61,019 nucleotides of DNA from Microcaldota archaeon (lineage in GTDB: Archaea; Micrarchaeota; Micrarchaeia; Micrarchaeales; CABMGC01). Where the stretch lies: NCBI GenBank assembly GCA_021801225.1, contig JAJYYF010000007.1, forward strand, positions 1 through 61,019, in the 5' to 3' direction. The notes below the pieces were generated by a model, which saw only the letters and a program-made list of their open reading frames with translations, did not search any database and was not told the origin of the DNA. Made by a program: the position numbers and the translations under genes. Below are positions 1 to 61,019 of the stretch, piece after piece (within the stretch, counting starts at the first letter, position 1; every line of letters starts with the position of its first letter).

Positions 1-340
1 CGTAGCGCTAGGGCCCTTGTCTCAGTGCCCTTCTCGGGGCTCATACTCACATATCCCCTACGGGTCAAAGGTATGGTGGGCCGTTACCCCGCCATCTGCC
101 TGATCCGACGCAGTCTCATCGTAGAGCAGTAATGCTCCAATTCACAACTTTTTCGCTTAAAACTCCTTCCAGATGTTTTAAGCTATATGGTATTAGCCTC
201 AGTTTCCCAAGGTTATCCCCTTCTCTACGGTAGATTGACCACGCGTTACTGAGCCGTACGCCATACTCTCAAGTGAGAATATTGACTTGCATGGCTGTCG
301 AAATCTGATAGCAGTGTCCTCCAGCAGCATCGACTGGAAT
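1..340 (-). rRNA. rrs: 16S rRNA, 5' portion (cut by window edge)
   Basis: Read on the minus strand, the segment begins ATTCCAGTCGATGCTGCTGG and runs through GGCGTACGGCTCAGTAACGCG and the ACTGAGACAAGGGCCC block, which are hallmarks of the 16S 5' domain. The 5' end is placed at about 340 by analogy to the usual archaeal start ATTCCGGTTGATCCTGCCGG. Only the first third is present; the gene continues beyond base 1. Four positions differ from the consensus archaeal 5' primer site, and two of them (G to A, C to T) keep the CCAG/CTGG helix paired, so they look genuine. No tRNA and no 23S lie beside this end. Confidence 0.97.
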
Positions 341-546
341 TTTTGGTTTGTTTTGTCTGCAAGATTTAATTAATTGCAATTGCGTTGCGAGCCTCTTTAC
401 ACTCTCAAGACTACATCCAATTCCAAATAGGAATTTTCACATCCAATAAATAAAAGTATGCAACATAGCGCATACAAATTAAGTATAACATTTTTATGGC
501 AGTGAACATGCCATTAAAGTGCTGAGGTATATTATACAAATAAAGG

Positions 547-554
547 TTTATATA
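547..554 (-). promoter_or_regulatory. TATA box, probable 16S rRNA promoter
   Basis: The minus strand reads ACCTATATAAACC here, a good archaeal TATA box. It would start transcription near base 525, giving a leader of about 185 nt before the mature 16S 5' end. The leader contains ATTCC-TATTT-GGAAT and GCAATTGC inverted repeats that could take part in processing. No other gene on this strand lies between the box and the 16S gene. Confidence 0.45.
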
Positions 555-620
555 GGTTACCATTGCTGTTGTGAATAAGTATACAAATTACTGTAATCAG
601 TAGTTCAGAAACGATTCTAA

Positions 621-788
621 ACTTCCGATAATCCAAAAGTTTCTTACTTTTTTTGTGTACTTGAATCAGACGACAGGCATATTGATCTGAAGAAGAAATT
701 AGAAAAGGAGAGATTTAAAGTTAAGTTTAAGAAACCAATATATTATTTTTTATCTAATAAAATCAATAAAGATATGTGGGGAATTTAA
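621..788 (+). pseudogene. broken or start-less frame coupled to the NUDIX gene
   Basis: An open frame of 55 codons follows a TAA at 618-620 and has no ATG, GTG or TTG near its beginning. The predicted peptide (core motif DRHIDLKKKLEKERFKVKFK) is basic and looks coding rather than random. Its TAA stop overlaps the ATG of the NUDIX gene as TAATG, the usual arrangement for translationally coupled neighbours. I read it as the 3' remnant of a gene whose front has been lost, or as a small gene with an unusual start. The family is not recognised. Confidence 0.3.
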
Positions 789-1258
789 TGCAGAAAAATT
801 CGTATAATGATGGTGTAACTATGGATAGTAGATTTAAGGTAAGATCAGGTGTTCACTTGATTTTTAGGAAAGATGGTAAAATATTATTACTTAAGAGGCG
901 CAGTACAGGTTATGATGATGGCAAATTTGGTCTTGTTGCGGGGCACTTAGATGAGGGAGAAACACTAACGCAAACTGCTATAAGAGAAGTTAATGAAGAA
1001 ATAGGAGTATTAATTAAATCTGAAGACTTACAGCCAATTCATTTTCTAAATTCAATTGATAGTGAAAAGAATGAATATGTATTAGTATTTTTTGCTATTG
1101 ATAAATGGATTAATGAGCCTAAGAATATGGAACCAGAAAAATGTAGTGAAATGATTTGGGCAGAAGAAAGTAAATTACCAGAAAATATATCACCTTTGGT
1201 AAAACATGTCATAAATAAAATTAAGCATAGAGAACTATATAGTGAATTTGGTTGGTAA
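788..1258 (+). CDS. NUDIX hydrolase
   Basis: A 156-residue protein carrying a complete Nudix box at about residues 52-74 (G-HLDEG-E ... REVNEEIGV), the signature that binds Mg2+ and cleaves a nucleoside diphosphate linked to another moiety X. Substrate cannot be told from sequence; small cytosolic members of this type often clean up oxidised or surplus nucleotides. The ORF track begins at an upstream GTG, but the ATG at 788 is preferred because it overlaps the TAA of the preceding frame (TAATG). An internal ATG 11 codons later is also possible. The gene stands alone between the 16S leader and a decayed AlkD copy. Confidence 0.85.
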   Translation: MQKNSYNDGVTMDSRFKVRSGVHLIFRKDGKILLLKRRSTGYDDGKFGLVAGHLDEGETLTQTAIREVNEEIGVLIKSEDLQPIHFLNSIDSEKNEYVLVFFAIDKWINEPKNMEPEKCSEMIWAEESKLPENISPLVKHVINKIKHRELYSEFGW

Positions 1259-1281
1259 ACTTAATCATATTCAATTTTATT

Positions 1282-1436
1282 AAAAAGGTTTCCACAAACA
1301 GCATCGCAAATATCCCATGATGAAAAATCAGATGCCCATCTATCCATTTGCTCTTCAGTAACAAGTTTTGTTGTAGATAAATACAGCAATTATCATTGCT
1401 TCATGAACCTTTGTGTTCCACAATTGAATTGATAAA
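1282..1436 (-). pseudogene. decayed tandem partial copy of the AlkD-like gene
   Basis: This segment is nearly identical to bases 1851-2007 inside the adjacent AlkD-like gene, in the same orientation. Long exact runs match, for example TCCCATGATGAAAAATCAGA. It differs by scattered substitutions and a net 2-base deletion (near 1370), which shifts the frame. Weaker resemblance may continue to about 1495, where TAGAGGTAG recurs as in the intact gene near 2075. It lacks both ends of the gene and cannot encode the protein. It is the product of a local tandem duplication that has since decayed. Confidence 0.88.
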
Positions 1437-1502
1437 CATAGTAGTGATAAAAAATATAACATACCTATTCATAATTTTTTAGAGGTAGAGTTTATATTTT
1501 TT

Positions 1503-2189
1503 CTATTTTTTTAAATTGTTTAATTCGTATAATGCGTTATTACCTATCCATTTTGCACTTTTGCTTTCTGAACGGGATAATTTTAATGCTAATGCAATGC
1601 TTTCTTGCTTTAATGTTTCATTTCTTTTACCAATCTGACGCAACGCCCAGTTCACTGCTTTCTTTACAAAATTTCTTTCATCTATTGACTCAGATTCAAT
1701 CAAATCAAAAAAATTTATAAACTCAGTATTCTGCATTTTTTTATTATGAACTGCAAGCTCTGCCATTAAAACAAAACCTGCGCGTTTTTTAAACTCTTTA
1801 GATTCTTTAGCCCACTTTCTTGCAGTTTTATAAGCATACTCGGTTTTGTCAAAAAGATTTCCACAAACAGCATCGCAAATATCCCATGATGAAAAATCAG
1901 ATGCCCATCGATCCATTTGCTCTTCAGTGACAAGTGTTGGATCGTCGATAAATGCAGCAAGTATCATTGCTTCATGAACCTTTGTGTTCCACAATTGAAT
2001 TGATAAAGTATGATCTGTTCCTATCTTTTTTGAAAGTTTTCTAAGCTTAGGAATTGATACGCCCAACGTAATTGTAGAGGTAGTATTTATTCCAAATCTT
2101 TTCATTCCTTCAAGATACTCTGTGGATTTAAGAAGATTAAGCTCATTCAATACGCCTTTTGAGGTAAAGCTTTGCCTATTTCTTGGCAT
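1503..2189 (-). CDS. DNA alkylation repair protein, AlkD-like HEAT-repeat family
   Basis: A 228-residue, largely helical protein matching the DNA alkylation repair (AlkD-like) family, whose members wrap alkylated DNA with HEAT-like repeats and excise N3/N7-alkylpurines. Family-typical segments include SIPKLRKLSKKIG, the HEAMILAAF helix, WASDFSSWDICDAVCGNLFD and a late NFVKKAVNWALRQIGKRN segment with its conserved tryptophan. Its ATG overlaps the end of htpX by one base, so it is probably co-transcribed from lemA-htpX. A fragment of the same gene lies just downstream as a pseudogene. Glycosylase activity is inferred from family membership, since some members lack it. Confidence 0.85.
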   Translation of the reverse strand: MPRNRQSFTSKGVLNELNLLKSTEYLEGMKRFGINTTSTITLGVSIPKLRKLSKKIGTDHTLSIQLWNTKVHEAMILAAFIDDPTLVTEEQMDRWASDFSSWDICDAVCGNLFDKTEYAYKTARKWAKESKEFKKRAGFVLMAELAVHNKKMQNTEFINFFDLIESESIDERNFVKKAVNWALRQIGKRNETLKQESIALALKLSRSESKSAKWIGNNALYELNNLKK

Positions 2190-3088
2190 CAGTACATCTT
2201 CTTTAATCTGTTTATCCTTTCATCTATAGGTGGATGCGTAGAAAATATATTCATTAAACTTTTGCCTCTGAAAGGATTTGAAAAGTACATAGAGCCATTT
2301 ACCTCATTAGCAGCTTTCACTCCCTGTGCGTTAGGCTGTGCGGTATAATTCTTTATTTTTGTAAGTGCATCCGCAAGTCCTTCCGGATCTCTAGTTAATC
2401 GTGCTCCATTTGCATCTGCCATATACTCTCTTTTTCTTGAGATTGCAAGTCTTATAAGAAGAGCAAATATAGGCGCGAGAATTCCAACAACTAATGCAAC
2501 AACAAGTAAAATTAAACCTGCTTCGCCTTCAGCACGTCTGAAACCTCCAAAGAATAATGACATTCTTAGAACTGCGGCTATAAGTCCTATTGCTCCTGCA
2601 AAAACTATGGCTATCATCATAAATTGAACATCATTATCAGCTATATGTGACATCTCGTGTGCTATTACTCCTTCAAGTTCTCTTTTATCCATTATTGCGA
2701 GTAAACCTGAGGTTACTACTATTGCAGATACTTTTTTATTTCTCCCAGTAGCAAAGGCATTTGGATTAGGGTCATTGACTATGTATACTTTAGGCATTGG
2801 AACCTGTGTTGCGGCTGAAAGACCTTCTACTATAGAGTATAAACTAGTGTACTTTGCTTTATCAGCTTCTTTAGCTCCTGCGAACTTCAATGTCATTTTG
2901 TCGCCATAGAAATAAACTATTGCTGCGTAAATAAGTATGATCAATAATCCAATAGAAAATCCAAATATTCCTCCGCCGAAGACCCATACAAAAACATAAA
3001 CTATAGCTGCAAAGAATGCAATAAAAATTGACATCAATAGTATAGATTTGAATTTATTCCTAGATATTTCATCAAAGAAACTTGCCAT
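2189..3088 (-). CDS. htpX: HtpX-like M48 membrane zinc metalloprotease
   Basis: A 299-residue membrane protease. Two N-terminal membrane segments (about residues 14-61) precede the catalytic HEMSH zinc motif at 144-148. Two further hydrophobic segments (155-175, 192-214) follow, and the third zinc ligand is probably E221 in REYMADANGAR. HtpX proteins degrade misfolded or damaged membrane proteins, with the active site facing the cytosol. The gene is 11 bp downstream of lemA, a pairing found widely in prokaryotes, and overlaps the AlkD-like gene by one base. It ends with DERINRLKKMY, typical of the family. Full length, nothing missing. Confidence 0.95.
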   Translation of the reverse strand: MASFFDEISRNKFKSILLMSIFIAFFAAIVYVFVWVFGGGIFGFSIGLLIILIYAAIVYFYGDKMTLKFAGAKEADKAKYTSLYSIVEGLSAATQVPMPKVYIVNDPNPNAFATGRNKKVSAIVVTSGLLAIMDKRELEGVIAHEMSHIADNDVQFMMIAIVFAGAIGLIAAVLRMSLFFGGFRRAEGEAGLILLVVALVVGILAPIFALLIRLAISRKREYMADANGARLTRDPEGLADALTKIKNYTAQPNAQGVKAANEVNGSMYFSNPFRGKSLMNIFSTHPPIDERINRLKKMY

Positions 3089-3099
3089 CTACTTCACAT

Positions 3100-3783
3100 T
3101 TAACTGTTCTTTCCTTTAGATTTATTTCCTTTTGACGGAGCAGATTCAGGTGGACCTGATTTTGTACTTGGTGAATTTGATTTGCTTGCAGAATTTGTTT
3201 TTGTATTTGAAGGTCCGTTAAGATCATCGAAGTTAACCTTTACAGGTTCACGCTCTGCTTCACTTTCTGTCTGGAAAAAGTCATATTTAACAAAATGAAA
3301 TGCATTTGCAAATACACTGCTTGGAAATTGCTGCAATCCGTTATTATAATCAAGAACATAATCGTTATATGAAGTTCTTACAAATGCTATTTTATCTTCA
3401 GTATCTGTTATTGCTTGTTGAAGCTGTTGAAAGTTTTGTGATGCTTTTAAATCTGGATAGTTTTCTGCAACTGCAAAGATGCTTTTGAATGCTTGTGTAA
3501 GCTGATTATTTGCTTGTGCTTTATCTTGAACTGAACCGTTTATAAGAGATGACCTGAGTTGTGTTACTTGAGTAAGAACACCTCGTTCATACTTTGCATA
3601 ACCTTTTACTGTGTCAAGCAGATTAGGTATAAGATCGTATCTTCTCTTTAATTGAACGTCTATCTGCGCCCATGCATCCTGCACTCTATTTCTTTTAGAT
3701 ATCAAACCATTGTAAATTGCAACAATCACTGCAATTATTACAATAATTATTAAGGTAACAATACCAATTAATAATAAGCCCAT
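3100..3783 (-). CDS. lemA: LemA family protein
   Basis: A 227-residue protein with one N-terminal membrane helix (residues 3-25) followed by the long helical LemA domain (YNGLISKRNRVQDAWAQIDV, DLIPNLLDTVKGYAKYE). The last 40 residues are a low-complexity Ser/Lys/Gly/Pro tail. LemA's biochemical role is unknown; its repeated pairing with HtpX points to membrane quality control. The start is supported by GTG-ATTAA-ATG, the ribosome-binding arrangement shared by many genes in this window. First gene of the lemA-htpX-alkD run. Confidence 0.93.
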   Translation of the reverse strand: MGLLLIGIVTLIIIVIIAVIVAIYNGLISKRNRVQDAWAQIDVQLKRRYDLIPNLLDTVKGYAKYERGVLTQVTQLRSSLINGSVQDKAQANNQLTQAFKSIFAVAENYPDLKASQNFQQLQQAITDTEDKIAFVRTSYNDYVLDYNNGLQQFPSSVFANAFHFVKYDFFQTESEAEREPVKVNFDDLNGPSNTKTNSASKSNSPSTKSGPPESAPSKGNKSKGKNS

Positions 3784-3900
3784 TTAATCACAGTATATTA
3801 ACACATGTAGAATTTAAAAGACTTTCTAAGCCATTTGGTTGAAATTAAATTAAAAAGTATTATAAAGTTTAAGTAGCAAATATATTGAGTAATTATATTA

Positions 3901-3973
3901 GCGAGTGTAGTCTAGCCTGGTAGGACTTTGGCCTTCCAAGCCAAAAACCCGGGTTCAAATCCCGGCGCTCGCA
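3901..3973 (+). tRNA. tRNA-Gly (anticodon UCC)
   Basis: A 73-nt cloverleaf without intron. The acceptor stem GCGAGTG pairs with CGCTCGC, the anticodon stem TTGGC/GCCAA encloses loop CTTCCAA (anticodon TCC), and the T arm is CCGGG-TTCAAAT-CCCGG. The discriminator is A, and CCA is not encoded. It reads GGA and GGG. Confidence 0.98.
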
Positions 3974-4005
3974 CCTTTATTATATCGTAAATTTTAAGTA
4001 TAGAG

Positions 4006-4392
4006 TTACTGATCTCTTTTTGGAACTCCTAAATGTAACTTTAATTTTTTCTCAATTCTTTGTGTATCTGCTACCTCGCCATATTCATTATATAGAGTTA
4101 ATGCTTTGCTTAAAAAATAGATTGTTTGATTACTGAAGGTGGTACCTGCAACTTCGTATAACTGTGCTGCCTTTATTTTATGACCCAGTTGTTCAGCTAC
4201 TTCTGCCACATCTCCAATTAAAATAGGTTTACCCTTAAGCTCCAATGCTTTATCTACTATAATACTGAACAATGAATTTGCTGTTGTTTTGTCTTTTTTC
4301 AAAATACGATCTTTTATTTCAGGCAATAAAACTTCAACGTCTGTAGTATTTGTAGTTTGACTAATAAACGTACCTTTTCTTAAAAATGACAT
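4006..4392 (-). CDS. small conserved-looking protein of unknown function
   Basis: A 128-residue soluble protein with no family I recognise. It is helical by composition, with a helical-hairpin-like middle (AEVAEQLGHKIKAAQLYEVA) and a basic C-terminus (RIEKKLKLHLGVPKRDQ). The middle faintly recalls TPR-like helix pairs, but no clear repeat is visible. The start is supported by GTG-ATTTT-ATG. It sits alone between tRNA-Gly and the 5S rRNA, both of which are transcribed independently. Confidence 0.7.
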   Translation of the reverse strand: MSFLRKGTFISQTTNTTDVEVLLPEIKDRILKKDKTTANSLFSIIVDKALELKGKPILIGDVAEVAEQLGHKIKAAQLYEVAGTTFSNQTIYFLSKALTLYNEYGEVADTQRIEKKLKLHLGVPKRDQ

Positions 4393-4511
4393 AAAATCAC
4401 AAAAAGTATTGATAGGTTATGATATAAATATTTTACTAAAAATGAGCAATTGTGAAGTATTTACTAAAAGTTATTACAAAATAAATTAATTAATAAATTA
4501 AAAAATAAAGT

Positions 4512-4625
4512 GTCAAACAGCAATATGCTTTCCCACTATTACAGCAGTATTTCATATCGCAACAGGCTTAGCTTCCGAGTTCGGAATGGGTTCGGGCGTT
4601 TCCCTGTTACTGTGACCGTTTGACA
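4512..4625 (-). rRNA. rrf: 5S rRNA
   Basis: On the minus strand, the terminal helix TGTCAAACGG.../...GCTGTTTGACA closes a roughly 114-nt RNA. It contains the diagnostic internal block CGAACCCATTCCGAACTCGG followed by AAGCTAAGCC. It is 4 kb away from the 16S gene on the same strand, with protein genes and a tRNA between them, and no 23S is adjacent. Ends are estimated from the terminal helix. Confidence 0.96.
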
Positions 4626-4645
4626 AGATTATTTAATATGAAAAG

Positions 4646-4653
4646 ATATATAT
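4646..4653 (-). promoter_or_regulatory. TATA box of the 5S rRNA gene
   Basis: The minus strand reads ACTATATATATC, whose centre lies about 24-28 bases upstream of the predicted 5S 5' end at 4625. That is the normal archaeal TATA-to-start distance. The 5S gene therefore seems to have its own promoter and is not part of an rRNA operon. Confidence 0.6.
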
Positions 4654-4745
4654 AGTTTTTTATATTACTGAAAGGACTTGAATAATAAACTACTTACTAT
4701 CCAGTACACAAAAGTAATTTAAATAAGAAGGAGCAAAATTAAAAT

Positions 4746-6083
4746 ATGTACTCCGATAAACTTGAAACCTTATTTAAAAAAAATAAAATAGAGATAGGGG
4801 ACAAGATAAAGATAAATAATAAGGGAAAGTTACTTGAAGGCATTTTAATGCCCAGACCAGAACTAGGAGATAATAATATCATAGTAATAAAGTTAAACAA
4901 TGGTTATAATATAGGCATAACACTTGATGAAAAAGGTACAGTAGAAAAATTAGTAGAGCATACTAAAGAAGAGTTTTCTTTTCCTAAAATAAAAAGTGTT
5001 GAGAATTTAAAAAATAATAACAGGATTTCACTTTTATATACAGGAGGCACGATAGGCAGTAAGATAGATTATGTTACAGGAGGAGTTTATATGCTCACTA
5101 AGCCTGAAGAACTTTTACACGAGGTTCCAGAGCTTAAAGAAATTGCTAGCATAGATGTTAAAAATTTAATGAGTATAGCTAGTGAAGATGTTTCTTATTT
5201 TGATTGGCAAAAAATGGCTGAGGGCACTGCTGAAGCGTTTAACTCAGGCGCTAAGGGTGTTGTTATAACACACGGAACAGATACTATGCATTATACATCT
5301 GCCGCTTTGAGCTTCATGCTAAAGGATATTAAAGGACCAGTTGTTTTGACTGGAGCCCAAAGAAGTAGTGATAGAGGTTCTAGTGACGCTTTTATGAACT
5401 TAATTTGTGCTTCAAATATAGCCGCAAATACCGACATCAGACATGTAGGGATATGTATGCATGCGACACATAGTGATGATTACTGTAACTTCATAAAAGG
5501 AACAAAGGCTAGAAAGATGCACACTTCTAGTAGAGATGCTTTCAAATCAATAAATGCAAGGATACTTGCGAAGGTATACCAAAACGGTAAAATTGAAGTT
5601 CTAGAAAAAATTGATGAGATAGAAAAAACAAAGAATAAAACAGTTGCAAATACAAAATTTGAACCTAAAGTGGGATTAGTAATTTCATATCCTGATTCTG
5701 ACCCCGGAATATTAGAGTATTATAATAAAAAAGGTTTTAAAGGAGTTATAATCGAAGGAACAGGATTGGGACACACACCTGTTTCTACATCTCATAAAGA
5801 GTATAATTGGTTATCCTCAATAAAAGATGCAACAAGTTCCGGAATGGTAATAGGAATAACTTCTCAGTGCATTAATGGCAGGGTAAACGGAAATGTTTAT
5901 AGAAACGGAAGACTTATGCAAGAAATGGGAGCGGTTTATTGTGAGGATATGCTTCCAGAGGTTGCTTATGTGAAGTTGGGATTTCTTTTAGGCAATTATA
6001 ACAAAAAAGAAACTGAAAGATTGCTTCCAATAAATATTGCAGGAGAGATAACGAAAAAAACAGATGTAGAGATAGATGAGTAA
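4746..6083 (+). CDS. gatD: Glu-tRNA(Gln) amidotransferase subunit D
   Basis: A 445-residue asparaginase-like subunit of the archaeal GatDE enzyme, which converts Glu-tRNA(Gln) to Gln-tRNA(Gln). Residues 1-75 form the GatD-specific N-terminal domain. The asparaginase core follows with TGGTIGS (99-105) and THGTDT (175-180), the two catalytic threonine motifs that release ammonia from an amide donor. The gene is directly followed by gatE (TAA then ATG, no gap), so the two subunits are co-expressed. An AATTTAAATAAG TATA-like box lies about 25-35 bases upstream, and GGAG precedes the ATG. Full length. Confidence 0.97.
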   Translation: MYSDKLETLFKKNKIEIGDKIKINNKGKLLEGILMPRPELGDNNIIVIKLNNGYNIGITLDEKGTVEKLVEHTKEEFSFPKIKSVENLKNNNRISLLYTGGTIGSKIDYVTGGVYMLTKPEELLHEVPELKEIASIDVKNLMSIASEDVSYFDWQKMAEGTAEAFNSGAKGVVITHGTDTMHYTSAALSFMLKDIKGPVVLTGAQRSSDRGSSDAFMNLICASNIAANTDIRHVGICMHATHSDDYCNFIKGTKARKMHTSSRDAFKSINARILAKVYQNGKIEVLEKIDEIEKTKNKTVANTKFEPKVGLVISYPDSDPGILEYYNKKGFKGVIIEGTGLGHTPVSTSHKEYNWLSSIKDATSSGMVIGITSQCINGRVNGNVYRNGRLMQEMGAVYCEDMLPEVAYVKLGFLLGNYNKKETERLLPINIAGEITKKTDVEIDE

Positions 6084-7925
6084 ATGACAAAAGATTTTGA
6101 TTATGAAAAGTTAGGATTTAAATGTGGCCTTGAGATACATCAAAGACTTTCAACTAAACATAAATTATTTTGTAAATGTTTAGCGAATTATTTTAATGAT
6201 ATACAAATAAAAAGAATAGAAAGAAGACAAAGGGCAGTTGCTGGGGAGTTGGGAAAGATAGATAAAGCAACAAGTTTTGAAAGCAAAAAAAATAGAGTTT
6301 TTAATTATCAGATTTTTGAAAAAAGTAGCTGTTTAGTAGACATAGATGAAGAACCACCGCATATACCGAATATAGAAGCACTTAGAAGTTCATTAAGTAT
6401 ATGTACCTCATTTAATTGCGAGATTCCAGATGAAATACAAGTTATGAGGAAGGGAGTTGTTGACGGAAGTGATCCTAGTGCTTTTCAAAGAACTATGTTA
6501 GTTGGTTATGATGGAAAGATTGTTGTTGAAAATAAAGATATACCTATATCAACAATATTTTTAGAAGAAGAATCAAGTGGGATAGTAAAGAATACAGAGG
6601 AGTATGTAGAGTATAGTTTGGATAGGTTAGGCATACCGCTAATAGAAATAGATACTGATCCTGTAATTAAAACACCGCAAGAAGCAAAAAGAGTTTCTAT
6701 GGAGATAGGTTTGCTCCTTAGATTAACCAATACGGCACAAAGAGGAATTGGTTCTATAAGACAAGATGTAAATATATCTATAAAAAATGGTTCTAGAGTA
6801 GAGATAAAAGGTTTCCAAGAATTAGATAGTATGGATCAGATAATTGATTCTGAGATAGAACGTCAATTAAATCTTATAAGTGTAATTTCAGAGTTAAAAG
6901 AAAGAAATGCGAAGGTAGAGACCGCAATAAATATAACTGATATTTTCAAGCATACAAAAGCAACATTGATAGAAAATCAATTAAAACAAAATGGAGTTGT
7001 TATTGGTGCTAAATTATCTGGTTTTAGAGGCATAATAGGAAAGAATTTAACAAATGATTTGAGATTAGGTACTGAGTTGAGCGATTATGCAAAAAGTTCT
7101 GGAATTAAGGGCATAATACACAGCGACGAAGATATGGACAAGTATGGTATAACAAAAAAAGAACTTGAAGAGATAAATAAAAAATTAGAGTTAGGAGAAA
7201 ATGATGCTTTTGTAATAATTGCCGAAAAAAAAGATAAAGCAGTTTATGGAATGGAGTTGGCTCTTGAAAGAGCAAGAATGGCAATGGTAGGAGTACCTTC
7301 AGAAACAAGAGGTGCGGATAGTAAAAAACTTAATACAAGATTCTTAAGGCCAATGTCAGGAAAGTCTAGGATGTATCCTGAAACAGATATATTGCCAATA
7401 GAGAAATATCAAGTTTTAAAAGAGTTTAAACCAGAAAAGATAGATGTTGAAAAGATAAAAAATACACTTAAAGATGAAATAAAAAATCCTCAGTTAGCTG
7501 AACAGATGCTGTGGTCGAAGGATTTACAACTTTATAGAAAAATAATAAATTTTGTTGATATATCACCAACTATAGTTTCATCAATATTACTTGAAAAGAC
7601 AAAGGAGTTGAGAAGAGCCGGAGTTGATGTAGAAAAGATTAATGAAGATACATATTTGGAGATATTTAAAGAGTATGCAAATGGAAGTATAGTTAAAACA
7701 GCAATAGGGGAGATTATGTCTTTAGTTCCTAAAAGCCCCGATGATGTACATAATATAATAAAACAGAGATCATTGTCAAGAATAAAGGGGAAGGATCTAG
7801 AAAAGCTTGTTAAGAGTTTTAACATCGATGATAAAACAAAACTTCTCAAAGAGATAATGAGCAAATATAGGATGAACATAGAAGGAGATGAACTTAACTA
7901 TTTAATAAATAAAAAAGGTTCTTAG
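6084..7925 (+). CDS. gatE: Glu-tRNA(Gln) amidotransferase subunit E
   Basis: The 613-residue GatE partner, which binds and activates the mischarged Glu-tRNA(Gln) and receives ammonia from GatD. The N-terminal GLEIHQRLSTKHKLFC motif is the GatB/E cradle signature, with the downstream block DVNISIKNGSRVEIKGFQEL. The middle carries the GAD-like insertion that separates GatE from bacterial GatB. The C-terminal YqeY-like helical tail contacts the tRNA elbow. It abuts gatD upstream and the AIM24-family gene downstream (TAG then ATG). A bacterial-type GatCAB set also occurs in this window, so GatDE should be dedicated to glutamine. Confidence 0.97.
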   Translation: MTKDFDYEKLGFKCGLEIHQRLSTKHKLFCKCLANYFNDIQIKRIERRQRAVAGELGKIDKATSFESKKNRVFNYQIFEKSSCLVDIDEEPPHIPNIEALRSSLSICTSFNCEIPDEIQVMRKGVVDGSDPSAFQRTMLVGYDGKIVVENKDIPISTIFLEEESSGIVKNTEEYVEYSLDRLGIPLIEIDTDPVIKTPQEAKRVSMEIGLLLRLTNTAQRGIGSIRQDVNISIKNGSRVEIKGFQELDSMDQIIDSEIERQLNLISVISELKERNAKVETAINITDIFKHTKATLIENQLKQNGVVIGAKLSGFRGIIGKNLTNDLRLGTELSDYAKSSGIKGIIHSDEDMDKYGITKKELEEINKKLELGENDAFVIIAEKKDKAVYGMELALERARMAMVGVPSETRGADSKKLNTRFLRPMSGKSRMYPETDILPIEKYQVLKEFKPEKIDVEKIKNTLKDEIKNPQLAEQMLWSKDLQLYRKIINFVDISPTIVSSILLEKTKELRRAGVDVEKINEDTYLEIFKEYANGSIVKTAIGEIMSLVPKSPDDVHNIIKQRSLSRIKGKDLEKLVKSFNIDDKTKLLKEIMSKYRMNIEGDELNYLINKKGS

Positions 7926-8612
7926 ATGGAATATAAAATTATTGGAAACTCTATGCAAGCACTAAATATTAAGTTAGATGAAGGAGAATTAATTTATTCT
8001 GATTCTGGAAAGTTATTGAGCAAAAGTGGAAATATAAAAATGACGCCTAAACTTTTTGGAGGTATTGCCGGTGCAATTGAAAGGAAATTGACCGGAGCAA
8101 CTGCAATGCTTACTGAATTTAAGTCAGTAGATGGATCTGGAAGTATATCAGTTTCGGGAGTTCTTCCTGGAAAAATAAAGGAGATATCATTAGATGAAGG
8201 TGAGGAGTTCATTGCAGAAAAAAACGCATTTATAGCTGCACAGGATAGCGTTAAGTTTACAATGCAAGCAGTTGGAATAGGCGCAGCGTTTTTTGGAGGA
8301 ACTGGTTTAATCCTTCAAAAATTTGTAGGTCCTGGAAGTGTTTTCATACATGTAACAGGAGATATAATTGAGTATGATCTTGATGGCACCTTGTCGATTG
8401 AGGTAGATCCTGGACATATAGCCGGTTTTGATGCTACGTTGCAGTATAAAATAAAATTTGTAGATAATATAAAAACAGCTATGTTCGGAGGAGTTGGATT
8501 ATTTTTAGCTACATTTTCCGGCAAAGGAAGGATAATATTACATAGTGTTTCAAGATATAAATTATCTTCAGAAATTTATAGGGAAGGAGAGGAAGAAACA
8601 AAAGATAAATAA
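7926..8612 (+). CDS. AIM24/TIGR00266 family protein
   Basis: A 228-residue beta-rich protein of the AIM24 family, recognisable from the glycine-punctuated strands LFGGIAGAIERKLTGATAML, GVLPGKIKEISLDEGEEFIA, FVGPGSVFIHVTGDIIEYDL and the C-terminal GKGRIILHSVSR. Bacterial and archaeal members are cytosolic with a double-stranded beta-helix-like fold and no assigned reaction; yeast Aim24 acts in mitochondrial organisation. Its ATG directly follows the gatE stop, so it is transcribed with gatDE, but no functional link to tRNA amidation is known to me. Full length. Confidence 0.88.
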   Translation: MEYKIIGNSMQALNIKLDEGELIYSDSGKLLSKSGNIKMTPKLFGGIAGAIERKLTGATAMLTEFKSVDGSGSISVSGVLPGKIKEISLDEGEEFIAEKNAFIAAQDSVKFTMQAVGIGAAFFGGTGLILQKFVGPGSVFIHVTGDIIEYDLDGTLSIEVDPGHIAGFDATLQYKIKFVDNIKTAMFGGVGLFLATFSGKGRIILHSVSRYKLSSEIYREGEEETKDK

Positions 8613-8731
8613 TACTTTAATTATAAATTTTATTTTTTAATTACTTATTTTTAATTATTGTTTGTAAAAAAAGAATATTTTTATGAGTAGAGTATTTAAA
8701 CTTTGTCATTAATATAGTAAATGGTAGTTTT

Positions 8732-9529
8732 ATGATGGATATCGTACCATTAATTTTACAGACACAGCCTATATTAAATACATTAGCTGCTAACTCAACA
8801 ACTTATTTAAATGCAGCTACAATTTATACTGAAAATACAATAACAGTATTACTTACATTATTAACTATATTAGCATTATCAATACAGGTAGCTAGAGGTT
8901 ACTTTTTAAGAGTGTTAAAAAAATTTACATTGAGAGTAGCTGCAGATGTATGGTGGCTCATTTATGTAATACTGCGTGATGCAAGTATCTTCCTAATAGT
9001 TTTCTTTGGATTTATGCTTTTTTATCCAGGAATTTTCCAAGATTTTCCAATAGCAGTGCCATTTATGCCTCTTGCAATAGATATCTTTGCAATAGCATTA
9101 GTAGTAATGCTCGTAAAGGATACTGATGAGGATATAAAGTATAACAATATACTAACGATACTCATAGCTATTGGAACATTTATGTATATTTTTGGGACCA
9201 TATTTGTTACAGAAAGCGCTACACAGCTTGCAAAACTTCCACCTACAGTCTCAAACTCACCAACAAATATTTGGGGTTTTACGAACTTATATTTTAACTC
9301 TATTAATAATCCTGCATTATCAATATACAGCTTCTATGTAGGAATAGCAATATTAGTGATTGCAGGTTTAGTTGCATTGAAATATGGATTACAGTTCGGA
9401 GTTCCAAGAAGTTCAGTAATAACAAATCCAAATCCAATAATAAAAACAACACAACAACCACAAACACAAGATAAGAAACAAACAACCGATACAGATGCAA
9501 CAAAGACAGGACCTAAACAAAACACGTGA
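8732..9529 (+). CDS. multi-pass membrane protein of unknown function
   Basis: A 265-residue protein with five or six hydrophobic segments (about residues 35-55, 72-100, 105-127, 140-160, 198-218) and a soluble Thr/Gln/Lys/Pro-rich tail from 235. There are no histidines or cysteines, which rules out haem or Fe-S ligation within it. No family is recognised. The start is supported by GGTA-GTTTT-ATG and a TATTTAAAC box upstream. It is 6 bp ahead of a two-cluster ferredoxin gene, so the two are probably co-transcribed and may work together. The 119 bases before it are AT-rich with nothing else recognisable. Confidence 0.8.
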   Translation: MMDIVPLILQTQPILNTLAANSTTYLNAATIYTENTITVLLTLLTILALSIQVARGYFLRVLKKFTLRVAADVWWLIYVILRDASIFLIVFFGFMLFYPGIFQDFPIAVPFMPLAIDIFAIALVVMLVKDTDEDIKYNNILTILIAIGTFMYIFGTIFVTESATQLAKLPPTVSNSPTNIWGFTNLYFNSINNPALSIYSFYVGIAILVIAGLVALKYGLQFGVPRSSVITNPNPIIKTTQQPQTQDKKQTTDTDATKTGPKQNT

Positions 9530-9535
9530 TATAAA

Positions 9536-9967
9536 ATGCCGTTCAAATATACATTTGATAATAATGTTTGTATACAATGTGGAATTTGTGGAGACGTTTG
9601 TCCGGTCAATGCAATTGATTTTACTAGAGCAGTACATAAAAATCCAGAAGACAGTAAAAATTCTTCAGATAATAAAGAGGATATGACAGAGTTTCCTATA
9701 CAGGTAGATAAATGTATAGGATGCATGATCTGTCCAGAGGAATGCCCAGTTTCTTGCATTACAATATTAAAAACAGATAAAGAACCTGTTTATGCGGAAA
9801 AACAAGGCTCTATGTTAACAGAAGAGCCTACAAAGGACGAGTTTAGTTTGTCTAAATATACAAAGGTAAGGCCGACAAGAATTAAGACTAAGGATCCATG
9901 GGGTAAGGTTTATATTTACAAACCTAGAAGAAGAAAATCGCAAACTGGAACATGGGAAAATATGTAA
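9536..9967 (+). CDS. 2[4Fe-4S] ferredoxin-like protein
   Basis: A 143-residue iron-sulfur protein with two complete 4Fe-4S motifs: C12-C15-C18-C22 (CIQCGICGDVCP) and C60-C63-C66-C70 (CIGCMICPEECP). The arrangement resembles NuoI/polyferredoxin domains, but the spacer between motifs is longer and polar, and the last 70 residues are basic (RPTRIKTKDPWGKVYIYK) instead of the NuoI ends. It follows a membrane protein gene by 6 bp. It is a reasonable candidate for the electron carrier that feeds the NADH-module-less complex I encoded at 35-44 kb, but that is inference. Confidence 0.85.
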   Translation: MPFKYTFDNNVCIQCGICGDVCPVNAIDFTRAVHKNPEDSKNSSDNKEDMTEFPIQVDKCIGCMICPEECPVSCITILKTDKEPVYAEKQGSMLTEEPTKDEFSLSKYTKVRPTRIKTKDPWGKVYIYKPRRRKSQTGTWENM

Positions 9968-9969
9968 AC

Positions 9970-11232
9970 TCATATTGGTTTAGAGATAATGCAGGCATAA
10001 GAAGTATCAGTAACCTCAACGGTTACTTTCTCGCCAAGATTAAGTTTTTTTGACAAAACAGCAACAGGCCTGTAATATATGTCTCTTCCTGAAAATAGAC
10101 CGTTATTATTTTCAGTTATAACTACATCTTCTTTAAGGCCTATAAATTTATTATATTGAGAAACCTGCATCTCACGGATTTCTCTTGATAGTATTGTACT
10201 TCTTCTTTTTATCTCATTTGCAGTTATTTGTTGTAATTTTGAAGCTTTTGTATGGGGTCTCTGCCAAAACTTTGAGATGTTTGTTATTGCGGGCTTTATC
10301 TCGAATAGAAGATCCTCTGTTAATTTAAAATCATTAATGGATTCAGTCGGATAGCCAACTATTATGTCTGTACTTATAGTTATATTGGGTATTTTACTAC
10401 GGATATACTCAAAATAATATCGCACCTCATCTACAGTATAATTTCTTTGCATATCTTTTAAGATTTTATTACTTCCTGATTGTATAGGTAAATGTAAGAA
10501 CTTGAATACCTTTTTTTGTTTTAATGCGTCTATTAATGAATCTAGATACTTATGCAAATGTTCTGGATTTAACATTCCTATACGTAGCATAAAATCACCA
10601 TCTAATGAAGCAGCATGAGTTGCTAGCTCAGCTATATTTGTTTTTTTATCTGCCCCGTATGCACCTATATCCTGAGAGGTTAGTTCTATCTCATAAGAAC
10701 CATTATTTATGGATCTAGATATTGCTTTTAAGATTACATTTTCATCAAAACTTTTTAACGGACCTCTTGCAAATTTAGTTTCACAAAAAGAACAGTTACT
10801 TAAACAGCCTTCACTGATTGGTATTCTTGCTATTATTCCATTACTATTTATGAAGGAAGGTTTTTCTGCATCTTCAGTTTTTTTTATGTTAGGATTTAGA
10901 GTATTAAGAATTTTTATTGTTTCGCTTGTCTTTAATATTTTTGCTGTTGGAGAGGCTTTTTTAATTATGTCAGGGGTAGCTGATGCTAAACAACCCGTAA
11001 CAACTAAATTTTTATTTAGATTAGAAATCCTTTCTAATTTGCTTATTATTTTTTGTTCTGTTGGCTTCTTCACTGTACAGGTGTTTAAAATTATATAATC
11101 ATATTTAGCAGCTTCATTCAACCTTAAAGTACCTCTATCTACAGTGTGTCCCGCAGATTCTAAAATGTTGTTCATTACATCGCTGTCTGCATTGTTTAAT
11201 GTGCAGCCATATGTTTCTATGAATACTTTCAA
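9970..11232 (-). CDS. tRNA threonylcarbamoyladenosine methylthiotransferase (e-MtaB/CDKAL1 type)
   Basis: A 420-residue radical SAM enzyme that would convert t6A37 to ms2t6A37 in ANN-decoding tRNAs. The N-terminal UPF0004 domain supplies C10, C52 and C81 for the auxiliary cluster. The radical SAM motif CLSNCSFC (C143, C147, C150) binds the SAM-cleaving cluster, and a TRAM domain at about 360-420 binds RNA. Family-typical ISTDIIVGYPTES is present. The start is a TTG preceded by GTG-ATAGC, matching the local ribosome-binding pattern. It converges on the ferredoxin gene with only 2 bp between stops. Confidence 0.93.
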   Translation of the reverse strand: MKVFIETYGCTLNNADSDVMNNILESAGHTVDRGTLRLNEAAKYDYIILNTCTVKKPTEQKIISKLERISNLNKNLVVTGCLASATPDIIKKASPTAKILKTSETIKILNTLNPNIKKTEDAEKPSFINSNGIIARIPISEGCLSNCSFCETKFARGPLKSFDENVILKAISRSINNGSYEIELTSQDIGAYGADKKTNIAELATHAASLDGDFMLRIGMLNPEHLHKYLDSLIDALKQKKVFKFLHLPIQSGSNKILKDMQRNYTVDEVRYYFEYIRSKIPNITISTDIIVGYPTESINDFKLTEDLLFEIKPAITNISKFWQRPHTKASKLQQITANEIKRRSTILSREIREMQVSQYNKFIGLKEDVVITENNNGLFSGRDIYYRPVAVLSKKLNLGEKVTVEVTDTSYACIISKPI

Positions 11233-11332
11233 GCTATCACTAGATATTGTAAAATATAAGTTAAATTATTATTCTATCCTATTTATATATTTTGTTATAC
11301 ATATATATTGTCATAAATTTTCAAGTGATAGA

Positions 11333-11521
11333 ATGCTTTGCGAAAGATGTGGTAAAGAGATACATAAAAATGTTAGTTGTGGCTACTGCAACAAGAAAAT
11401 TTGTTATAGTTGTCTTAAAAGCTCAAAAAGAGTTACAAAAGTAGAAAAAGCGTTTATATGTAAAGACTGCTGGAGCAATATGAAAAAAAGAAAGAAGTAC
11501 AAATCATTAATAGGAGAGTAA
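11333..11521 (+). CDS. small zinc-ribbon protein
   Basis: A 62-residue protein with four CxxC pairs (CERC, CGYC, CYSC, CKDC; cysteines 3, 6, 16, 19, 24, 27, 43, 46), enough for two structural zinc sites, and a basic C-terminus (KKRKKYKSLIGE). The ORF track runs upstream into the mtaB promoter region. The ATG at 11333 is chosen because GTG-ATAGA-ATG gives the standard local spacing and everything upstream is non-conserved in appearance. Such small zinc ribbons in archaea usually bind nucleic acid or ribosomes; no specific function can be given. Confidence 0.8.
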   Translation: MLCERCGKEIHKNVSCGYCNKKICYSCLKSSKRVTKVEKAFICKDCWSNMKKRKKYKSLIGE

Positions 11522-11549
11522 CTACTTTTTAATATTAAAATTCAGATAA

Positions 11550-11560
11550 CTTTATATATC
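11550..11560 (+). promoter_or_regulatory. promoter of the sequon-rich surface protein
   Basis: CTTTATATATC is centred about 27 bases before the ATG at 11582, so the transcript should start at or within a base of the start codon and be leaderless. The same box, at the same distance, precedes the other large surface-protein gene (minus strand, 20979-20989). Confidence 0.6.
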
Positions 11561-11581
11561 TTAAAATAACTTGTAATTAGT

Positions 11582-12502
11582 ATGAGATATCAAAAATCTT
11601 TTTATCTTCTAGGTTTATCTATTTTTATAGTTATATTACCTTTTTCACATACTGGAGGTTTTTACGCACCTTCTGGAGGATACGTCCACGGATTTAATAT
11701 AAGTAATACTACAATAAATGTAAATACTACTGTGAATTATACAAAACAAAACATAAATTTCAGTAATAATTACTTAATAGGATTGTTTGGCAATGATTAT
11801 TACTTAAAGTATATAAAATTCTCAAGTTACAATACAATAAACAAAACAACAACTGTAAATTATAATTATATGTTGCCTATGAAAAATGGTACAATTTTAC
11901 AGGATAACAACTCTTTATTTTCATCGAACAATACAATAGAAAAAGAATTATCTATAATTACAATTGTTAAAAATAATAAAACATTATATTACTTTGGACC
12001 AAATAAAGCGTATTATTTAAATATAACTGCAAAACAGGCATTAAACATTAGCAATAAGTATGGATTTAATGCTACTTTAGATGGTATTCAACCAATATAT
12101 GAAAATTATAGTAAAAATTATACTTATTATTTAGTTTGGAAAGTAATAAACAACACATATTACTATCCAAGATTAACAAACACAACTGAGTATTACTCAA
12201 AACTCTATAAGGGTATTTATGTAGATATAAACAATGGAAGCATAGTTGGAGAATTTTTGTATAGTCCTACAAAGACAGTGCAAAGTTACCAAAATAATAT
12301 CACAGGAGTTGCAGGTATATTTTCTTTGTTTCCATTGAGTATTTACAACTCAACAGTTCAGAAATTGCCATCTGGATATAATAGCACCGTTTTGTTACAG
12401 TTTAACCCAAACTACCTCTTAATTGAAATGGTATTTATTGTTACAGTGATAATAGTAATCGTAGCTTTTATAATTTTCAGATATTTAATGCATCATAAAT
12501 AA
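11582..12502 (+). CDS. membrane-anchored, heavily glycosylatable surface protein
   Basis: A 306-residue protein with an N-terminal signal-like helix (residues 6-24), a large extracytoplasmic domain very rich in Asn, Thr and Tyr, and a C-terminal membrane helix (about 279-302) ending in a short basic tail (RYLMHHK). I count roughly twenty N-X-S/T sequons, so the ectodomain is probably densely N-glycosylated by the archaeal AglB pathway. No enzymatic motif is visible. Type I topology with a C-terminal anchor suggests a cell-envelope or adhesin role. It appears to be transcribed leaderless and converges on ileS. Confidence 0.8.
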   Translation: MRYQKSFYLLGLSIFIVILPFSHTGGFYAPSGGYVHGFNISNTTINVNTTVNYTKQNINFSNNYLIGLFGNDYYLKYIKFSSYNTINKTTTVNYNYMLPMKNGTILQDNNSLFSSNNTIEKELSIITIVKNNKTLYYFGPNKAYYLNITAKQALNISNKYGFNATLDGIQPIYENYSKNYTYYLVWKVINNTYYYPRLTNTTEYYSKLYKGIYVDINNGSIVGEFLYSPTKTVQSYQNNITGVAGIFSLFPLSIYNSTVQKLPSGYNSTVLLQFNPNYLLIEMVFIVTVIIVIVAFIIFRYLMHHK

Positions 12503-12507
12503 TTAGT

Positions 12508-15500
12508 TTATAGAGTTTTTATTTGAATAACTAGTTTTTCTCCTTCTATTTCAAATTCTTTGATTTGTAAGTTTTCATTTGATAGTTCTTTGTACATTTT
12601 TTTAGCGTTTACATAATTCATTATCTCATTTTCAAATAAATCAATTGCTTCCCTTAATTCGCCAGATGCTGAGTAAAATAACTCAATTTTATCTTGTTTT
12701 TTAAGTGAGTTTTCTTTCCTTAAGAGTTGTACTCTTCTTTCAAATTCTCTAACTAATGCTTCATACTTAAGTTTTTGATCTATATGTGAATCTATATAAA
12801 TAAAACCATATTTAAATTTTACACCGTTTTCAGCAGTTAACTTTTCTATTACTGTGAAGTGTGTTTCATTAATTTGAACTGGACCCTTTTCTGTATGTAG
12901 TATGTAATAACCAACAGCGGATAACTCTTTTCTTATTTTATTATAATCTTCAGTCTTTAATGCTTCAGATACTGAAGTACTTTTATCTTTAAACTCTGGC
13001 CCTATTTTTGAGAAATTAGGTTTTATTTCTATTGAAACTGACTCTACTTTTTTTAGCGTAATCTCTTTTACGTTTGTATAATCACAAATTAGTCCATTAA
13101 ATTTTGCAATGATGCTCTCTAATTCAGGATATGTAGTTTCTATTGTAACTTTAGATACAGGCCATCTTAATTTTATTCCAGATTGTTCCCTACTGTTAAG
13201 AACACCGGTTATTATCTCATCGACAATTGAAAAATCTTTTTCTAAATCTAAATTAATAAAATCTTTAGGAAGTTTTGGCCATGTATTTAAGAATATGCTT
13301 TCTTTATCGCCACACATTTTTTTGTTTACTTCTAGATATAAATACTCTGAAGAAAAAGGAGTAAATGGAGATATCATTACATTTAAATTGTATAAAATAT
13401 AATTCATTAAATCCACATAGTATTTTGCTTTGCTCTTTTCAGCAAAAAGTATCTTCTTTTTGAATATTTTTAGATAGAATCTACTCAAATCATTTAATAA
13501 AAAGTTGCTAATCGAGTTATTTGCAATTTGAATTTTATAATTAGTTAAAGCTTCTGTTACAACCTGCAAAGTAGATGAAAATCTTGAAAGGATCCATAAA
13601 TCCTCAATATCTTTAATTTTTTTAATGTTTGGTTTTTTAATTTTAGTAGGGATATATCTTGTTAAAGATGTGTACTCATTGAATAGATTAAACATATTAT
13701 ATAATGTGCCTATTTTCTTTTCAGATTCTTTCATTTCATCTTTTTTAAATTGTAAGTCTAACCACTGTGTATGACTAGAACACCATAATCTATAACCATC
13801 TGCAGATGTTATTTTTAAAAGTTCTTCTAATGAAATGTAGTTTCCTAAACTTTTGTGCATCTCTCTTCCATCATCTGATAAAAGCATCCCATCAATCACT
13901 ACATTTTTAAATGGTGCTTTTCCATAAAGCATAACGCTTATTTTCAAAAGTGTTGAAAACCAACCACGCAGTTGATCTTTGCCCTCGAGTATAAAATCTG
14001 CTGGAAATAGTTTGTCAAACTCTTCTTGTGAAAGGCTTGCTTTGAAAGCTATTCCAGAATCATACCAAACATCAAAAACGTCACTTATTCTTGAAGCTTC
14101 GTCGCCGCATTTTTCACATTTGATTTTTATTTGATCTATGAATGGCTTATGTAGATTTGTGATTGCATTTGCTTTTTCCTTGTCTATTGAGTTTGAGACT
14201 AACTCCTCTTTTGAGCCTATAATTTTATCAGTGTTGCAAGAGGAACAATGCCAAATTGGAATAGGTATCCCCCAGTATCTTTGACGAGTTATACTCCAAT
14301 CTGGAGAGTTTGTTAAAACATCTTCCATCCAGGATTTCGCTTCTTCTGGATGCCATAGTACCTTCTTATTTTCAGCTATTAATTTATTTTTAATTTTTTG
14401 AATATTAAAAAACCATTGCTTTGTGACTAAAAAGAGAAGTTTTTCTTTACATCTCCAGCAATGTGGATAACTATGTTTTACCTTGAAATTTCCAAAAAGA
14501 ACATTAATTGATTTAAGATCATCGATTATTTTTAGATTTGCTTGCTCAGGCACTTTTAGATTAACATAAGAGCCTGAATCGTTGTTATAATTACCAGATA
14601 GATCAATTGGCGAGAATATAGGTAGATTATTTTTCAACCCTATTTGATAATCCTCTAGTCCATGACCAGGAGCTATATGTACAATTCCACTACCTTCTTG
14701 AGAAGAAACAAGTGTTTCTGCAGAAACTACTTTATGGACATTTCTTAATTCCTTTTGTTTTGGTATTTTATTTTCAAGAGGATTTATGTAAAAAAGGCCT
14801 TCTAATTCACTTCCGTAAAACTCTGCTTCTATTATGAAGTTATCTTTTGAGATTTCGGATAAGTATTCTAAACGGGATTTCATAAAAATAAGGGATTTGT
14901 TATTCATTTTTACCTTTACGTACAACTCTTTTGGATTTATCGCTATAGCTATATTAGAGGGTAATGTCCAAGGTGTTGTTGTCCAAATTAAGAAGTATGT
15001 ATTTTCAGATACCTCTATTTTAGGTTTTGACAACTCTTTGTTAATTTTAAACTCTACAAAAATTGAGTTGTCAGTTTCATCTGAGTACTCTACCTCTAAG
15101 GTCCCCTGGGCAAGAACAGTTCCGCAATGAGTACAATAAAGCATAGGCTTAACTCCAGAATAAAGTAAACCTTTTTCATTAATTTTCTTAAGTATATCCC
15201 ATGCAGATTCTATGAAAGAATTTTCATATGCCAGATAAGGTTTTTCAAAATCGAGAGATGCTCCAAATCTAATAAAATCTTTTGTCATTGAAGGAATTAA
15301 TGAAGTCACATATTCTTTACAGTAATTTGTAAAGTTCTCAACACCTATCTTAATCTCTATATCTTTTTTTGAAGTTAGTTCCAGAGTTTTTTCTACTTTA
15401 TTCTCAATAGGAAGACCATGTACATCATAACCTGCTTTATCATGGACATCGAAGCCCTGTAATCTACGGAATCGTATATAAATATCTTTAATTGATTTAA

Positions 15501-15660
15501 CCCAAATTTGACCAGGATGTAAATACCCACTTGAGTAAGGAGGCCCATCTAAAAAGAAAAATGTTTTATTGCCTTTATTCAAAGCCCTTGTTTTTTGTAG
15601 GATATCCATTTCCTTCCAATATTGAAGTATCTGTTCTTCGTTTTTTATGAAATTGAACAT
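12508..15660 (-). CDS. ileS: isoleucyl-tRNA synthetase
   Basis: A 1050-residue class I synthetase that charges tRNA-Ile, with a CP1 editing domain. The HIGH motif appears as YLHPGQ (residues 46-51), with Gln replacing the last His. The KMSKS motif appears as REMHKSLGN near residue 600. Zinc-type pairs CTHCG, CWRC, CSSC and CEKC are present. WWF-type landmarks include WSITRQRYWGIPIPIWHC and the DVHGLPIENKVE block after the active site. Length and motifs fit the archaeal/eukaryotic type. It stands alone, convergent with the surface-protein gene and divergent from the phosphatidyltransferase gene. Confidence 0.97.
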   Translation of the reverse strand: MFNFIKNEEQILQYWKEMDILQKTRALNKGNKTFFFLDGPPYSSGYLHPGQIWVKSIKDIYIRFRRLQGFDVHDKAGYDVHGLPIENKVEKTLELTSKKDIEIKIGVENFTNYCKEYVTSLIPSMTKDFIRFGASLDFEKPYLAYENSFIESAWDILKKINEKGLLYSGVKPMLYCTHCGTVLAQGTLEVEYSDETDNSIFVEFKINKELSKPKIEVSENTYFLIWTTTPWTLPSNIAIAINPKELYVKVKMNNKSLIFMKSRLEYLSEISKDNFIIEAEFYGSELEGLFYINPLENKIPKQKELRNVHKVVSAETLVSSQEGSGIVHIAPGHGLEDYQIGLKNNLPIFSPIDLSGNYNNDSGSYVNLKVPEQANLKIIDDLKSINVLFGNFKVKHSYPHCWRCKEKLLFLVTKQWFFNIQKIKNKLIAENKKVLWHPEEAKSWMEDVLTNSPDWSITRQRYWGIPIPIWHCSSCNTDKIIGSKEELVSNSIDKEKANAITNLHKPFIDQIKIKCEKCGDEASRISDVFDVWYDSGIAFKASLSQEEFDKLFPADFILEGKDQLRGWFSTLLKISVMLYGKAPFKNVVIDGMLLSDDGREMHKSLGNYISLEELLKITSADGYRLWCSSHTQWLDLQFKKDEMKESEKKIGTLYNMFNLFNEYTSLTRYIPTKIKKPNIKKIKDIEDLWILSRFSSTLQVVTEALTNYKIQIANNSISNFLLNDLSRFYLKIFKKKILFAEKSKAKYYVDLMNYILYNLNVMISPFTPFSSEYLYLEVNKKMCGDKESIFLNTWPKLPKDFINLDLEKDFSIVDEIITGVLNSREQSGIKLRWPVSKVTIETTYPELESIIAKFNGLICDYTNVKEITLKKVESVSIEIKPNFSKIGPEFKDKSTSVSEALKTEDYNKIRKELSAVGYYILHTEKGPVQINETHFTVIEKLTAENGVKFKYGFIYIDSHIDQKLKYEALVREFERRVQLLRKENSLKKQDKIELFYSASGELREAIDLFENEIMNYVNAKKMYKELSNENLQIKEFEIEGEKLVIQIKTL

Positions 15661-15747
15661 TGAATCTCCACTTTAATGTTTTAGAATATATCAATTAAAC
15701 TTATTAAACCTTTTCAACTAAACATTATTGTAAAATATTGTGTATTT

Positions 15748-16386
15748 ATGAGAAAAGCTGATCTTGCCACAATTTTAAGAGTATTACTCGTATTTTTAGT
15801 AGCATATTTAGTTATATTAAAAATAAATCCTATATACTCCATATTAATATTGATAATAGCTTTCTTATTAGATGGTGTTGATGGATATCTTGCAATAAGG
15901 GAAGCTAGCTCTAATAAAATATCTTTCTTGATGTATATAAAAACGGTTAAAGGAGATTCAAAATATAGAAAAGAAATAAAGGAATTAAAGGAAAGCATAT
16001 CTAAAAAATATCCACATGGTCCAAGAATGGATGTTGCCGGAGATAGAGCAGTAGAGTATGCTCTTTGGGCCGTCTTTACATATTTAAATATATTGCCTTT
16101 GTTTATAATTTTAATAGTTATATTTAGGCACTCTTTTGTAGATGGATTAATGGCTGCAAAAGGAACATCAAATAAAATGAAGAGTAAGCTAGCAAAGATT
16201 ATTTACTCTTCAAATATAAGTAGAGGTGGAGTGAATGTTGTCAAGTTCGTAACATTTTCTTATTTGATTTTAGTTTATACATCAAAGTTTCCTATAATTT
16301 ATGGTTACATTTTAACAGGAATTCTCCTTTTATATATAATTTTAAGAGGAGTTGCTGAAGTTTATGAGGTATTTCAGAATGAATAG
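15748..16386 (+). CDS. CDP-alcohol phosphatidyltransferase-like membrane protein
   Basis: A 212-residue membrane protein with the divided CDP-alcohol phosphatidyltransferase signature: D42-x2-D45-G (LLDGVDGYLAIR) and G91-x3-D95-x3-D99 (GPRMDVAGD). These aspartates bind the metal and CDP-linked lipid while an alcohol head group is attached. The two halves are about 40 residues farther apart than usual, with a basic insert, and the usual AR is AIR, so it is divergent. Archaeal members make polar lipid head groups from CDP-archaeol; the window also encodes CDP-archaeol synthase. Start: GTG-TATTT-ATG. It overlaps the glycosyltransferase gene by 8 bp. Confidence 0.82.
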   Translation: MRKADLATILRVLLVFLVAYLVILKINPIYSILILIIAFLLDGVDGYLAIREASSNKISFLMYIKTVKGDSKYRKEIKELKESISKKYPHGPRMDVAGDRAVEYALWAVFTYLNILPLFIILIVIFRHSFVDGLMAAKGTSNKMKSKLAKIIYSSNISRGGVNVVKFVTFSYLILVYTSKFPIIYGYILTGILLLYIILRGVAEVYEVFQNE

Positions 16387-17089
16387 TAAAAAACCGTATA
16401 TTAGTGTTATTGTTCCTGCAAAGAATGAAGAAAAGTATATAATGAATGTTTTTAGAGGTTTGAAAAAACAGAGTTTTAAGGACTTTGAAGTAATAATAAT
16501 AGATGGAGGAAGTACTGACAATACGGTAAACATATCGAAAAAATATGCAAAAGTTATTGTTGATAAAAGAAAGGGGATAGGAAGAGCTAGAAACATTGGT
16601 GCAAAAATTGCAAAAGGAAAACTTTTAGTATTCATAGATGCAGACACCATGCCTTCAAAAAACACTCTTGAAGAGTATAAAAATATAATAAATGATAAGG
16701 TTGTAGCTGCTACAGGTCCGATACTCCCACTTGAAAAAACAAACTTAAGAATAACATTAGGATTTAAATTTGTTTCAATATTTTTTGTAAAGTTAGCAAT
16801 AAAAATAGGAAAACCAAGTATAGTAGGTTCAAACTTTGCCATATCAAAAAAGGCTTTTAATAAAATTAATGGCTTTGATGAGAAATTGATAACTTATGAA
16901 GACTGGGATTTATCAAATAGAGTTAAAAAATATGGGAAGATAGAGTTTGTAGATGACGCAGTTGTTTACACAAGCACAAGAAGGGTTGAGAAGTGGGGAA
17001 TTTCTGGCTTCTTTATGTTTCATGTAGGAAACATGATACGCTATAACTTATTCAAAAAGTCAAAGGACCACTATGAAGAAATTAGATAA
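16379..17089 (+). CDS. family 2 glycosyltransferase
   Basis: A 236-residue GT-A fold glycosyltransferase. It begins with SVIVPAKNEEKYI, carries the nucleotide-binding IIDGGSTDNT and the metal-binding FIDADT (DxD-type), and has the acceptor-side YEDWDLSNR motif. There is no clear membrane segment apart from a short hydrophobic stretch (ITLGFKFVSIFFVKLAI) that may attach it to the membrane. The start at 16379 (ATGAATAG overlapping the previous stop) is preferred over the track's upstream TTG. Coupling to the phosphatidyltransferase-like gene suggests a role in glycolipid or surface-glycan assembly. The acceptor is unknown. Confidence 0.9.
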   Translation: MNSKKPYISVIVPAKNEEKYIMNVFRGLKKQSFKDFEVIIIDGGSTDNTVNISKKYAKVIVDKRKGIGRARNIGAKIAKGKLLVFIDADTMPSKNTLEEYKNIINDKVVAATGPILPLEKTNLRITLGFKFVSIFFVKLAIKIGKPSIVGSNFAISKKAFNKINGFDEKLITYEDWDLSNRVKKYGKIEFVDDAVVYTSTRRVEKWGISGFFMFHVGNMIRYNLFKKSKDHYEEIR

Positions 17090-17094
17090 ATAAA

Positions 17095-17925
17095 TTAAAA
17101 TAAAGCAAGAATAGCAAGCGAATTTTCTAAAATATGTGCAACTATTGATGGATATATAGAGTTTGTTTTTTTGTATGCATAACCTGCAAGTATACCAAAT
17201 ACAGTTGCTGCAGTTATCAAAAGAACAAAAGAAACAAGATCTATTGATGAGTAATAACCAGAGTGTAGTAATCCGAATATAATTGCGCTAGGAACTATCC
17301 CAATTCTTTTGACCAATAACCCTCTGAATGTAATCTCTTCGATTATTGGAGCTATTATTGCCACAAAAAAGTAAAACCATATTGGTGGTGGAGCTGGAGT
17401 ATTTTGAAATATTGAACCGGTATTCCCAGTTATATTTGAATTAGTCGCATAGGATAAAAATGATGACAAAATTATTGTAAAAAATACTAATGTTATGAAT
17501 ATTCCCACCCCCAGTAAAAGATTTTTAGGGGTTAATGTATGTAAAGAAAGACCAAGCTCTTTTGCAAATCCTTTGTTCATTTTTTTAACAAGAAATAGGT
17601 ATGACAAAACAGTAAGTATAAATGTTAACTCAGTTGCTACTGAAGATGCAGCTTCTAAATTAGGTATTATATTAACAGCGTATAGAAAACTGAAAACTAC
17701 ATTAGTTAATAATAGAAAAACTAGTCCAAGGAATAAAAATATAATACTGTTAAGTACTTTGCTTTTTATTGAAGTTTTAGTTTTAAAAGTAAGATCTTTT
17801 TTTGTTTTTTTCTTTGAATTTAAGGTATATTTATTTGAAGATAAAGCTTTATTTTTATTATTTTTTGATGTTAATTTTGAGTAAGGAGATTTCTTTGATT
17901 TTAAGTTCTTACTTTTTTTAACTAT
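17095..17925 (-). CDS. CPBP-family intramembrane protease, apparently started at ATA
   Basis: A membrane protease of the CPBP (CAAX protease/Abi) family with the EEITFRG motif, followed by FGLLHSGYY and VAHILEN. The ORF track begins at a TTG (17607), but the same frame stays open for 106 more codons upstream. That stretch encodes a Lys/Ser/Asn-rich cytosolic leader and an additional membrane helix (SIIFLFLGLVFLLLTNVVFS), consistent with a real protein. No ATG, GTG or TTG occurs in it. The frame opens after TAA at 17928-17926, and the first codon is ATA at 17925, preceded by GTG-ATTAA, the same context that precedes ATG in lemA. I place the start there (276 aa). It follows rps27ae by 5 bp. Confidence 0.75.
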   Translation of the reverse strand: MVKKSKNLKSKKSPYSKLTSKNNKNKALSSNKYTLNSKKKTKKDLTFKTKTSIKSKVLNSIIFLFLGLVFLLLTNVVFSFLYAVNIIPNLEAASSVATELTFILTVLSYLFLVKKMNKGFAKELGLSLHTLTPKNLLLGVGIFITLVFFTIILSSFLSYATNSNITGNTGSIFQNTPAPPPIWFYFFVAIIAPIIEEITFRGLLVKRIGIVPSAIIFGLLHSGYYSSIDLVSFVLLITAATVFGILAGYAYKKTNSIYPSIVAHILENSLAILALF

Positions 17926-17929
17926 TTAA

Positions 17930-18076
17930 TCACTTTTTAAGTTCAGTATAATGACACTTACCACATGCATATCTATTTGCATGAGACGCCATCCTTACTC
18001 CACATTTAGGACAAAACTTTTCTGCAGCTTTGTAAGGTGTCGTTTTCTTTGCTTTTGTTTCTTTTTTTTCTGCCAT
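17930..18076 (-). CDS. rps27ae: 30S ribosomal protein S27ae
   Basis: A 48-residue zinc-ribbon ribosomal protein missed by the ORF track. A basic N-terminus ([20 protein letters not shown]) leads into [20 protein letters not shown], the four-cysteine S27ae signature, and ends HYTELKK. It binds the small subunit head. It lies 60 bp downstream of rps24e, the usual archaeal neighbour, and follows the TGATTAAATG ribosome-binding context. Full length for an archaeal S27ae without a ubiquitin fusion. Confidence 0.95.
17931..17934 (-). promoter_or_regulatory. ribosome-binding site deciding an ATA start
   Basis: Minus strand AGTG-ATTAA-ATA. The GTG core, partly inside the rps27ae stop region, sits five bases before the ATA at 17925. 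This is identical in spacing, and in the ATTAA spacer, to GTG-ATTAA-ATG of lemA. Confidence 0.5.
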
Positions 18077-18135
18077 TTAATCAAATCTCATTGAATATTA
18101 ATTTATAATTATTATTGCTTTTCTTCTTTAGCTCC

Positions 18136-18528
18136 TTATTTCTTTTCCTCCTTAGGAGCTTCCTTTTTCTCTTCTTTCTTTTCTTGCTTTGGTTTTTCTG
18201 CCTTAGCCTCTTCTTTCTTTTCCTCTTTTGGCTTTTCTTCTTTTGGTTTTTGTGTTTCTTCTCCCTTAACTGACTTTTCGTACATCATCATTTCTTCTTT
18301 TTTATTGTAAGAATTAACAGATATGTTACATTCCTGAACTCCGTATTGTTGGTCTATTCTGGTTATAACAGTAAGAGATGGATTTAAGTTTTGTAATTTA
18401 CATATCTCTTCTTTTATCTTTCCTTTGCTAGGTGTCTCTCCTTTATAGTAAGCTGTGAAGGTCAACTCATGTCTTTTCAAAAGCTTATTCTCTTTCTTAT
18501 TATCTAATTTTAATTCTAAATTTTCCAT
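18136..18528 (-). CDS. rps24e: 30S ribosomal protein S24e with charged tail
   Basis: A 130-residue protein whose first 90 residues are S24e (NKLLKRHELTFTAYYKGETP, followed by a KGKIKEEI segment). The remaining 40 are almost purely Lys/Glu/Pro/Ala repeats (KPKEEK, KEEAKAEKPKQEKKEE). The tail is longer than in most archaeal S24e. After the TAA stop the frame continues with seven codons of the same composition (GAKEEKQ) before the next stop, suggesting that the repeat was once longer. The gene directly abuts aIF5A (TAG then ATG) and precedes rps27ae. Confidence 0.93.
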   Translation of the reverse strand: MENLELKLDNKKENKLLKRHELTFTAYYKGETPSKGKIKEEICKLQNLNPSLTVITRIDQQYGVQECNISVNSYNKKEEMMMYEKSVKGEETQKPKEEKPKEEKKEEAKAEKPKQEKKEEKKEAPKEEKK

Positions 18529-18933
18529 CTAAACACTTCCTGTTACTCTAGATATAGCCCGTTTTTCTCCATAAATCATTATTTCTATCTCTGCACCTGG
18601 CTTTACTGTGTTTTGTAAATCCTCAGGTATAGGTATTTCAAATGTTTCATAAGACTCTAAATCCATTATTTGAGCACTATTTCCTGAAATAGAAACGACT
18701 TGTGCTTTTTTCTTACTTATTAATGGTATTTCTATATCCCCGCTGCTAGGTTTTAGTAATGTCCTTTTATTTCCATCAAAAACTCCTATTCCAGTGATAC
18801 GCATTTTAGCTGCTCCATGTTTTCCTGGTGCGGATGTTTCTACATCTACCACTCTACATGGGATTCCATCTATAAGAATAAATCTTCCAGTCTTAACTTC
18901 TTTCATTGATGCATATGATATTTCTTCAGACAT
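18529..18933 (-). CDS. eif5A: translation initiation factor aIF5A
   Basis: A 134-residue aIF5A that stimulates peptide bond formation at difficult sequences. The hypusination loop SAPGKHGAAK places the modified lysine at K38. The N-terminal SH3-like domain (to about residue 70) and the C-terminal OB domain (75-134) are both complete. It is the first gene of an aIF5A-S24e-S27ae operon. Start: GTG-GTTAA-ATG. A TTTAAATATTTTTGTATATAA region about 35-60 bases upstream probably holds the promoter. Confidence 0.97.
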   Translation of the reverse strand: MSEEISYASMKEVKTGRFILIDGIPCRVVDVETSAPGKHGAAKMRITGIGVFDGNKRTLLKPSSGDIEIPLISKKKAQVVSISGNSAQIMDLESYETFEIPIPEDLQNTVKPGAEIEIMIYGEKRAISRVTGSV

Positions 18934-19033
18934 TTAACCACAGTACTTTCTAATTTCAAAATATGAATTAGTATAGTAAATATTATATACAAAAATATTT
19001 AAACCCTTTTAGTTTTTGTTTTTTATTGAATAT

Positions 19034-20956
19034 TTACTCTTTACTTTCTGCGCTCCAGTCTATTTTATCATTATATGAATTATTTGATTCATAAGAATCA
19101 ACTGATTTTTTCGATAATGAAATAGGTGATTCATTTGAGAACTCACTTTCTTTCATTTTTGGCTTATTTCCATTTGAAGTTGAAGGATGATCGTCACCAT
19201 TATTACCATTAGAAGACCCAGTATCGCCGTTATTTCCTTTGTAATAAGAACTTCCTGAATCATTCTCTTTTGAGCTATACATGTAATCATAGTCATCTGA
19301 TCTTCTTCTGTATAATAAGTAAGCTACTATTATGATTACTACAATTCCTACAATATATAATGGAGGTATTGGCAACTTTATTCCAGATATTGAAAAGCCT
19401 TGATTATTTTGCTGTGGAGAATTTATTTTTAAAGTAACATTGCTAGAACATTGTTGAGGGTATGATGTTACATCACAAGCTACTAGATTGTAAGTTCCAT
19501 CTTGCATTAATGAAGTACTATATGTTATATTTCCAATTCCCGTAGCTATTAAATCATTGTTTGCAAATAAAGCGACTTTGTCCAAACCGAAATTTGTTGA
19601 AGCATATATTGTATTTTTTGTACCATAACTTACATTATAATAATTATTATTTACATTGTCTACATTTAATTGAACTTCTGGAACTCCTGTGTACGTAGTT
19701 GTGTTTATCTGTGGTCTTGCGCTAGGTTGAATTACCTTAATTGCAGAACCACATATCAATAGTTGAGATGTCAATTGAGTGTAACCAGATATATTAACTA
19801 ACTTAATTGAGTAAGCTGAGTCATTTATTTGACCTATATTTACACTTTGTCCTACACCTAAAAAGTAAGAAATGTTATTAACAGATACACTAGCTCCATC
19901 TTTGGTGAGTAATGTTTCTGCTACCTTGAAATCATGTGAATAGACATTAGTTGTATTATAAGTTCCCTGTGATAAAGTAATAGTATTACATATGGGATTT
20001 GTTAACGTAGTAGAAGGTTCTTGTTGTGGTATCTGAGTTGTTGGAGATCCTACATTTATGTAAACTAAGTTTGATTTGACTGGTTTACTATTTGAAACTG
20101 CAGAGTCATAAACCATAACATAATACTGAAAATGTCCTGCAGTAAATAAATTAAGGGTTAATGTGTTTGAGTTTGAATTACTTATTAAAGCTTGTTGATC
20201 GTTAGTGTTATTATACCACATATAAGTATAAGTTCCAGAACCTCCTTTTGCAGTTGCATATAATGTTTGTTGTGATCTTATCGCATCATTTGTTACATAC
20301 GGAGATGCTTTTACTGTAAGTGGTGAGCCAACAACCGTTACCTTAGATATTGCAGAAGTTACTCTGCCTAATGAATCAATAACTGTAACTTGTACGCTAC
20401 CATCTTGTGTTGCACTAAATGTACATGTATATGTATCACAAGGCAATGTTATTTGAGCTCCTGAAAGTGGAATAAAGTTCCAGTTATAAGTATATGGAGC
20501 TGATCCACTTGATACTGAAACTTTCATAGTAATATTTTGTCCAAAATCTGCTGCTTGATTATTTGGGCTGACATATGCAGTAAAGAAGTTTGGATTTTGA
20601 ACATATATGTAATTTGTGACGTTTGCTATATTGTTATATTGATCAATAACAGTTAATGTAACGTTACTATAACCAATTGTTGATGAGTTTCCATTAAAAG
20701 TAAGTATTCTTGAATCTCTTCCAACAGGTTGTCCATTTACTGACCATTCATATAAATAAGGAGGATAACCACCAGATACTGAAGCAGTTACTGTTTCATT
20801 ATTACCTATTGAAAGTACAGATTGTTGAAAGTTTAATGTTGCAGATATACTTTGAAAAAGTTTAAACGATGCAGCACCTACTGTAGAAAATAAAAACATT
20901 GAAAATAATACTAATAAAAATATATTCTTCGTTTTGTCACCAGCAATGAATACCAT
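19034..20956 (-). CDS. large surface protein with PKD/Ig-like repeats
   Basis: About 640 residues: signal peptide (NIFLLVLFSMFLFSTVGAA), then at least three tandem PKD/Ig-like modules. These share a GGxPPYxYxW-type motif (GGYPPYLYEWSVNG, GSAPYTYNWNF, GGSGTYTYMWYNN) and end in strands such as VTLTVIDQYNN and VQVTVIDSLGR. A second extracellular region, a membrane helix (LYIVGIVVIIIVAYLLY) and a Ser/Asn/Gly/Asp-rich cytosolic tail follow. Many N-X-S/T sequons are present. It is a plausible S-layer or adhesion component. The ATG at 20956 lies 27 bases from the TATA centre and is preferred over the track start at 21004; an ACG nine codons later with a GTG-N5 context is an alternative. Confidence 0.8.
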   Translation of the reverse strand: MVFIAGDKTKNIFLLVLFSMFLFSTVGAASFKLFQSISATLNFQQSVLSIGNNETVTASVSGGYPPYLYEWSVNGQPVGRDSRILTFNGNSSTIGYSNVTLTVIDQYNNIANVTNYIYVQNPNFFTAYVSPNNQAADFGQNITMKVSVSSGSAPYTYNWNFIPLSGAQITLPCDTYTCTFSATQDGSVQVTVIDSLGRVTSAISKVTVVGSPLTVKASPYVTNDAIRSQQTLYATAKGGSGTYTYMWYNNTNDQQALISNSNSNTLTLNLFTAGHFQYYVMVYDSAVSNSKPVKSNLVYINVGSPTTQIPQQEPSTTLTNPICNTITLSQGTYNTTNVYSHDFKVAETLLTKDGASVSVNNISYFLGVGQSVNIGQINDSAYSIKLVNISGYTQLTSQLLICGSAIKVIQPSARPQINTTTYTGVPEVQLNVDNVNNNYYNVSYGTKNTIYASTNFGLDKVALFANNDLIATGIGNITYSTSLMQDGTYNLVACDVTSYPQQCSSNVTLKINSPQQNNQGFSISGIKLPIPPLYIVGIVVIIIVAYLLYRRRSDDYDYMYSSKENDSGSSYYKGNNGDTGSSNGNNGDDHPSTSNGNKPKMKESEFSNESPISLSKKSVDSYESNNSYNDKIDWSAESKE

Positions 20957-20978
20957 AGTATATATTTTGTGTTTTTTG

Positions 20979-20989
20979 ATATATAAAGC
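20979..20989 (-). promoter_or_regulatory. promoter of the PKD/Ig-like surface protein
   Basis: Minus strand GCTTTATATATC. Its TATA centre is about 27 bases before the ATG at 20956, predicting a leaderless mRNA. The box is the same as that of the sequon-rich surface protein gene at 11582. Confidence 0.6.
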
Positions 20990-21084
20990 TTTGCTATATC
21001 TCAATTACTGTATACTTAATTAATAAAAACATTGAATAAAACCAGTAAAACTATAAAAATTTAAAAATAAAAAACAACTTTAAA

Positions 21085-21579
21085 TCACTTTAGAGCTTTT
21101 ACAAGGTTGAGTAATTTATCTAACTGCTGATTCCACCCCATAGTCATACCTTGTATTGCAGATGGTGCTTTTGGACCTTCCATTTTAGTTACAATTAAAT
21201 CTACAGATAACTTTGTCTTATTGTCGATTTTTTCAAATGTAACAGTAACTTCCTGTTCTATGAAGGTATTACTGCTTCTATCTACATCATCAAGAGCCCC
21301 GCTTGTATAGACTAATTTACTATTTGGAATTACCTCTTTGAATGTGCCATTCATTGGCCATTTTATTCCTTCTGCAGGACCAAGCTCCTTTCCTGCCAAC
21401 ATAACTATATATATTTTACCACCTGGTCTTGCATCCCATTCACAAGTAGGATTTGTTACCCCAGTAGGACCCCACCATTTTTGAATCAGATTTTTATCTG
21501 TCCATGCCTTCCAAACTAATTCCACAGGTGCATCTAACATTCTCGTTAAATGCAGTTCTTTTATAAGTTCGTTTTCCAT
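21085..21579 (-). CDS. SRPBCC (AHSA1-type) domain protein
   Basis: A 164-residue START-like/AHSA1 protein with the usual landmarks LTRMLDAPVELVWKAWTD near the N-terminus, KWWGPTG, and a C-terminal GWNQQLDKLLNLVKAL helix. The fold has a hydrophobic cavity for small ligands, but the ligand is unknown. Its gene lies 4 bp after an ArsR-type regulator gene. The ArsR-SRPBCC pair is a common two-gene cassette in bacteria and some archaea, and may have been acquired horizontally. Start: GTG-ATATA-ATG. Confidence 0.9.
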   Translation of the reverse strand: MENELIKELHLTRMLDAPVELVWKAWTDKNLIQKWWGPTGVTNPTCEWDARPGGKIYIVMLAGKELGPAEGIKWPMNGTFKEVIPNSKLVYTSGALDDVDRSSNTFIEQEVTVTFEKIDNKTKLSVDLIVTKMEGPKAPSAIQGMTMGWNQQLDKLLNLVKALK

Positions 21580-21583
21580 TATA

Positions 21584-21895
21584 TCACTTAGTATTTTCTT
21601 TTTGTAATAATTTTTCTAAATTATCTAAACGTGAGTTCCATTGAGTTTCAATTTTTTTAGCCCATTCTTCTACTTCGACAACTTTTGAGGTATTTATAAA
21701 ATAAATGTGCTTTTGTGCTTTCTTTTTCATCAAAACAACTTTAGCTTCTAATAATACATTTAGATGTTGAGAAATTGCTTGTGCAGTAATATTAAATTTT
21801 TTTGATATTTCTCCAGAAGTTAACTGACCGTTTATCGCCAGTAACTCCAAGATCTTTCTTCGCCTAGGTTCTGCAAGTACATAAAAAGTGTCCAT
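21584..21895 (-). CDS. ArsR-family winged-helix regulator
   Basis: A 103-residue winged-helix repressor. It has the classic ArsR opening FYVLAEPRRRKILELLA, a recognition helix within TAQAISQHLNVLLEAKVV and a wing ending KAQKHIYFINTS. No metal-binding Cys pair is visible, so it is probably a metal-independent regulator. It is expected to control itself and the SRPBCC gene 4 bp downstream. A TATA-like TTTATAATATAAC sits just before the ATG, suggesting leaderless transcription. Confidence 0.9.
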   Translation of the reverse strand: MDTFYVLAEPRRRKILELLAINGQLTSGEISKKFNITAQAISQHLNVLLEAKVVLMKKKAQKHIYFINTSKVVEVEEWAKKIETQWNSRLDNLEKLLQKENTK

Positions 21896-21941
21896 AGTTA
21901 TATTATAAACTAATTACTTTATAAAGCTTCTGCTTTAATAA

Positions 21942-23060
21942 TCATTTGAGTAACTCGGTTTTAATAATTAGGTCAGAACCAATAAAATTACCATACAACT
22001 TAGATGATTCTAAAAGCAAATTATTTTCTTCTTTTGAAAGTTTTTTAAACATTATATTAGTCAATGCAACTTTATTTCTATAACTTTGTTTCTTCCAAGT
22101 TCCCACAACTTTTCCATTTAAAACAATTATCGGTTTAAAAATTCCATTGCTATGTATTAGTGATAACTTGCCACTTTTAAGTAAAGACTGTGTATTTTTA
22201 TCTTCTAGAATTATCTTTCTATCTGAGTAGCTAATTAAATACTCATCAAAAGCAGGAAGTAAGTACACGGAAGGTTCTTGTTTTTTAACGTTACTGAATT
22301 TTTTATTTAAATAAAATACGGTATCTTCAATTTGAGTTGATGTAATTTCTTTTGATAACTCAATACCTAACTTTGCATCAGATGTTGTTAATCCAGACCA
22401 CCAAACAAAATCTTTTATTGTTGCAGGACCATGACTTGTAAAGTATGTAAGAGTTAATTTTTTAATTGCTTCTTCTCTAGACATAACATTATCTTTTTTA
22501 GGTATGCAATCTTCAAGAAGCATAAATGTTTGCTCATTTTCTTGATAACTTCCAAAGCATATTAAGCCATCCCAAGCTGCACGATACAGCATGTGATAGC
22601 CAAGATTATTTTTTGATGGAATGCCAGCTTTATCCATTATTGAATACATTTCTTTACGAGATAATTGTTTTTTTAATTTTAATGCATTTTTAAAAAGAGT
22701 TAATGTTTTTTCAACTGTAGAGTTAGATAAGCCAAGAGATTCATCACGTCTTATTGCTGTTTTATGCAAACGTGGACCGAATAAATTTAGCATATACTTT
22801 ATATCAGAGCTGCGGCCAAAATGAATAGTGCCCCTCATTAACCATGTGCGTATTATTTTATGATTAGATATAACAGTTTCAACATCTTTTTTTGTGGTGC
22901 CTTTTTTTGATCGTAGTGCAATAGCGTATAATGCAGATTGATAATCTTGTGCTTGAATAGCACCCATAGATGAAACTACATCTTCAGGAGAGTTGAAAAG
23001 ATTTGAAGAAATACCTTGTGTCTTTAATCTAATTTCAAGTATATTGTTAAGTTCCATCAA
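21942..23060 (-). CDS. AlkZ-like winged-helix DNA-binding protein (HTH_42 family)
   Basis: A 372-residue protein of the winged-helix DNA-binding (AlkZ/YcaQ-related) family. Features are the N-terminal MGAIQAQDYQSALYAIALR motif, TWLMRGTIHF, the central LYRAAWDGLICFG, and PATIKDFVWWSGLT. AlkZ/YcaQ relatives are HEAT-like DNA glycosylases acting on bulky or crosslinked alkyl lesions; QAQD resembles their Q-x-Q/D catalytic motif. Activity is inferred. Together with the AlkD-like and Ogg genes, this is the third candidate base-excision enzyme in the window. It lies near the ArsR-SRPBCC pair on the same strand. Confidence 0.82.
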   Translation of the reverse strand: MMELNNILEIRLKTQGISSNLFNSPEDVVSSMGAIQAQDYQSALYAIALRSKKGTTKKDVETVISNHKIIRTWLMRGTIHFGRSSDIKYMLNLFGPRLHKTAIRRDESLGLSNSTVEKTLTLFKNALKLKKQLSRKEMYSIMDKAGIPSKNNLGYHMLYRAAWDGLICFGSYQENEQTFMLLEDCIPKKDNVMSREEAIKKLTLTYFTSHGPATIKDFVWWSGLTTSDAKLGIELSKEITSTQIEDTVFYLNKKFSNVKKQEPSVYLLPAFDEYLISYSDRKIILEDKNTQSLLKSGKLSLIHSNGIFKPIIVLNGKVVGTWKKQSYRNKVALTNIMFKKLSKEENNLLLESSKLYGNFIGSDLIIKTELLK

Positions 23061-23137
23061 TAAATAATAAAAATTAAACTATAAAGAGTTATCCTTGTTT
23101 TTTATTTAAATGATTTATTTATTGAAAAATAAGTATT

Positions 23138-23212
23138 TGCTCCGACTGGGATTTGGACCCAGGTTTAAGCCGTGAGAGGGCTTCGTCCTTGACCGGGCTA
23201 GACGATCGGAGC
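23138..23212 (-). tRNA. tRNA-Glu (anticodon CUC)
   Basis: A 75-nt cloverleaf without intron: acceptor GCTCCGA/TCGGAGC, anticodon stem AAGCC/GGCTT around CTCTCAC (anticodon CTC), discriminator A. The T arm is CTGGG-TCCAAAT-CCCAG, so position 55, normally U (pseudouridine), is C. A palindromic TTATATATAA at 23241-23250 lies about 29-38 bases upstream and probably serves as its TATA box. GluRS and GatDE would use its isoacceptor family. Confidence 0.97.
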
Positions 23213-23263
23213 TAGAAAGTATTAAGTTATTTGTTGCTAATTATATATAAGTTTTGTGATTGC

Positions 23264-24487
23264 ATGCTAACGGATAAATACACTCCTAAAACAGTTAATG
23301 GCATAATAGGAAATAATGATGCAGTTTCAAAATTAATCCAGTTTGCAGGAAAAATCCATAATAAGGAAAGGCCAAGACCTATGCTTCTTTTTGGACCTTC
23401 AGGAACCGGTAAAACTGCTTCTGCTCATGCTGTAGCTTATGGAAATGGATTTGAGTTATTAGAGTTAAATGCAAGTGATTATAGAGATATTGAAACGCTT
23501 AAAAAAAGATTAAAACCAGCAAGTGAAAGTAGAGGTTTATTTAATAAAAATATACTTATTTTATTAGATGAAATTGATGAATTATCTAAAAAGTTGGACA
23601 GTGGAGCTGAACGAGTAGTTAGAGATTTAATAAAAAATTCTAAGCAGCCTATAATATTTACAGCTACTGATTTTTGGAATAAGGACATAAGCTACTTGAG
23701 AATGTCAGTAGATAAGGTAGAATTTAAAAAAGTAACTCCGGATGAAATAAAAAAACATTTATTGTATATTTTGAAGGAGGAAGGCATCAATATGAAAGGT
23801 ACTGTAGTAGAACAGATAGCACTTAGATCTAATGGAGATGTTAGAGGCGCAGTTAACGATCTAGAGATGATGGTAAATGCAGATGAAGCACTTATTGAGA
23901 GTATAGGCTTAAGGGATAGAAAAATAGAGATTTTTGCTGTTTTAGATAAGATATTTTTATCAAATAATTTTGATACTTCTAGGAATGCCATGGCAAGAAG
24001 CGATTTGGATATAGGTATGCTAATAAATTGGATTGATGAGAATATAACTAAAAGATACCCTAGTAAAAGGGATATAAACGAGGCATACAGTAACCTTGCG
24101 CTAGCTAGTAAATACTTTGAAAGGGCGTCTAGGACCAATCATTACGAGTACTTCAAATATGCTAGTGTTTTAGCTTCAGCGGGAATATCTATATCAAATA
24201 AAGGAAGAACAACTATGCTTAAACAGTATTCTTTTCCATCTAATATCAGATATATGAGCAGTACTAAAGACGAAAGAGTTACACTGAATAACATTGCCGA
24301 TAGATTATCTCCATTGTTGCATACTAATAGGAAAAAAATAATAAGTAGCTACTTACCCATACTTAAAATTGCAATAGAAAACTCAATTAAAAAATATGGA
24401 AAAGATGAAACATTAAGCAGAATAGCCTTCACGATGGGTCTTTTTGAAGAAGATGTAGAGACCATTTTAAATAAAAAACTTAAATAA
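23264..24487 (+). CDS. rfcL: replication factor C large subunit
   Basis: A 407-residue AAA+ clamp loader subunit that, with RfcS, loads PCNA. Walker A GPSGTGKT (44-51), Walker B LILLDEIDE and the sensor-like IIFTATD are present. The C-terminal collar helices end in a lysine-rich segment, but the usual long charged tail with a PIP motif is missing, making it shorter than typical archaeal RfcL. The start at 23264 (GTG-ATTGC-ATG) is preferred over the track's ATG at 23231, which lies before a TATATATA stretch. Convergent with pheT, overlapping by 8 bp at the 3' ends. Confidence 0.93.
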   Translation: MLTDKYTPKTVNGIIGNNDAVSKLIQFAGKIHNKERPRPMLLFGPSGTGKTASAHAVAYGNGFELLELNASDYRDIETLKKRLKPASESRGLFNKNILILLDEIDELSKKLDSGAERVVRDLIKNSKQPIIFTATDFWNKDISYLRMSVDKVEFKKVTPDEIKKHLLYILKEEGINMKGTVVEQIALRSNGDVRGAVNDLEMMVNADEALIESIGLRDRKIEIFAVLDKIFLSNNFDTSRNAMARSDLDIGMLINWIDENITKRYPSKRDINEAYSNLALASKYFERASRTNHYEYFKYASVLASAGISISNKGRTTMLKQYSFPSNIRYMSSTKDERVTLNNIADRLSPLLHTNRKKIISSYLPILKIAIENSIKKYGKDETLSRIAFTMGLFEEDVETILNKKLK

Positions 24488-26123
24488 AGCTTAATGAAAG
24501 TTCAAAGGCAGTAGTTGGTTCTTCTATTCCAAAATTTCTTAGAACAACAGGATGTACTTCCCCGAATACACCAAGTTCTTTTCCATTAATTAAGATTGAT
24601 GCGCACCTGCCTTCTATAAAACTATTGTGCTTACATTCTGCAATGCTAAAAGAAATTCTAAGCGTAAGCAATACACTATAAATAATACTTTTCATATCAT
24701 TGAAGTTTTGCTTGTTATTAGTTGATACACAAGCAATATGATAATCTTCTACTGGTTTATTTTTATCAATAGAAAAAATTAAATCCAGTTCAAAGATCTT
24801 TTGTGGTAATTTTTCATGCTTACTTAATGACAAAACATGTAGAAGGGATGGAAGAATATGAGTACGCGCCATAGTTATAGAAGAAGATTTTGAGTCCTTT
24901 AAGAGTATATAATCTTTTTTATTTGGAATATCTAACCTCATTTTTGTGAAATTTTTATCTTCGTTGGTAAGATAAGTTGATATCAATTCAGTGAATCCAA
25001 CTCCTATAAAAGCATCTGAAATTCTATTAAAGAGTATAGTGTTATCTAAAAGTTTTCCCTTGGTAATTGATGGTACAGGAGTTGCAACTATATATTCATA
25101 GCCATAGCCTATTGCAATATCTTCAATAACATCTTGTTCATTTAAGATATCGATTCTATATGCGGGTATTGAGAATCTAATTTTTTGATTTAGTACTGCA
25201 GCTTCGTATCCCATTTTATTTGCAAGAGAAATAATAATACTTGAATCTAATTTAATTCCAATTTCAGCTCCTATTTGAGATACAGGGATTGTTACATAAT
25301 TTTCAGGAAAACTTAATGAAGTATAATTTTTATTATTCCCTGAAATATTTATTTGGTATATTTTTGCACCTAATTCATGAAAATTTATTGCAAGCATTTC
25401 GTTTATTTTTTTAACTAAATCTTCAGAAGTTCCAGTAACTTCTACAAAAAGATTAGTTGTTTTTTTAGTTACAGCAGTACGTTTTGAGTTTATTATTGGT
25501 ATTAAGGCCAATACGCCTTTTGTATCTTCTAAAACTGGAAACATGTTTGTTTTTGGCAATGCTGTTGAATACATTTTACCTTTTTCGGTGTTTTTTAATA
25601 CATCGCTAAAAAGTTCAGGTTCATTTCCTTTAAGATGAATAAATTTTTTGTCATTTGAAAGCTTAAACTCTATTGTTTTATCTATCGTATCATAATCATG
25701 TATACCTATTGATAATTTTTTCCTCATTCTCCCCAATGTATCAGATAATTTTTCTGAAAAATTAAATATATCAGCTAATGAGTTATCATCAAGTTTTATG
25801 TCTTTTGCGACAAAGCCATAGATAAATAATTTATTTTTTATGTTAGGATTTATAATTAAGTTCAACTGTGTCTCTTTTGTATCTTTTATTATATTATAGT
25901 GAAAGTTTTTATTCTGATGTAAAAAATTTCTGAGGTAACGTGCTAACCCAACTACTGAAAATAAATCGGGTCTGTTAGGTGTTATTTCTAAAGTCAAGGA
26001 ATTTTCTTCTTCATGTTCTACCTCGATACCTAATTTATAAAGAATTTCATTCAGTTTCTGCTTCTCTAATTTTGAACCGACCAGTTTCAGCAAATAATCA
26101 ATATTAAATGTAACATTTGGCAT
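24480..26123 (-). CDS. pheT: phenylalanyl-tRNA synthetase beta subunit
   Basis: A 547-residue archaeal-type PheRS beta chain. It lacks the N-terminal EMAP/B1 extension of bacterial PheT and carries the B3/4 editing region (TLEITPNRPDLFSVVGLARY), the B5 DNA-binding-like domain (IPVSQIGAEIGIKLDSS, RFSIPAYRIDIL) and the catalytic-like C-terminal core ending ELGVFGEVHPVVLRNFGIE. It overlaps pheS by one base as TAATG, ensuring coupled synthesis of the two chains. Confidence 0.96.
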   Translation of the reverse strand: MPNVTFNIDYLLKLVGSKLEKQKLNEILYKLGIEVEHEEENSLTLEITPNRPDLFSVVGLARYLRNFLHQNKNFHYNIIKDTKETQLNLIINPNIKNKLFIYGFVAKDIKLDDNSLADIFNFSEKLSDTLGRMRKKLSIGIHDYDTIDKTIEFKLSNDKKFIHLKGNEPELFSDVLKNTEKGKMYSTALPKTNMFPVLEDTKGVLALIPIINSKRTAVTKKTTNLFVEVTGTSEDLVKKINEMLAINFHELGAKIYQINISGNNKNYTSLSFPENYVTIPVSQIGAEIGIKLDSSIIISLANKMGYEAAVLNQKIRFSIPAYRIDILNEQDVIEDIAIGYGYEYIVATPVPSITKGKLLDNTILFNRISDAFIGVGFTELISTYLTNEDKNFTKMRLDIPNKKDYILLKDSKSSSITMARTHILPSLLHVLSLSKHEKLPQKIFELDLIFSIDKNKPVEDYHIACVSTNNKQNFNDMKSIIYSVLLTLRISFSIAECKHNSFIEGRCASILINGKELGVFGEVHPVVLRNFGIEEPTTAFELSLSFI

Positions 26124-27601
26124 TAAATCAACTCTCTGCTTCTTAACCAGCCTAAATCACTATTATAGTACTCAGTTATGCTTTTCATATTTTTGTCCTT
26201 AAGCAATAACATTCTTTCTATCCCAAGACCCCATGCAAGAACGGATATATCTTTTCTTTTTATTCCGGTTATTTCTCTTCTTATTATGCCTGAACCTCCA
26301 ATCTCTAGCCACTCTCCTTTTTCACCTAACTGAGCAAATATCTCTGCTCCAGGTTCTACAAATGGAAAGTAGGCAGGTTTAAACCTAATATTTACATTAA
26401 ATGCTTTGTAAAAAGTGATAAGTGTATCGAATAGATTTGAAAGAGTAAGATTTTTACCTATTATTATTCCATCAGTTTGATAAAAGTCAGTAAGATGTTT
26501 ATAATCAAGGTTTTCATTTCTAAAAACTCTCCCAACAGTAAATAACTTTTTAGGAAGTAATTGATTTTTATCTTTTGCAAATTGTTTTATAAATTCTCGA
26601 ATATATCTTACTGATACACTTGTCATTTGTGTTCTTAATACAGCTGATTTTGCATCATTATCATTCCACTTAATTTTCCAGGCTTTTGTATTTGTTTTCT
26701 TTATTTGTTTTAGGTACTCTTGCTCTTCTATATCTAAAAATTCAGGATTTGAAAGATGGAATGTATCTTGAGTATCTCTGGCAGGATGATCTTGTGGTAC
26801 AAATAATGAATCAAAAACCCAAAAAGATGGCTCTATTATAGGGCCAGATATTTCATTAAAACCCATCTGTGAAAATGTTATTTTTATGTCGTTTATTAGT
26901 GATCTCAACGGATGTCTCATTGAAACTATTTCAGATGGGACTCCTACTGAAATATCGTATTTTTTAAATTTCAAGGACTCAATATTTTTGCTTGTTATTA
27001 TTTCCTTTGTTAATTCGTCTATATGTTCGGAATCGGAAAAGTCCTTGAACTCTAGACCTTTTTTAGAGATTTTTATACTTAGTATATTATTTTTTTCTTT
27101 TATCTCTAATAATTTTCTTGACTTAAACTCATCTATTGAGCTTCTTTCTTCAGCAGATATATGTTTTGGCACTACTTTTAGTTTTGAAAGAGAATTTAGA
27201 AGTATAGACTCATTTGATGGCACCTTATTTTTTTCCCCAGAAGGAGTAATTATTAGATATCCGTCTTTAATTTGAGCTAGTTTTTTCTTTATGCACCATT
27301 GTAAAGCTATTCTATCTTTCTCAGATATGAGAGTTTTTAGCTCTAGCTTTTTTTGGGACTTCAACTTTTCTAGCAGTGAATCTTCTGGAAGTAATGAGTT
27401 TGCATAAACCTCGCCCTCTGGAAAAAAGCTTATAGCTAGCTCTTTTTCTCTTTGTAATTCTATTAGAGAAATGTTGCTAAGATTTTCTATAGCCCAAAGC
27501 AACTCATCCTTCCCAAGATTTACTTCCTCCATTAATTGTTCAGGCGTTTTACTTTTCCCATCTTGAAGCGATTTAATTATTGCTAATTCATATTTATGCA
27601 T
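26123..27601 (-). CDS. pheS: phenylalanyl-tRNA synthetase alpha subunit
   Basis: A 492-residue catalytic subunit of (alpha-beta)2 PheRS. The N-terminal 200 residues hold winged-helix-like domains for tRNA binding (LKLEKTL-like segments). The class II core has motif 2 FTVGRVFRNENLDYKHLTDF, the Phe pocket region PAYFPFVEPGAE and motif 3 AWGLGIERMLLL. QDHPARDTQDTF is the usual motif before the active site. Archaeal-type length. It is translated first, followed by pheT with a one-base overlap. Confidence 0.96.
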   Translation of the reverse strand: MHKYELAIIKSLQDGKSKTPEQLMEEVNLGKDELLWAIENLSNISLIELQREKELAISFFPEGEVYANSLLPEDSLLEKLKSQKKLELKTLISEKDRIALQWCIKKKLAQIKDGYLIITPSGEKNKVPSNESILLNSLSKLKVVPKHISAEERSSIDEFKSRKLLEIKEKNNILSIKISKKGLEFKDFSDSEHIDELTKEIITSKNIESLKFKKYDISVGVPSEIVSMRHPLRSLINDIKITFSQMGFNEISGPIIEPSFWVFDSLFVPQDHPARDTQDTFHLSNPEFLDIEEQEYLKQIKKTNTKAWKIKWNDNDAKSAVLRTQMTSVSVRYIREFIKQFAKDKNQLLPKKLFTVGRVFRNENLDYKHLTDFYQTDGIIIGKNLTLSNLFDTLITFYKAFNVNIRFKPAYFPFVEPGAEIFAQLGEKGEWLEIGGSGIIRREITGIKRKDISVLAWGLGIERMLLLKDKNMKSITEYYNSDLGWLRSRELI

Positions 27602-27687
27602 AAAGGCCCTTAATTAAAATTTATAACAGATAATATTCAATAAATAAGTATTAAAAGATTTGTTGATTAAACGTATTATGTGAAATT

Positions 27688-28587
27688 ATGCTAAAAGACT
27701 ATTTAATAGAAGTTTTTGAGCCTTCTTTGCTTTTTGGATTACTTTGTTCAGCAGTAGGGTTATTTGCAGCAATTTATTTTAAAATGATCAATTTATATTT
27801 AGGATTAATAGCAATTTTTGGGGTAATTATATTACAAATAGCGGTTAACTTGATAGATGATTATGTTGATTACAAAATAGGAATAGACAAAGAAACAACA
27901 AAAACAAAATTTAGTGGTGGAAGCATTTTAGTTACAAGTAATAAAGTAACCACTAAAAACATAATAATTATAGCGGTTTTTGCAATTTTAGTTGCGGGTT
28001 TATTAGGAATATATATAATTGGATTTTTAAGTAGTTTCGTAATAAATTTCATAATATTAAGTATGATTTTTGGGTTAATTGCTACTGTTTTTTATGCAAG
28101 ATATTTAACACATGTACCGTTTTTTTCTGAACCGTTTGTCAGTTTATCCTTTGCTTATGTAGGATTAGCTGTTTTTGTAGTAGCTAGCAATAATTTTTTA
28201 AATGCTTTAGGGCTATTTTTCTTTGTTTTTATACCTTCAGGAATACAAGTCGGAGTGGCTATGATCGCAAATGAGTTGCCAGATAAAAAAGCTGACAAAA
28301 AATATGGAAGAAGAAATACCGTAATAATGTTATCAGATAATAAAAAATCCGGATTGCTTTATTTATTATATTATGTTATAGCATACTTTTTAATTTTTGC
28401 AGGAATTTTTATCGGATTTTTACCCATAACATTTTTAATAACTTTAATCGTACTTCCAGGAATTTATAAGGTTTGGAAAGGAATAAGTAATTATAAAAAT
28501 CCAAAAACCCATGAAAAAACAATGGGTATTAATACATTTACTGCATTTTTATTAATAGCTTTATTATCTTTAGCTTTTATAATATAA
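27688..28587 (+). CDS. menA: UbiA-family prenyltransferase, MenA-like
   Basis: A 299-residue membrane prenyltransferase with eight or nine helices. The first aspartate motif is NLIDDYVDYKIGID (N54, D57, D58, D61), followed by the MenA-typical TKFSGGSILV. The second is NELPDKKADKKYGRRNT. It would attach the polyprenyl chain to 1,4-dihydroxy-2-naphthoate. A polyprenyl diphosphate synthase gene follows by 11 bp and a MenG/UbiE methyltransferase is next, supporting naphthoquinone synthesis over other UbiA roles such as archaeal lipid synthesis. Start: GTG-AAATT-ATG. Confidence 0.87.
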   Translation: MLKDYLIEVFEPSLLFGLLCSAVGLFAAIYFKMINLYLGLIAIFGVIILQIAVNLIDDYVDYKIGIDKETTKTKFSGGSILVTSNKVTTKNIIIIAVFAILVAGLLGIYIIGFLSSFVINFIILSMIFGLIATVFYARYLTHVPFFSEPFVSLSFAYVGLAVFVVASNNFLNALGLFFFVFIPSGIQVGVAMIANELPDKKADKKYGRRNTVIMLSDNKKSGLLYLLYYVIAYFLIFAGIFIGFLPITFLITLIVLPGIYKVWKGISNYKNPKTHEKTMGINTFTAFLLIALLSLAFII

Positions 28588-28598
28588 TTGGTCATTAA

Positions 28599-29453
28599 TT
28601 GTACACTGATCAGAAATTAGTATCGATAAAGGAGATTTCTAAGGGCATAGAGTTAACTAATAAAAAACTTTTGGCTTTAGGTAAAAGTGATTTTTTAGAT
28701 AAACAGCTTTCTGATGCGGCTGTGCATTTAATTAGAAGGCATGGAAAACTTATAAGACCAGGTTTAGTTTTTTTTGGAGCGCTTTATTCTGGATATGACA
28801 TAGAAGATGTAGTTGATTTAGCTGTTTCTATAGAGTTGTTACATACATCATCATTAATACATGATGATTTAATAGATAGAGATCTGGAAAGAAGAGGTGT
28901 TAATACAACTCATCTTGAATTTGGAGAAGAGTTAGCTATACTTGCCGGAGATGTTTTAATTTCTAAGGCCATACAAACTTCTGCAAGATATGGAGAGGAA
29001 GTAATAAGGTACATGTCGAATACTGCAATGCAGATGTCTGCCGGAGAGACACTTGATTTTAGGTATCAAAAATCGAAAAAGATACCTAAATTAACTGAGT
29101 ACTTCAAAATTTCTGAGTTAAAGAGCGCATCTCTGATAAAAACATCTGCTGCAATATTTCCTTTTTATAAAAAATCTAAAACAATTAAAGAATTGGAAGC
29201 TTTTGGCTTGAACTTTGGTTTAGCATTTCAGATAAAAGATGATTTAAATGATTATCTAAATGAAGGCAGAAATAATGATATTAATAAATTTAGACCTAAT
29301 ATAATAAGTTCTTTGATAAGTGAAGGCAATACCATTGAAAAATCAATTGAAGAAACTAAATTACTTAATAAAAAATATCTTAACACTGCAATTAACTCAT
29401 TAAAAAATGACTCAGATGAGTTCTCAAAATATTTTAAAATGGCAGAGATATAA
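28599..29453 (+). CDS. polyprenyl diphosphate synthase
   Basis: A 284-residue trans-prenyltransferase with both aspartate-rich motifs: LIHDDLIDRD (D89, D90, D93) and QIKDDLNDY. The chain-length control residues before the first motif (ELLHTSSL) are small, compatible with a medium or long-chain product. It probably supplies the quinone side chain for MenA and could also make C20 precursors for archaeal lipids. The start is a TTG with GGTC-ATTAA spacing; a stop codon lies immediately upstream in frame, so no earlier start exists. Confidence 0.9.
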   Translation: MYTDQKLVSIKEISKGIELTNKKLLALGKSDFLDKQLSDAAVHLIRRHGKLIRPGLVFFGALYSGYDIEDVVDLAVSIELLHTSSLIHDDLIDRDLERRGVNTTHLEFGEELAILAGDVLISKAIQTSARYGEEVIRYMSNTAMQMSAGETLDFRYQKSKKIPKLTEYFKISELKSASLIKTSAAIFPFYKKSKTIKELEAFGLNFGLAFQIKDDLNDYLNEGRNNDINKFRPNIISSLISEGNTIEKSIEETKLLNKKYLNTAINSLKNDSDEFSKYFKMAEI

Positions 29454-29456
29454 TCT

Positions 29457-30155
29457 TTATTTTTTACCATAAACGATATACGCTATCCCAGTTTTTAATT
29501 CTAAGTAATGAATATCTTTAAATCCAGTATCCTTAAGAATTCGGAGTAGCTTTTTCTTGTCAAATTTACTTATGCTATTTGATAACCATGAGTATGCCTT
29601 GTAATCTACAAAAAAACCAATTATTTTCATGAAAATAGAGTATGCTTGAAAAAATAAACGTTTTGAAAAACCATCTGGCATTGCCATATCAAGATATAAA
29701 AAGTATCCGTTTTTCTTAAGTATTCTCTTCTGTTCTTTTGCGAAAACTTCTAAATCATCAAGATTTCTAAGTGCAAATCCGGATATAGACAGATCAAAAG
29801 ATTCATCAGGTAACTTTGTTTTTAATGCGTCTTTTACCTCGAAAGATATATTTTTAATCTTGAGTCTTTCTGACTTTTTTTTGCCTAAAAGAAGCATTTC
29901 TTTATTAAAATCTATTGCTATTATTTTATGAAATGATTTTTTATTAGATAATTTTTTTGATAACTCTATTGCCAAATCTCCAGTGCCTGTAGCTACATCC
30001 AGTATTTTCGGTGATTGAATTTTATCTAATAATTTTACAGATAAATCTACTGCTTCTTTTCTCCAATTTTTATCTACACCGAAACTTAGGAGATGATTCA
30101 TAAAGTCATAATGCTTAGAAACATCAGTAAAGATTTTATTTATTCGTTCACTCAT
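29457..30155 (-). CDS. menG: demethylmenaquinone methyltransferase (MenG/UbiE-like)
   Basis: A 232-residue SAM-dependent methyltransferase with the UbiE/MenG family signatures YDFMNHLLSFGVDKNWRKEA, motif I DVATGTGDLAIEL, and SISGFALRNLDDLEVFAKE. It would methylate the demethylmenaquinone ring in the last biosynthetic step. It is convergent with the polyprenyl synthase gene with a 3-bp gap, placing three quinone genes side by side. Full length. Confidence 0.9.
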   Translation of the reverse strand: MSERINKIFTDVSKHYDFMNHLLSFGVDKNWRKEAVDLSVKLLDKIQSPKILDVATGTGDLAIELSKKLSNKKSFHKIIAIDFNKEMLLLGKKKSERLKIKNISFEVKDALKTKLPDESFDLSISGFALRNLDDLEVFAKEQKRILKKNGYFLYLDMAMPDGFSKRLFFQAYSIFMKIIGFFVDYKAYSWLSNSISKFDKKKLLRILKDTGFKDIHYLELKTGIAYIVYGKK

Positions 30156-30167
30156 TTTAGTACCAAA

Positions 30168-30788
30168 TTATAATGCTAAGACAGGTAGAAAAATTATTAT
30201 AAATTCAATCCATAATACATGTGCAAACATTGAACTTATTATCCCATATTTTTCAGCTAAAATACTTGTAATAAAACCAACAAACAAAGCAGCAAGAACT
30301 AATATAGGATTTAATGTTGAGAGGTGTATAAGACCATAAAATAATGCAGCCCCTAACCAGGGTAAATTTTTAAATAATTTAGAATGCTTTCTTATTAGTG
30401 CTTGTACTCCTCCTCTCCAGTATATTTCTTCACATATACCGATTATAGCAAGTAGAATGAAAAGTAAAATTGTTTGAGCTTGTAGGTATATTAATGAATA
30501 AACTTCTTTAACATAAAGTACAGTTCCTGTCAGTAATGTTAGATAATAGCCACCTAGAAAAATTAGATATAGAACTAGGGCTCCCAATAAACCAAACAGT
30601 ATCCCCTTTATTAATTTACCTTGTGATATTCTTAGTAATTTTTTATATTTTAATAATGTTATTGAAGCGAGTAGGACTGTTGAGAACGTCATTGCATATA
30701 CAAAGTAATTGCTAAAAACAATAAATGTCAAAGGCCATAGTATTAATGGTAATCCCAAATAGATATAATCAAACCTTTTTAATTTCAT
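30168..30788 (-). CDS. CPBP-family intramembrane metalloprotease
   Basis: A 206-residue polytopic protein (about six membrane helices) with the EEIYWRGG motif, then FYGLIHLSTL and FAHVLWIE, the glutamate and histidine motifs of CPBP proteases. The family includes type II CAAX prenyl proteases and many prokaryotic members of unknown substrate. It sits between menG and an alcohol dehydrogenase gene on the same strand, 2 bp after the latter. It is one of two CPBP proteins in the window. Confidence 0.87.
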   Translation of the reverse strand: MKLKRFDYIYLGLPLILWPLTFIVFSNYFVYAMTFSTVLLASITLLKYKKLLRISQGKLIKGILFGLLGALVLYLIFLGGYYLTLLTGTVLYVKEVYSLIYLQAQTILLFILLAIIGICEEIYWRGGVQALIRKHSKLFKNLPWLGAALFYGLIHLSTLNPILVLAALFVGFITSILAEKYGIISSMFAHVLWIEFIIIFLPVLAL

Positions 30789-30789
30789 T

Positions 30790-31827
30790 TTAGAACCTAT
30801 TTTTAAGTATTATTTTTCCAAAAATTTCATGCTTTTCAAATATGCTTTGAGCTTTAGATGCATCCTTTATGTTATATGATGAATTAATTATAGGGTGTAT
30901 GTTATTTTTTGAAACAAATTCTAAAGCTTCGTCGAACTCTTGTTTACTTGCGTTGTGAGTGCCAAATATTGATATGTTTTTAAGGTATAATTTCCTAACA
31001 TTTAATGAAGATTCAGCTCCGGTAAGCACACCGAATGAAACAATTCTAGCGTTGTATGCCGCTAAATCCACTGAATTGCCTAATGTAGAGCCAAATGACT
31101 CTAATATTATGTCAACGCCTTTGCCATTTGTAATATCTAAAATCTCTTTATTCAGTTCAGTAGCAGATTTATTACTAGATAGTACAGTTATCTTTCCTAA
31201 TTTTTTAAGTTTAGATTCTTTTTCTGGTGAACCAGATAAAGCTATAACATTCAATTTTAAAGCTAATGAAAATAATATTGCAAATATCCCTACATTTCCA
31301 GAAGCTCCTCTGATTAATATGCTTTCACCTTCTCTGGCCTTTGCTAATTTTTTAATATTCCTCCACGCTAATGGAACATGGAGTGGCATGGCTGATAGTT
31401 CCTCATCTGAAAAACCAGCAGGTACCTTTGATACAGAACTATGAGGAACTGATATCAACTCTGAATAACTTCCATTTACATGTAAACCTAGACATTGCCA
31501 CAATGGACATTGTGCCTCATATCCTGATTTACATTGATAACATTTTCCACAACCATATACAGTATTGACAATTACCTTATCTCCTATTGAAAAGTCTTTA
31601 ACATTTTTACCGACTGCTTCTATTTTACCAATTACATCAGAACCAGGAACATGTGGTAAATTAAAATTAAATCCTGGTATGCCGTTTCTTGTCATTATAT
31701 CTAATGTGTTTATTGAGGTCATTTCTATTTTAATTAAAACGTCGAGATCTGAAACCTTTGGGTCATCTATTGTAAACTCTTTTATTACTTCGTAATTTCC
31801 ATGTTGAGAAAAACCCATCACTTTCAT
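30790..31827 (-). CDS. zinc-dependent alcohol dehydrogenase-like oxidoreductase (MDR family)
   Basis: A 345-residue medium-chain dehydrogenase/reductase. The N-terminal GroES-like domain has PHVPGSDVIGKIEAVG and a structural-zinc lobe CGKCYQCKSGYEAQC. The nucleotide-binding domain has IRGASGNVGIFAI. The catalytic zinc site is weak: the usual Cys near residue 38 (normally in a C-x-T/S-D context) reads INTLDIMTRNG, so this may be a quinone-oxidoreductase-like MDR. Start: GTG-TTTTT-ATG. Substrate unknown. Confidence 0.85.
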   Translation of the reverse strand: MKVMGFSQHGNYEVIKEFTIDDPKVSDLDVLIKIEMTSINTLDIMTRNGIPGFNFNLPHVPGSDVIGKIEAVGKNVKDFSIGDKVIVNTVYGCGKCYQCKSGYEAQCPLWQCLGLHVNGSYSELISVPHSSVSKVPAGFSDEELSAMPLHVPLAWRNIKKLAKAREGESILIRGASGNVGIFAILFSLALKLNVIALSGSPEKESKLKKLGKITVLSSNKSATELNKEILDITNGKGVDIILESFGSTLGNSVDLAAYNARIVSFGVLTGAESSLNVRKLYLKNISIFGTHNASKQEFDEALEFVSKNNIHPIINSSYNIKDASKAQSIFEKHEIFGKIILKNRF

Positions 31828-31836
31828 AAAAACACA

Positions 31837-32409
31837 TTATTGTATTAAATATTTTTGATACTTTTTATTTTTAAATTCTTCCAGTAAATCATATTCTTTC
31901 ATTATAACTTTTTTGCCTTTTATTATTTTAAGTGAGTCGCCCAACACTAGATTTCTACTTCCTAGTAGTTCATATACTTCACGGTAATTTATCCTTGCGT
32001 TGTTTCCACAATAATCAAGAGCTTCTGAAAGAATATTTTCACCTAATTTAAATTCAGGATACTTCCTTTTTTTGAGCCTCTTTTCCAATTCATCTAAATG
32101 TGATCTCAAAACGATAACTTTTGCATTTGGCAATTTAATATCTGAAAGTATATGGCCTTCTATTATTATATAATTTTTATTTTCCTTTTTTGCAATTTTA
32201 ATTTCTTTAAGTAGTTCATTTTTTAATTTTCTCAGATTTAAGATATATACGCCATCGTAGTCTTTTTTTGAGTATAACTTCCTTTTTTTTGATAACTCGT
32301 TTGCACTTATTAAAGATGCATTTTTAAGCAATTTAGAAAGTTTTTTAGACAGAGTAGTTTTTCCAGTTCCTGGAACACCTGTAATTACAATAACTTTTGT
32401 TATTTCCAT
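31837..32409 (-). CDS. Fap7/AK6-type adenylate kinase homolog
   Basis: A 190-residue P-loop NTPase with GVPGTGKTTLSKKLSKLL (Walker A 11-18), YIIIEGHILSDIKLP and the later ARINYREVYELL segment, which match the archaeal Fap7/AK6 adenylate-kinase-like family. Eukaryotic Fap7 assists cleavage and maturation of 18S rRNA through S11/uS11, and archaeal homologs bind the same protein. Its start codon follows directly on the stop of the coiled-coil protein gene upstream, so the two are coupled. Confidence 0.85.
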   Translation of the reverse strand: MEITKVIVITGVPGTGKTTLSKKLSKLLKNASLISANELSKKRKLYSKKDYDGVYILNLRKLKNELLKEIKIAKKENKNYIIIEGHILSDIKLPNAKVIVLRSHLDELEKRLKKRKYPEFKLGENILSEALDYCGNNARINYREVYELLGSRNLVLGDSLKIIKGKKVIMKEYDLLEEFKNKKYQKYLIQ

Positions 32410-33075
32410 TTAATTAACTTTAGTTTCTTTTGAACTTTTATAAAGATTAATCTCATCTGAAAATGATGATAAATAATCATTTAATGTTGACTGTGAATTT
32501 TCTACATCTATTATTATGTTTTCAGGAGGTTTTATCGTTATTATATGTATTTTATCAGCTGAAAATATCCATGAACCTAGAGTATGGTCTTTATATTTTG
32601 TGGATATTTCTGCAACATAATTTGATGAAGATATTAACTTTGCAATAAGCGTTTCCAAAGATGTGTTATAAGAATCTATAATTATATTTTCTGAGTTACT
32701 TTCCTTTATGTCTATAGTATAAGGAGTTATTAGAGGGATTTTTAATAACTCAGTTTTTTCATTTATTATAGAGGTGATTTTTGAGTATATTACAGATATG
32801 CTTTCTAATTCTAAGTTCAATTTGTCAATTTCAGAAGCGAAGGTGTTTTTTACTTCTGAAAAATAGGCATCTACTGCAGACTGCATTTTTTTAAGAGTTG
32901 TAGTTGCATCTGATTTTTGAGCATACTTTGAAGGGTTGCTTAGTACATCTCTAAGTTTTATTTCAGAATTTTTCAGTATACTGTCATCTATGCCTGTTAT
33001 AAAGCTATCAGTTAACTCATCCCAATTATTATTACTATTATTATTTTCAGATTTTGTATCAGATTTTGTCGCCAT
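32410..33075 (-). CDS. coiled-coil protein of unknown function
   Basis: A 221-residue soluble protein. After a polar Asn/Ser-rich N-terminus (residues 1-20), it has predicted helices and coiled coil at 60-120 (FASEIDKLNLELESISVIYS) and a mixed C-terminal region. No signal peptide, membrane segment, cysteine or known motif is visible. It ends one base before the start of the Fap7-like kinase gene, implying co-transcription. I do not recognise the family. Confidence 0.7.
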   Translation of the reverse strand: MATKSDTKSENNNSNNNWDELTDSFITGIDDSILKNSEIKLRDVLSNPSKYAQKSDATTTLKKMQSAVDAYFSEVKNTFASEIDKLNLELESISVIYSKITSIINEKTELLKIPLITPYTIDIKESNSENIIIDSYNTSLETLIAKLISSSNYVAEISTKYKDHTLGSWIFSADKIHIITIKPPENIIIDVENSQSTLNDYLSSFSDEINLYKSSKETKVN

Positions 33076-33170
33076 ATTTAAACACCACTATTTATAAAAT
33101 TGAACAGTTATATATAAAATATCTTCCATAATATGTTTTTTGAAGATTATTAAGTATAATAGATGAAAAG

Positions 33171-34091
33171 ATGCAGATAAACCATTTAGAACTTGAATTT
33201 GCATACAAATATCCTTTTTCATTAGAATCAAGAAGAGTAATCTCTGAAAGCGGAAAGGATTTAGATTATAAACTTTTTAATTACGGATTATTAAGATTGC
33301 AAAACTCAATTGATAAAAAAAGTTTAGCTATAGATGACTCATTATTAGATAGTACAATGCTAATACATATTTTAAGTTATGTTTATGCAAGAATGATAGT
33401 TAGTGCAAATGGAAATCAATCTATAATTAAGTTGTTTTGTTATTACGAGGCAAAAAGATCTATATATGCTCTTTTGGAGGACAAACAACAGAATATAGAA
33501 AAAATAACTGGAGAGCTCGGTATAAAAATACAAAAAAATAATAATTTTTTCTTAATTACTTTTGAAGATTATTTAAAAAATATGCCAAAAACAGAAGAGT
33601 TCAGATTAATTAAACAAAACTTAAAGAATGGAAACATTACAGTGAATAAGGATCAACTATCTAAATTTTTACTTAAAAGGATAGAGCTAGAGATAAAGAA
33701 AAATCTTCCAATACCCAAAAAAGATCTTCCTAAGGAAGCATTTGAGTACTCTAAAAAATTAATAATACCTGTTGAAAAGATTGGTATAAATTTAAAAAAT
33801 GATGTAAAATATGAATGGATAAATAAACTACTATCAAAACCAATAGCTGATGTGAGACACAGAACAGTAAATTTAATACTTGCCCCTTATTTGAGTAATG
33901 TTTTAGGTTTATCTGAAGAAGAAGCATTTAAAGTTATAAATACTTACATAAATAAATGTAAAGAAATTAATCCAGATACGAATGTCAATGAGTCATATAT
34001 AAGATATCAAGTAAAATACTCAAAAACTAAGGGTATGAAACCATTATCTTATAAAAAAGCTAAGGAGCTATTAGGTGATGAGATAATTTAA
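33171..34091 (+). CDS. priL: DNA primase large subunit lacking Fe-S cysteines
   Basis: A 306-residue PriL, partner of PriS in archaeal primase. The N-terminal helical domain (SLESRRVISESGKDLDYKLF) and the C-terminal block NPDTNVNESYIRYQVKY, which matches the family's PDFNE-x-RYQVEH motif, identify it. The four cysteines that normally hold a [4Fe-4S] cluster are absent: only C90 and C263 exist. The region that is usually PP-C reads IPVEKIG, and the usual C-terminal K-P-P-S-C...GLC reads KPLSYKKAKELLGD. The protein is also slightly short. PriS is not in the window. Confidence 0.85.
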   Translation: MQINHLELEFAYKYPFSLESRRVISESGKDLDYKLFNYGLLRLQNSIDKKSLAIDDSLLDSTMLIHILSYVYARMIVSANGNQSIIKLFCYYEAKRSIYALLEDKQQNIEKITGELGIKIQKNNNFFLITFEDYLKNMPKTEEFRLIKQNLKNGNITVNKDQLSKFLLKRIELEIKKNLPIPKKDLPKEAFEYSKKLIIPVEKIGINLKNDVKYEWINKLLSKPIADVRHRTVNLILAPYLSNVLGLSEEEAFKVINTYINKCKEINPDTNVNESYIRYQVKYSKTKGMKPLSYKKAKELLGDEII

Positions 34092-34103
34092 TGTGTGATT
34101 AAT

Positions 34104-34235
34104 ATGGTAGCGAAATTATGTCATATTTGTAATAAATTGGCTGATGATATTTGTAAGTTATGTGGAAGGCCCGCATGCAAAAAACACATGAATAAGCATA
34201 ATGTTTGTGAGTCGTGTGCTACAGGATTAAAGTAA
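34104..34235 (+). CDS. 43-residue zinc-finger protein
   Basis: A very small protein missed by the ORF track: MVAKLCHICNKLADDICKLC... with ligands C6, C9, C17, C20, then HMNKH histidines and a closing CESC pair. It resembles a B-box/HIT-type cross-brace of Cys and His, enough for two zinc ions. It lies 12 bp after priL with GTG-ATTAAT-ATG ahead of it, so it is probably co-transcribed. No function can be assigned. It recalls the small zinc ribbon at 11333 in style but not in sequence. Confidence 0.72.
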   Translation: MVAKLCHICNKLADDICKLCGRPACKKHMNKHNVCESCATGLK

Positions 34236-34317
34236 TATTCAAATTAAATTATTTTTTAAAAATACTAGACTTTTTAGTATATATACTCAAATAATTTGTT
34301 ATTTTATAATTTTTGAG

Positions 34318-34857
34318 TTATTTGTTTTCTGATTGAGTTTCTGAGTTAACTTGATTTGAATTATTAGTAATAGTTTCTGAAGTTATTTCTTCTGATGAAT
34401 CTTGTTCATTATCTTGTATAATTTGATTATTTTCTGTGTTTTCGAGATTATTTTTAGTAGTGGATTCTGAGTTTACTTCATTCGATTTTTCTTGTGTTTC
34501 TTTATAATTCTCAATAATAGTAGTATTAGTATTCTTCGTTTGTTCTTCTGTATTTTCAGTATGAATTTCAGAGGTTTTAGCCGTTTCAACGTCTTCTATC
34601 TTGTAATCTTCAGCTGATTTACCTTCAGGAAATGCTATTGCATTTTGAGCAGCTACCGGCAACTTTAATTCTTCAGCGACACGTTTAAGTTCTGAAATAT
34701 CAATAACTCTGTCAGTAAACAACTCAACATACTCAATATTTCCGGACTTTATTTTTTTAACTGAAAATGTTATTTGTTGATACATCCCACTTCTAATTAC
34801 CCTTACTTTAACTGTACCTCTTTTGAGTATAGCTTTAGAAATCTCAGGTATTTCCAC
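34318..34857 (-). CDS. small-domain protein with acidic low-complexity tail
   Basis: About 179 residues: an 85-residue folded N-terminal domain (VIRSGMYQQITFSVKKIKSG, ISELKRVAEELKLPVAA) followed by about 95 residues of Glu/Asn/Thr/Ser repeats that look disordered. The ORF track starts at a TTG (34884), but the GTG at 34857 is preferred: it has GGTA-ATCAT-GTG spacing, and an ATAAATAT box at 34885-34893 overlaps the track start and would place transcription just before the GTG. No known family. The 273 bases upstream hold the complex I promoter region and no feature I can support. Confidence 0.65.
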   Translation of the reverse strand: MEIPEISKAILKRGTVKVRVIRSGMYQQITFSVKKIKSGNIEYVELFTDRVIDISELKRVAEELKLPVAAQNAIAFPEGKSAEDYKIEDVETAKTSEIHTENTEEQTKNTNTTIIENYKETQEKSNEVNSESTTKNNLENTENNQIIQDNEQDSSEEITSETITNNSNQVNSETQSENK

Positions 34858-35157
34858 ATGATTACCAAAAGTATTTTTGAACAAAAATATTTATGACTAA
34901 TGCTAAAAAAGTCTTATATTAAGTAAGAGCCTCAAATCTCCTAATTGAGTAGTTTACAATAATCTTTTGAGAAGTAATCGTGAAACATTTAATTTGCTTA
35001 TTATTAAAGTAAACAACTCCATCAATATTGTACAACAAAAATATGCTCATGTTAAATGAAATGGATGAATTTTACAACAATGTGAATAAAATTGTATTTA
35101 CAATTGAGTTAACAATCTTGAAGATAACAATAATAAACTATTCTACTACTTATAATC

Positions 35158-35526
35158 ATGCCTTCAAACTACATAGCAATAGGAATTTTTATTGTTTTAT
35201 CACTGATAATACCTTCTTCTTTGGTATTAAGTTCAATATTTTTAGGACACAGAAGAGAAGGGAATAAGGTATCAGAAAAGAACTTTGAAAGTGCGGAGGT
35301 CAGTGTAGGTTCTAATACAACCATTATGAAAGAGTACTTCCATTACTTTACAGGATTTTTAGCCTTTGAGATTCTTACTGGGTTGGTATTAGCATGGGCA
35401 TACGTTATAAGAACAACTAGCTATTTAGGAAGTATTTATTTTATTTTATTAGTGATTTTAGCAATGGTTTTTGAGGTTTTTATTATGCTCTTTTCACTTA
35501 AAAGATTTTCAGGTTTGGATGAGTAG
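35158..35526 (+). CDS. nuoA: complex I subunit NuoA
   Basis: A 122-residue membrane subunit with three helices (residues 4-28, 60-82, 90-113) and the family motif KNFESAEVSVGS, a variant of the usual E-S-G-x-P segment of the quinone-site loop. It heads the complex I cluster and directly abuts nuoB (TAG then ATG). The overlapping track ORF at 35028 in another frame is a shadow. Confidence 0.93.
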   Translation: MPSNYIAIGIFIVLSLIIPSSLVLSSIFLGHRREGNKVSEKNFESAEVSVGSNTTIMKEYFHYFTGFLAFEILTGLVLAWAYVIRTTSYLGSIYFILLVILAMVFEVFIMLFSLKRFSGLDE

Positions 35527-36084
35527 ATGGATGAACAAGAAAAAGTTTTAAATGCTAGACAAGAAATGGATCAGCTAGTTGTAGATTCCCTAAAAGGTAG
35601 AAAGATAAAGCCAAATGTTGTTTTTGCAAAGTTATCTGATTTAAGTAAAGTAATGTCAAAGGGAGTAGTGCATTGGTCAAGAGTAAACTCAGTTTGGCCT
35701 TTACAGTTCGGATTAGCATGTTGTGCCATGGAGCTTATGGACTTTGGTTCTGCAAGAATTGATGCTGAAAGAAAAGGATTTCTGTTATTTAGAGCGACTC
35801 CTAGACAAGCTGATGTTATGCTGGTAGCTGGATGGGTAACTAAATCAATGATACCAGAAGTAAAAAGATTGTATGAACAAATGTCAAAACCAAGATATGT
35901 AATAGCTTTTGGTGAGTGTGCAACATGCGGTGGACCTTGGTGGGAAAGTTACAATATAGTAAAGGGTATAGATCAGGTTTTGCCTGTTGATGTTTACGTA
36001 GTTGGTTGTCCTCCGAGACCTGAGAATTTATTTTCAGCTGTTATGAAATTACAGAAAAAAATAGGTGGAGATGTTGAGTATTGA
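35527..36084 (+). CDS. nuoB: complex I subunit NuoB
   Basis: A 185-residue subunit carrying the terminal cluster N2, which passes electrons to quinone. The ligands are all present: C65-C66 (GLACCAME), C131 (ECATCGG) and C161 (GCPPRPE). WPLQFGLACC and the GGPWW segment are canonical. The gene overlaps nuoC by 14 bp. Confidence 0.97.
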   Translation: MDEQEKVLNARQEMDQLVVDSLKGRKIKPNVVFAKLSDLSKVMSKGVVHWSRVNSVWPLQFGLACCAMELMDFGSARIDAERKGFLLFRATPRQADVMLVAGWVTKSMIPEVKRLYEQMSKPRYVIAFGECATCGGPWWESYNIVKGIDQVLPVDVYVVGCPPRPENLFSAVMKLQKKIGGDVEY

Positions 36085-36439
36085 AAGAAAAGACCTACTT
36101 AAAAATATTGAACAATCATATGCAGAAGGTTATACTTATTTAGTTAAAATAACTGCAGTAGATTATGTAAAAACAATCAACCTAATTTATATTTTAAGAT
36201 CATTAGATAAAAATCAGGATAAAATATTGGAAGTTATATTAGACCCAGCTGATTTATCAGTAGAAACTATTACCCACATTTATCAGGGTGCAGATTGGTA
36301 CGAACGGGAGATGCAAGAGATGTTTGGCATTAAGATAAAGGGAAGAAGAGCAAAAAGATTGCTATTAGAAAAATGGGATGGTAAAGGATACCCACTTAGA
36401 AAAAACTTCGAGTGGGGAAAGAGTTATGAAAAGGAGTAG
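36071..36439 (+). CDS. nuoC: complex I subunit NuoC
   Basis: A 122-residue 30-kDa-type subunit of the peripheral arm, shorter than bacterial NuoC. It retains the signature HIYQGADWYEREMQEMFGIKI and the C-terminal GYPLRKNF. The ATG at 36071 is taken as start; the track's GTG at 36065 is also possible. It overlaps nuoB and is 2 bp ahead of nuoD. NuoC and NuoD are separate, not fused. Confidence 0.95.
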   Translation: MLSIERKDLLKNIEQSYAEGYTYLVKITAVDYVKTINLIYILRSLDKNQDKILEVILDPADLSVETITHIYQGADWYEREMQEMFGIKIKGRRAKRLLLEKWDGKGYPLRKNFEWGKSYEKE

Positions 36440-36441
36440 AT

Positions 36442-37542
36442 ATGGCAATAACAAGAATAAATATAGGCCCAGTACATCCAAGTACACATGGAGTTGCTAG
36501 ATTAGTTGTAGATTTAGATGGCGACACCATAGTAAATGTAGAACCGCATATCGGCTATTTACACAGAGGTGTTGAAAAACTAGTTGAGAATAGAATGTAT
36601 ATGCAATCACCGCCATATATGGAAAAGATAGATTATGTAGCTCCTATGGCGGTTGATGAGTTATATGTAGCAACAGTTGAAAAGGCTCTGAATGTTGAGG
36701 TAAGTGAAAAAGCAGCTTATGCAAGAATAATTTTATTAGAGCTTCAAAGGATAGCTAGTCACTTATTTTTCATAGGAAGTGTTACTAATGATTTAGGGCA
36801 ATCATTTACAGGATTCATGTGGGGCTTCATGGATAGAGACAAAATACTCAAACTTTTAGAGAATGCAACAGGACAAAGAATGTTTTATGTAAATATGAGA
36901 TTAGGGGGCATAAATAGAGAGTTTCCTCAAGATTTTGAGTATCAAACAAAGGAATTTTTAGATTACCTTGAAAAAAGATTGAAGGATTATGAGAACTTCA
37001 TAGAAAAAAATCCAATATTTATTCAAAGGATGAAAGGTATTGGAGTTTTAAATATAGATGATGCAATAAATTTAGGAGTTACGGGACATGTATTAAGAGC
37101 ATCAGGTGTAAAGTATGATGTTAGAAAGAATAATACTTATTATAAATATTCAGAACTTAATTTCCATACAAAAATATTAAGTGATGGCGATAATTTATCA
37201 AGGTTTAGAATAAGAATGATGGAAATTAGAGAAAGCATACGTTTGATAAGGGATTCTTTTTATAAAATACAAAAAGCTGATGGAAGTATGATTGGTATGC
37301 CAGTTAAGCTCTTTTCTCCTAAACCTACAAATAAAATTTCAATAGTTAATAGAGAACTGCCGAGAGGAGAAGGACTTATGTATATGGTTGCAGATGATAA
37401 AAAACCTTACAGACTTTCTATCAGGGCGCCTACATTCATAAATTTAGCTGCTTTAAATAAAATTGCCAAAGGACATAAACTTGCAGATTTATTTTCTATA
37501 TTTGGCACATTAGATATGGTGATGGCTGATGTCGATAGGTAG
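36442..37542 (+). CDS. nuoD: complex I subunit NuoD
   Basis: A 366-residue 49-kDa-type subunit lining the quinone site. The opening GPVHPSTHGVARLVVDLDGD and MEKIDYVAPM supply the quinone-binding His (H16 region) and Tyr (Y65). NiFe-hydrogenase cysteines are absent, which separates it from Ech/Mbh hydrogenase large subunits. The C-terminus IFGTLDMVMADVDR is typical. It overlaps nuoH by 14 bp. Confidence 0.97.
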   Translation: MAITRINIGPVHPSTHGVARLVVDLDGDTIVNVEPHIGYLHRGVEKLVENRMYMQSPPYMEKIDYVAPMAVDELYVATVEKALNVEVSEKAAYARIILLELQRIASHLFFIGSVTNDLGQSFTGFMWGFMDRDKILKLLENATGQRMFYVNMRLGGINREFPQDFEYQTKEFLDYLEKRLKDYENFIEKNPIFIQRMKGIGVLNIDDAINLGVTGHVLRASGVKYDVRKNNTYYKYSELNFHTKILSDGDNLSRFRIRMMEIRESIRLIRDSFYKIQKADGSMIGMPVKLFSPKPTNKISIVNRELPRGEGLMYMVADDKKPYRLSIRAPTFINLAALNKIAKGHKLADLFSIFGTLDMVMADVDR

Positions 37543-38533
37543 TTTACTGAATTATTTTTATACAGGATTAAACTCTTCAAATCTTTTAATTAGTATAATC
37601 TTCATAATAATATACGCAATTTTAATCTCAATAATGATGAGTATTTTTGCATACATGTTCGGTTGGATTGAAAGAAAGATAATCGCTAAGGCACAGAGAA
37701 GACATGGTCCGAATCGTGTTGGAAAGTGGGGACTTCTTCAAAATCTTGCTGATTTAATAAAGTTAATAACAAAGGAAAAAATAATACCTGAAAATGCAGA
37801 TCCTTTACTTCTAAACTTAGCTCCTATACTTTTAGTCGGAATTGTAACATTTATAATTTTACTAGTACCATTTTCTTCTTACTTACAGGCAACAAACTTA
37901 GGATTAGGATTATTAATTATTTTTGTAATTTTAGGGTTTACCCCTATTTTATTATTTATAGCTGGGTACGCAAGCGGAGGAAAGTTTGCTGAGTTGGGAG
38001 CACAAAGATCTGTACTGATGCTCATAAGTTATGAGATACCTATGATAATAGTAGTTGCAACAGTAGGGATAGCCGCAGGATCGTATAACTTAAGTAGTAT
38101 AATGAATATGCAAAGTAGTTTATTCAATGTATTTTTAATGCCGATAGGTTTCTTCATATTTTTTGTAGTTATGCTTGCTGAACTTGAAAGACCTCCTTTC
38201 GATTTAAGGGAAGCTGATTCAGAACTTATTGCCGGTTGGTTAACAGATATAAGTGCACCTTATTACGCAGTGGCACTTATGCTAGATTATACAAGAATGT
38301 TCATGGGTTCACTTTTAATAGCAATATTATTTTTTGGAGGATGGACAGGCCCGTGGTTGCCAGGAATATTTTGGTTAATCATAAAGGCTGTCATAATTTC
38401 ATTATTTATAATATTGATAAGATTAGCTGCGGTAAGGATGCGTATAGATAAGATATTGAAAACAGGCTGGATGTATCTACTCCCTTTATCAATAGTAAAC
38501 CTTTTATTAACATTAATAATAGTATTAAAATAG
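37529..38533 (+). CDS. nuoH: complex I subunit NuoH
   Basis: A 334-residue, eight-helix membrane subunit linking the quinone cavity to the antiporter-like subunits. Signatures are WIERKIIAKAQRRHGPNRVG, ELGAQRSVLMLISYEIPM and the acidic loop AELERPPFDLREADSEL. All are intact. The start overlaps the nuoD end. Confidence 0.97.
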   Translation: MSIGSLLNYFYTGLNSSNLLISIIFIIIYAILISIMMSIFAYMFGWIERKIIAKAQRRHGPNRVGKWGLLQNLADLIKLITKEKIIPENADPLLLNLAPILLVGIVTFIILLVPFSSYLQATNLGLGLLIIFVILGFTPILLFIAGYASGGKFAELGAQRSVLMLISYEIPMIIVVATVGIAAGSYNLSSIMNMQSSLFNVFLMPIGFFIFFVVMLAELERPPFDLREADSELIAGWLTDISAPYYAVALMLDYTRMFMGSLLIAILFFGGWTGPWLPGIFWLIIKAVIISLFIILIRLAAVRMRIDKILKTGWMYLLPLSIVNLLLTLIIVLK

Positions 38534-38541
38534 TAGATTAA

Positions 38542-38904
38542 ATGATAAATCCAATTATAGAAGTTGTAAAGGCTCTTGGAAAGGAAAGGTTTACAGTCCA
38601 GTATCCAGAAGAAAGAGAGTCATTACCAGATAGTTACAGATCAATGTTTAAACTAGATGTACAAACATGTATTAGTTGCTCTGCTTGTTCAATAATATGC
38701 CCCAATAATACAATAACAATGGTGAACATACTTACTGACAAAGGGCAAAAGATAATGCCGCAGATAGGAATTGAAAGATGTTTATTCTGTGCTTTGTGTG
38801 CAGAGGTATGCCCACCAAAATGTCTTACTCTTACAAAAAATTATGAGGTTCTAGAAGCTTATGATAAACGTGATTTTATAAAAAGGCCTGAGGAACTAGA
38901 GTGA
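38542..38904 (+). CDS. nuoI: complex I subunit NuoI
   Basis: A 120-residue subunit with two 4Fe-4S motifs: C43-C46-C49-C53 (CISCSACSIICP) and C80-C83-C86-C90 (CLFCALCAEVCP), carrying clusters N6a and N6b. The N-terminal KERFTVQYPEE segment and C-terminal extension are family-typical. It is the entry point for electrons in enzymes without NuoEFG. Confidence 0.96.
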   Translation: MINPIIEVVKALGKERFTVQYPEERESLPDSYRSMFKLDVQTCISCSACSIICPNNTITMVNILTDKGQKIMPQIGIERCLFCALCAEVCPPKCLTLTKNYEVLEAYDKRDFIKRPEELE

Positions 38905-38908
38905 AAAA

Positions 38909-39385
38909 ATGATTGAGATTATAAGTTTTGCAATAGTAAGTTTCATTATGTTATTATCGAGTATAATGATATTTTATCAGAGAAGTATAATGAGAGCAGT
39001 CATATTACTTACAATTTCTTTTGGTTCTAGTTCTGCAATATTTTTTATATTAAATCAGAACTTTGTAGCTCTTTTACAACTTTTTATATTTGTAGGAGGT
39101 ATGTCTACTTATTTGATAATTTCGGTTTTTTCAGAGTATAAAAAAATTAATCAAGTTGATTTCGTAAAGATCTGCATTGTAGCTGCAGTTATATTCAGTG
39201 CGGTGTTTTTGTCACTTATCGGAATAACAAATAACAACACATTACAAAGCACAAATATGAGTACGTTTTTTGCTTATGCATTTGAAAGTTACTTCCCCTT
39301 GATTTATCTAGCAATAGTTATGTTATTTCTAACTTCAATTGGAAGTATATTGATAATAAGGAAGTATGTTAAATTGATGATATGA
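38909..39385 (+). CDS. nuoJ: complex I subunit NuoJ
   Basis: A 158-residue membrane subunit with five helices, including the ALLQLFIFVGGMSTYLII segment that corresponds to the pi-bulge helix. Start: GTG-AAAAA-ATG. It overlaps nuoK by 4 bp. Confidence 0.92.
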   Translation: MIEIISFAIVSFIMLLSSIMIFYQRSIMRAVILLTISFGSSSAIFFILNQNFVALLQLFIFVGGMSTYLIISVFSEYKKINQVDFVKICIVAAVIFSAVFLSLIGITNNNTLQSTNMSTFFAYAFESYFPLIYLAIVMLFLTSIGSILIIRKYVKLMI

Positions 39386-39690
39386 TACCATTATTTTATA
39401 TTTTAAGTATTTGCGTAGCTCTCGTAAGTATTGGGATAGCAGGAGTTGCAATTGAAAAAAATTTCATTACACTTATGTTAGCAATTGAGTTAATATTTTT
39501 AGCAAGTACTATAGCTTTTGTTGGGTTTTTTAGCTACTCGTTGGCACCTAACGCATCAGGTTTTGTAGGATTGATTACAGTTTGGGCTGTAGCTGCAGTA
39601 GAAATAATTTCTTTGATAGCGATATATATTTACATGAAAGCTAATGGCTTTGATTTCGATATAGCGCTCCTTTCAAAGTTAAAGTGGTAA
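39382..39690 (+). CDS. nuoK: complex I subunit NuoK
   Basis: A 102-residue, three-helix subunit. The key proton-channel glutamate E36 lies in LMLAIELIFLAST, matching the usual position. The gene abuts nuoL (TAA then ATG). Confidence 0.95.
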   Translation: MIPLFYILSICVALVSIGIAGVAIEKNFITLMLAIELIFLASTIAFVGFFSYSLAPNASGFVGLITVWAVAAVEIISLIAIYIYMKANGFDFDIALLSKLKW

Positions 39691-41457
39691 ATGATGTTAG
39701 TACTTTTCATTTTATTGCCTTTATTTGCTTCTATAATGTTAATGCAATTCTTAGAACAGAGATTTTCTAAGTATGTTGCATTAATTGGTGCTGTTGTAAG
39801 TTTAGTAATTTTGCCGTTTGTAACTCAAGGAAGCTACTCTGTAAATTTATTAAATATAGGAACATATGTGGTAAGTTTTGCAACAAATGTACTTCCGTTA
39901 AATTTAATGCTTTTAGGAATAGTTTTAATTATTGCTCCATTAGTTATTTTGTACTCATTTGGATATATGTCAGTTACAAGTGAACAAAAACGTTTTTACA
40001 CCGAGATACTTGCCTTTGAGATCTCAATGCTTCTTTTTTCAGTAAGTTATAGTTTTATAACTTTGTTTATTGCATGGGAATTTTTAAGTTTAACTAGTTA
40101 TCTACTTATAGGATTTTGGAATACTAAAGAAATAGCAAATAAAGCAGCAAGAAAGGCGATAACTACTGTATTTATAGGAGATTTGTGCATTTTGGGAGTT
40201 ATAGCTATATTATTATCAACTGCAGGATCAGTTACATTTAACCAAGTATTTTTATTTATAAAAACAAATCAGAGTGTAGCCATTTTAATTTCTGTGCTTC
40301 TTTCAATAGCAATATTTACAAAATCAGCACAGTTTCCATTTAGTGAGTGGCTGCCTGATGCAATGGAAGGTCCAACCCCAGTATCTGCATTCTTGCACTC
40401 AAGTACTATGGTAAAGGCGGGGGTATTTTCAATACTTTTATTATTCCCGATATTCTATGCTAGTAACTTACTAGGAGTAATGTTTATAATCGCAATAATA
40501 ACAATACTTTTAGCAACATTAAATGCGTTAAAGGAAAAACATATCAAAAAAGTAATTGCTTACTCGACAATACAGGAGCTCGGATTGATGATGTTAGCTT
40601 TTTCTGGAGGAGCTATAGCCGCAGGAGTTTACTTCTTTTTTGCTCAGAGTTTCTATAAAGTTTTACTTTTCTTTAGTTCAGGAGTGGTTATGGAGTCTAC
40701 AGATAAGATAAATTTAGATGAAACCTCTGGATTAAAAGTAAATAAAATAATTTATATAACTACATTATTTGGAGTATTGTCTCTTGCTGGTTTTATACCA
40801 TTCGATGGATTTTTTGCAAGTATAGGGATGAGTTCCTCATTTTATAATAATATAATAATTTATGTACTGTTGAATATTTTTGGCATAATGACAAGTTTGT
40901 ACTCCTTCAGATGGCTATTTTTAAACAGTAAGAAAACAACACCTTATGCGAGGATAAAGTATGAATCAGTATCAAAAAGTATAATGGTAAGTATGATAAT
41001 AAGCAGTATACTTATACTTGTAGCTTCTGCAGGTTTCTTCTATTTAATAAAACCGGTTTTAGGAGGAACATATAGTAACTTTACATTACAAACTCTTAAT
41101 CCAATAGATGTAATAATAGAAACAGTTTTGGCAATTTTAGGATTAGTGATAGCATATGTAGCAGTTAGAAGATCAATCTCAATTAAATCTAGTTTATTAA
41201 CAAAATTACTAAATAATGGAATAATTACAAACCTTATCTACATGTATTTTGCAAAAGGAATTTACGCTGCTTCAGAAGGATTTGCATACTTTGAAGAGGT
41301 ATTAAATAATTTATTAGATAGTTTTGGAAAAGGAGTTGTTGATTTGGGAAAAATAATAAAGAAGATCTCAGTAGGTAATATAAACAGTTATGCCTTAGTT
41401 CTTTCAATAGGTATGATATTTTTATTCTTATTAATATTTGTATTAAAAGGTGTATGA
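39691..41457 (+). CDS. nuoL: complex I subunit NuoL
   Basis: A 588-residue antiporter-like subunit. It contains the proton-path motifs LTSYLLIGFWNTKE, FTKSAQFPFSEWLPDAMEGPTPVSAFLHSS and KKVIAYSTIQELGLMM. A C-terminal lateral-helix region (about 460-530) and final membrane helix are present, which distinguish NuoL from M and N. Confidence 0.95.
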   Translation: MMLVLFILLPLFASIMLMQFLEQRFSKYVALIGAVVSLVILPFVTQGSYSVNLLNIGTYVVSFATNVLPLNLMLLGIVLIIAPLVILYSFGYMSVTSEQKRFYTEILAFEISMLLFSVSYSFITLFIAWEFLSLTSYLLIGFWNTKEIANKAARKAITTVFIGDLCILGVIAILLSTAGSVTFNQVFLFIKTNQSVAILISVLLSIAIFTKSAQFPFSEWLPDAMEGPTPVSAFLHSSTMVKAGVFSILLLFPIFYASNLLGVMFIIAIITILLATLNALKEKHIKKVIAYSTIQELGLMMLAFSGGAIAAGVYFFFAQSFYKVLLFFSSGVVMESTDKINLDETSGLKVNKIIYITTLFGVLSLAGFIPFDGFFASIGMSSSFYNNIIIYVLLNIFGIMTSLYSFRWLFLNSKKTTPYARIKYESVSKSIMVSMIISSILILVASAGFFYLIKPVLGGTYSNFTLQTLNPIDVIIETVLAILGLVIAYVAVRRSISIKSSLLTKLLNNGIITNLIYMYFAKGIYAASEGFAYFEEVLNNLLDSFGKGVVDLGKIIKKISVGNINSYALVLSIGMIFLFLLIFVLKGV

Positions 41458-42846
41458 GTGATTACATTTGATGTTTTAGGACTTTTATTTTCAATCATGT
41501 TATTTGGTAATTTATTTTTAGCATTATTTTCTAAAAAAAAGTTACACCTAATTTTTAATTTGCTTGTTTTTTCAGCAATAATAATTTTTGTTCTTTACTT
41601 GTACATTAACAATATTTCTTATTCGTTATTGAGTTTATTCTCTTTAAATCCATTTTCTGAGTTCTTCATCTTATTGTTCACATTAGGAGCAGTATTGATA
41701 AGTTTGTTATACTTTAGTTTTTCAAAAAAGTATAATGAATTATCATTGTTTCTTTCATTTTCCCTTTTAGGAATGTATGCGGTTTCTATGTCAAACACAA
41801 TTCCAGGAGTTTTTGTTGGATTAGAAATGATAAGTATACCGACTGTTTTTTCAATTCTTTTATCTAAAAAGAGCCTTGAGGCTGCAACAAAACTTTTCAT
41901 AATGGCAGCGGTTTCTATAGCAATATTTTCTTTTGCTATGGCTATGAGTTATGGTGGTTTAAATACAATATCAATAGTAGAGTCGCAGTACTCCTTAATT
42001 ATGTTGATTGCATTTGTTTTGTTTGTAATAGGATTGGGATTTGAAGCATCAATCTTCCCATTTAATGTTTTAATACCTGATGTTTATGAAGGATCTCCTT
42101 CGTATATAACTGCATTGATGGGCAGTATGAATAAGAAAGCAGGATTTGTTGCTCTTATTCAGATAGTAATACTTATGTTTATAGCTTTTCATTCTGCATT
42201 TCAAATAATTGCGATTCTTGCAGTACTTACTATGTTTTACGGAAATATAGGTGCACTTGTTCAGAAAAACTTAAAGAGAATTATGGCTTACTCCTCAATT
42301 TCACAGGCAGGTTATATCTTAATAGGAGTGGCAACAGCAACAAGTTATGGAATTTCTGGTTCAATGTTCCAGATCTTTGCCCATATGTTTATTTTTATAG
42401 GCATAATGGCGATATTGTTAGTTTTAGAGCTTAAAAACAAAAAAACAATAGATGACTTAGTCGGTTTATATAAAGAAAATCCATTCATTGCAGTTGCATT
42501 GAGTATATTTATGCTTTCATTAGTTGGTTTGCCTTTAACAACAGGATTTGTTGGAAAGTTTCTAATATTTTTGAGTGCAATATCGGCAGGTTTAGCCATA
42601 CTTACATTTTTAGGTATAATAAATAGTATAATATCTCTTTATTATTACTTAAAGATACTTTTAAGCGTATACGCCAATGGAAAAACAAATTCAAAGATAG
42701 TAGTAAGCAAAATTGCCTTTTCAGTAATAGCGGTTTGTTTAGCTGTAACAATAATATTTGGGATTTATCCACAACCATTCATAAATTTTATAAACTCAGC
42801 TTCATCATATCTTTTTAGCATTGCGGGAACTGGTCTCTTAAAATAG
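41458..42846 (+). CDS. nuoN: complex I subunit NuoN
   Basis: A 462-residue antiporter-like subunit directly after nuoL. It starts with GTG in the context GGTG-TATGA-GTG. Motifs include FPFNVLIPDVYEGSPSYITA and KRIMAYSSISQAGYILIG. In most clusters nuoM separates L and N; here N follows L, and M is on the opposite strand just beyond. Confidence 0.93.
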   Translation: MITFDVLGLLFSIMLFGNLFLALFSKKKLHLIFNLLVFSAIIIFVLYLYINNISYSLLSLFSLNPFSEFFILLFTLGAVLISLLYFSFSKKYNELSLFLSFSLLGMYAVSMSNTIPGVFVGLEMISIPTVFSILLSKKSLEAATKLFIMAAVSIAIFSFAMAMSYGGLNTISIVESQYSLIMLIAFVLFVIGLGFEASIFPFNVLIPDVYEGSPSYITALMGSMNKKAGFVALIQIVILMFIAFHSAFQIIAILAVLTMFYGNIGALVQKNLKRIMAYSSISQAGYILIGVATATSYGISGSMFQIFAHMFIFIGIMAILLVLELKNKKTIDDLVGLYKENPFIAVALSIFMLSLVGLPLTTGFVGKFLIFLSAISAGLAILTFLGIINSIISLYYYLKILLSVYANGKTNSKIVVSKIAFSVIAVCLAVTIIFGIYPQPFINFINSASSYLFSIAGTGLLK

Positions 42847-42919
42847 AATAGCTAGGTTTTAGATCTTTATTTTTCCTTTCCAATTTTTGATATCTTTACT
42901 TGATCTCAATGAATTACTT

Positions 42920-44311
42920 TTAATGGAGCAGTATAAACGGTGCTATTCCTAAAAGTATAGTGAAGAATAATAAGAAAATCTCTGAGTAAAATACTGAGTT
43001 TATTACATAGCCATTAGGAGTTGCTCTTCCATTCAAGAATACGCGTTCTATTACCCAAAACATTACACTTCCTAGAAGTATTATACTAATTAAGGGAATT
43101 AAACCGAACAAACCAAATGAGGTAAATGCGGCACCGAATATTAAAATATCTGCTATGAATCCTACAGTAAGAGGTATTCCTACTGTTGCAAAGACCCCAG
43201 CTATAAATAAATAAGCTAGGGAGGAATAATCCTTCATTATACCCTTCAATACAGATAAATCTAATGAACCATAAATCTCCTTTAAGGTGCCTGCTAGTAA
43301 GAATAACATACATATTGAGATTGCATGGCCTAACATTCCATATAAGGCTCCATTAATTCCTATACTAGAACCAGAGGCTATCCCTAGTGATATTATTGCC
43401 ATATCTGTTATGCTGCTATAGGCTATAATTCTCTTTAAGTTTTTTTGTCTGATTGCGACCAAAACCGAGTATAAAGAAGAAAATATGAAGATACTAGCTA
43501 AATATAATGAATACTTGCTAAAGATAGGAAGCATTAGACTAGTTAATATTAAACCATAACCACCAAACTTTAGTAGTACACCTGCTAATATCATACTACC
43601 AGTTGTTGGAGCCTCTGTATGTGCATCAGGCAGCCAGTTGTGGAAAGGAAATATAGGTATTTTTATCATAAAAGAAAGTACAAGAAACAGAAGAACAAGT
43701 TCCTGTATAAAAATAGGTATAGTGTTCGAATAAGTTATTATCTGTGAAATTTGAAATGTATTAGGTGTAATGTTTGCGTATATGAGCAATATTGCTATAA
43801 GAAGAAAAAGGCTTGATATTAATGAGTAAATAATGAACTTTATTGATGCGTACTTCCTATTTGATGAGCCATATAAGTATATTATAAAGAACATTGAAAA
43901 CTCTGCAATTTCCCAGAAGACATATAGCAACAATAAATTAGATGATAAAAACAAAGCAATAGAGGATCCTTGTATTAATGCAAATAAAATACTATAAAGT
44001 CGTATGTTGTCTTTAATAAAATAGCCAATGCCTATAGAAGAAGCTGCAAAGACTATTGCTGACATCAACTCTAATATGAGAGTAGTTTGGGTGACTTGAA
44101 AACCTCCTGTGAAGCCTAAATAACTGAATGTAATTGGTTGAGTAAGTGATTGAATATTACTTGAAAAACTAAAAACCAGAAGTAATGATAGGATTAGTAC
44201 TATTATAGAGGATAACTGTTGAATAGTTTTTGATAATTTTTTTGGTAGAACTATTAGTAACAGTATTGAAAGAAATGGTATTGCAACTATAAAAAGCAGT
44301 AGTGGGAACAT
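42920..44311 (-). CDS. nuoM: complex I subunit NuoM (inverted)
   Basis: A 463-residue antiporter-like subunit with FPFHNWLPDAHTEAPTTGSM, the NuoM-defining HTEAPT motif, and KRIIAYSSITDMAIISLG. It is on the minus strand, convergent with nuoN, and is the only complex I gene outside the main operon. The track start at 44434 is rejected: the ATG at 44311 has GGT-ATTTA-ATG spacing and a TTTATATA box at 44352-44359 placed to start transcription near 44328. The protein then begins with a normal first membrane helix (FPLLLFIVAIPFLSI). Confidence 0.93.
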   Translation of the reverse strand: MFPLLLFIVAIPFLSILLLIVLPKKLSKTIQQLSSIIVLILSLLLVFSFSSNIQSLTQPITFSYLGFTGGFQVTQTTLILELMSAIVFAASSIGIGYFIKDNIRLYSILFALIQGSSIALFLSSNLLLLYVFWEIAEFSMFFIIYLYGSSNRKYASIKFIIYSLISSLFLLIAILLIYANITPNTFQISQIITYSNTIPIFIQELVLLFLVLSFMIKIPIFPFHNWLPDAHTEAPTTGSMILAGVLLKFGGYGLILTSLMLPIFSKYSLYLASIFIFSSLYSVLVAIRQKNLKRIIAYSSITDMAIISLGIASGSSIGINGALYGMLGHAISICMLFLLAGTLKEIYGSLDLSVLKGIMKDYSSLAYLFIAGVFATVGIPLTVGFIADILIFGAAFTSFGLFGLIPLISIILLGSVMFWVIERVFLNGRATPNGYVINSVFYSEIFLLFFTILLGIAPFILLH

Positions 44312-44326
44312 TAAATACCTAATTGA

Positions 44327-44334
44327 TATATAAT
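44327..44334 (+). promoter_or_regulatory. TATA box, probable RPA promoter
   Basis: GATATATAATTG on the plus strand would start transcription near 44355. That is about 10 bases before the GGTG ribosome-binding core at 44366-44369 and 20 before the candidate ACG start of the RPA gene. It interleaves with the opposing nuoM promoter. Confidence 0.4.
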
Positions 44335-44351
44335 TGTTCTTTTTCAAAAAG

Positions 44352-44359
44352 TATATAAA
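44352..44359 (-). promoter_or_regulatory. TATA box of nuoM
   Basis: Minus strand GTTTATATAC, centred about 27 bases before a predicted transcript start near 44328 and about 45 before the chosen nuoM ATG (44311). It gives the inverted nuoM gene its own promoter, separate from the nuoA-N operon. Confidence 0.45.
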
Positions 44360-44374
44360 CAATAGGGTGAAGAA

Positions 44375-45166
44375 ACGGAAAATAATAAACGTTTTGAAAA
44401 TGACAATACAATAAACAAAATAATAGATGCGCATAGTGGCATGATTGGAAAAAATATTGCTGCGAAGATAGAATCTAATAAAAATTATAGCAAAAGTAAT
44501 GTTAAACAGCTTATTGCATTAAGTCCAAACGATAATGAGTTAGTTAGTATTGAAGACACAGTATATAGGATTTTTAATAAAAATAGGATAGAAAATAATG
44601 GAGTTACAAGATTAAGGAGAGATTTGGTTTTAGGTGAGGAAGGCAGTACATTGACTGTTGTTTTATGGGATAAAAGTTGTGAATTAGTTGATACACTTCT
44701 TGTACAAAGAGGTGATAAAGTTTTAATAAGCAATCTTAAGGTTAGAACTATTCAGGACTCAATAGAACTAATTAATACAGCAGGAACTTATATCTCAAGA
44801 GTTATTCCAACAGAGATTGATGTTAAAACTGATTTTTCAAGTTTAAATGGAAATGAAAAAAATATAGATATATTAGGAAGGATACTTTCAGTAAGTCCAA
44901 TTAGATACTTTAAAGATTTAGATGGAAAACAAAATGGTATATCCGAATGCACCATAAGTGATGGTTTTGTTGAAGGAAGAGTTACATTATGGAAATCTTC
45001 GAGTGGTTATGCAAATGAAATGCACCCTGGTTCATATATTAAAATAGAATACTGTTCAATTAAAAAGATAGAAGATAAGTTAGATATAACTGCAAATGAT
45101 TACTCAAGAATTTTGTTAGGCCAGGGGCTTACACCAAAAACAAATAGAAAAAATATTAAAAAATAA
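44375..45166 (+). CDS. rpa: replication protein A-like single-strand DNA-binding protein
   Basis: An OB-fold protein of the archaeal RPA family, with two OB-like units: LRRDLVLGEEGSTLTVVLWD followed by LISNLKVRT, and GRILSVSPIRYFKDLDGKQN followed by GRVTLWKSS. No zinc finger is present, so this is a short single-chain RPA. The first ATG in frame is 44441, but coding-like sequence (RFENDNTINKIIDAHSG) continues upstream without a canonical start. An ACG at 44375 follows GGTG-AAGAA, the local ribosome-binding spacing. I place the start there (263 aa) with moderate confidence; ATG 44441 is the conservative choice. Confidence 0.8.
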   Translation, partial: TENNKRFENDNTINKIIDAHSGMIGKNIAAKIESNKNYSKSNVKQLIALSPNDNELVSIEDTVYRIFNKNRIENNGVTRLRRDLVLGEEGSTLTVVLWDKSCELVDTLLVQRGDKVLISNLKVRTIQDSIELINTAGTYISRVIPTEIDVKTDFSSLNGNEKNIDILGRILSVSPIRYFKDLDGKQNGISECTISDGFVEGRVTLWKSSSGYANEMHPGSYIKIEYCSIKKIEDKLDITANDYSRILLGQGLTPKTNRKNIKK

Positions 45167-45195
45167 TATTAAAATAAACAAACAGTATAGAAAGC

Positions 45196-45203
45196 TTTAT
45201 AAA
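45196..45203 (+). promoter_or_regulatory. TATA box for the panhandle RNA
   Basis: GAAAGCTTTATAAATAC is a strong archaeal BRE-TATA on the plus strand, located between two convergent gene ends where no protein start follows. The centre-to-start distance of about 26 bases points to base 45225, exactly the first base of the predicted RNA helix. Confidence 0.55.
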
Positions 45204-45224
45204 TACTAATTTATAAGTTGTATA

Positions 45225-45325
45225 GTTTTCTGGGGGACAGGTTGAGAACTTATTTTTATCCCACCCAAATCCCAAAATCTTTTCTCTAAGTTATGCAGTA
45301 TGCATAACTCCACCCCCAGAAAAAC
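45225..45325 (+). ncRNA. candidate structured RNA with a panhandle and three-way junction
   Basis: The ends GTTTTCTGGGGG (45225-45236) and CCCCCAGAAAAAC (45313-45325) pair over 12 bp with one bulged A. Inside, AGTTATGCA/TGCATAACT (45289-45297/45301-45309) forms a perfect 9-bp hairpin with a GTA loop. GAGAA/TTCTC (45244-45248/45282-45286) can close a second arm with a C-rich loop (CCCACCCAAATCCC). The GC content is well above the surroundings and a TATA box precedes it at the right distance. I find no tRNA, RNase P, SRP or C/D signature. A bidirectional terminator for the flanking genes is an alternative. Confidence 0.45.
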
Positions 45326-45329
45326 ATAA

Positions 45330-46079
45330 TTAGAATACTTTCTTAAGATTTGGTTTTGTTTTTAAATTTGGTTTTATACCAGCATTAGTTATTTTTACAG
45401 GATATCCATTTCCAACTGCTTCTTTTATAATTTTAGAGTCATGTTCTTCTTGGAAAGTATTATTTGTATTTGACATTATTGTAAAGTTTCTAATTCCTAA
45501 AGCGGATCCTGCTAACTGAACATCACAAGTAGAACTTGAAACATTATTTCTTTGTGATACGTATGTTGAGTTTAAAGGCAAGCCTAGTTTATCACATAGA
45601 GTAGAGTATTTTTCAGTAGAAGGTTGCAGTAGCAACATATGTTTTTCACCAGTTACAACAGTATTTGTTTTTGCTAATTCAGTAGATATTTTCAACTCAG
45701 GATACCTTGTTTTTAAGAAAGTCGTGCCTAATTTTTGAAGTAGCTCAATTATATCTTGCGAAGAGTTAAAAAGTTTTATATCTTGAATATTTGATCTTAT
45801 TGTGGAGACAAGACCATCCTCTATTTCTGTTGTTGAGCTTTCTCCCTTTGTAAGTAAGGAGTAAGTAAATTTACAAGCGCCACAGTCAGTATGTGGTATG
45901 AATATTATCTGTTTTATAGGATAATTAGAGATAACCTCATCAAGTGTTGGAATAGCGCCGTAGGGATTACCTGCAGCATTCCTTATAAATATGCTTTTTC
46001 CATCGTTTAATGAATCAGCTATTACATTCATTCGTGCATCCATACACATTAGAAATAATTTATTTGGTTGGGTTTCCAT
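45330..46079 (-). CDS. beta-carbonic-anhydrase-like protein
   Basis: A 249-residue protein whose first half matches the beta-carbonic anhydrase core: C12-x-D14-x-R16 (CMDARM), FIRNAAGNPYG, and H63-x2-C66 (PHTDCGAC). These are the zinc ligands and the Asp/Arg dyad that activates water. The usual central insert is shortened, and the second half has no resemblance I recognise. It ends in a Lys/Pro repeat (KPNLKTKPNLKKVF). It may hydrate CO2 or be a repurposed relative. It is transcribed alone and converges on the panhandle RNA. The 180 bases before it hold AT-rich sequence and nothing recognised. Confidence 0.75.
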   Translation of the reverse strand: METQPNKLFLMCMDARMNVIADSLNDGKSIFIRNAAGNPYGAIPTLDEVISNYPIKQIIFIPHTDCGACKFTYSLLTKGESSTTEIEDGLVSTIRSNIQDIKLFNSSQDIIELLQKLGTTFLKTRYPELKISTELAKTNTVVTGEKHMLLLQPSTEKYSTLCDKLGLPLNSTYVSQRNNVSSSTCDVQLAGSALGIRNFTIMSNTNNTFQEEHDSKIIKEAVGNGYPVKITNAGIKPNLKTKPNLKKVF

Positions 46080-46259
46080 TTCATAACCTTTTTAAAAAAT
46101 ATTAAATATGATATTACGTTTTTTAGAGTAGGTATAGGAATTACTTTTGTTTAGAGTATTAAGTGAGTAGATAAATTTACCAGATAATGAACTTTTCATT
46201 TGTTTCACACTTTAGCGGATAAATATAGACTAAATATTATATTACACTAGTATTTAAAA

Positions 46260-48035
46260 TTATTTGTTTATAGATATCCCAAAGTCATCCTTTAGTCTTT
46301 TGCTATTTATCTTTGTAGGTGAACCATCAATTAGAGACTCAAATTTTTTATTCTTAGGAAATAGTATAAAATCACGTATATTTTCTGAATTTGATAATAA
46401 AGCAACAAGTCTATCAAGGCCTAATGCTATTCCCCCATGTATTGGTGCGCCATACTCAAGAGCCTCTATTAAGAATCCAAATGTTTCATCTATTGTTTTA
46501 TCTGACATGCCCATCATTTTTAAACTGTTTCTCTGAACAACAGGATCAATTATTCTAATAGAACCACTAGCTATCTCAACACCATTTAAAACTAAATCAT
46601 ATTGACGTGCAACTGCTTTTTCTGGAGCTGTGTCCAAGTACTTAAGTGTTTCTTCTTTTGGAGCTGAGAAAGGATTATGTGCAGGTTTTAATTTACCGGT
46701 TACCTCGTCTTTTTCAAACATTGGGAACTCGTCAATCCATAGAAAGTTATACTCATCAGAATATTTACCTATTTTATCTCCTAATATTTTCCTTATTTTG
46801 CCCATTGCATTTAAAAGAAGTTTTTCTGATACATCAGAGAATATTAAGATTATATCTCCTTCTTTTGCATTTAACTTTTCTTTTATTTTTTCTGCAATAC
46901 TTCCAAAAGATATAACTATGCTTTCAGGTTCTGATGACAACTTATTTGAAGCTACAAAGAGCCATGTCATACCACCTAGGCCCAACTCTTTTGCAACTTC
47001 TATCAATTTTAACATGTAATTTTTATCTACTTTTGATTTTTCGGAGTTGAAATCGGCATTAAAAACCATTGCCTTTACCTTTCCATTCATTGATATTACT
47101 CGTTTTAACATATTATAATTACTAAGTTTAACTTCTTCAGTTATATCAATTATTTTCGAATCAAATCTTAAATCTGGTTTATCTGAACCATATTGTTCAA
47201 CAGCATCTTTATACAACATATGTCTGAAGTTTGCTTTGATTTTTTTATTTAGTACTTCATTGAAAACGGTGACAAATAAATCTTCAATTAAAGATTGAAT
47301 ATACTTTTCATCTTTGAATGACAACTCAAGGTCTATTTGTGTGAACTCTGGTTGCCTGTCTTCCCTAGGATCTTCATCTCTATAACAACGTGCTACTTGA
47401 AAATATCTTTCTAAACCAGATACCATACATAATTGTTTGTAAATTTGTGGAGATTGAGGTAATGAGTAAAATGTTTCAGGATTTGTCCTTGAAGGTACCA
47501 AGAATGTTCTAGAACCAGTTTCATAAGTGTCTTTAACTAGTGTAGGAGTTTCTAGTTCCAAAAAATCACGAGACCATAAAAATTTTCGTATAGATTTAGT
47601 CAATTTATCTCTAAACTCAATATTTTTTATCATGTCTCTTCTTCTTAAATCTAAGTATCTGTATTTTAAACGTAATTCTTCATTAGCTAAGAATTTTTTC
47701 TTTTCATCTATCAACTCGAAAGGAGGAACCTTTGATTTGTTCAGTATAACCAATGATGTTACAAAAAGCTCTATTTTTCCAGTAGAACTATCTTTATCTA
47801 TCGTGTCTTGATCTCTTAAACGTATTTTGCCTTTTACGTGTAAAACATACTCTTTACCTATATTTGATGCTTTTTCAAGTATCTCTCCTTCAAATACAAG
47901 TTGTATATAGCCATGCCTATCTGCAAGATCTATGAATAATTTGCCTCCATGATCACGAATATATCTTGCCCAACCATAAAGTGATACTTCTTTGTTTACA
48001 TCTTTTTCATTAAATGAACCGCAGTTTAACTCCAT
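46260..48035 (-). CDS. aspS: aspartyl-tRNA synthetase, bacterial type
   Basis: A 591-residue class II synthetase, far longer than the roughly 430-residue archaeal AspRS. Its motif 2 (FQVARCYRDEDPREDRQPEF) and motif 3 region (GGIALGLDRLVALL) are bacterial-like. Between them, at about residues 280-410, is the GAD-type insertion found in bacterial AspRS. H29 in RDHGG sits at the anticodon-binding position where bacterial non-discriminating enzymes carry His and discriminating ones Leu. It is the last gene of gatC-gatA-gatB-aspS (3-bp gap to gatB), so it probably charges both tRNA-Asp and tRNA-Asn. Confidence 0.94.
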   Translation of the reverse strand: MELNCGSFNEKDVNKEVSLYGWARYIRDHGGKLFIDLADRHGYIQLVFEGEILEKASNIGKEYVLHVKGKIRLRDQDTIDKDSSTGKIELFVTSLVILNKSKVPPFELIDEKKKFLANEELRLKYRYLDLRRRDMIKNIEFRDKLTKSIRKFLWSRDFLELETPTLVKDTYETGSRTFLVPSRTNPETFYSLPQSPQIYKQLCMVSGLERYFQVARCYRDEDPREDRQPEFTQIDLELSFKDEKYIQSLIEDLFVTVFNEVLNKKIKANFRHMLYKDAVEQYGSDKPDLRFDSKIIDITEEVKLSNYNMLKRVISMNGKVKAMVFNADFNSEKSKVDKNYMLKLIEVAKELGLGGMTWLFVASNKLSSEPESIVISFGSIAEKIKEKLNAKEGDIILIFSDVSEKLLLNAMGKIRKILGDKIGKYSDEYNFLWIDEFPMFEKDEVTGKLKPAHNPFSAPKEETLKYLDTAPEKAVARQYDLVLNGVEIASGSIRIIDPVVQRNSLKMMGMSDKTIDETFGFLIEALEYGAPIHGGIALGLDRLVALLSNSENIRDFILFPKNKKFESLIDGSPTKINSKRLKDDFGISINK

Positions 48036-48037
48036 GA

Positions 48038-49333
48038 TTATACCTTAAACTCATTTGATAGGACATACTCTAATCGTTCTGAGATAACTCTTGGATTTGC
48101 TTTAAATTTTTTAAGAACCATGCCTATTACCGAATTCATAGCTTTTTTATTAGTTTTATAATCCTCTAAAAGTTGTTTATTTTTCTTGATTATTGAACGA
48201 ATTTCAGAGTCTATTTCATCAGTATTTACTATGTTGCTATTTATATTTATTTCCTCTCCCTTTTCCAATGCAGATACAACTTCAGCATCGAGATAAGAAC
48301 CTTTCTGGACTAATTGAATTGCTTTTTCTATTATTTTTTCTTTTATCTCTGATTTGCTATATCTTTTAAAGGATAATAATGCATTTAGTATCGCTTTCAT
48401 TTCATACTTTCCAGCAAATGTTTGAATAATTTTTAATGAATTTTTATCGAACAATATTATTTCTAGTAACTGCAGTTCACTTACTCCGTATTTTTTAGAG
48501 TAATCTTTTGCAATAATGCTTGTATATATAGGCTCTTTTGGTTTAATATTTTCTAAATTATATACAGTAAGATCAGGTTCAAAAATAAATCCGTATTCTT
48601 CATCACTTTCTTTTTCTCTGGAAGATATAGTAGAAAGTTTAGCTTCAGAATAAGAACGTGTTTCTTGAAGTATTTGTTGCTTTGTTTGAATTAACTTTTC
48701 TTGCCTTTGTACTTCATACTTTGCAGCATCAATCAAATTTTTTAAACCGGTTACATTTTTAATCTCAACTCTAGAATCAGACAATGAAATATTTAGGTCT
48801 ACTTTTATATCTTGATCTATATCCGCACCTAAATAATAAAGAATACTTTTTAACTCATTCATGAAAAGTTTTAACTCTTCCTCAGAGTTTATATCAGGTT
48901 CTGTAACTATCTCTACAAGTGGTTGACCGGATCTGTTGTAATCTATTAAAGTATAATTATCCTCTCTGAGTATTTTTGCAGGATCTTCTTCAAGTTGTAT
49001 CCTTCTAATACGTACAGTTTTATTATTTATTTTTAGATTTCCGGAGTGGCCGACAGACATGTCTTTTTGTGTTATCTGAAATGATTTAGGAAGATCCGGA
49101 TAAAAATAAACTTTTCTTACAAAGGATGTTTCTTTCTCTATAATGCAGTTTAAAGCATTTGAGATATCTACTGAAATTTCTAATGCTTTTTTGTTAAGCA
49201 TTGGCTTTGCTCCTGGCAAACCAGTACATATTGGGCATATTGCAGTGTTAGGCTCTGTTGCATAAGCCTTACATCTACAAAATAATTTAGTCTTTGTTGG
49301 AAGACCTACATGAACTTCTAAACCTATTTTCAT
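48038..49333 (-). CDS. gatB: Asp/Glu-tRNA amidotransferase subunit B
   Basis: A 431-residue GatB, about 45 residues shorter than most. The cradle motif GLEVHVGLPTKTKLFCRC supplies zinc cysteines, continued by ICPICTGLPGA. VYFYPDLPKSFQITQKD and DYNRSGQPLVEIVTEPD are canonical. The C-terminal YqeY-like tail is present but trimmed. It kinases and amidates the mischarged tRNA using ammonia from GatA. It lies between gatA (9-bp gap) and aspS (2-bp gap). Confidence 0.95.
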   Translation of the reverse strand: MKIGLEVHVGLPTKTKLFCRCKAYATEPNTAICPICTGLPGAKPMLNKKALEISVDISNALNCIIEKETSFVRKVYFYPDLPKSFQITQKDMSVGHSGNLKINNKTVRIRRIQLEEDPAKILREDNYTLIDYNRSGQPLVEIVTEPDINSEEELKLFMNELKSILYYLGADIDQDIKVDLNISLSDSRVEIKNVTGLKNLIDAAKYEVQRQEKLIQTKQQILQETRSYSEAKLSTISSREKESDEEYGFIFEPDLTVYNLENIKPKEPIYTSIIAKDYSKKYGVSELQLLEIILFDKNSLKIIQTFAGKYEMKAILNALLSFKRYSKSEIKEKIIEKAIQLVQKGSYLDAEVVSALEKGEEININSNIVNTDEIDSEIRSIIKKNKQLLEDYKTNKKAMNSVIGMVLKKFKANPRVISERLEYVLSNEFKV

Positions 49334-49342
49334 AATTTATAC

Positions 49343-50695
49343 CTAAATTGAACCTAAATTATACTTAAAGTTATATTTAAAGTTATTTTCCCATTCTGAA
49401 ACAATATCAATTATCGCGTAATCATTCCAATGTTTTGTGATTAACTGTGCTCCAACTGGCATTCCATTTAAGTATGCATATGGAAATGCAATATGAGGGA
49501 AACCACATAGATTTGGAGGTATTGTTAACATATCTGTTTTATACACTTCCAAAGGTGAAAAATTATTTATTTCATCAAACTTAGGAGTTTTAATAGGCAT
49601 TACTGGAGATAGGATAAACCCTTCATTCAATACTTTGCTGAGCTCATTTATTAACAATGTTCTTGTTTTTAACGCTTTTGAATAATACATATCCTTAACG
49701 CTTGCACTTCTTACAAAAGTTCCGAGAACAACTCTCCTTTTTGCTTCTTTCCCGAAATTTGATCTAGATGTTGTGAAAAACTGGTTATATTTTTCTGATA
49801 TATTTTCATTCTTAAAACCATATTTAAAACCTGTATACTTTGCCAGATTAGTTGATGCTTCTGCCATTGCAATTATGTAATAGGAAGCTATAGCTTTTTC
49901 TATGAATGGAATAGATTTGTGTTTTATGACATAGCCCATTTTAGAGAATTTATCAACCAACTCTAAAAATAATTTTTCTATTTCAGGATTTATTTCTTTT
50001 ATTAACTCATCGATTAATATTATAGTTTTATTATTTTGATTATTACAATTTATATCGACAGATGTTGTATCGTAAATATCCTTTCCTTTTATTATATCAT
50101 ACATAAAACGTATGTCTTCAGATTTTCTAGCAATTATACCTATTTTATCCAATGAGTTTGAGTAGTCTATTAGACCATATCTTGAAACTGAGCCATAAGT
50201 TGGAGTAAAACCTACTACACCGCAAAAAGCAGAAGGAGTAGATATAGAACCTCCAGTTGATTCAGCTATTGATATATGGTACTTTAAGATTGAGGTAGCT
50301 ATTGCAGAACCACTACTTGAACCACCAGAAACATAAGAAGTGTTGAATGGATTTTTTGCGCATTTCTCTGAGTTTACTCCAAAACTACCAAAGCCAAACT
50401 CATCCATATTTGTTTTTCCTAAAAATGAAAAAGTATTTTTTTCTCTGATTTTTGAAACTACAGTTGCATCAAAAGGAGGTATATAACCTTTAAGTATCTT
50501 TGAAGATGCGGTAGTTTCTACATCTTTGGTGCAGATATTATCCTTTACAGATATTGGAAAGTTAGTAAGTTTTGATAGATCTGATATTACATTAAATGCA
50601 TTGAGTTCTTCATTAAGTTTTGATAGTGTTTCTGATAATTTAATAAAATAATCAGTAGGTTTATCTTTTTTTGAAAATTCTTCGTAAGAGTTCAT
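49343..50695 (-). CDS. gatA: Asp/Glu-tRNA amidotransferase subunit A
   Basis: A 450-residue amidase-signature glutaminase subunit. The catalytic Lys is in SVKDNICTK and the cis-Ser/Ser pair in SGGSSSGSA, with AESTGGSISTPSAFCGVVG following. The C-terminus is canonical (LCGFPHIAFPYAYLNGMPVG). It overlaps gatC by 4 bp. Full length. Confidence 0.96.
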   Translation of the reverse strand: MNSYEEFSKKDKPTDYFIKLSETLSKLNEELNAFNVISDLSKLTNFPISVKDNICTKDVETTASSKILKGYIPPFDATVVSKIREKNTFSFLGKTNMDEFGFGSFGVNSEKCAKNPFNTSYVSGGSSSGSAIATSILKYHISIAESTGGSISTPSAFCGVVGFTPTYGSVSRYGLIDYSNSLDKIGIIARKSEDIRFMYDIIKGKDIYDTTSVDINCNNQNNKTIILIDELIKEINPEIEKLFLELVDKFSKMGYVIKHKSIPFIEKAIASYYIIAMAEASTNLAKYTGFKYGFKNENISEKYNQFFTTSRSNFGKEAKRRVVLGTFVRSASVKDMYYSKALKTRTLLINELSKVLNEGFILSPVMPIKTPKFDEINNFSPLEVYKTDMLTIPPNLCGFPHIAFPYAYLNGMPVGAQLITKHWNDYAIIDIVSEWENNFKYNFKYNLGSI

Positions 50696-50964
50696 AAATC
50701 TGGCCCCACTACATAAAAGCGATAAGTTTTTGTATTTTTAAGTATCCCCTCAGTATTCTTAAACTCAAATACAGTGTCATCGTGGGTTTTCTCAGGTATT
50801 TTTATTGGATGATATGCTTCTAGAACACCGGATGTATCCAACTCATTAAGCACTTTAAAGTACTCTAATATCTCATTCACATCTTTTTTTATAGAGTCAT
50901 ACTCTGATTCTTCCAATTTTATTCTGCATACTTTTAACAGTCTATTAAATTCATTATTGTCCAT
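50692..50964 (-). CDS. gatC: Asp/Glu-tRNA amidotransferase subunit C
   Basis: A 90-residue GatC that holds the GatA-GatB interface. It has the helical N-terminus (RLLKVCRIKLEESEYDSIKK), the NEILEYFKVLNELDTSGV segment and the family-typical ...GVLEAYHP. The ATG at 50964 (MDNNEF) is chosen over the track's GTG at 50976, whose GTG looks like part of the ribosome-binding region. First gene of the four-gene operon. Confidence 0.9.
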   Translation of the reverse strand: MDNNEFNRLLKVCRIKLEESEYDSIKKDVNEILEYFKVLNELDTSGVLEAYHPIKIPEKTHDDTVFEFKNTEGILKNTKTYRFYVVGPDL

Positions 50965-51037
50965 CAGATAACACACAGAAAAATAATTTAAAATTAGATT
51001 AATTTATACTTTTTGTATTAATTCACTTATATACGTA

Positions 51038-52222
51038 TTATCCAGTTTTTAGTCGTTTAGATTGTTGAATTGTTTCTCTAGGTTTCCTAAATAAAGAGTT
51101 CATCTCCATGAAAAGCCCTGATTCTGAATAATTAGAGATTTTTTCAACAATTTTTTTGTAATTATTAGATTTAATTATATACTTTTGATTTAATGCTAAT
51201 TGTATATTTTTATTGAATATTTCTTCAAATTTATTTAATTTATCTTTAGGATTTGTTCTTTGGACACGTAACATTCCTAAAGAATTTGCCATGTTTGCAT
51301 AATCAAATGAGTATAAACCTAATCCCGAAGTAATCCCTAGTTCTTCAGCAACTTTATTTATTTCGTAATTACCGTGTCCTATGTGTAGAGAGTTTACTTG
51401 AGATGACAGCACTACAGGTATTTTCCTTTCTATCAATTGATGTATTGTATTTACATAATGTTTAGGCACACCTGCAGAACCATAACTTAATAAAATGACT
51501 CCGTTATGCCTTTTATCTATTTCTTTTACTGACAACTCTTGACAACTAGGAGAAAGAGTCACTGTAAGTATAGAAGAATCAAAATTTGTATTCAATAAAG
51601 GAGGTAATAATGTTTTTGCTTCAGAAATCTCTACTTCAAATATTAATTTGTTGTTCTTTAATGTTGCAACGTTTCCTACTGCACTTTTAAATGTTAAACC
51701 TAAATCAGTGGTTGTTTCATAAGCCAATGAACCTGGAATTAAATTTCCATGGAAAAATATGAATACACCGCTTAATTGTGATTTAGCAGATATTATAGCA
51801 CCCATAAGATTTTTGCTTGCATCGGTATTTTGATCTTTTATTGTTTTCATAGAACCAGTAAGTACTATAGGTACATCTGGAGACTCTAACATTATTGATA
51901 ACATTGATGAAGTAAATTGCATTGTATCTGTACCGTGAGTTATCACAATACCATCATATTTTTTATCTAAGGAAAAAATTTCATTGGCTATGTGTGCTTG
52001 ATCATATAAAGTTATATTAGTGCTATCTTTATTTAAGATAGGTATTACCTTAACCTCTGTTTCTTTGTCTTTTGAGACCATAGTGTCTTTATCAAATGAA
52101 AGCCCTTCTAGGATATACTCTATTACTCCTTCAGCAGGTTTTAGGCCATTAGGGGAGTTTAAACTAGAGATAGTCCCTCCAGTAGTTAGTATTCCAATCC
52201 TTTTTCTTTCCGTTAATATCAC
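51038..52222 (-). CDS. L-asparaginase (type I-like), start codon uncertain
   Basis: A 394-residue asparaginase with both catalytic threonine motifs, TTGGTISS (13-20) and THGTDTMQF (about 94-102). It lacks the N-terminal domain of GatD, and the C-terminal half continues past the normal asparaginase end with a basic helical segment (LFMEMNSLFRKPRETIQQSK). It may provide aspartate and ammonia next to the GatCAB-AspRS operon, 61 bp downstream, but this is inference. The track's GTG start is embedded in AAGGTGAT, which looks like the ribosome-binding site. An ACG six bases later in frame (giving ERKRIGIL) is an alternative start. Confidence 0.87.
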   Translation of the reverse strand: MILTERKRIGILTTGGTISSLNSPNGLKPAEGVIEYILEGLSFDKDTMVSKDKETEVKVIPILNKDSTNITLYDQAHIANEIFSLDKKYDGIVITHGTDTMQFTSSMLSIMLESPDVPIVLTGSMKTIKDQNTDASKNLMGAIISAKSQLSGVFIFFHGNLIPGSLAYETTTDLGLTFKSAVGNVATLKNNKLIFEVEISEAKTLLPPLLNTNFDSSILTVTLSPSCQELSVKEIDKRHNGVILLSYGSAGVPKHYVNTIHQLIERKIPVVLSSQVNSLHIGHGNYEINKVAEELGITSGLGLYSFDYANMANSLGMLRVQRTNPKDKLNKFEEIFNKNIQLALNQKYIIKSNNYKKIVEKISNYSESGLFMEMNSLFRKPRETIQQSKRLKTG

Positions 52223-52280
52223 CTTATGGTCAGTGTATTTAGGTAGTTTAGATTATTATGTTTTGTTATTTAATATTAAA

Positions 52281-52862
52281 TTAGAAAGATATGGATTTGT
52301 GATGTTTATCAGAAAAAAACAGAAGTTCTGTGCCTATTCTTTCTATTTGCATTCTTGCAACATCTTGCTTTTTTCTAAAATCAGGAAGTATCGAGTTAGC
52401 AAATCTTAATGGAACTGTAGAGTCATAAATTTCTAGCATTAATTTATAGTATCTTTCTGTCTTTTTTGTATCTCCGTTTCTTAAAGAATCAAAGCCTTGC
52501 CTTTTTAACTCGCCCACAGAATCTAAAAGTCCTAAAAGATAACTACCTTCATCTACAGCAATTTCAGATAGAGTAGGTAATCTATTTTCAGTAACCATAG
52601 TATACAATGAATAAGCTTCGACATATTCCTGATGCGCTTGTTGTGAGTTATACTCAAAACCTTTTTCTATTGAGATTAGTTTTTTGTTTAAAGATGTCAA
52701 TAAAACAAGGGATTTTTTAGCGTTTTTTAAATCTTCTGCATGTATCTGAGTTATGATTTTACCAGATAGTCTTACTATGTCTCTTGACAACTCAATTACT
52801 CTGTCTTTTTGTTTATGTAAAAGCAATAACTTTTTTTCTATGTTTTTGATATTTTTTATCAT
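52281..52862 (-). CDS. translin-family protein
   Basis: A 193-residue all-helical protein with the translin C-terminal signature: GSYLLGLLDSVGELKRQGFD, YKLMLEIYDSTVPLRFANS and LPDFRKKQDVARMQIERIG. Translin family proteins form octameric rings that bind, and with TRAX cut, small RNAs and tRNA fragments; archaeal members resemble TRAX/translin ancestors. The ATG at 52862 (GGTTG-ATTTT-ATG) is preferred to the track's GTG at 52874, which forms part of that site. It overlaps the end of the Ogg gene region by sharing bases 52867 onward only if the GTG is used. Confidence 0.9.
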   Translation of the reverse strand: MIKNIKNIEKKLLLLHKQKDRVIELSRDIVRLSGKIITQIHAEDLKNAKKSLVLLTSLNKKLISIEKGFEYNSQQAHQEYVEAYSLYTMVTENRLPTLSEIAVDEGSYLLGLLDSVGELKRQGFDSLRNGDTKKTERYYKLMLEIYDSTVPLRFANSILPDFRKKQDVARMQIERIGTELLFFSDKHHKSISF

Positions 52863-52866
52863 AAAA

Positions 52867-53775
52867 TCAACCACTTTCTAAAGAATTTTTTCCATGCCAG
52901 TAAAGATACTGTTGTGCGTACCCTGCAAAATCTCCCCATTTATTATATGCAAAATCATGTATGTAATTAACATTTTTCTTTTTACCTTTTAAGTATTTAT
53001 TTTCTACAACTCTTTTTATCCAGACATCTATTGGAAATGACTCGACGTGTTTATAACCAAATAAAAGAATACAGTCAGCTACTTTATCCCCGACGCCGTC
53101 AAGTTTAAGTAGTTCTTCCTTTGCTGTTTTGTACTCTAATCTGTTTAAATGATCGAATGAAAAACCATTTTTAATATTTGTTGAGACGCTTTTGATGTAC
53201 TTTGCCCTAAACCCAGTGCCACATGACATTAACTCAGAAATTGACGCTTTTGATATTCTTTCAGGAGTAGGAAAAAGAATTGTTTTTTTACCATCAATAT
53301 AGTAAGGCTCTCCGAATTTATTAATTAAGTTTTTCATTATTAACCTTATTCTTTTAAGATTATTAAACTGCGAAACAAGAAAACAAAGAGTTGTTTCCCA
53401 AGGAGGATTTTGAGTTACTCTCATGCCATAAAATCTATTTATTGCCTCTTCCATAAATTGATCTGTTTTAATTCTATTGTAAATTTTATTCATATCGTCA
53501 GTTATGCTTAAACGCTTTGTTATTTCCTTTTTTGCTGAGTTAGATGAATAATCGCCAAAGTAATCTAGTCTCAATATCCCATCTAAAGAGTTTTTACTAA
53601 CTAAAATTACACCTTTTTCAGTAGTATAACGAAGTATATCCCAATTATTTTTACGTATAAAATCTGAATAAAAAGTAAGTGGCTGTCCGCTCTCTATAGT
53701 ATCCTTTATGTTAAGGTCATGTGCCTCTATTTTTATCGGTTTTCTTAGCGATTCAAATGTTCCATCTAAATATAT
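52867..53775 (-). CDS. ogg: 8-oxoguanine DNA glycosylase (Ogg1/HhH-GPD), apparently started at ATA
   Basis: A HhH-GPD glycosylase that excises 8-oxoguanine. The helix-hairpin-helix LDGVGDKVADCILLF carries the catalytic Lys, and the nucleophile-activating Asp lies in FPIDVWIKR; CGTGFRAKYI is Ogg1-typical. The track starts at TTG 53574, which would delete the N-terminal TBP-like domain. The same frame upstream encodes it clearly (NIKDTIESGQPLTFY, matching Ogg's D-T-x-x-SGQ-xF block). No ATG, GTG or TTG is available; AGGTG-TTTTA-ATA gives a standard spacing, so ATA at 53775 is taken as start (302 aa, normal length). Confidence 0.85.
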   Translation of the reverse strand: MYLDGTFESLRKPIKIEAHDLNIKDTIESGQPLTFYSDFIRKNNWDILRYTTEKGVILVSKNSLDGILRLDYFGDYSSNSAKKEITKRLSITDDMNKIYNRIKTDQFMEEAINRFYGMRVTQNPPWETTLCFLVSQFNNLKRIRLIMKNLINKFGEPYYIDGKKTILFPTPERISKASISELMSCGTGFRAKYIKSVSTNIKNGFSFDHLNRLEYKTAKEELLKLDGVGDKVADCILLFGYKHVESFPIDVWIKRVVENKYLKGKKKNVNYIHDFAYNKWGDFAGYAQQYLYWHGKNSLESG

Positions 53776-53780
53776 TAAAA

Positions 53781-53785
53781 CACCT
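53781..53785 (-). promoter_or_regulatory. ribosome-binding site deciding an ATA start for ogg
   Basis: Minus strand AGGTG-TTTTA-ATA, directly after the GlyRS stop codon. The spacing of five bases between GTG and the start codon equals that of fifteen canonical genes in the window. Confidence 0.55.
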
Positions 53786-55264
<1,479 letters not shown>

Positions 55265-55397
55265 ATAATCAACATTATGTTTTTAAATGTACATTTATTA
55301 TAAATTACAAAAATATAAATTTTTTGTTTTTATTTAATTTATTAATTATAGCGATAGATATTTAATCATAAAGAAATAGAATATAATTGGTGTAATT

Positions 55398-56348
55398 GTG
55401 CCTAGTGATAATAAATTTAAAAAGTTTAAATCAAATAAAAGGTATACTCATAATTTTAAAGATAACTTTAAAAATAAAAATAACTACAAAGATAGACCTA
55501 GATATGATAATCAAACAGATAGAGACGATAGAAGAAGTAGATTTATGAAAAAGGCCAAAGGAGAGGTAATGATGGCATATAAAGCAACTGCCGTTGATCA
55601 CTCCATAATAGAAGCAATTAAGTCTTATAATGAACTCGAAAAGATAAGGAATATAATTTATGAAAGATTAGAAGAGTGGTATGGTGCTTATTTCCCAAAT
55701 TTAAAGTTAAACAACCATGAGACTTATGCAAAGATAATAACAAAAATCAACAATAAAAATGTAGATATAGATAACCTAAAGGAGATAGTTGGAGAGGAGC
55801 ATGAGAAAATACTTAAATTAATAAAGTCTTCAGAAGGATTTCCAGAGATAGAGTTAGATGAATACAAAGCAATGAGTGAACTCGCAGAAGAGGAGCTAGC
55901 AATAATTAGAGTACAAGATAATTTAGGGACTTTTCTAGAAATGCAGACAAAAAAATTAATGCCGAATGTAGTTTATTTGATAGATTATAAAATAGCTGCA
56001 GAGATGTTGAGTAGAGCTGGATCCTTAGAACATTTAGCTATACTACCAGCTAGTACTATACAGTTATTAGGTGCTGAAAAGGCACTCTTTAAGCATGTTA
56101 AGTTTGGAAGCAGGCCTCCTAAGTATGGCTACTTATTCAAATTACCAGAGCTTGCTAATCTTGATAAGAAAGAAAAGGGAAGGATGGCAAGAGTATATGC
56201 TACAAAGATTAGTATTGCTGCTAGAGCCGATTATTATACTAAAAGATTTATTGCAGATACATTAAAGGAGCAGATAAACAAGATTTTAAAGAAAAAGCCA
56301 TATCTTCAAAAAAATAATTCAGATGAAAATACCATTTCAGAAGATTAA
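55398..56348 (+). CDS. nop5: Nop5/Nop56-type C/D sRNP core protein lacking the N-terminal domain
   Basis: A 316-residue Nop5 relative. Residues 1-55 are a basic, Lys/Asn/Arg-rich disordered segment in place of the roughly 120-residue fibrillarin-binding domain. The coiled coil starts at AVDHSIIEAIKSYNELEKIR (66-85), and the NOP domain is complete (PNVVYLIDYKIAAEMLSRAG, LGAEKALFKHVKFGSRPPKYG). It binds L7Ae-associated C/D RNA to guide 2'-O-methylation. GTG start with GGTG-TAATT-GTG. No fibrillarin gene is adjacent, unlike most archaea. Confidence 0.9.
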   Translation: MPSDNKFKKFKSNKRYTHNFKDNFKNKNNYKDRPRYDNQTDRDDRRSRFMKKAKGEVMMAYKATAVDHSIIEAIKSYNELEKIRNIIYERLEEWYGAYFPNLKLNNHETYAKIITKINNKNVDIDNLKEIVGEEHEKILKLIKSSEGFPEIELDEYKAMSELAEEELAIIRVQDNLGTFLEMQTKKLMPNVVYLIDYKIAAEMLSRAGSLEHLAILPASTIQLLGAEKALFKHVKFGSRPPKYGYLFKLPELANLDKKEKGRMARVYATKISIAARADYYTKRFIADTLKEQINKILKKKPYLQKNNSDENTISED

Positions 56349-56419
56349 ATTGTAAAAAATCCGAATAAATCTATAAATTTAGTAAAACTTTTTAATATGT
56401 CTGAAATACTTTGGTATTT

Positions 56420-56917
56420 TTACCAAGGAACCTCTTTTAATTTTGCCTTATGTGCAATCTTATTTGTAAACTTATGCAAAACACCGGTTAGTATAAATAT
56501 AAAGATTAATCCATATATGCTAGGAAAGTTGCCTAGCGGAAATGCAAATAAAAGTGCAAATATAAGAAAAAGGTACTGATCCATAAGAAATATATCCTTT
56601 CCTTCTTTATGCCCCATCTGCCTCTTTATAAAACTGCCAAACATATCTCCAAATAAAGTTCCGAAACTTAATACTATGCCTATTACAAACATAAATGGTA
56701 GTGCAAGAGAGAACAGAGCGCCTATTAAAGTGCCTGAAAGCATTCCAAATACGAAGCCGCGTATGGTTTTATGCTTTCCTAAAATAGGTTTTCCACGAAA
56801 CTTTTTACCTAAATCTATAGGCCTTCCTCCACCAAATATTACGGGTGCTCCGTTAGCAACATATGCAGGGAAGATATAAATTAAGGGATAAAGTATTATT
56901 GTCCAAAGATAATCCAA
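56420..56917 (-). CDS. carS: CDP-archaeol synthase
   Basis: A 165-residue membrane enzyme of the CarS family that makes CDP-archaeol from CTP and unsaturated archaetidic acid, the branch point of archaeal polar lipids. It has four or five helices, the cytosolic loop PVIFGGGRPIDLG...GKHKTIRGF, and the second active-site loop GDMFGSFIKRQMGHKEG. Full length. TTG start in the context GTG-ATTTA-TTG. It confirms ether-lipid synthesis and links to the CDP-alcohol transferase at 15.7 kb. Confidence 0.93.
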   Translation of the reverse strand: MDYLWTIILYPLIYIFPAYVANGAPVIFGGGRPIDLGKKFRGKPILGKHKTIRGFVFGMLSGTLIGALFSLALPFMFVIGIVLSFGTLFGDMFGSFIKRQMGHKEGKDIFLMDQYLFLIFALLFAFPLGNFPSIYGLIFIFILTGVLHKFTNKIAHKAKLKEVPW

Positions 56918-57062
56918 TAAATCACAGTAATAATTGTAAAGATAAAGAGAACAATTATTAATATATTTCTATAGTAAAAAAATATTAGAATTTGATGTTT
57001 TTATCATAAATTTTTTTCTTTTGTATATTCAACTTGTTATTTTATTTTCTTAGAAGCTCTTT

Positions 57063-59747
57063 TTATCTACTTATTATACCTTCTGCACTTTCCTTTGAAC
57101 CTCCGCCTTTGAATGTAGATCCTATGTTTTTTTTAGCGAACTCCAAAGCTCCATAATCTGAATTAGAACCTGCGATACATACTACCTCTCCTTGTTTGTT
57201 TTTTGCAAGTAAAGTAAGAGATGGCCTTTGAAGAATTACATATGATAATGCCTTTCTAAGTATCTCCCTGCTTCCTTCTTGTTCAACCACAGCCGTACTC
57301 TTTGATGTATCTATATCACTTAAAAGCTGCTTTGCTATTACCTGAGCTAGCTCTTCATCCTTATCCCTTGATGACTTGAGCAACAAAGAGTAATCATTTC
57401 TCATTTTTTCTATCTTAAGATTAACACTTTCAAGATCTGAGTTAAGAGATGTTGCAATACTGCTTAGTTCATTGTGTTCATTTTGAATATACTCAAGAGC
57501 TGCTTTGCCCGCAACAAACTCTATTCTATCTACTCCATCGTGTATTCTTGATGTGTTTATTATCTTTATCATCCCTATTGAGCTTTCGTAAGAAGCAACA
57601 TGAAGTCCTCCGCATGCCTCAGCATCTATAAGTTTACCATTTTTATCAGTAATTATTATTATGCGCATAAGCTTTGCAGGAACTCCATGACCTTGATATA
57701 TTGTAAAGCCGTAACTTTGCTCTGCATCTGCACGGCTCATCTCTTTTACCTCAACCTTTATTCCATTGAAAAGTATTGTGTTTGCAAGGTCCTCTATAGC
57801 TTTTACATCTTCTGGAGTTAACTTTTCGTAATGAGCTATATCTATGTGTGCTTTATCCTCATCCTTTCTTGCGCCTTCCTGCCATGCGTGCTTGCCAAGT
57901 ATTGTCCTTGCAGATGCACTTATTATGTGAGTTGCTGTATGATGAGCCATTAATTTTTTCCTTCTTTCTGTATTTACAATACACTTTACAACTTTACCCT
58001 TTGATATATTTGCATCTGGAAGTTTTTTGAGTATATGGACTATAATGTTCCCTACCTTTTGTACATCCTCTACATCTATGCTATTTATAGTTCCTGTATC
58101 TGATGCTTGGCCTCCTCCTTCAGGATAGAAAGGGGTTTTGTCAAGTACAACGTACCTGTCTTTTACATAAAGAACCTTTGAACTTGACTCTGATTTTAAA
58201 TCATAATATAACTGCTCAGTTTTTGGCAGCTCTTCGTTAAAGTCTATATTTAATTTTTTTGTTTTTTCCTTTACTGCAAAGTCTCCTTTTATTATATCTT
58301 CATATGCATTATCAGGAAGTTCTATTTTTTTATCCTCTGCTGTGGCTATAGATGTAATAAGCTCTGGTGTTACGCCATTGCTTTCATATAAAACACGTAA
58401 CTCATCCTTTGTTATGCTTGATTTCTTTGATAGTATATTTGTTATTAGCTTTCCTGCTTTGTTTATTGAGGACTCATATCTTTTCGCTTCTACATCGATT
58501 ATTTTTGAGAGTATGTCTAAATTATCATTCAACTCAGGATATAGGCCTTTAAGCTCTACGGCTTGTTTTTCTGCTATCTCCATTATGCTTATATCCATTT
58601 CATACTCTTTTATGAATGCTAGAGCTCTACGTAGTATTACTCTTAGATTATAACCGCCGCCTATATTCGAAGGCAGTGCACCATCTGATACTCCAAACAA
58701 CAATGTTCTCGTATGATCAAGTATTGAATAAAATGCCTGCATCGGCTTTATTATCTTTGTATACTCATCACTGCTCAGTCCTGCTTTCTTAAGTATCTGT
58801 GTTTCTAATTTTTTGTACTCCTTTGTTTCGGTTACATCGAGCTCGCTTGCGTGCTTAGCGAATTTTTTAAATGCTACATTATTCATTTCGAAAGGTAATT
58901 CTTTCTTTGTTTTGCTTATTATGTCATGAAATACCGCATCGTATATATTGTCGAATCCAGTATAAAACCATAATAACCTCTCAAACCCCCAACCTACATC
59001 AACAACCTGGCCTTTAAGCTCGTGTACCTTACCATTTATGCTCTCGAATTGAGTAAATACATTGTTGACCAGCTCAAGTCCGTTTGAGAAGCCTTCTAAG
59101 CATGGGCCAAACTCTGAGAAATCTCCCATTGCCCATACGTCCTCGTTATATACAAGCTCCTCCTTTTTAACTCCTAGTATTCCAGTTAAAAATTTATAAT
59201 CAAGCTCCATCGTCCTGTCTCTCCAATAACCTTCTTTTGGATAGTTAAAGGCATGCTGACCTGCCATCATGAAGCTTGTAAGATGTCTTCCAGTAACACC
59301 TACATTTTCAATATCTCCAAACCTCAAGCAGATCTGTGGAACTATAAGCGGATTAGCGTTGTATTCAAAGTGCATAGCTCCGTTTTCTATTCTTTGAAAA
59401 TCTTGTATGCTAGCTATAGTGAAATAAAGATCCTGTCTCCATCTGCTAACAACAGGATATCTTTTAATGGAAGCATGATTATTCTCCTCAAAAAATTTAG
59501 AAAACTTTTTCCACATCTCTACGTATGAAATAGGAGTAGGTTTATCCTTGAAAAATGAGTACTCGGTATGCTCTGGATCTTGACAGGTATCCCTTTCTGA
59601 TATACTCCAGAAGTTCTTTCCACAGAGTTTGCAAGTATATCTGTTAAAGCCTTCCTTTTCGAATATCTTTGTTGAGTAGTAGGTTTTAGGATTTTTTGAG
59701 AACTCCTTTCTTAGCTCTTTTTTATCGAGTTTTATTCCATCAAGCAC
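57063..59747 (-). CDS. alaS: alanyl-tRNA synthetase
   Basis: An 894-residue archaeal-type AlaRS. The N-terminal class II core has GFNRYTCKLCGKNFWSISER and the family's W-x-QDLYFTIASIQ and MMAGQHAFNYP. The editing domain has HHTATHIISASARTILG and the CGGLHVAS zinc motif. The C-terminal C-Ala domain ends with FKGGGSKESAEGI. GTG start in GGTG-TTCAT-GTG. The gene is noticeably richer in G+C (about 40 percent in sampled lines versus 25-30 in neighbours), which may reflect selection on an abundant protein or acquisition. Confidence 0.97.
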   Translation of the reverse strand: MLDGIKLDKKELRKEFSKNPKTYYSTKIFEKEGFNRYTCKLCGKNFWSISERDTCQDPEHTEYSFFKDKPTPISYVEMWKKFSKFFEENNHASIKRYPVVSRWRQDLYFTIASIQDFQRIENGAMHFEYNANPLIVPQICLRFGDIENVGVTGRHLTSFMMAGQHAFNYPKEGYWRDRTMELDYKFLTGILGVKKEELVYNEDVWAMGDFSEFGPCLEGFSNGLELVNNVFTQFESINGKVHELKGQVVDVGWGFERLLWFYTGFDNIYDAVFHDIISKTKKELPFEMNNVAFKKFAKHASELDVTETKEYKKLETQILKKAGLSSDEYTKIIKPMQAFYSILDHTRTLLFGVSDGALPSNIGGGYNLRVILRRALAFIKEYEMDISIMEIAEKQAVELKGLYPELNDNLDILSKIIDVEAKRYESSINKAGKLITNILSKKSSITKDELRVLYESNGVTPELITSIATAEDKKIELPDNAYEDIIKGDFAVKEKTKKLNIDFNEELPKTEQLYYDLKSESSSKVLYVKDRYVVLDKTPFYPEGGGQASDTGTINSIDVEDVQKVGNIIVHILKKLPDANISKGKVVKCIVNTERRKKLMAHHTATHIISASARTILGKHAWQEGARKDEDKAHIDIAHYEKLTPEDVKAIEDLANTILFNGIKVEVKEMSRADAEQSYGFTIYQGHGVPAKLMRIIIITDKNGKLIDAEACGGLHVASYESSIGMIKIINTSRIHDGVDRIEFVAGKAALEYIQNEHNELSSIATSLNSDLESVNLKIEKMRNDYSLLLKSSRDKDEELAQVIAKQLLSDIDTSKSTAVVEQEGSREILRKALSYVILQRPSLTLLAKNKQGEVVCIAGSNSDYGALEFAKKNIGSTFKGGGSKESAEGIISR

Positions 59748-59804
59748 ATGAACACCAATAAATGTGAATATTATAAATTAAATCTATAAAATATTATGTA
59801 TTTT

Positions 59805-60695
59805 TTAAGAGTTTGCAGGTTCTTTCCACCATGTAGTACATTGTTTTCCAAAAAAATTGCACATTTTACAACGCCAAGAATTTTCTTCTAATACAGGTCT
59901 TGCTTCTCTATCACCTGACCAATAAGCCATTATATCGATTAAATTTTTTAAGAGCTCTTCCTTTGAGTAATTTATAGATAATTCTGATATCAATTTTCTA
60001 TTTGTTCTGTCAATATATCGTAATTGGATTGTATCATTTAACTGTGGTAAAAGTTTATATGAATTAAACATTAGTTTATGAATAGAGGTAAGAGATTGAT
60101 TCTCTTTTTTAATGCCTATAGAGTCCAAACCTTTTACAAAATTATCTGATAGATTCATTTTTTCTAAAGAATAAACATTTGAGAAGTTCTCATATGTATA
60201 ATTATTATTCTTAATATCAGATAAAAGAAGTTGATAAATAGACAATTGAAGTTTATCTGACTCTAACCTTAAACCTACAACGTTGTTATTTTTCCCATTT
60301 ATTGTTTTGTCTTCGGCTATAGTAACTTTACCGTTAGCTAAACGTAGTTCATCTATCTGACCTGATATTCTAAAACCATTTATAGAGCCATAAATTTTTA
60401 ACTCCCTGCAGTACCCATCCTTAAAGATATTGCTAATTCCCATATACGTTTCATATGCCCATTTGTAAAGTCTATCCGCATATGTTATTGGTTCTATTGG
60501 TAGGGCTCTAAGTACAGGTGCCTGTATTAAAGCGTGAGTAGCTGCGCCTTTGTTCATAGCTACTGTGTTGTAACCTCCGGTAGTTATAAATAACTCCATC
60601 TGCTTTTCGCACCACAACTGACTAGCTATATCCTTTACAGATATGCTTGTCTTCTTAAGACGTGCTAGCGCGCTTACTTTCTTATTTGAATCCAT
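59805..60695 (-). CDS. Exo5/Cas4-like PD-(D/E)XK nuclease with Fe-S motif
   Basis: A 296-residue nuclease of the Dem1/EXO5 type. SVKDIASQLWCEKQMEL contains the first cluster cysteine, the nuclease core has SGQIDELR and AEDKT followed by QLSIYQLLL, and the C-terminal RCKMCNFFGKQC supplies three more cysteines for a [4Fe-4S] cluster. Members degrade single-stranded DNA ends. Cas4 shares the fold, but no CRISPR array or cas gene is nearby. The ATG at 60695 (MDSNKK) is chosen, with GTG-TTAAAA-ATG; the track begins three codons earlier. A C/D-box RNA candidate lies immediately upstream. Confidence 0.85.
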   Translation of the reverse strand: MDSNKKVSALARLKKTSISVKDIASQLWCEKQMELFITTGGYNTVAMNKGAATHALIQAPVLRALPIEPITYADRLYKWAYETYMGISNIFKDGYCRELKIYGSINGFRISGQIDELRLANGKVTIAEDKTINGKNNNVVGLRLESDKLQLSIYQLLLSDIKNNNYTYENFSNVYSLEKMNLSDNFVKGLDSIGIKKENQSLTSIHKLMFNSYKLLPQLNDTIQLRYIDRTNRKLISELSINYSKEELLKNLIDIMAYWSGDREARPVLEENSWRCKMCNFFGKQCTTWWKEPANS

Positions 60696-60705
60696 TTTTA
60701 ACACT

Positions 60706-60768
60706 TTTCAGACCGCCTACCTATCTTCATCGCAATAAAGCTCCGCGATCACCAGATCTCATCATATA
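60706..60768 (-). ncRNA. candidate C/D-box sRNA
   Basis: The minus strand shows the C/D architecture: C box ATGATGA (60765-60759), a 13-base spacer, D'-like CGGA, a 9-base gap, C'-like CGATGAA, a 14-base spacer and D box CTGA (60711-60708). Total size is about 62 nt, normal for archaea, and the segment is much richer in G+C than its flanks. The guides would be GATCTGGTGATCG (D') and GATAGGTAGGCGG (D). It ends only about 13 bases before the Exo5 start codon, so it may be processed from that transcript. Targets not determined. Confidence 0.45.
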
Positions 60769-60800
60769 CATTTTTATTATTTAATAACATTAATAACACT

Positions 60801-61019
60801 ATGTTTAAACTTCAAGATAAGAAACTATTCATCTTTGATTGGGATGGAACCTTAAGCACATCAACATTGATTGTTGCCGGATCAAGGATATTTAGAAAAA
60901 GTTATAATATTAAAAATATAGAAAAAAACGCTAGCTATTACGAAGGTATAGGTAAACGTACAATTTCTTTAGAGTTAAAGGAGGATACTAACAAGGCATT
61001 TGCGCGCTTATATGATTTA
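60801..61019 (+). CDS. HAD-superfamily phosphatase (5' part, cut by window end)
   Basis: The first 73 codons of a haloacid-dehalogenase-type hydrolase. Motif I FIFDWDGTLSTS carries the nucleophilic aspartate near residue 13 and the second Asp two residues on. The remaining sequence is the start of the cap domain. The downstream part lies outside the window, so substrate class cannot be judged. A TTTTTATTATTTAATA box about 25 bases ahead of the ATG suggests leaderless transcription. Divergent from the Exo5-like gene. Confidence 0.85.
   Translation, partial: MFKLQDKKLFIFDWDGTLSTSTLIVAGSRIFRKSYNIKNIEKNASYYEGIGKRTISLELKEDTNKAFARLYDL

Follow-up and report, generated by a model that had tools for sequence, protein, structure and literature searches.

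The ogg gene of this Micrarchaeota genome very probably begins at an AUA codon (position 53775), set behind an exactly spaced Shine-Dalgarno (SD) motif, and its genomic and comparative context points to a habit that recurs in this organism and its order. We regard ogg as one case of this wider habit because the genome and the order hold several more non-canonical starts. The window, that is, the whole stretch of 61,019 nucleotides that was analyzed, belongs to a 965-kb draft genome (G000), and the genomes compared with it are drafts from metagenomes. One of them, G002, has a match among public contigs, from Candidatus Micrarchaeota archaeon MAS3.bin57. Coordinates are collected in Table 1.

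Table 1. Features of the ogg locus and of two further genes with putative non-canonical starts, in positions of the window.
Feature	Position	Strand	Remarks
ogg coding sequence	52867..53775	-	From the ATA, 302 aa and a stop codon; 8-oxoguanine DNA glycosylase relative (translation, domains, structure relatives)
ATA start codon of ogg	53773..53775	-	ATA kept in G001 and G002; canonical start absent in all three
Shine-Dalgarno AGGTG of ogg	53781..53785	-	5-nt spacer to ATA; SD model trained on ATG genes
In-frame TAA upstream of ogg	53791..53793	-	Restricts possible ogg starts to downstream codons
TTG, first canonical codon of the ogg frame	53572..53574	-	Rejected as start; 67 conserved codons precede it
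glyS, upstream neighbor of ogg	53786..55264	-	glyS stop overlaps the SD region of ogg
Rce1-like CPBP protease	17095..17925	-	From ATA 17925-17923; canonical codon absent for 106 codons; PF02517, E 5e-17
GTG of SD AAGTGAT, Rce1-like gene	17931..17933	-	5 nt ahead of ATA 17925; score 7.0
OB-fold protein	44375..45166	+	From ACG 44375-44377; next ATG 22 codons on, without SD; G001 ortholog starts ATG GAA
SD GGTG of the OB-fold gene	44366..44369	+	5 nt ahead of ACG 44375; score 8.3

From the upstream stop at 53793, the ogg frame on the minus strand reads TAA TTT AAA GGT GTT TTA ATA TAT TTA GAT GGA. A preliminary description of this DNA had stated that no ATG, GTG, or TTG lies between that stop and the TTG at 53574, and our reading of the frame agrees; the TTG comes 67 codons after the ATA and corresponds to residue 68. 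The SD motif was learned from ATG genes, where it takes the form GGTG/GTGAT with the GTG most often 5 nt before the start. The five-base spacing described earlier as typical of canonical genes was indeed the mode, with a GTG 5 nt upstream in 32 of 160 ATG genes. Scored with this model, the ogg ATA reached 7.3, compared to a 99.9% null value of 5.9. A TTA at 53604 also had a good SD score (6.6), but it lies inside the constrained coding sequence of ogg and was rejected as a start.

In the product read from ATA, Pfam placed OGG_N (PF07934) at residues 14-128 (32.7 bits, cut-off 23) and HhH-GPD at residues 132-266 (37.6 bits, cut-off 26.2). Half of OGG_N lies in the 67 codons ahead of the TTG, in line with the earlier claim that these encode the Ogg N-terminal domain. 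Structure relatives were the glycosylases 4ejy, 3f0z, and human OGG1. The segments GDKVADC and FPIDVWIKR align with 4ejy and 3f0z at sites which we take to be the catalytic Lys of the HhH and the Asp of the PxDVW loop. The NCBIfam model TIGR00588 matched with 151.8 bits (E 2e-44), below its curated cut-off of 397.85, and the protein is therefore named an ogg relative, clear but divergent. With the archaeal-type glycosylases 4ejy and 3f0z it shares OGG_N, HhH-GPD, and the catalytic Lys/Asp region; compared with them, only its start codon is unusual.

Two separately assembled species, G002 and G001, encode Ogg proteins 92% and 71% identical to that of G000. Comparison with Ogg homologs of related genomes had been proposed as a check on the start codon, and both species carry ATA, not ATG. 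Specifically, their ogg frames run from a TAA through a few codons and GGTGTTTTA or GGTGTTTGT into ATA TAT, with the canonical start absent; GGTG exactly 5 nt upstream (GGTG-N5) followed by ATA is common to all three genomes. The first canonical codon after the ATA is an ATG at 39 codons in G001 and lies at 88 codons in G002. Across codons 1-67, G000 and G002 differ at 16 codons synonymously and at two non-synonymously, third positions holding 16 of the 18 base changes (P = 1.7e-6); between G000 and G001, third positions hold 34 of 55. Codons 6-16 (TFESLRKPIKI) specify an identical protein in the three species, with five of the codons differing in DNA. This constraint places the start of ogg coding in codons 1-6, among which only ATA is one mismatch away from ATG. 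G011, from another genus, likewise has an ogg without a canonical start, in the form CGTG-N5-ATA, and nearly all other ogg loci read had ATG, GTG, or TTG at or near the expected start.

Other readings of the locus were weighed against this pattern. Translation from the TTG at 53574, with the upstream frame a relic or chance, would suit annotation software, for which this is the first acceptable codon. A start at residue 68 would halve OGG_N, however, and would leave the constraint on codons 1-67 unaccounted for; the SD score at this TTG was only 1.9, and the first canonical codon sits elsewhere in G001 and G002, so we give the TTG almost no credence. A different non-AUG start might be used, e.g., the ATA of codon 14 (53736), the point at which the minimal homologs begin; several relatives do start near that residue. 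Such a start is very unlikely, as codons 6-13 hold the protein via synonymous changes in all three species and no GGTG-N5-like SD is found at the codons there. Sequencing or assembly error must be considered in a draft metagenome assembly, in which a single changed base (G at 53773, giving ATG) would make ogg ordinary. Yet the identical ATA recurs in the two separate assemblies at the identities given above, and several further genes are in the same state. The worry over one miscalled base is answered by the conservation of the codon, of GGTG-N5, and of the canonical-start absence in three species, and we judge such an error extremely improbable.

The neighboring glyS offers another route, in which ribosomes would extend GlyS into Ogg by frameshifting or readthrough, or would re-initiate without a start signal. 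The glyS stop does lie ~10 nt upstream of ogg in G000 and G002, in a frame other than that of ogg. In G001, however, it lies ~30 nt upstream, in the ogg frame and with a second stop behind it, and in G011 glyS is divergently oriented relative to ogg. With the glyS end varying in place and frame, fusion or frameshifting is excluded as a common rule; GGTG-N5-ATA is the only constant, and although coupling could still help, there is very little chance that it replaces a start signal. RNA editing could also turn the start codon into AUG. Editing of ACG starts to AUG occurs in chloroplasts, a precedent that would suit the ACG gene of the window, but a separate edit would be needed for each of ATA, GTA, CTG, ATT, and ATC (see below), and the tight association with GGTG-N5 would be left unexplained; editing is hardly conceivable as the cause. 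The ATA start proposed for ogg in the preliminary description is supported by all comparative evidence. It passes every comparative test made and, judged from sequence comparisons, appears to be part of a recurrent practice in the order.

The presence of further non-canonical starts was investigated in 281 of the 965 kb of G000 (238 genes in 11 stretches) and in stretches of relatives, by scoring each in-frame codon from the upstream stop to the first canonical codon. Near-cognate codons reached the strict SD threshold at six of 341 upstream sites vs. 12 of 7103 inside genes (p = 1.4e-4). The figures for other codons, which showed no such enrichment, were 3/1545 and 64/47374, and the three upstream matches were the GTA of FEN1 and two codons within the extended N-termini of ogg and prolyl-tRNA synthetase (ProRS). 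Strict matches comprised ATA (ogg, Rce1-like, GNAT, ASCH), GTA (FEN1), CTG (ProRS), and ACG (OB-fold). Apart from ogg, the 238 genes yielded six or more additional non-canonical starts preceded by the SD motif, two of them within the window. At a loose threshold (99%), matches at unrelated codons were about as frequent as predicted by chance, and the strict threshold, together with the orthologs, therefore carries the argument. The ATT start of SIMPL came from the looser scan and is supported by its orthologs. Pfam confirmed the identities of the scan genes, that of the OB-fold protein weakly and below its cut-off. In GNAT and NMD3 the start of the domain lies ahead of the first canonical codon; this is not so for ASCH, a case that stays uncertain. 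A CTA after a stop (L115, 15999, minus strand) was dropped, as it looked like a chance frame. No non-canonical case was found in a 100-kb sample of G003, from the same genus.

Several of these starts could be followed at fixed positions between species. The Rce1-like gene has AAGTGATTAA-ATA immediately behind a stop, and its G001 ortholog (61% identical) has the identical AAGTGATTAA-ATA. SIMPL begins ATT AAA ACT GAA CAT in G000, ATG AAA ACA GAA CAT in G002, and ATA AAA ACA GAA CAT in G001, where a TTG four codons upstream is a possible alternative start. ProRS has GGTGTTTAT-CTG in both G000 and G001, the OB-fold gene starts ACG GAA in G000 vs. ATG GAA in G001, and FEN1 starts with GTA in G000 and G002 and with GTG in G001. 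The Nop5 start is GTG in G000 and GTA behind GGTG-N5 in G007, the alternative there being a TTG 11 codons later. NMD3 shows GGTG-N5-ATA in G042, a genome from another family that consists of one contig.

Other observations were made along the way. An unknown-function protein (L116, 12227-12829, minus strand; G000:C26) has GGTGGTTTT-AGG at its apparent start in G000, G001, and G002, a weak case since G000 and G001 resemble each other in the frame upstream as well. A nucleotidyltransferase-like gene of G034, named by inspection only, has an apparent ATC start with GGTG-N5 (L165, 13539, minus strand); its next canonical codon is a TTG 15 codons on. Within the window, the proteins of six adjacent genes at 17095-23078 are 100% identical to those of G002, against ~70-97% for the rest, reflecting either recent exchange or a shared assembly piece. 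Two genes at 56420-59777 are 97% and 89% identical to G001 but only 83% and 78% to G002. This pattern, opposite to that of the neighboring genes, suggests recombination between species.

FEN1, which has a fixed start (xAVDIGKL), allowed a single position to be surveyed in 128 Micrarchaeota genomes. Its start codons were ATG in 91, TTG in 16, GTG in 13, and non-canonical in eight: GTA (G000, G002), ATA (G007, G033), CTG (G081, G026, G032), and ATC (G050). All eight non-canonical starts had GGTG exactly 5 nt upstream, compared to 8 of 120 canonical ones (Fisher P = 9e-9, an optimistic value given that the genomes are related). By codon, GGTG-N5 preceded 2/91 ATG (2%), 2/13 GTG (15%), 4/16 TTG (25%), and 100% of the non-canonical starts. 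GTG and TTG starts carry GGTG-N5 more often than ATG, SD strength rising with the weakness of the start codon. The eight genomes are spread over six genera, seven in one family (f1) and one in another (f2) of the same order, and no non-canonical FEN1 start occurred in ~47 genomes of other families (counts approximate).

A simple mechanism would account for these patterns. The GGUG probably pairs with the 16S rRNA 3' end, putting the codon 5 nt downstream into the 30S P site, where the ordinary initiator tRNA (anticodon CAU) may accept AUA despite the third-base mismatch and presumably insert methionine. This rRNA end was looked for and not recovered, and the anti-SD is accordingly deduced from the SD motif. 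Behind a strong, exactly spaced SD, AUA, GUA, CUG, AUU, AUC, or ACG would be tolerated as a start, and such codons could replace AUG, GUG, and UUG, or be replaced by them, at a given position over evolution, likely at the price of lower output. The graded GGTG-N5 frequencies suggest that exact placement of the 30S by the SD replaces the missing codon-anticodon pairing. We lean towards a start-codon rule loosened genome-wide in a Micrarchaeota order, such that codons near AUG or GUG start genes given GGUG exactly 5 nt upstream, even housekeeping genes (ProRS, FEN1, NMD3, Nop5), with the codons drifting at fixed positions.

The initiation machinery was inspected for an obvious cause. The initiator tRNA (L062) is ordinary, with A1-U72, the GGG/CCC stem, and a CAU anticodon, and a special initiator tRNA was therefore rejected. 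Loss of aIF1 was rejected as well, a SUI1 protein being present in G000, G001, and G002, so that the standard apparatus shows no obvious gap. aIF1 is held to favor discrimination against such starts (PMC6237735), and its presence counts against the near-cognate reading. GUA has two mismatches to CAU, and simple near-cognate pairing accounts for it poorly; lying two mismatches from AUG, GUA gives a hint of some altered property in the initiation machinery. Among the other tRNAs, L070 1501-1609 (G000:C6:33472-33580) is an intron-bearing tRNA with UAU in the anticodon loop, apparently a tRNA-Ile for AUA where an agmatidine CAU tRNA would be usual; CAU anticodons were seen in only two tRNAs, including the initiator. 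Many tRNA genes of G000 bear introns (e.g., L067-L071, L073, L076, L077, L100, L102-L106, and L108), and that of L073 apparently lies in the D arm.

According to a 2021 review, demonstrated non-canonical events in archaea were confined to elongation and termination (PMC8211752). We found no report of near-cognate starts in archaea, including DPANN/Micrarchaeota, in the open-licence literature, an absence that is not proof. Such starts are known from a few bacterial genes, and as far as we found their recurrent use in an archaeal order would be new. If true, this would be the first evidence, within the same literature, of near-cognate starts as a standing archaeal practice. Since gene finders accept only ATG, GTG, and TTG, it would also mean that these archaea have a few percent of their genes either annotated without the N-terminus or overlooked altogether. 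FEN1, with GGTG-N5 at 8/8 non-canonical vs. 2/91 ATG starts, would then serve as a natural experiment on a strong SD replacing start-codon pairing.

Among known systems, E. coli infC starts at AUU and is, as here, a near-cognate start of a chromosomal gene. It is autoregulated by IF3 (autoregulation mentioned in PMC13009471), whereas none of Ogg, FEN1, and ProRS is an initiation factor. Weaker GUG and UUG starts are compensated by a stronger SD (Belinky et al. 2017, PMC5622118), as observed here, and among 61,358 AUG starts the same study counted two switches to CUG and one to AUU; the trend in our genomes extends beyond ATG, GTG, and TTG. A further parallel is S. aureus, where infC, ccpN, and citZ (AUA) and cvfC1 (AUU) have non-canonical starts (PMC13009471, 2026). 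As here, these stand behind a strong SD, and those of ccpN and cvfC1 are conserved across species. In S. aureus, AUA and AUU starts with extended SDs yield ~10-30% of the AUG output. That system is bacterial, involves IF3, and comprises four genes of a single genome, of which two or more have a regulatory role. The archaeon, in contrast, appears to use such starts in several housekeeping genes for every third of a genome sampled, with more codon types (GTA, CTG, ATC, ACG) and in free exchange with canonical codons.
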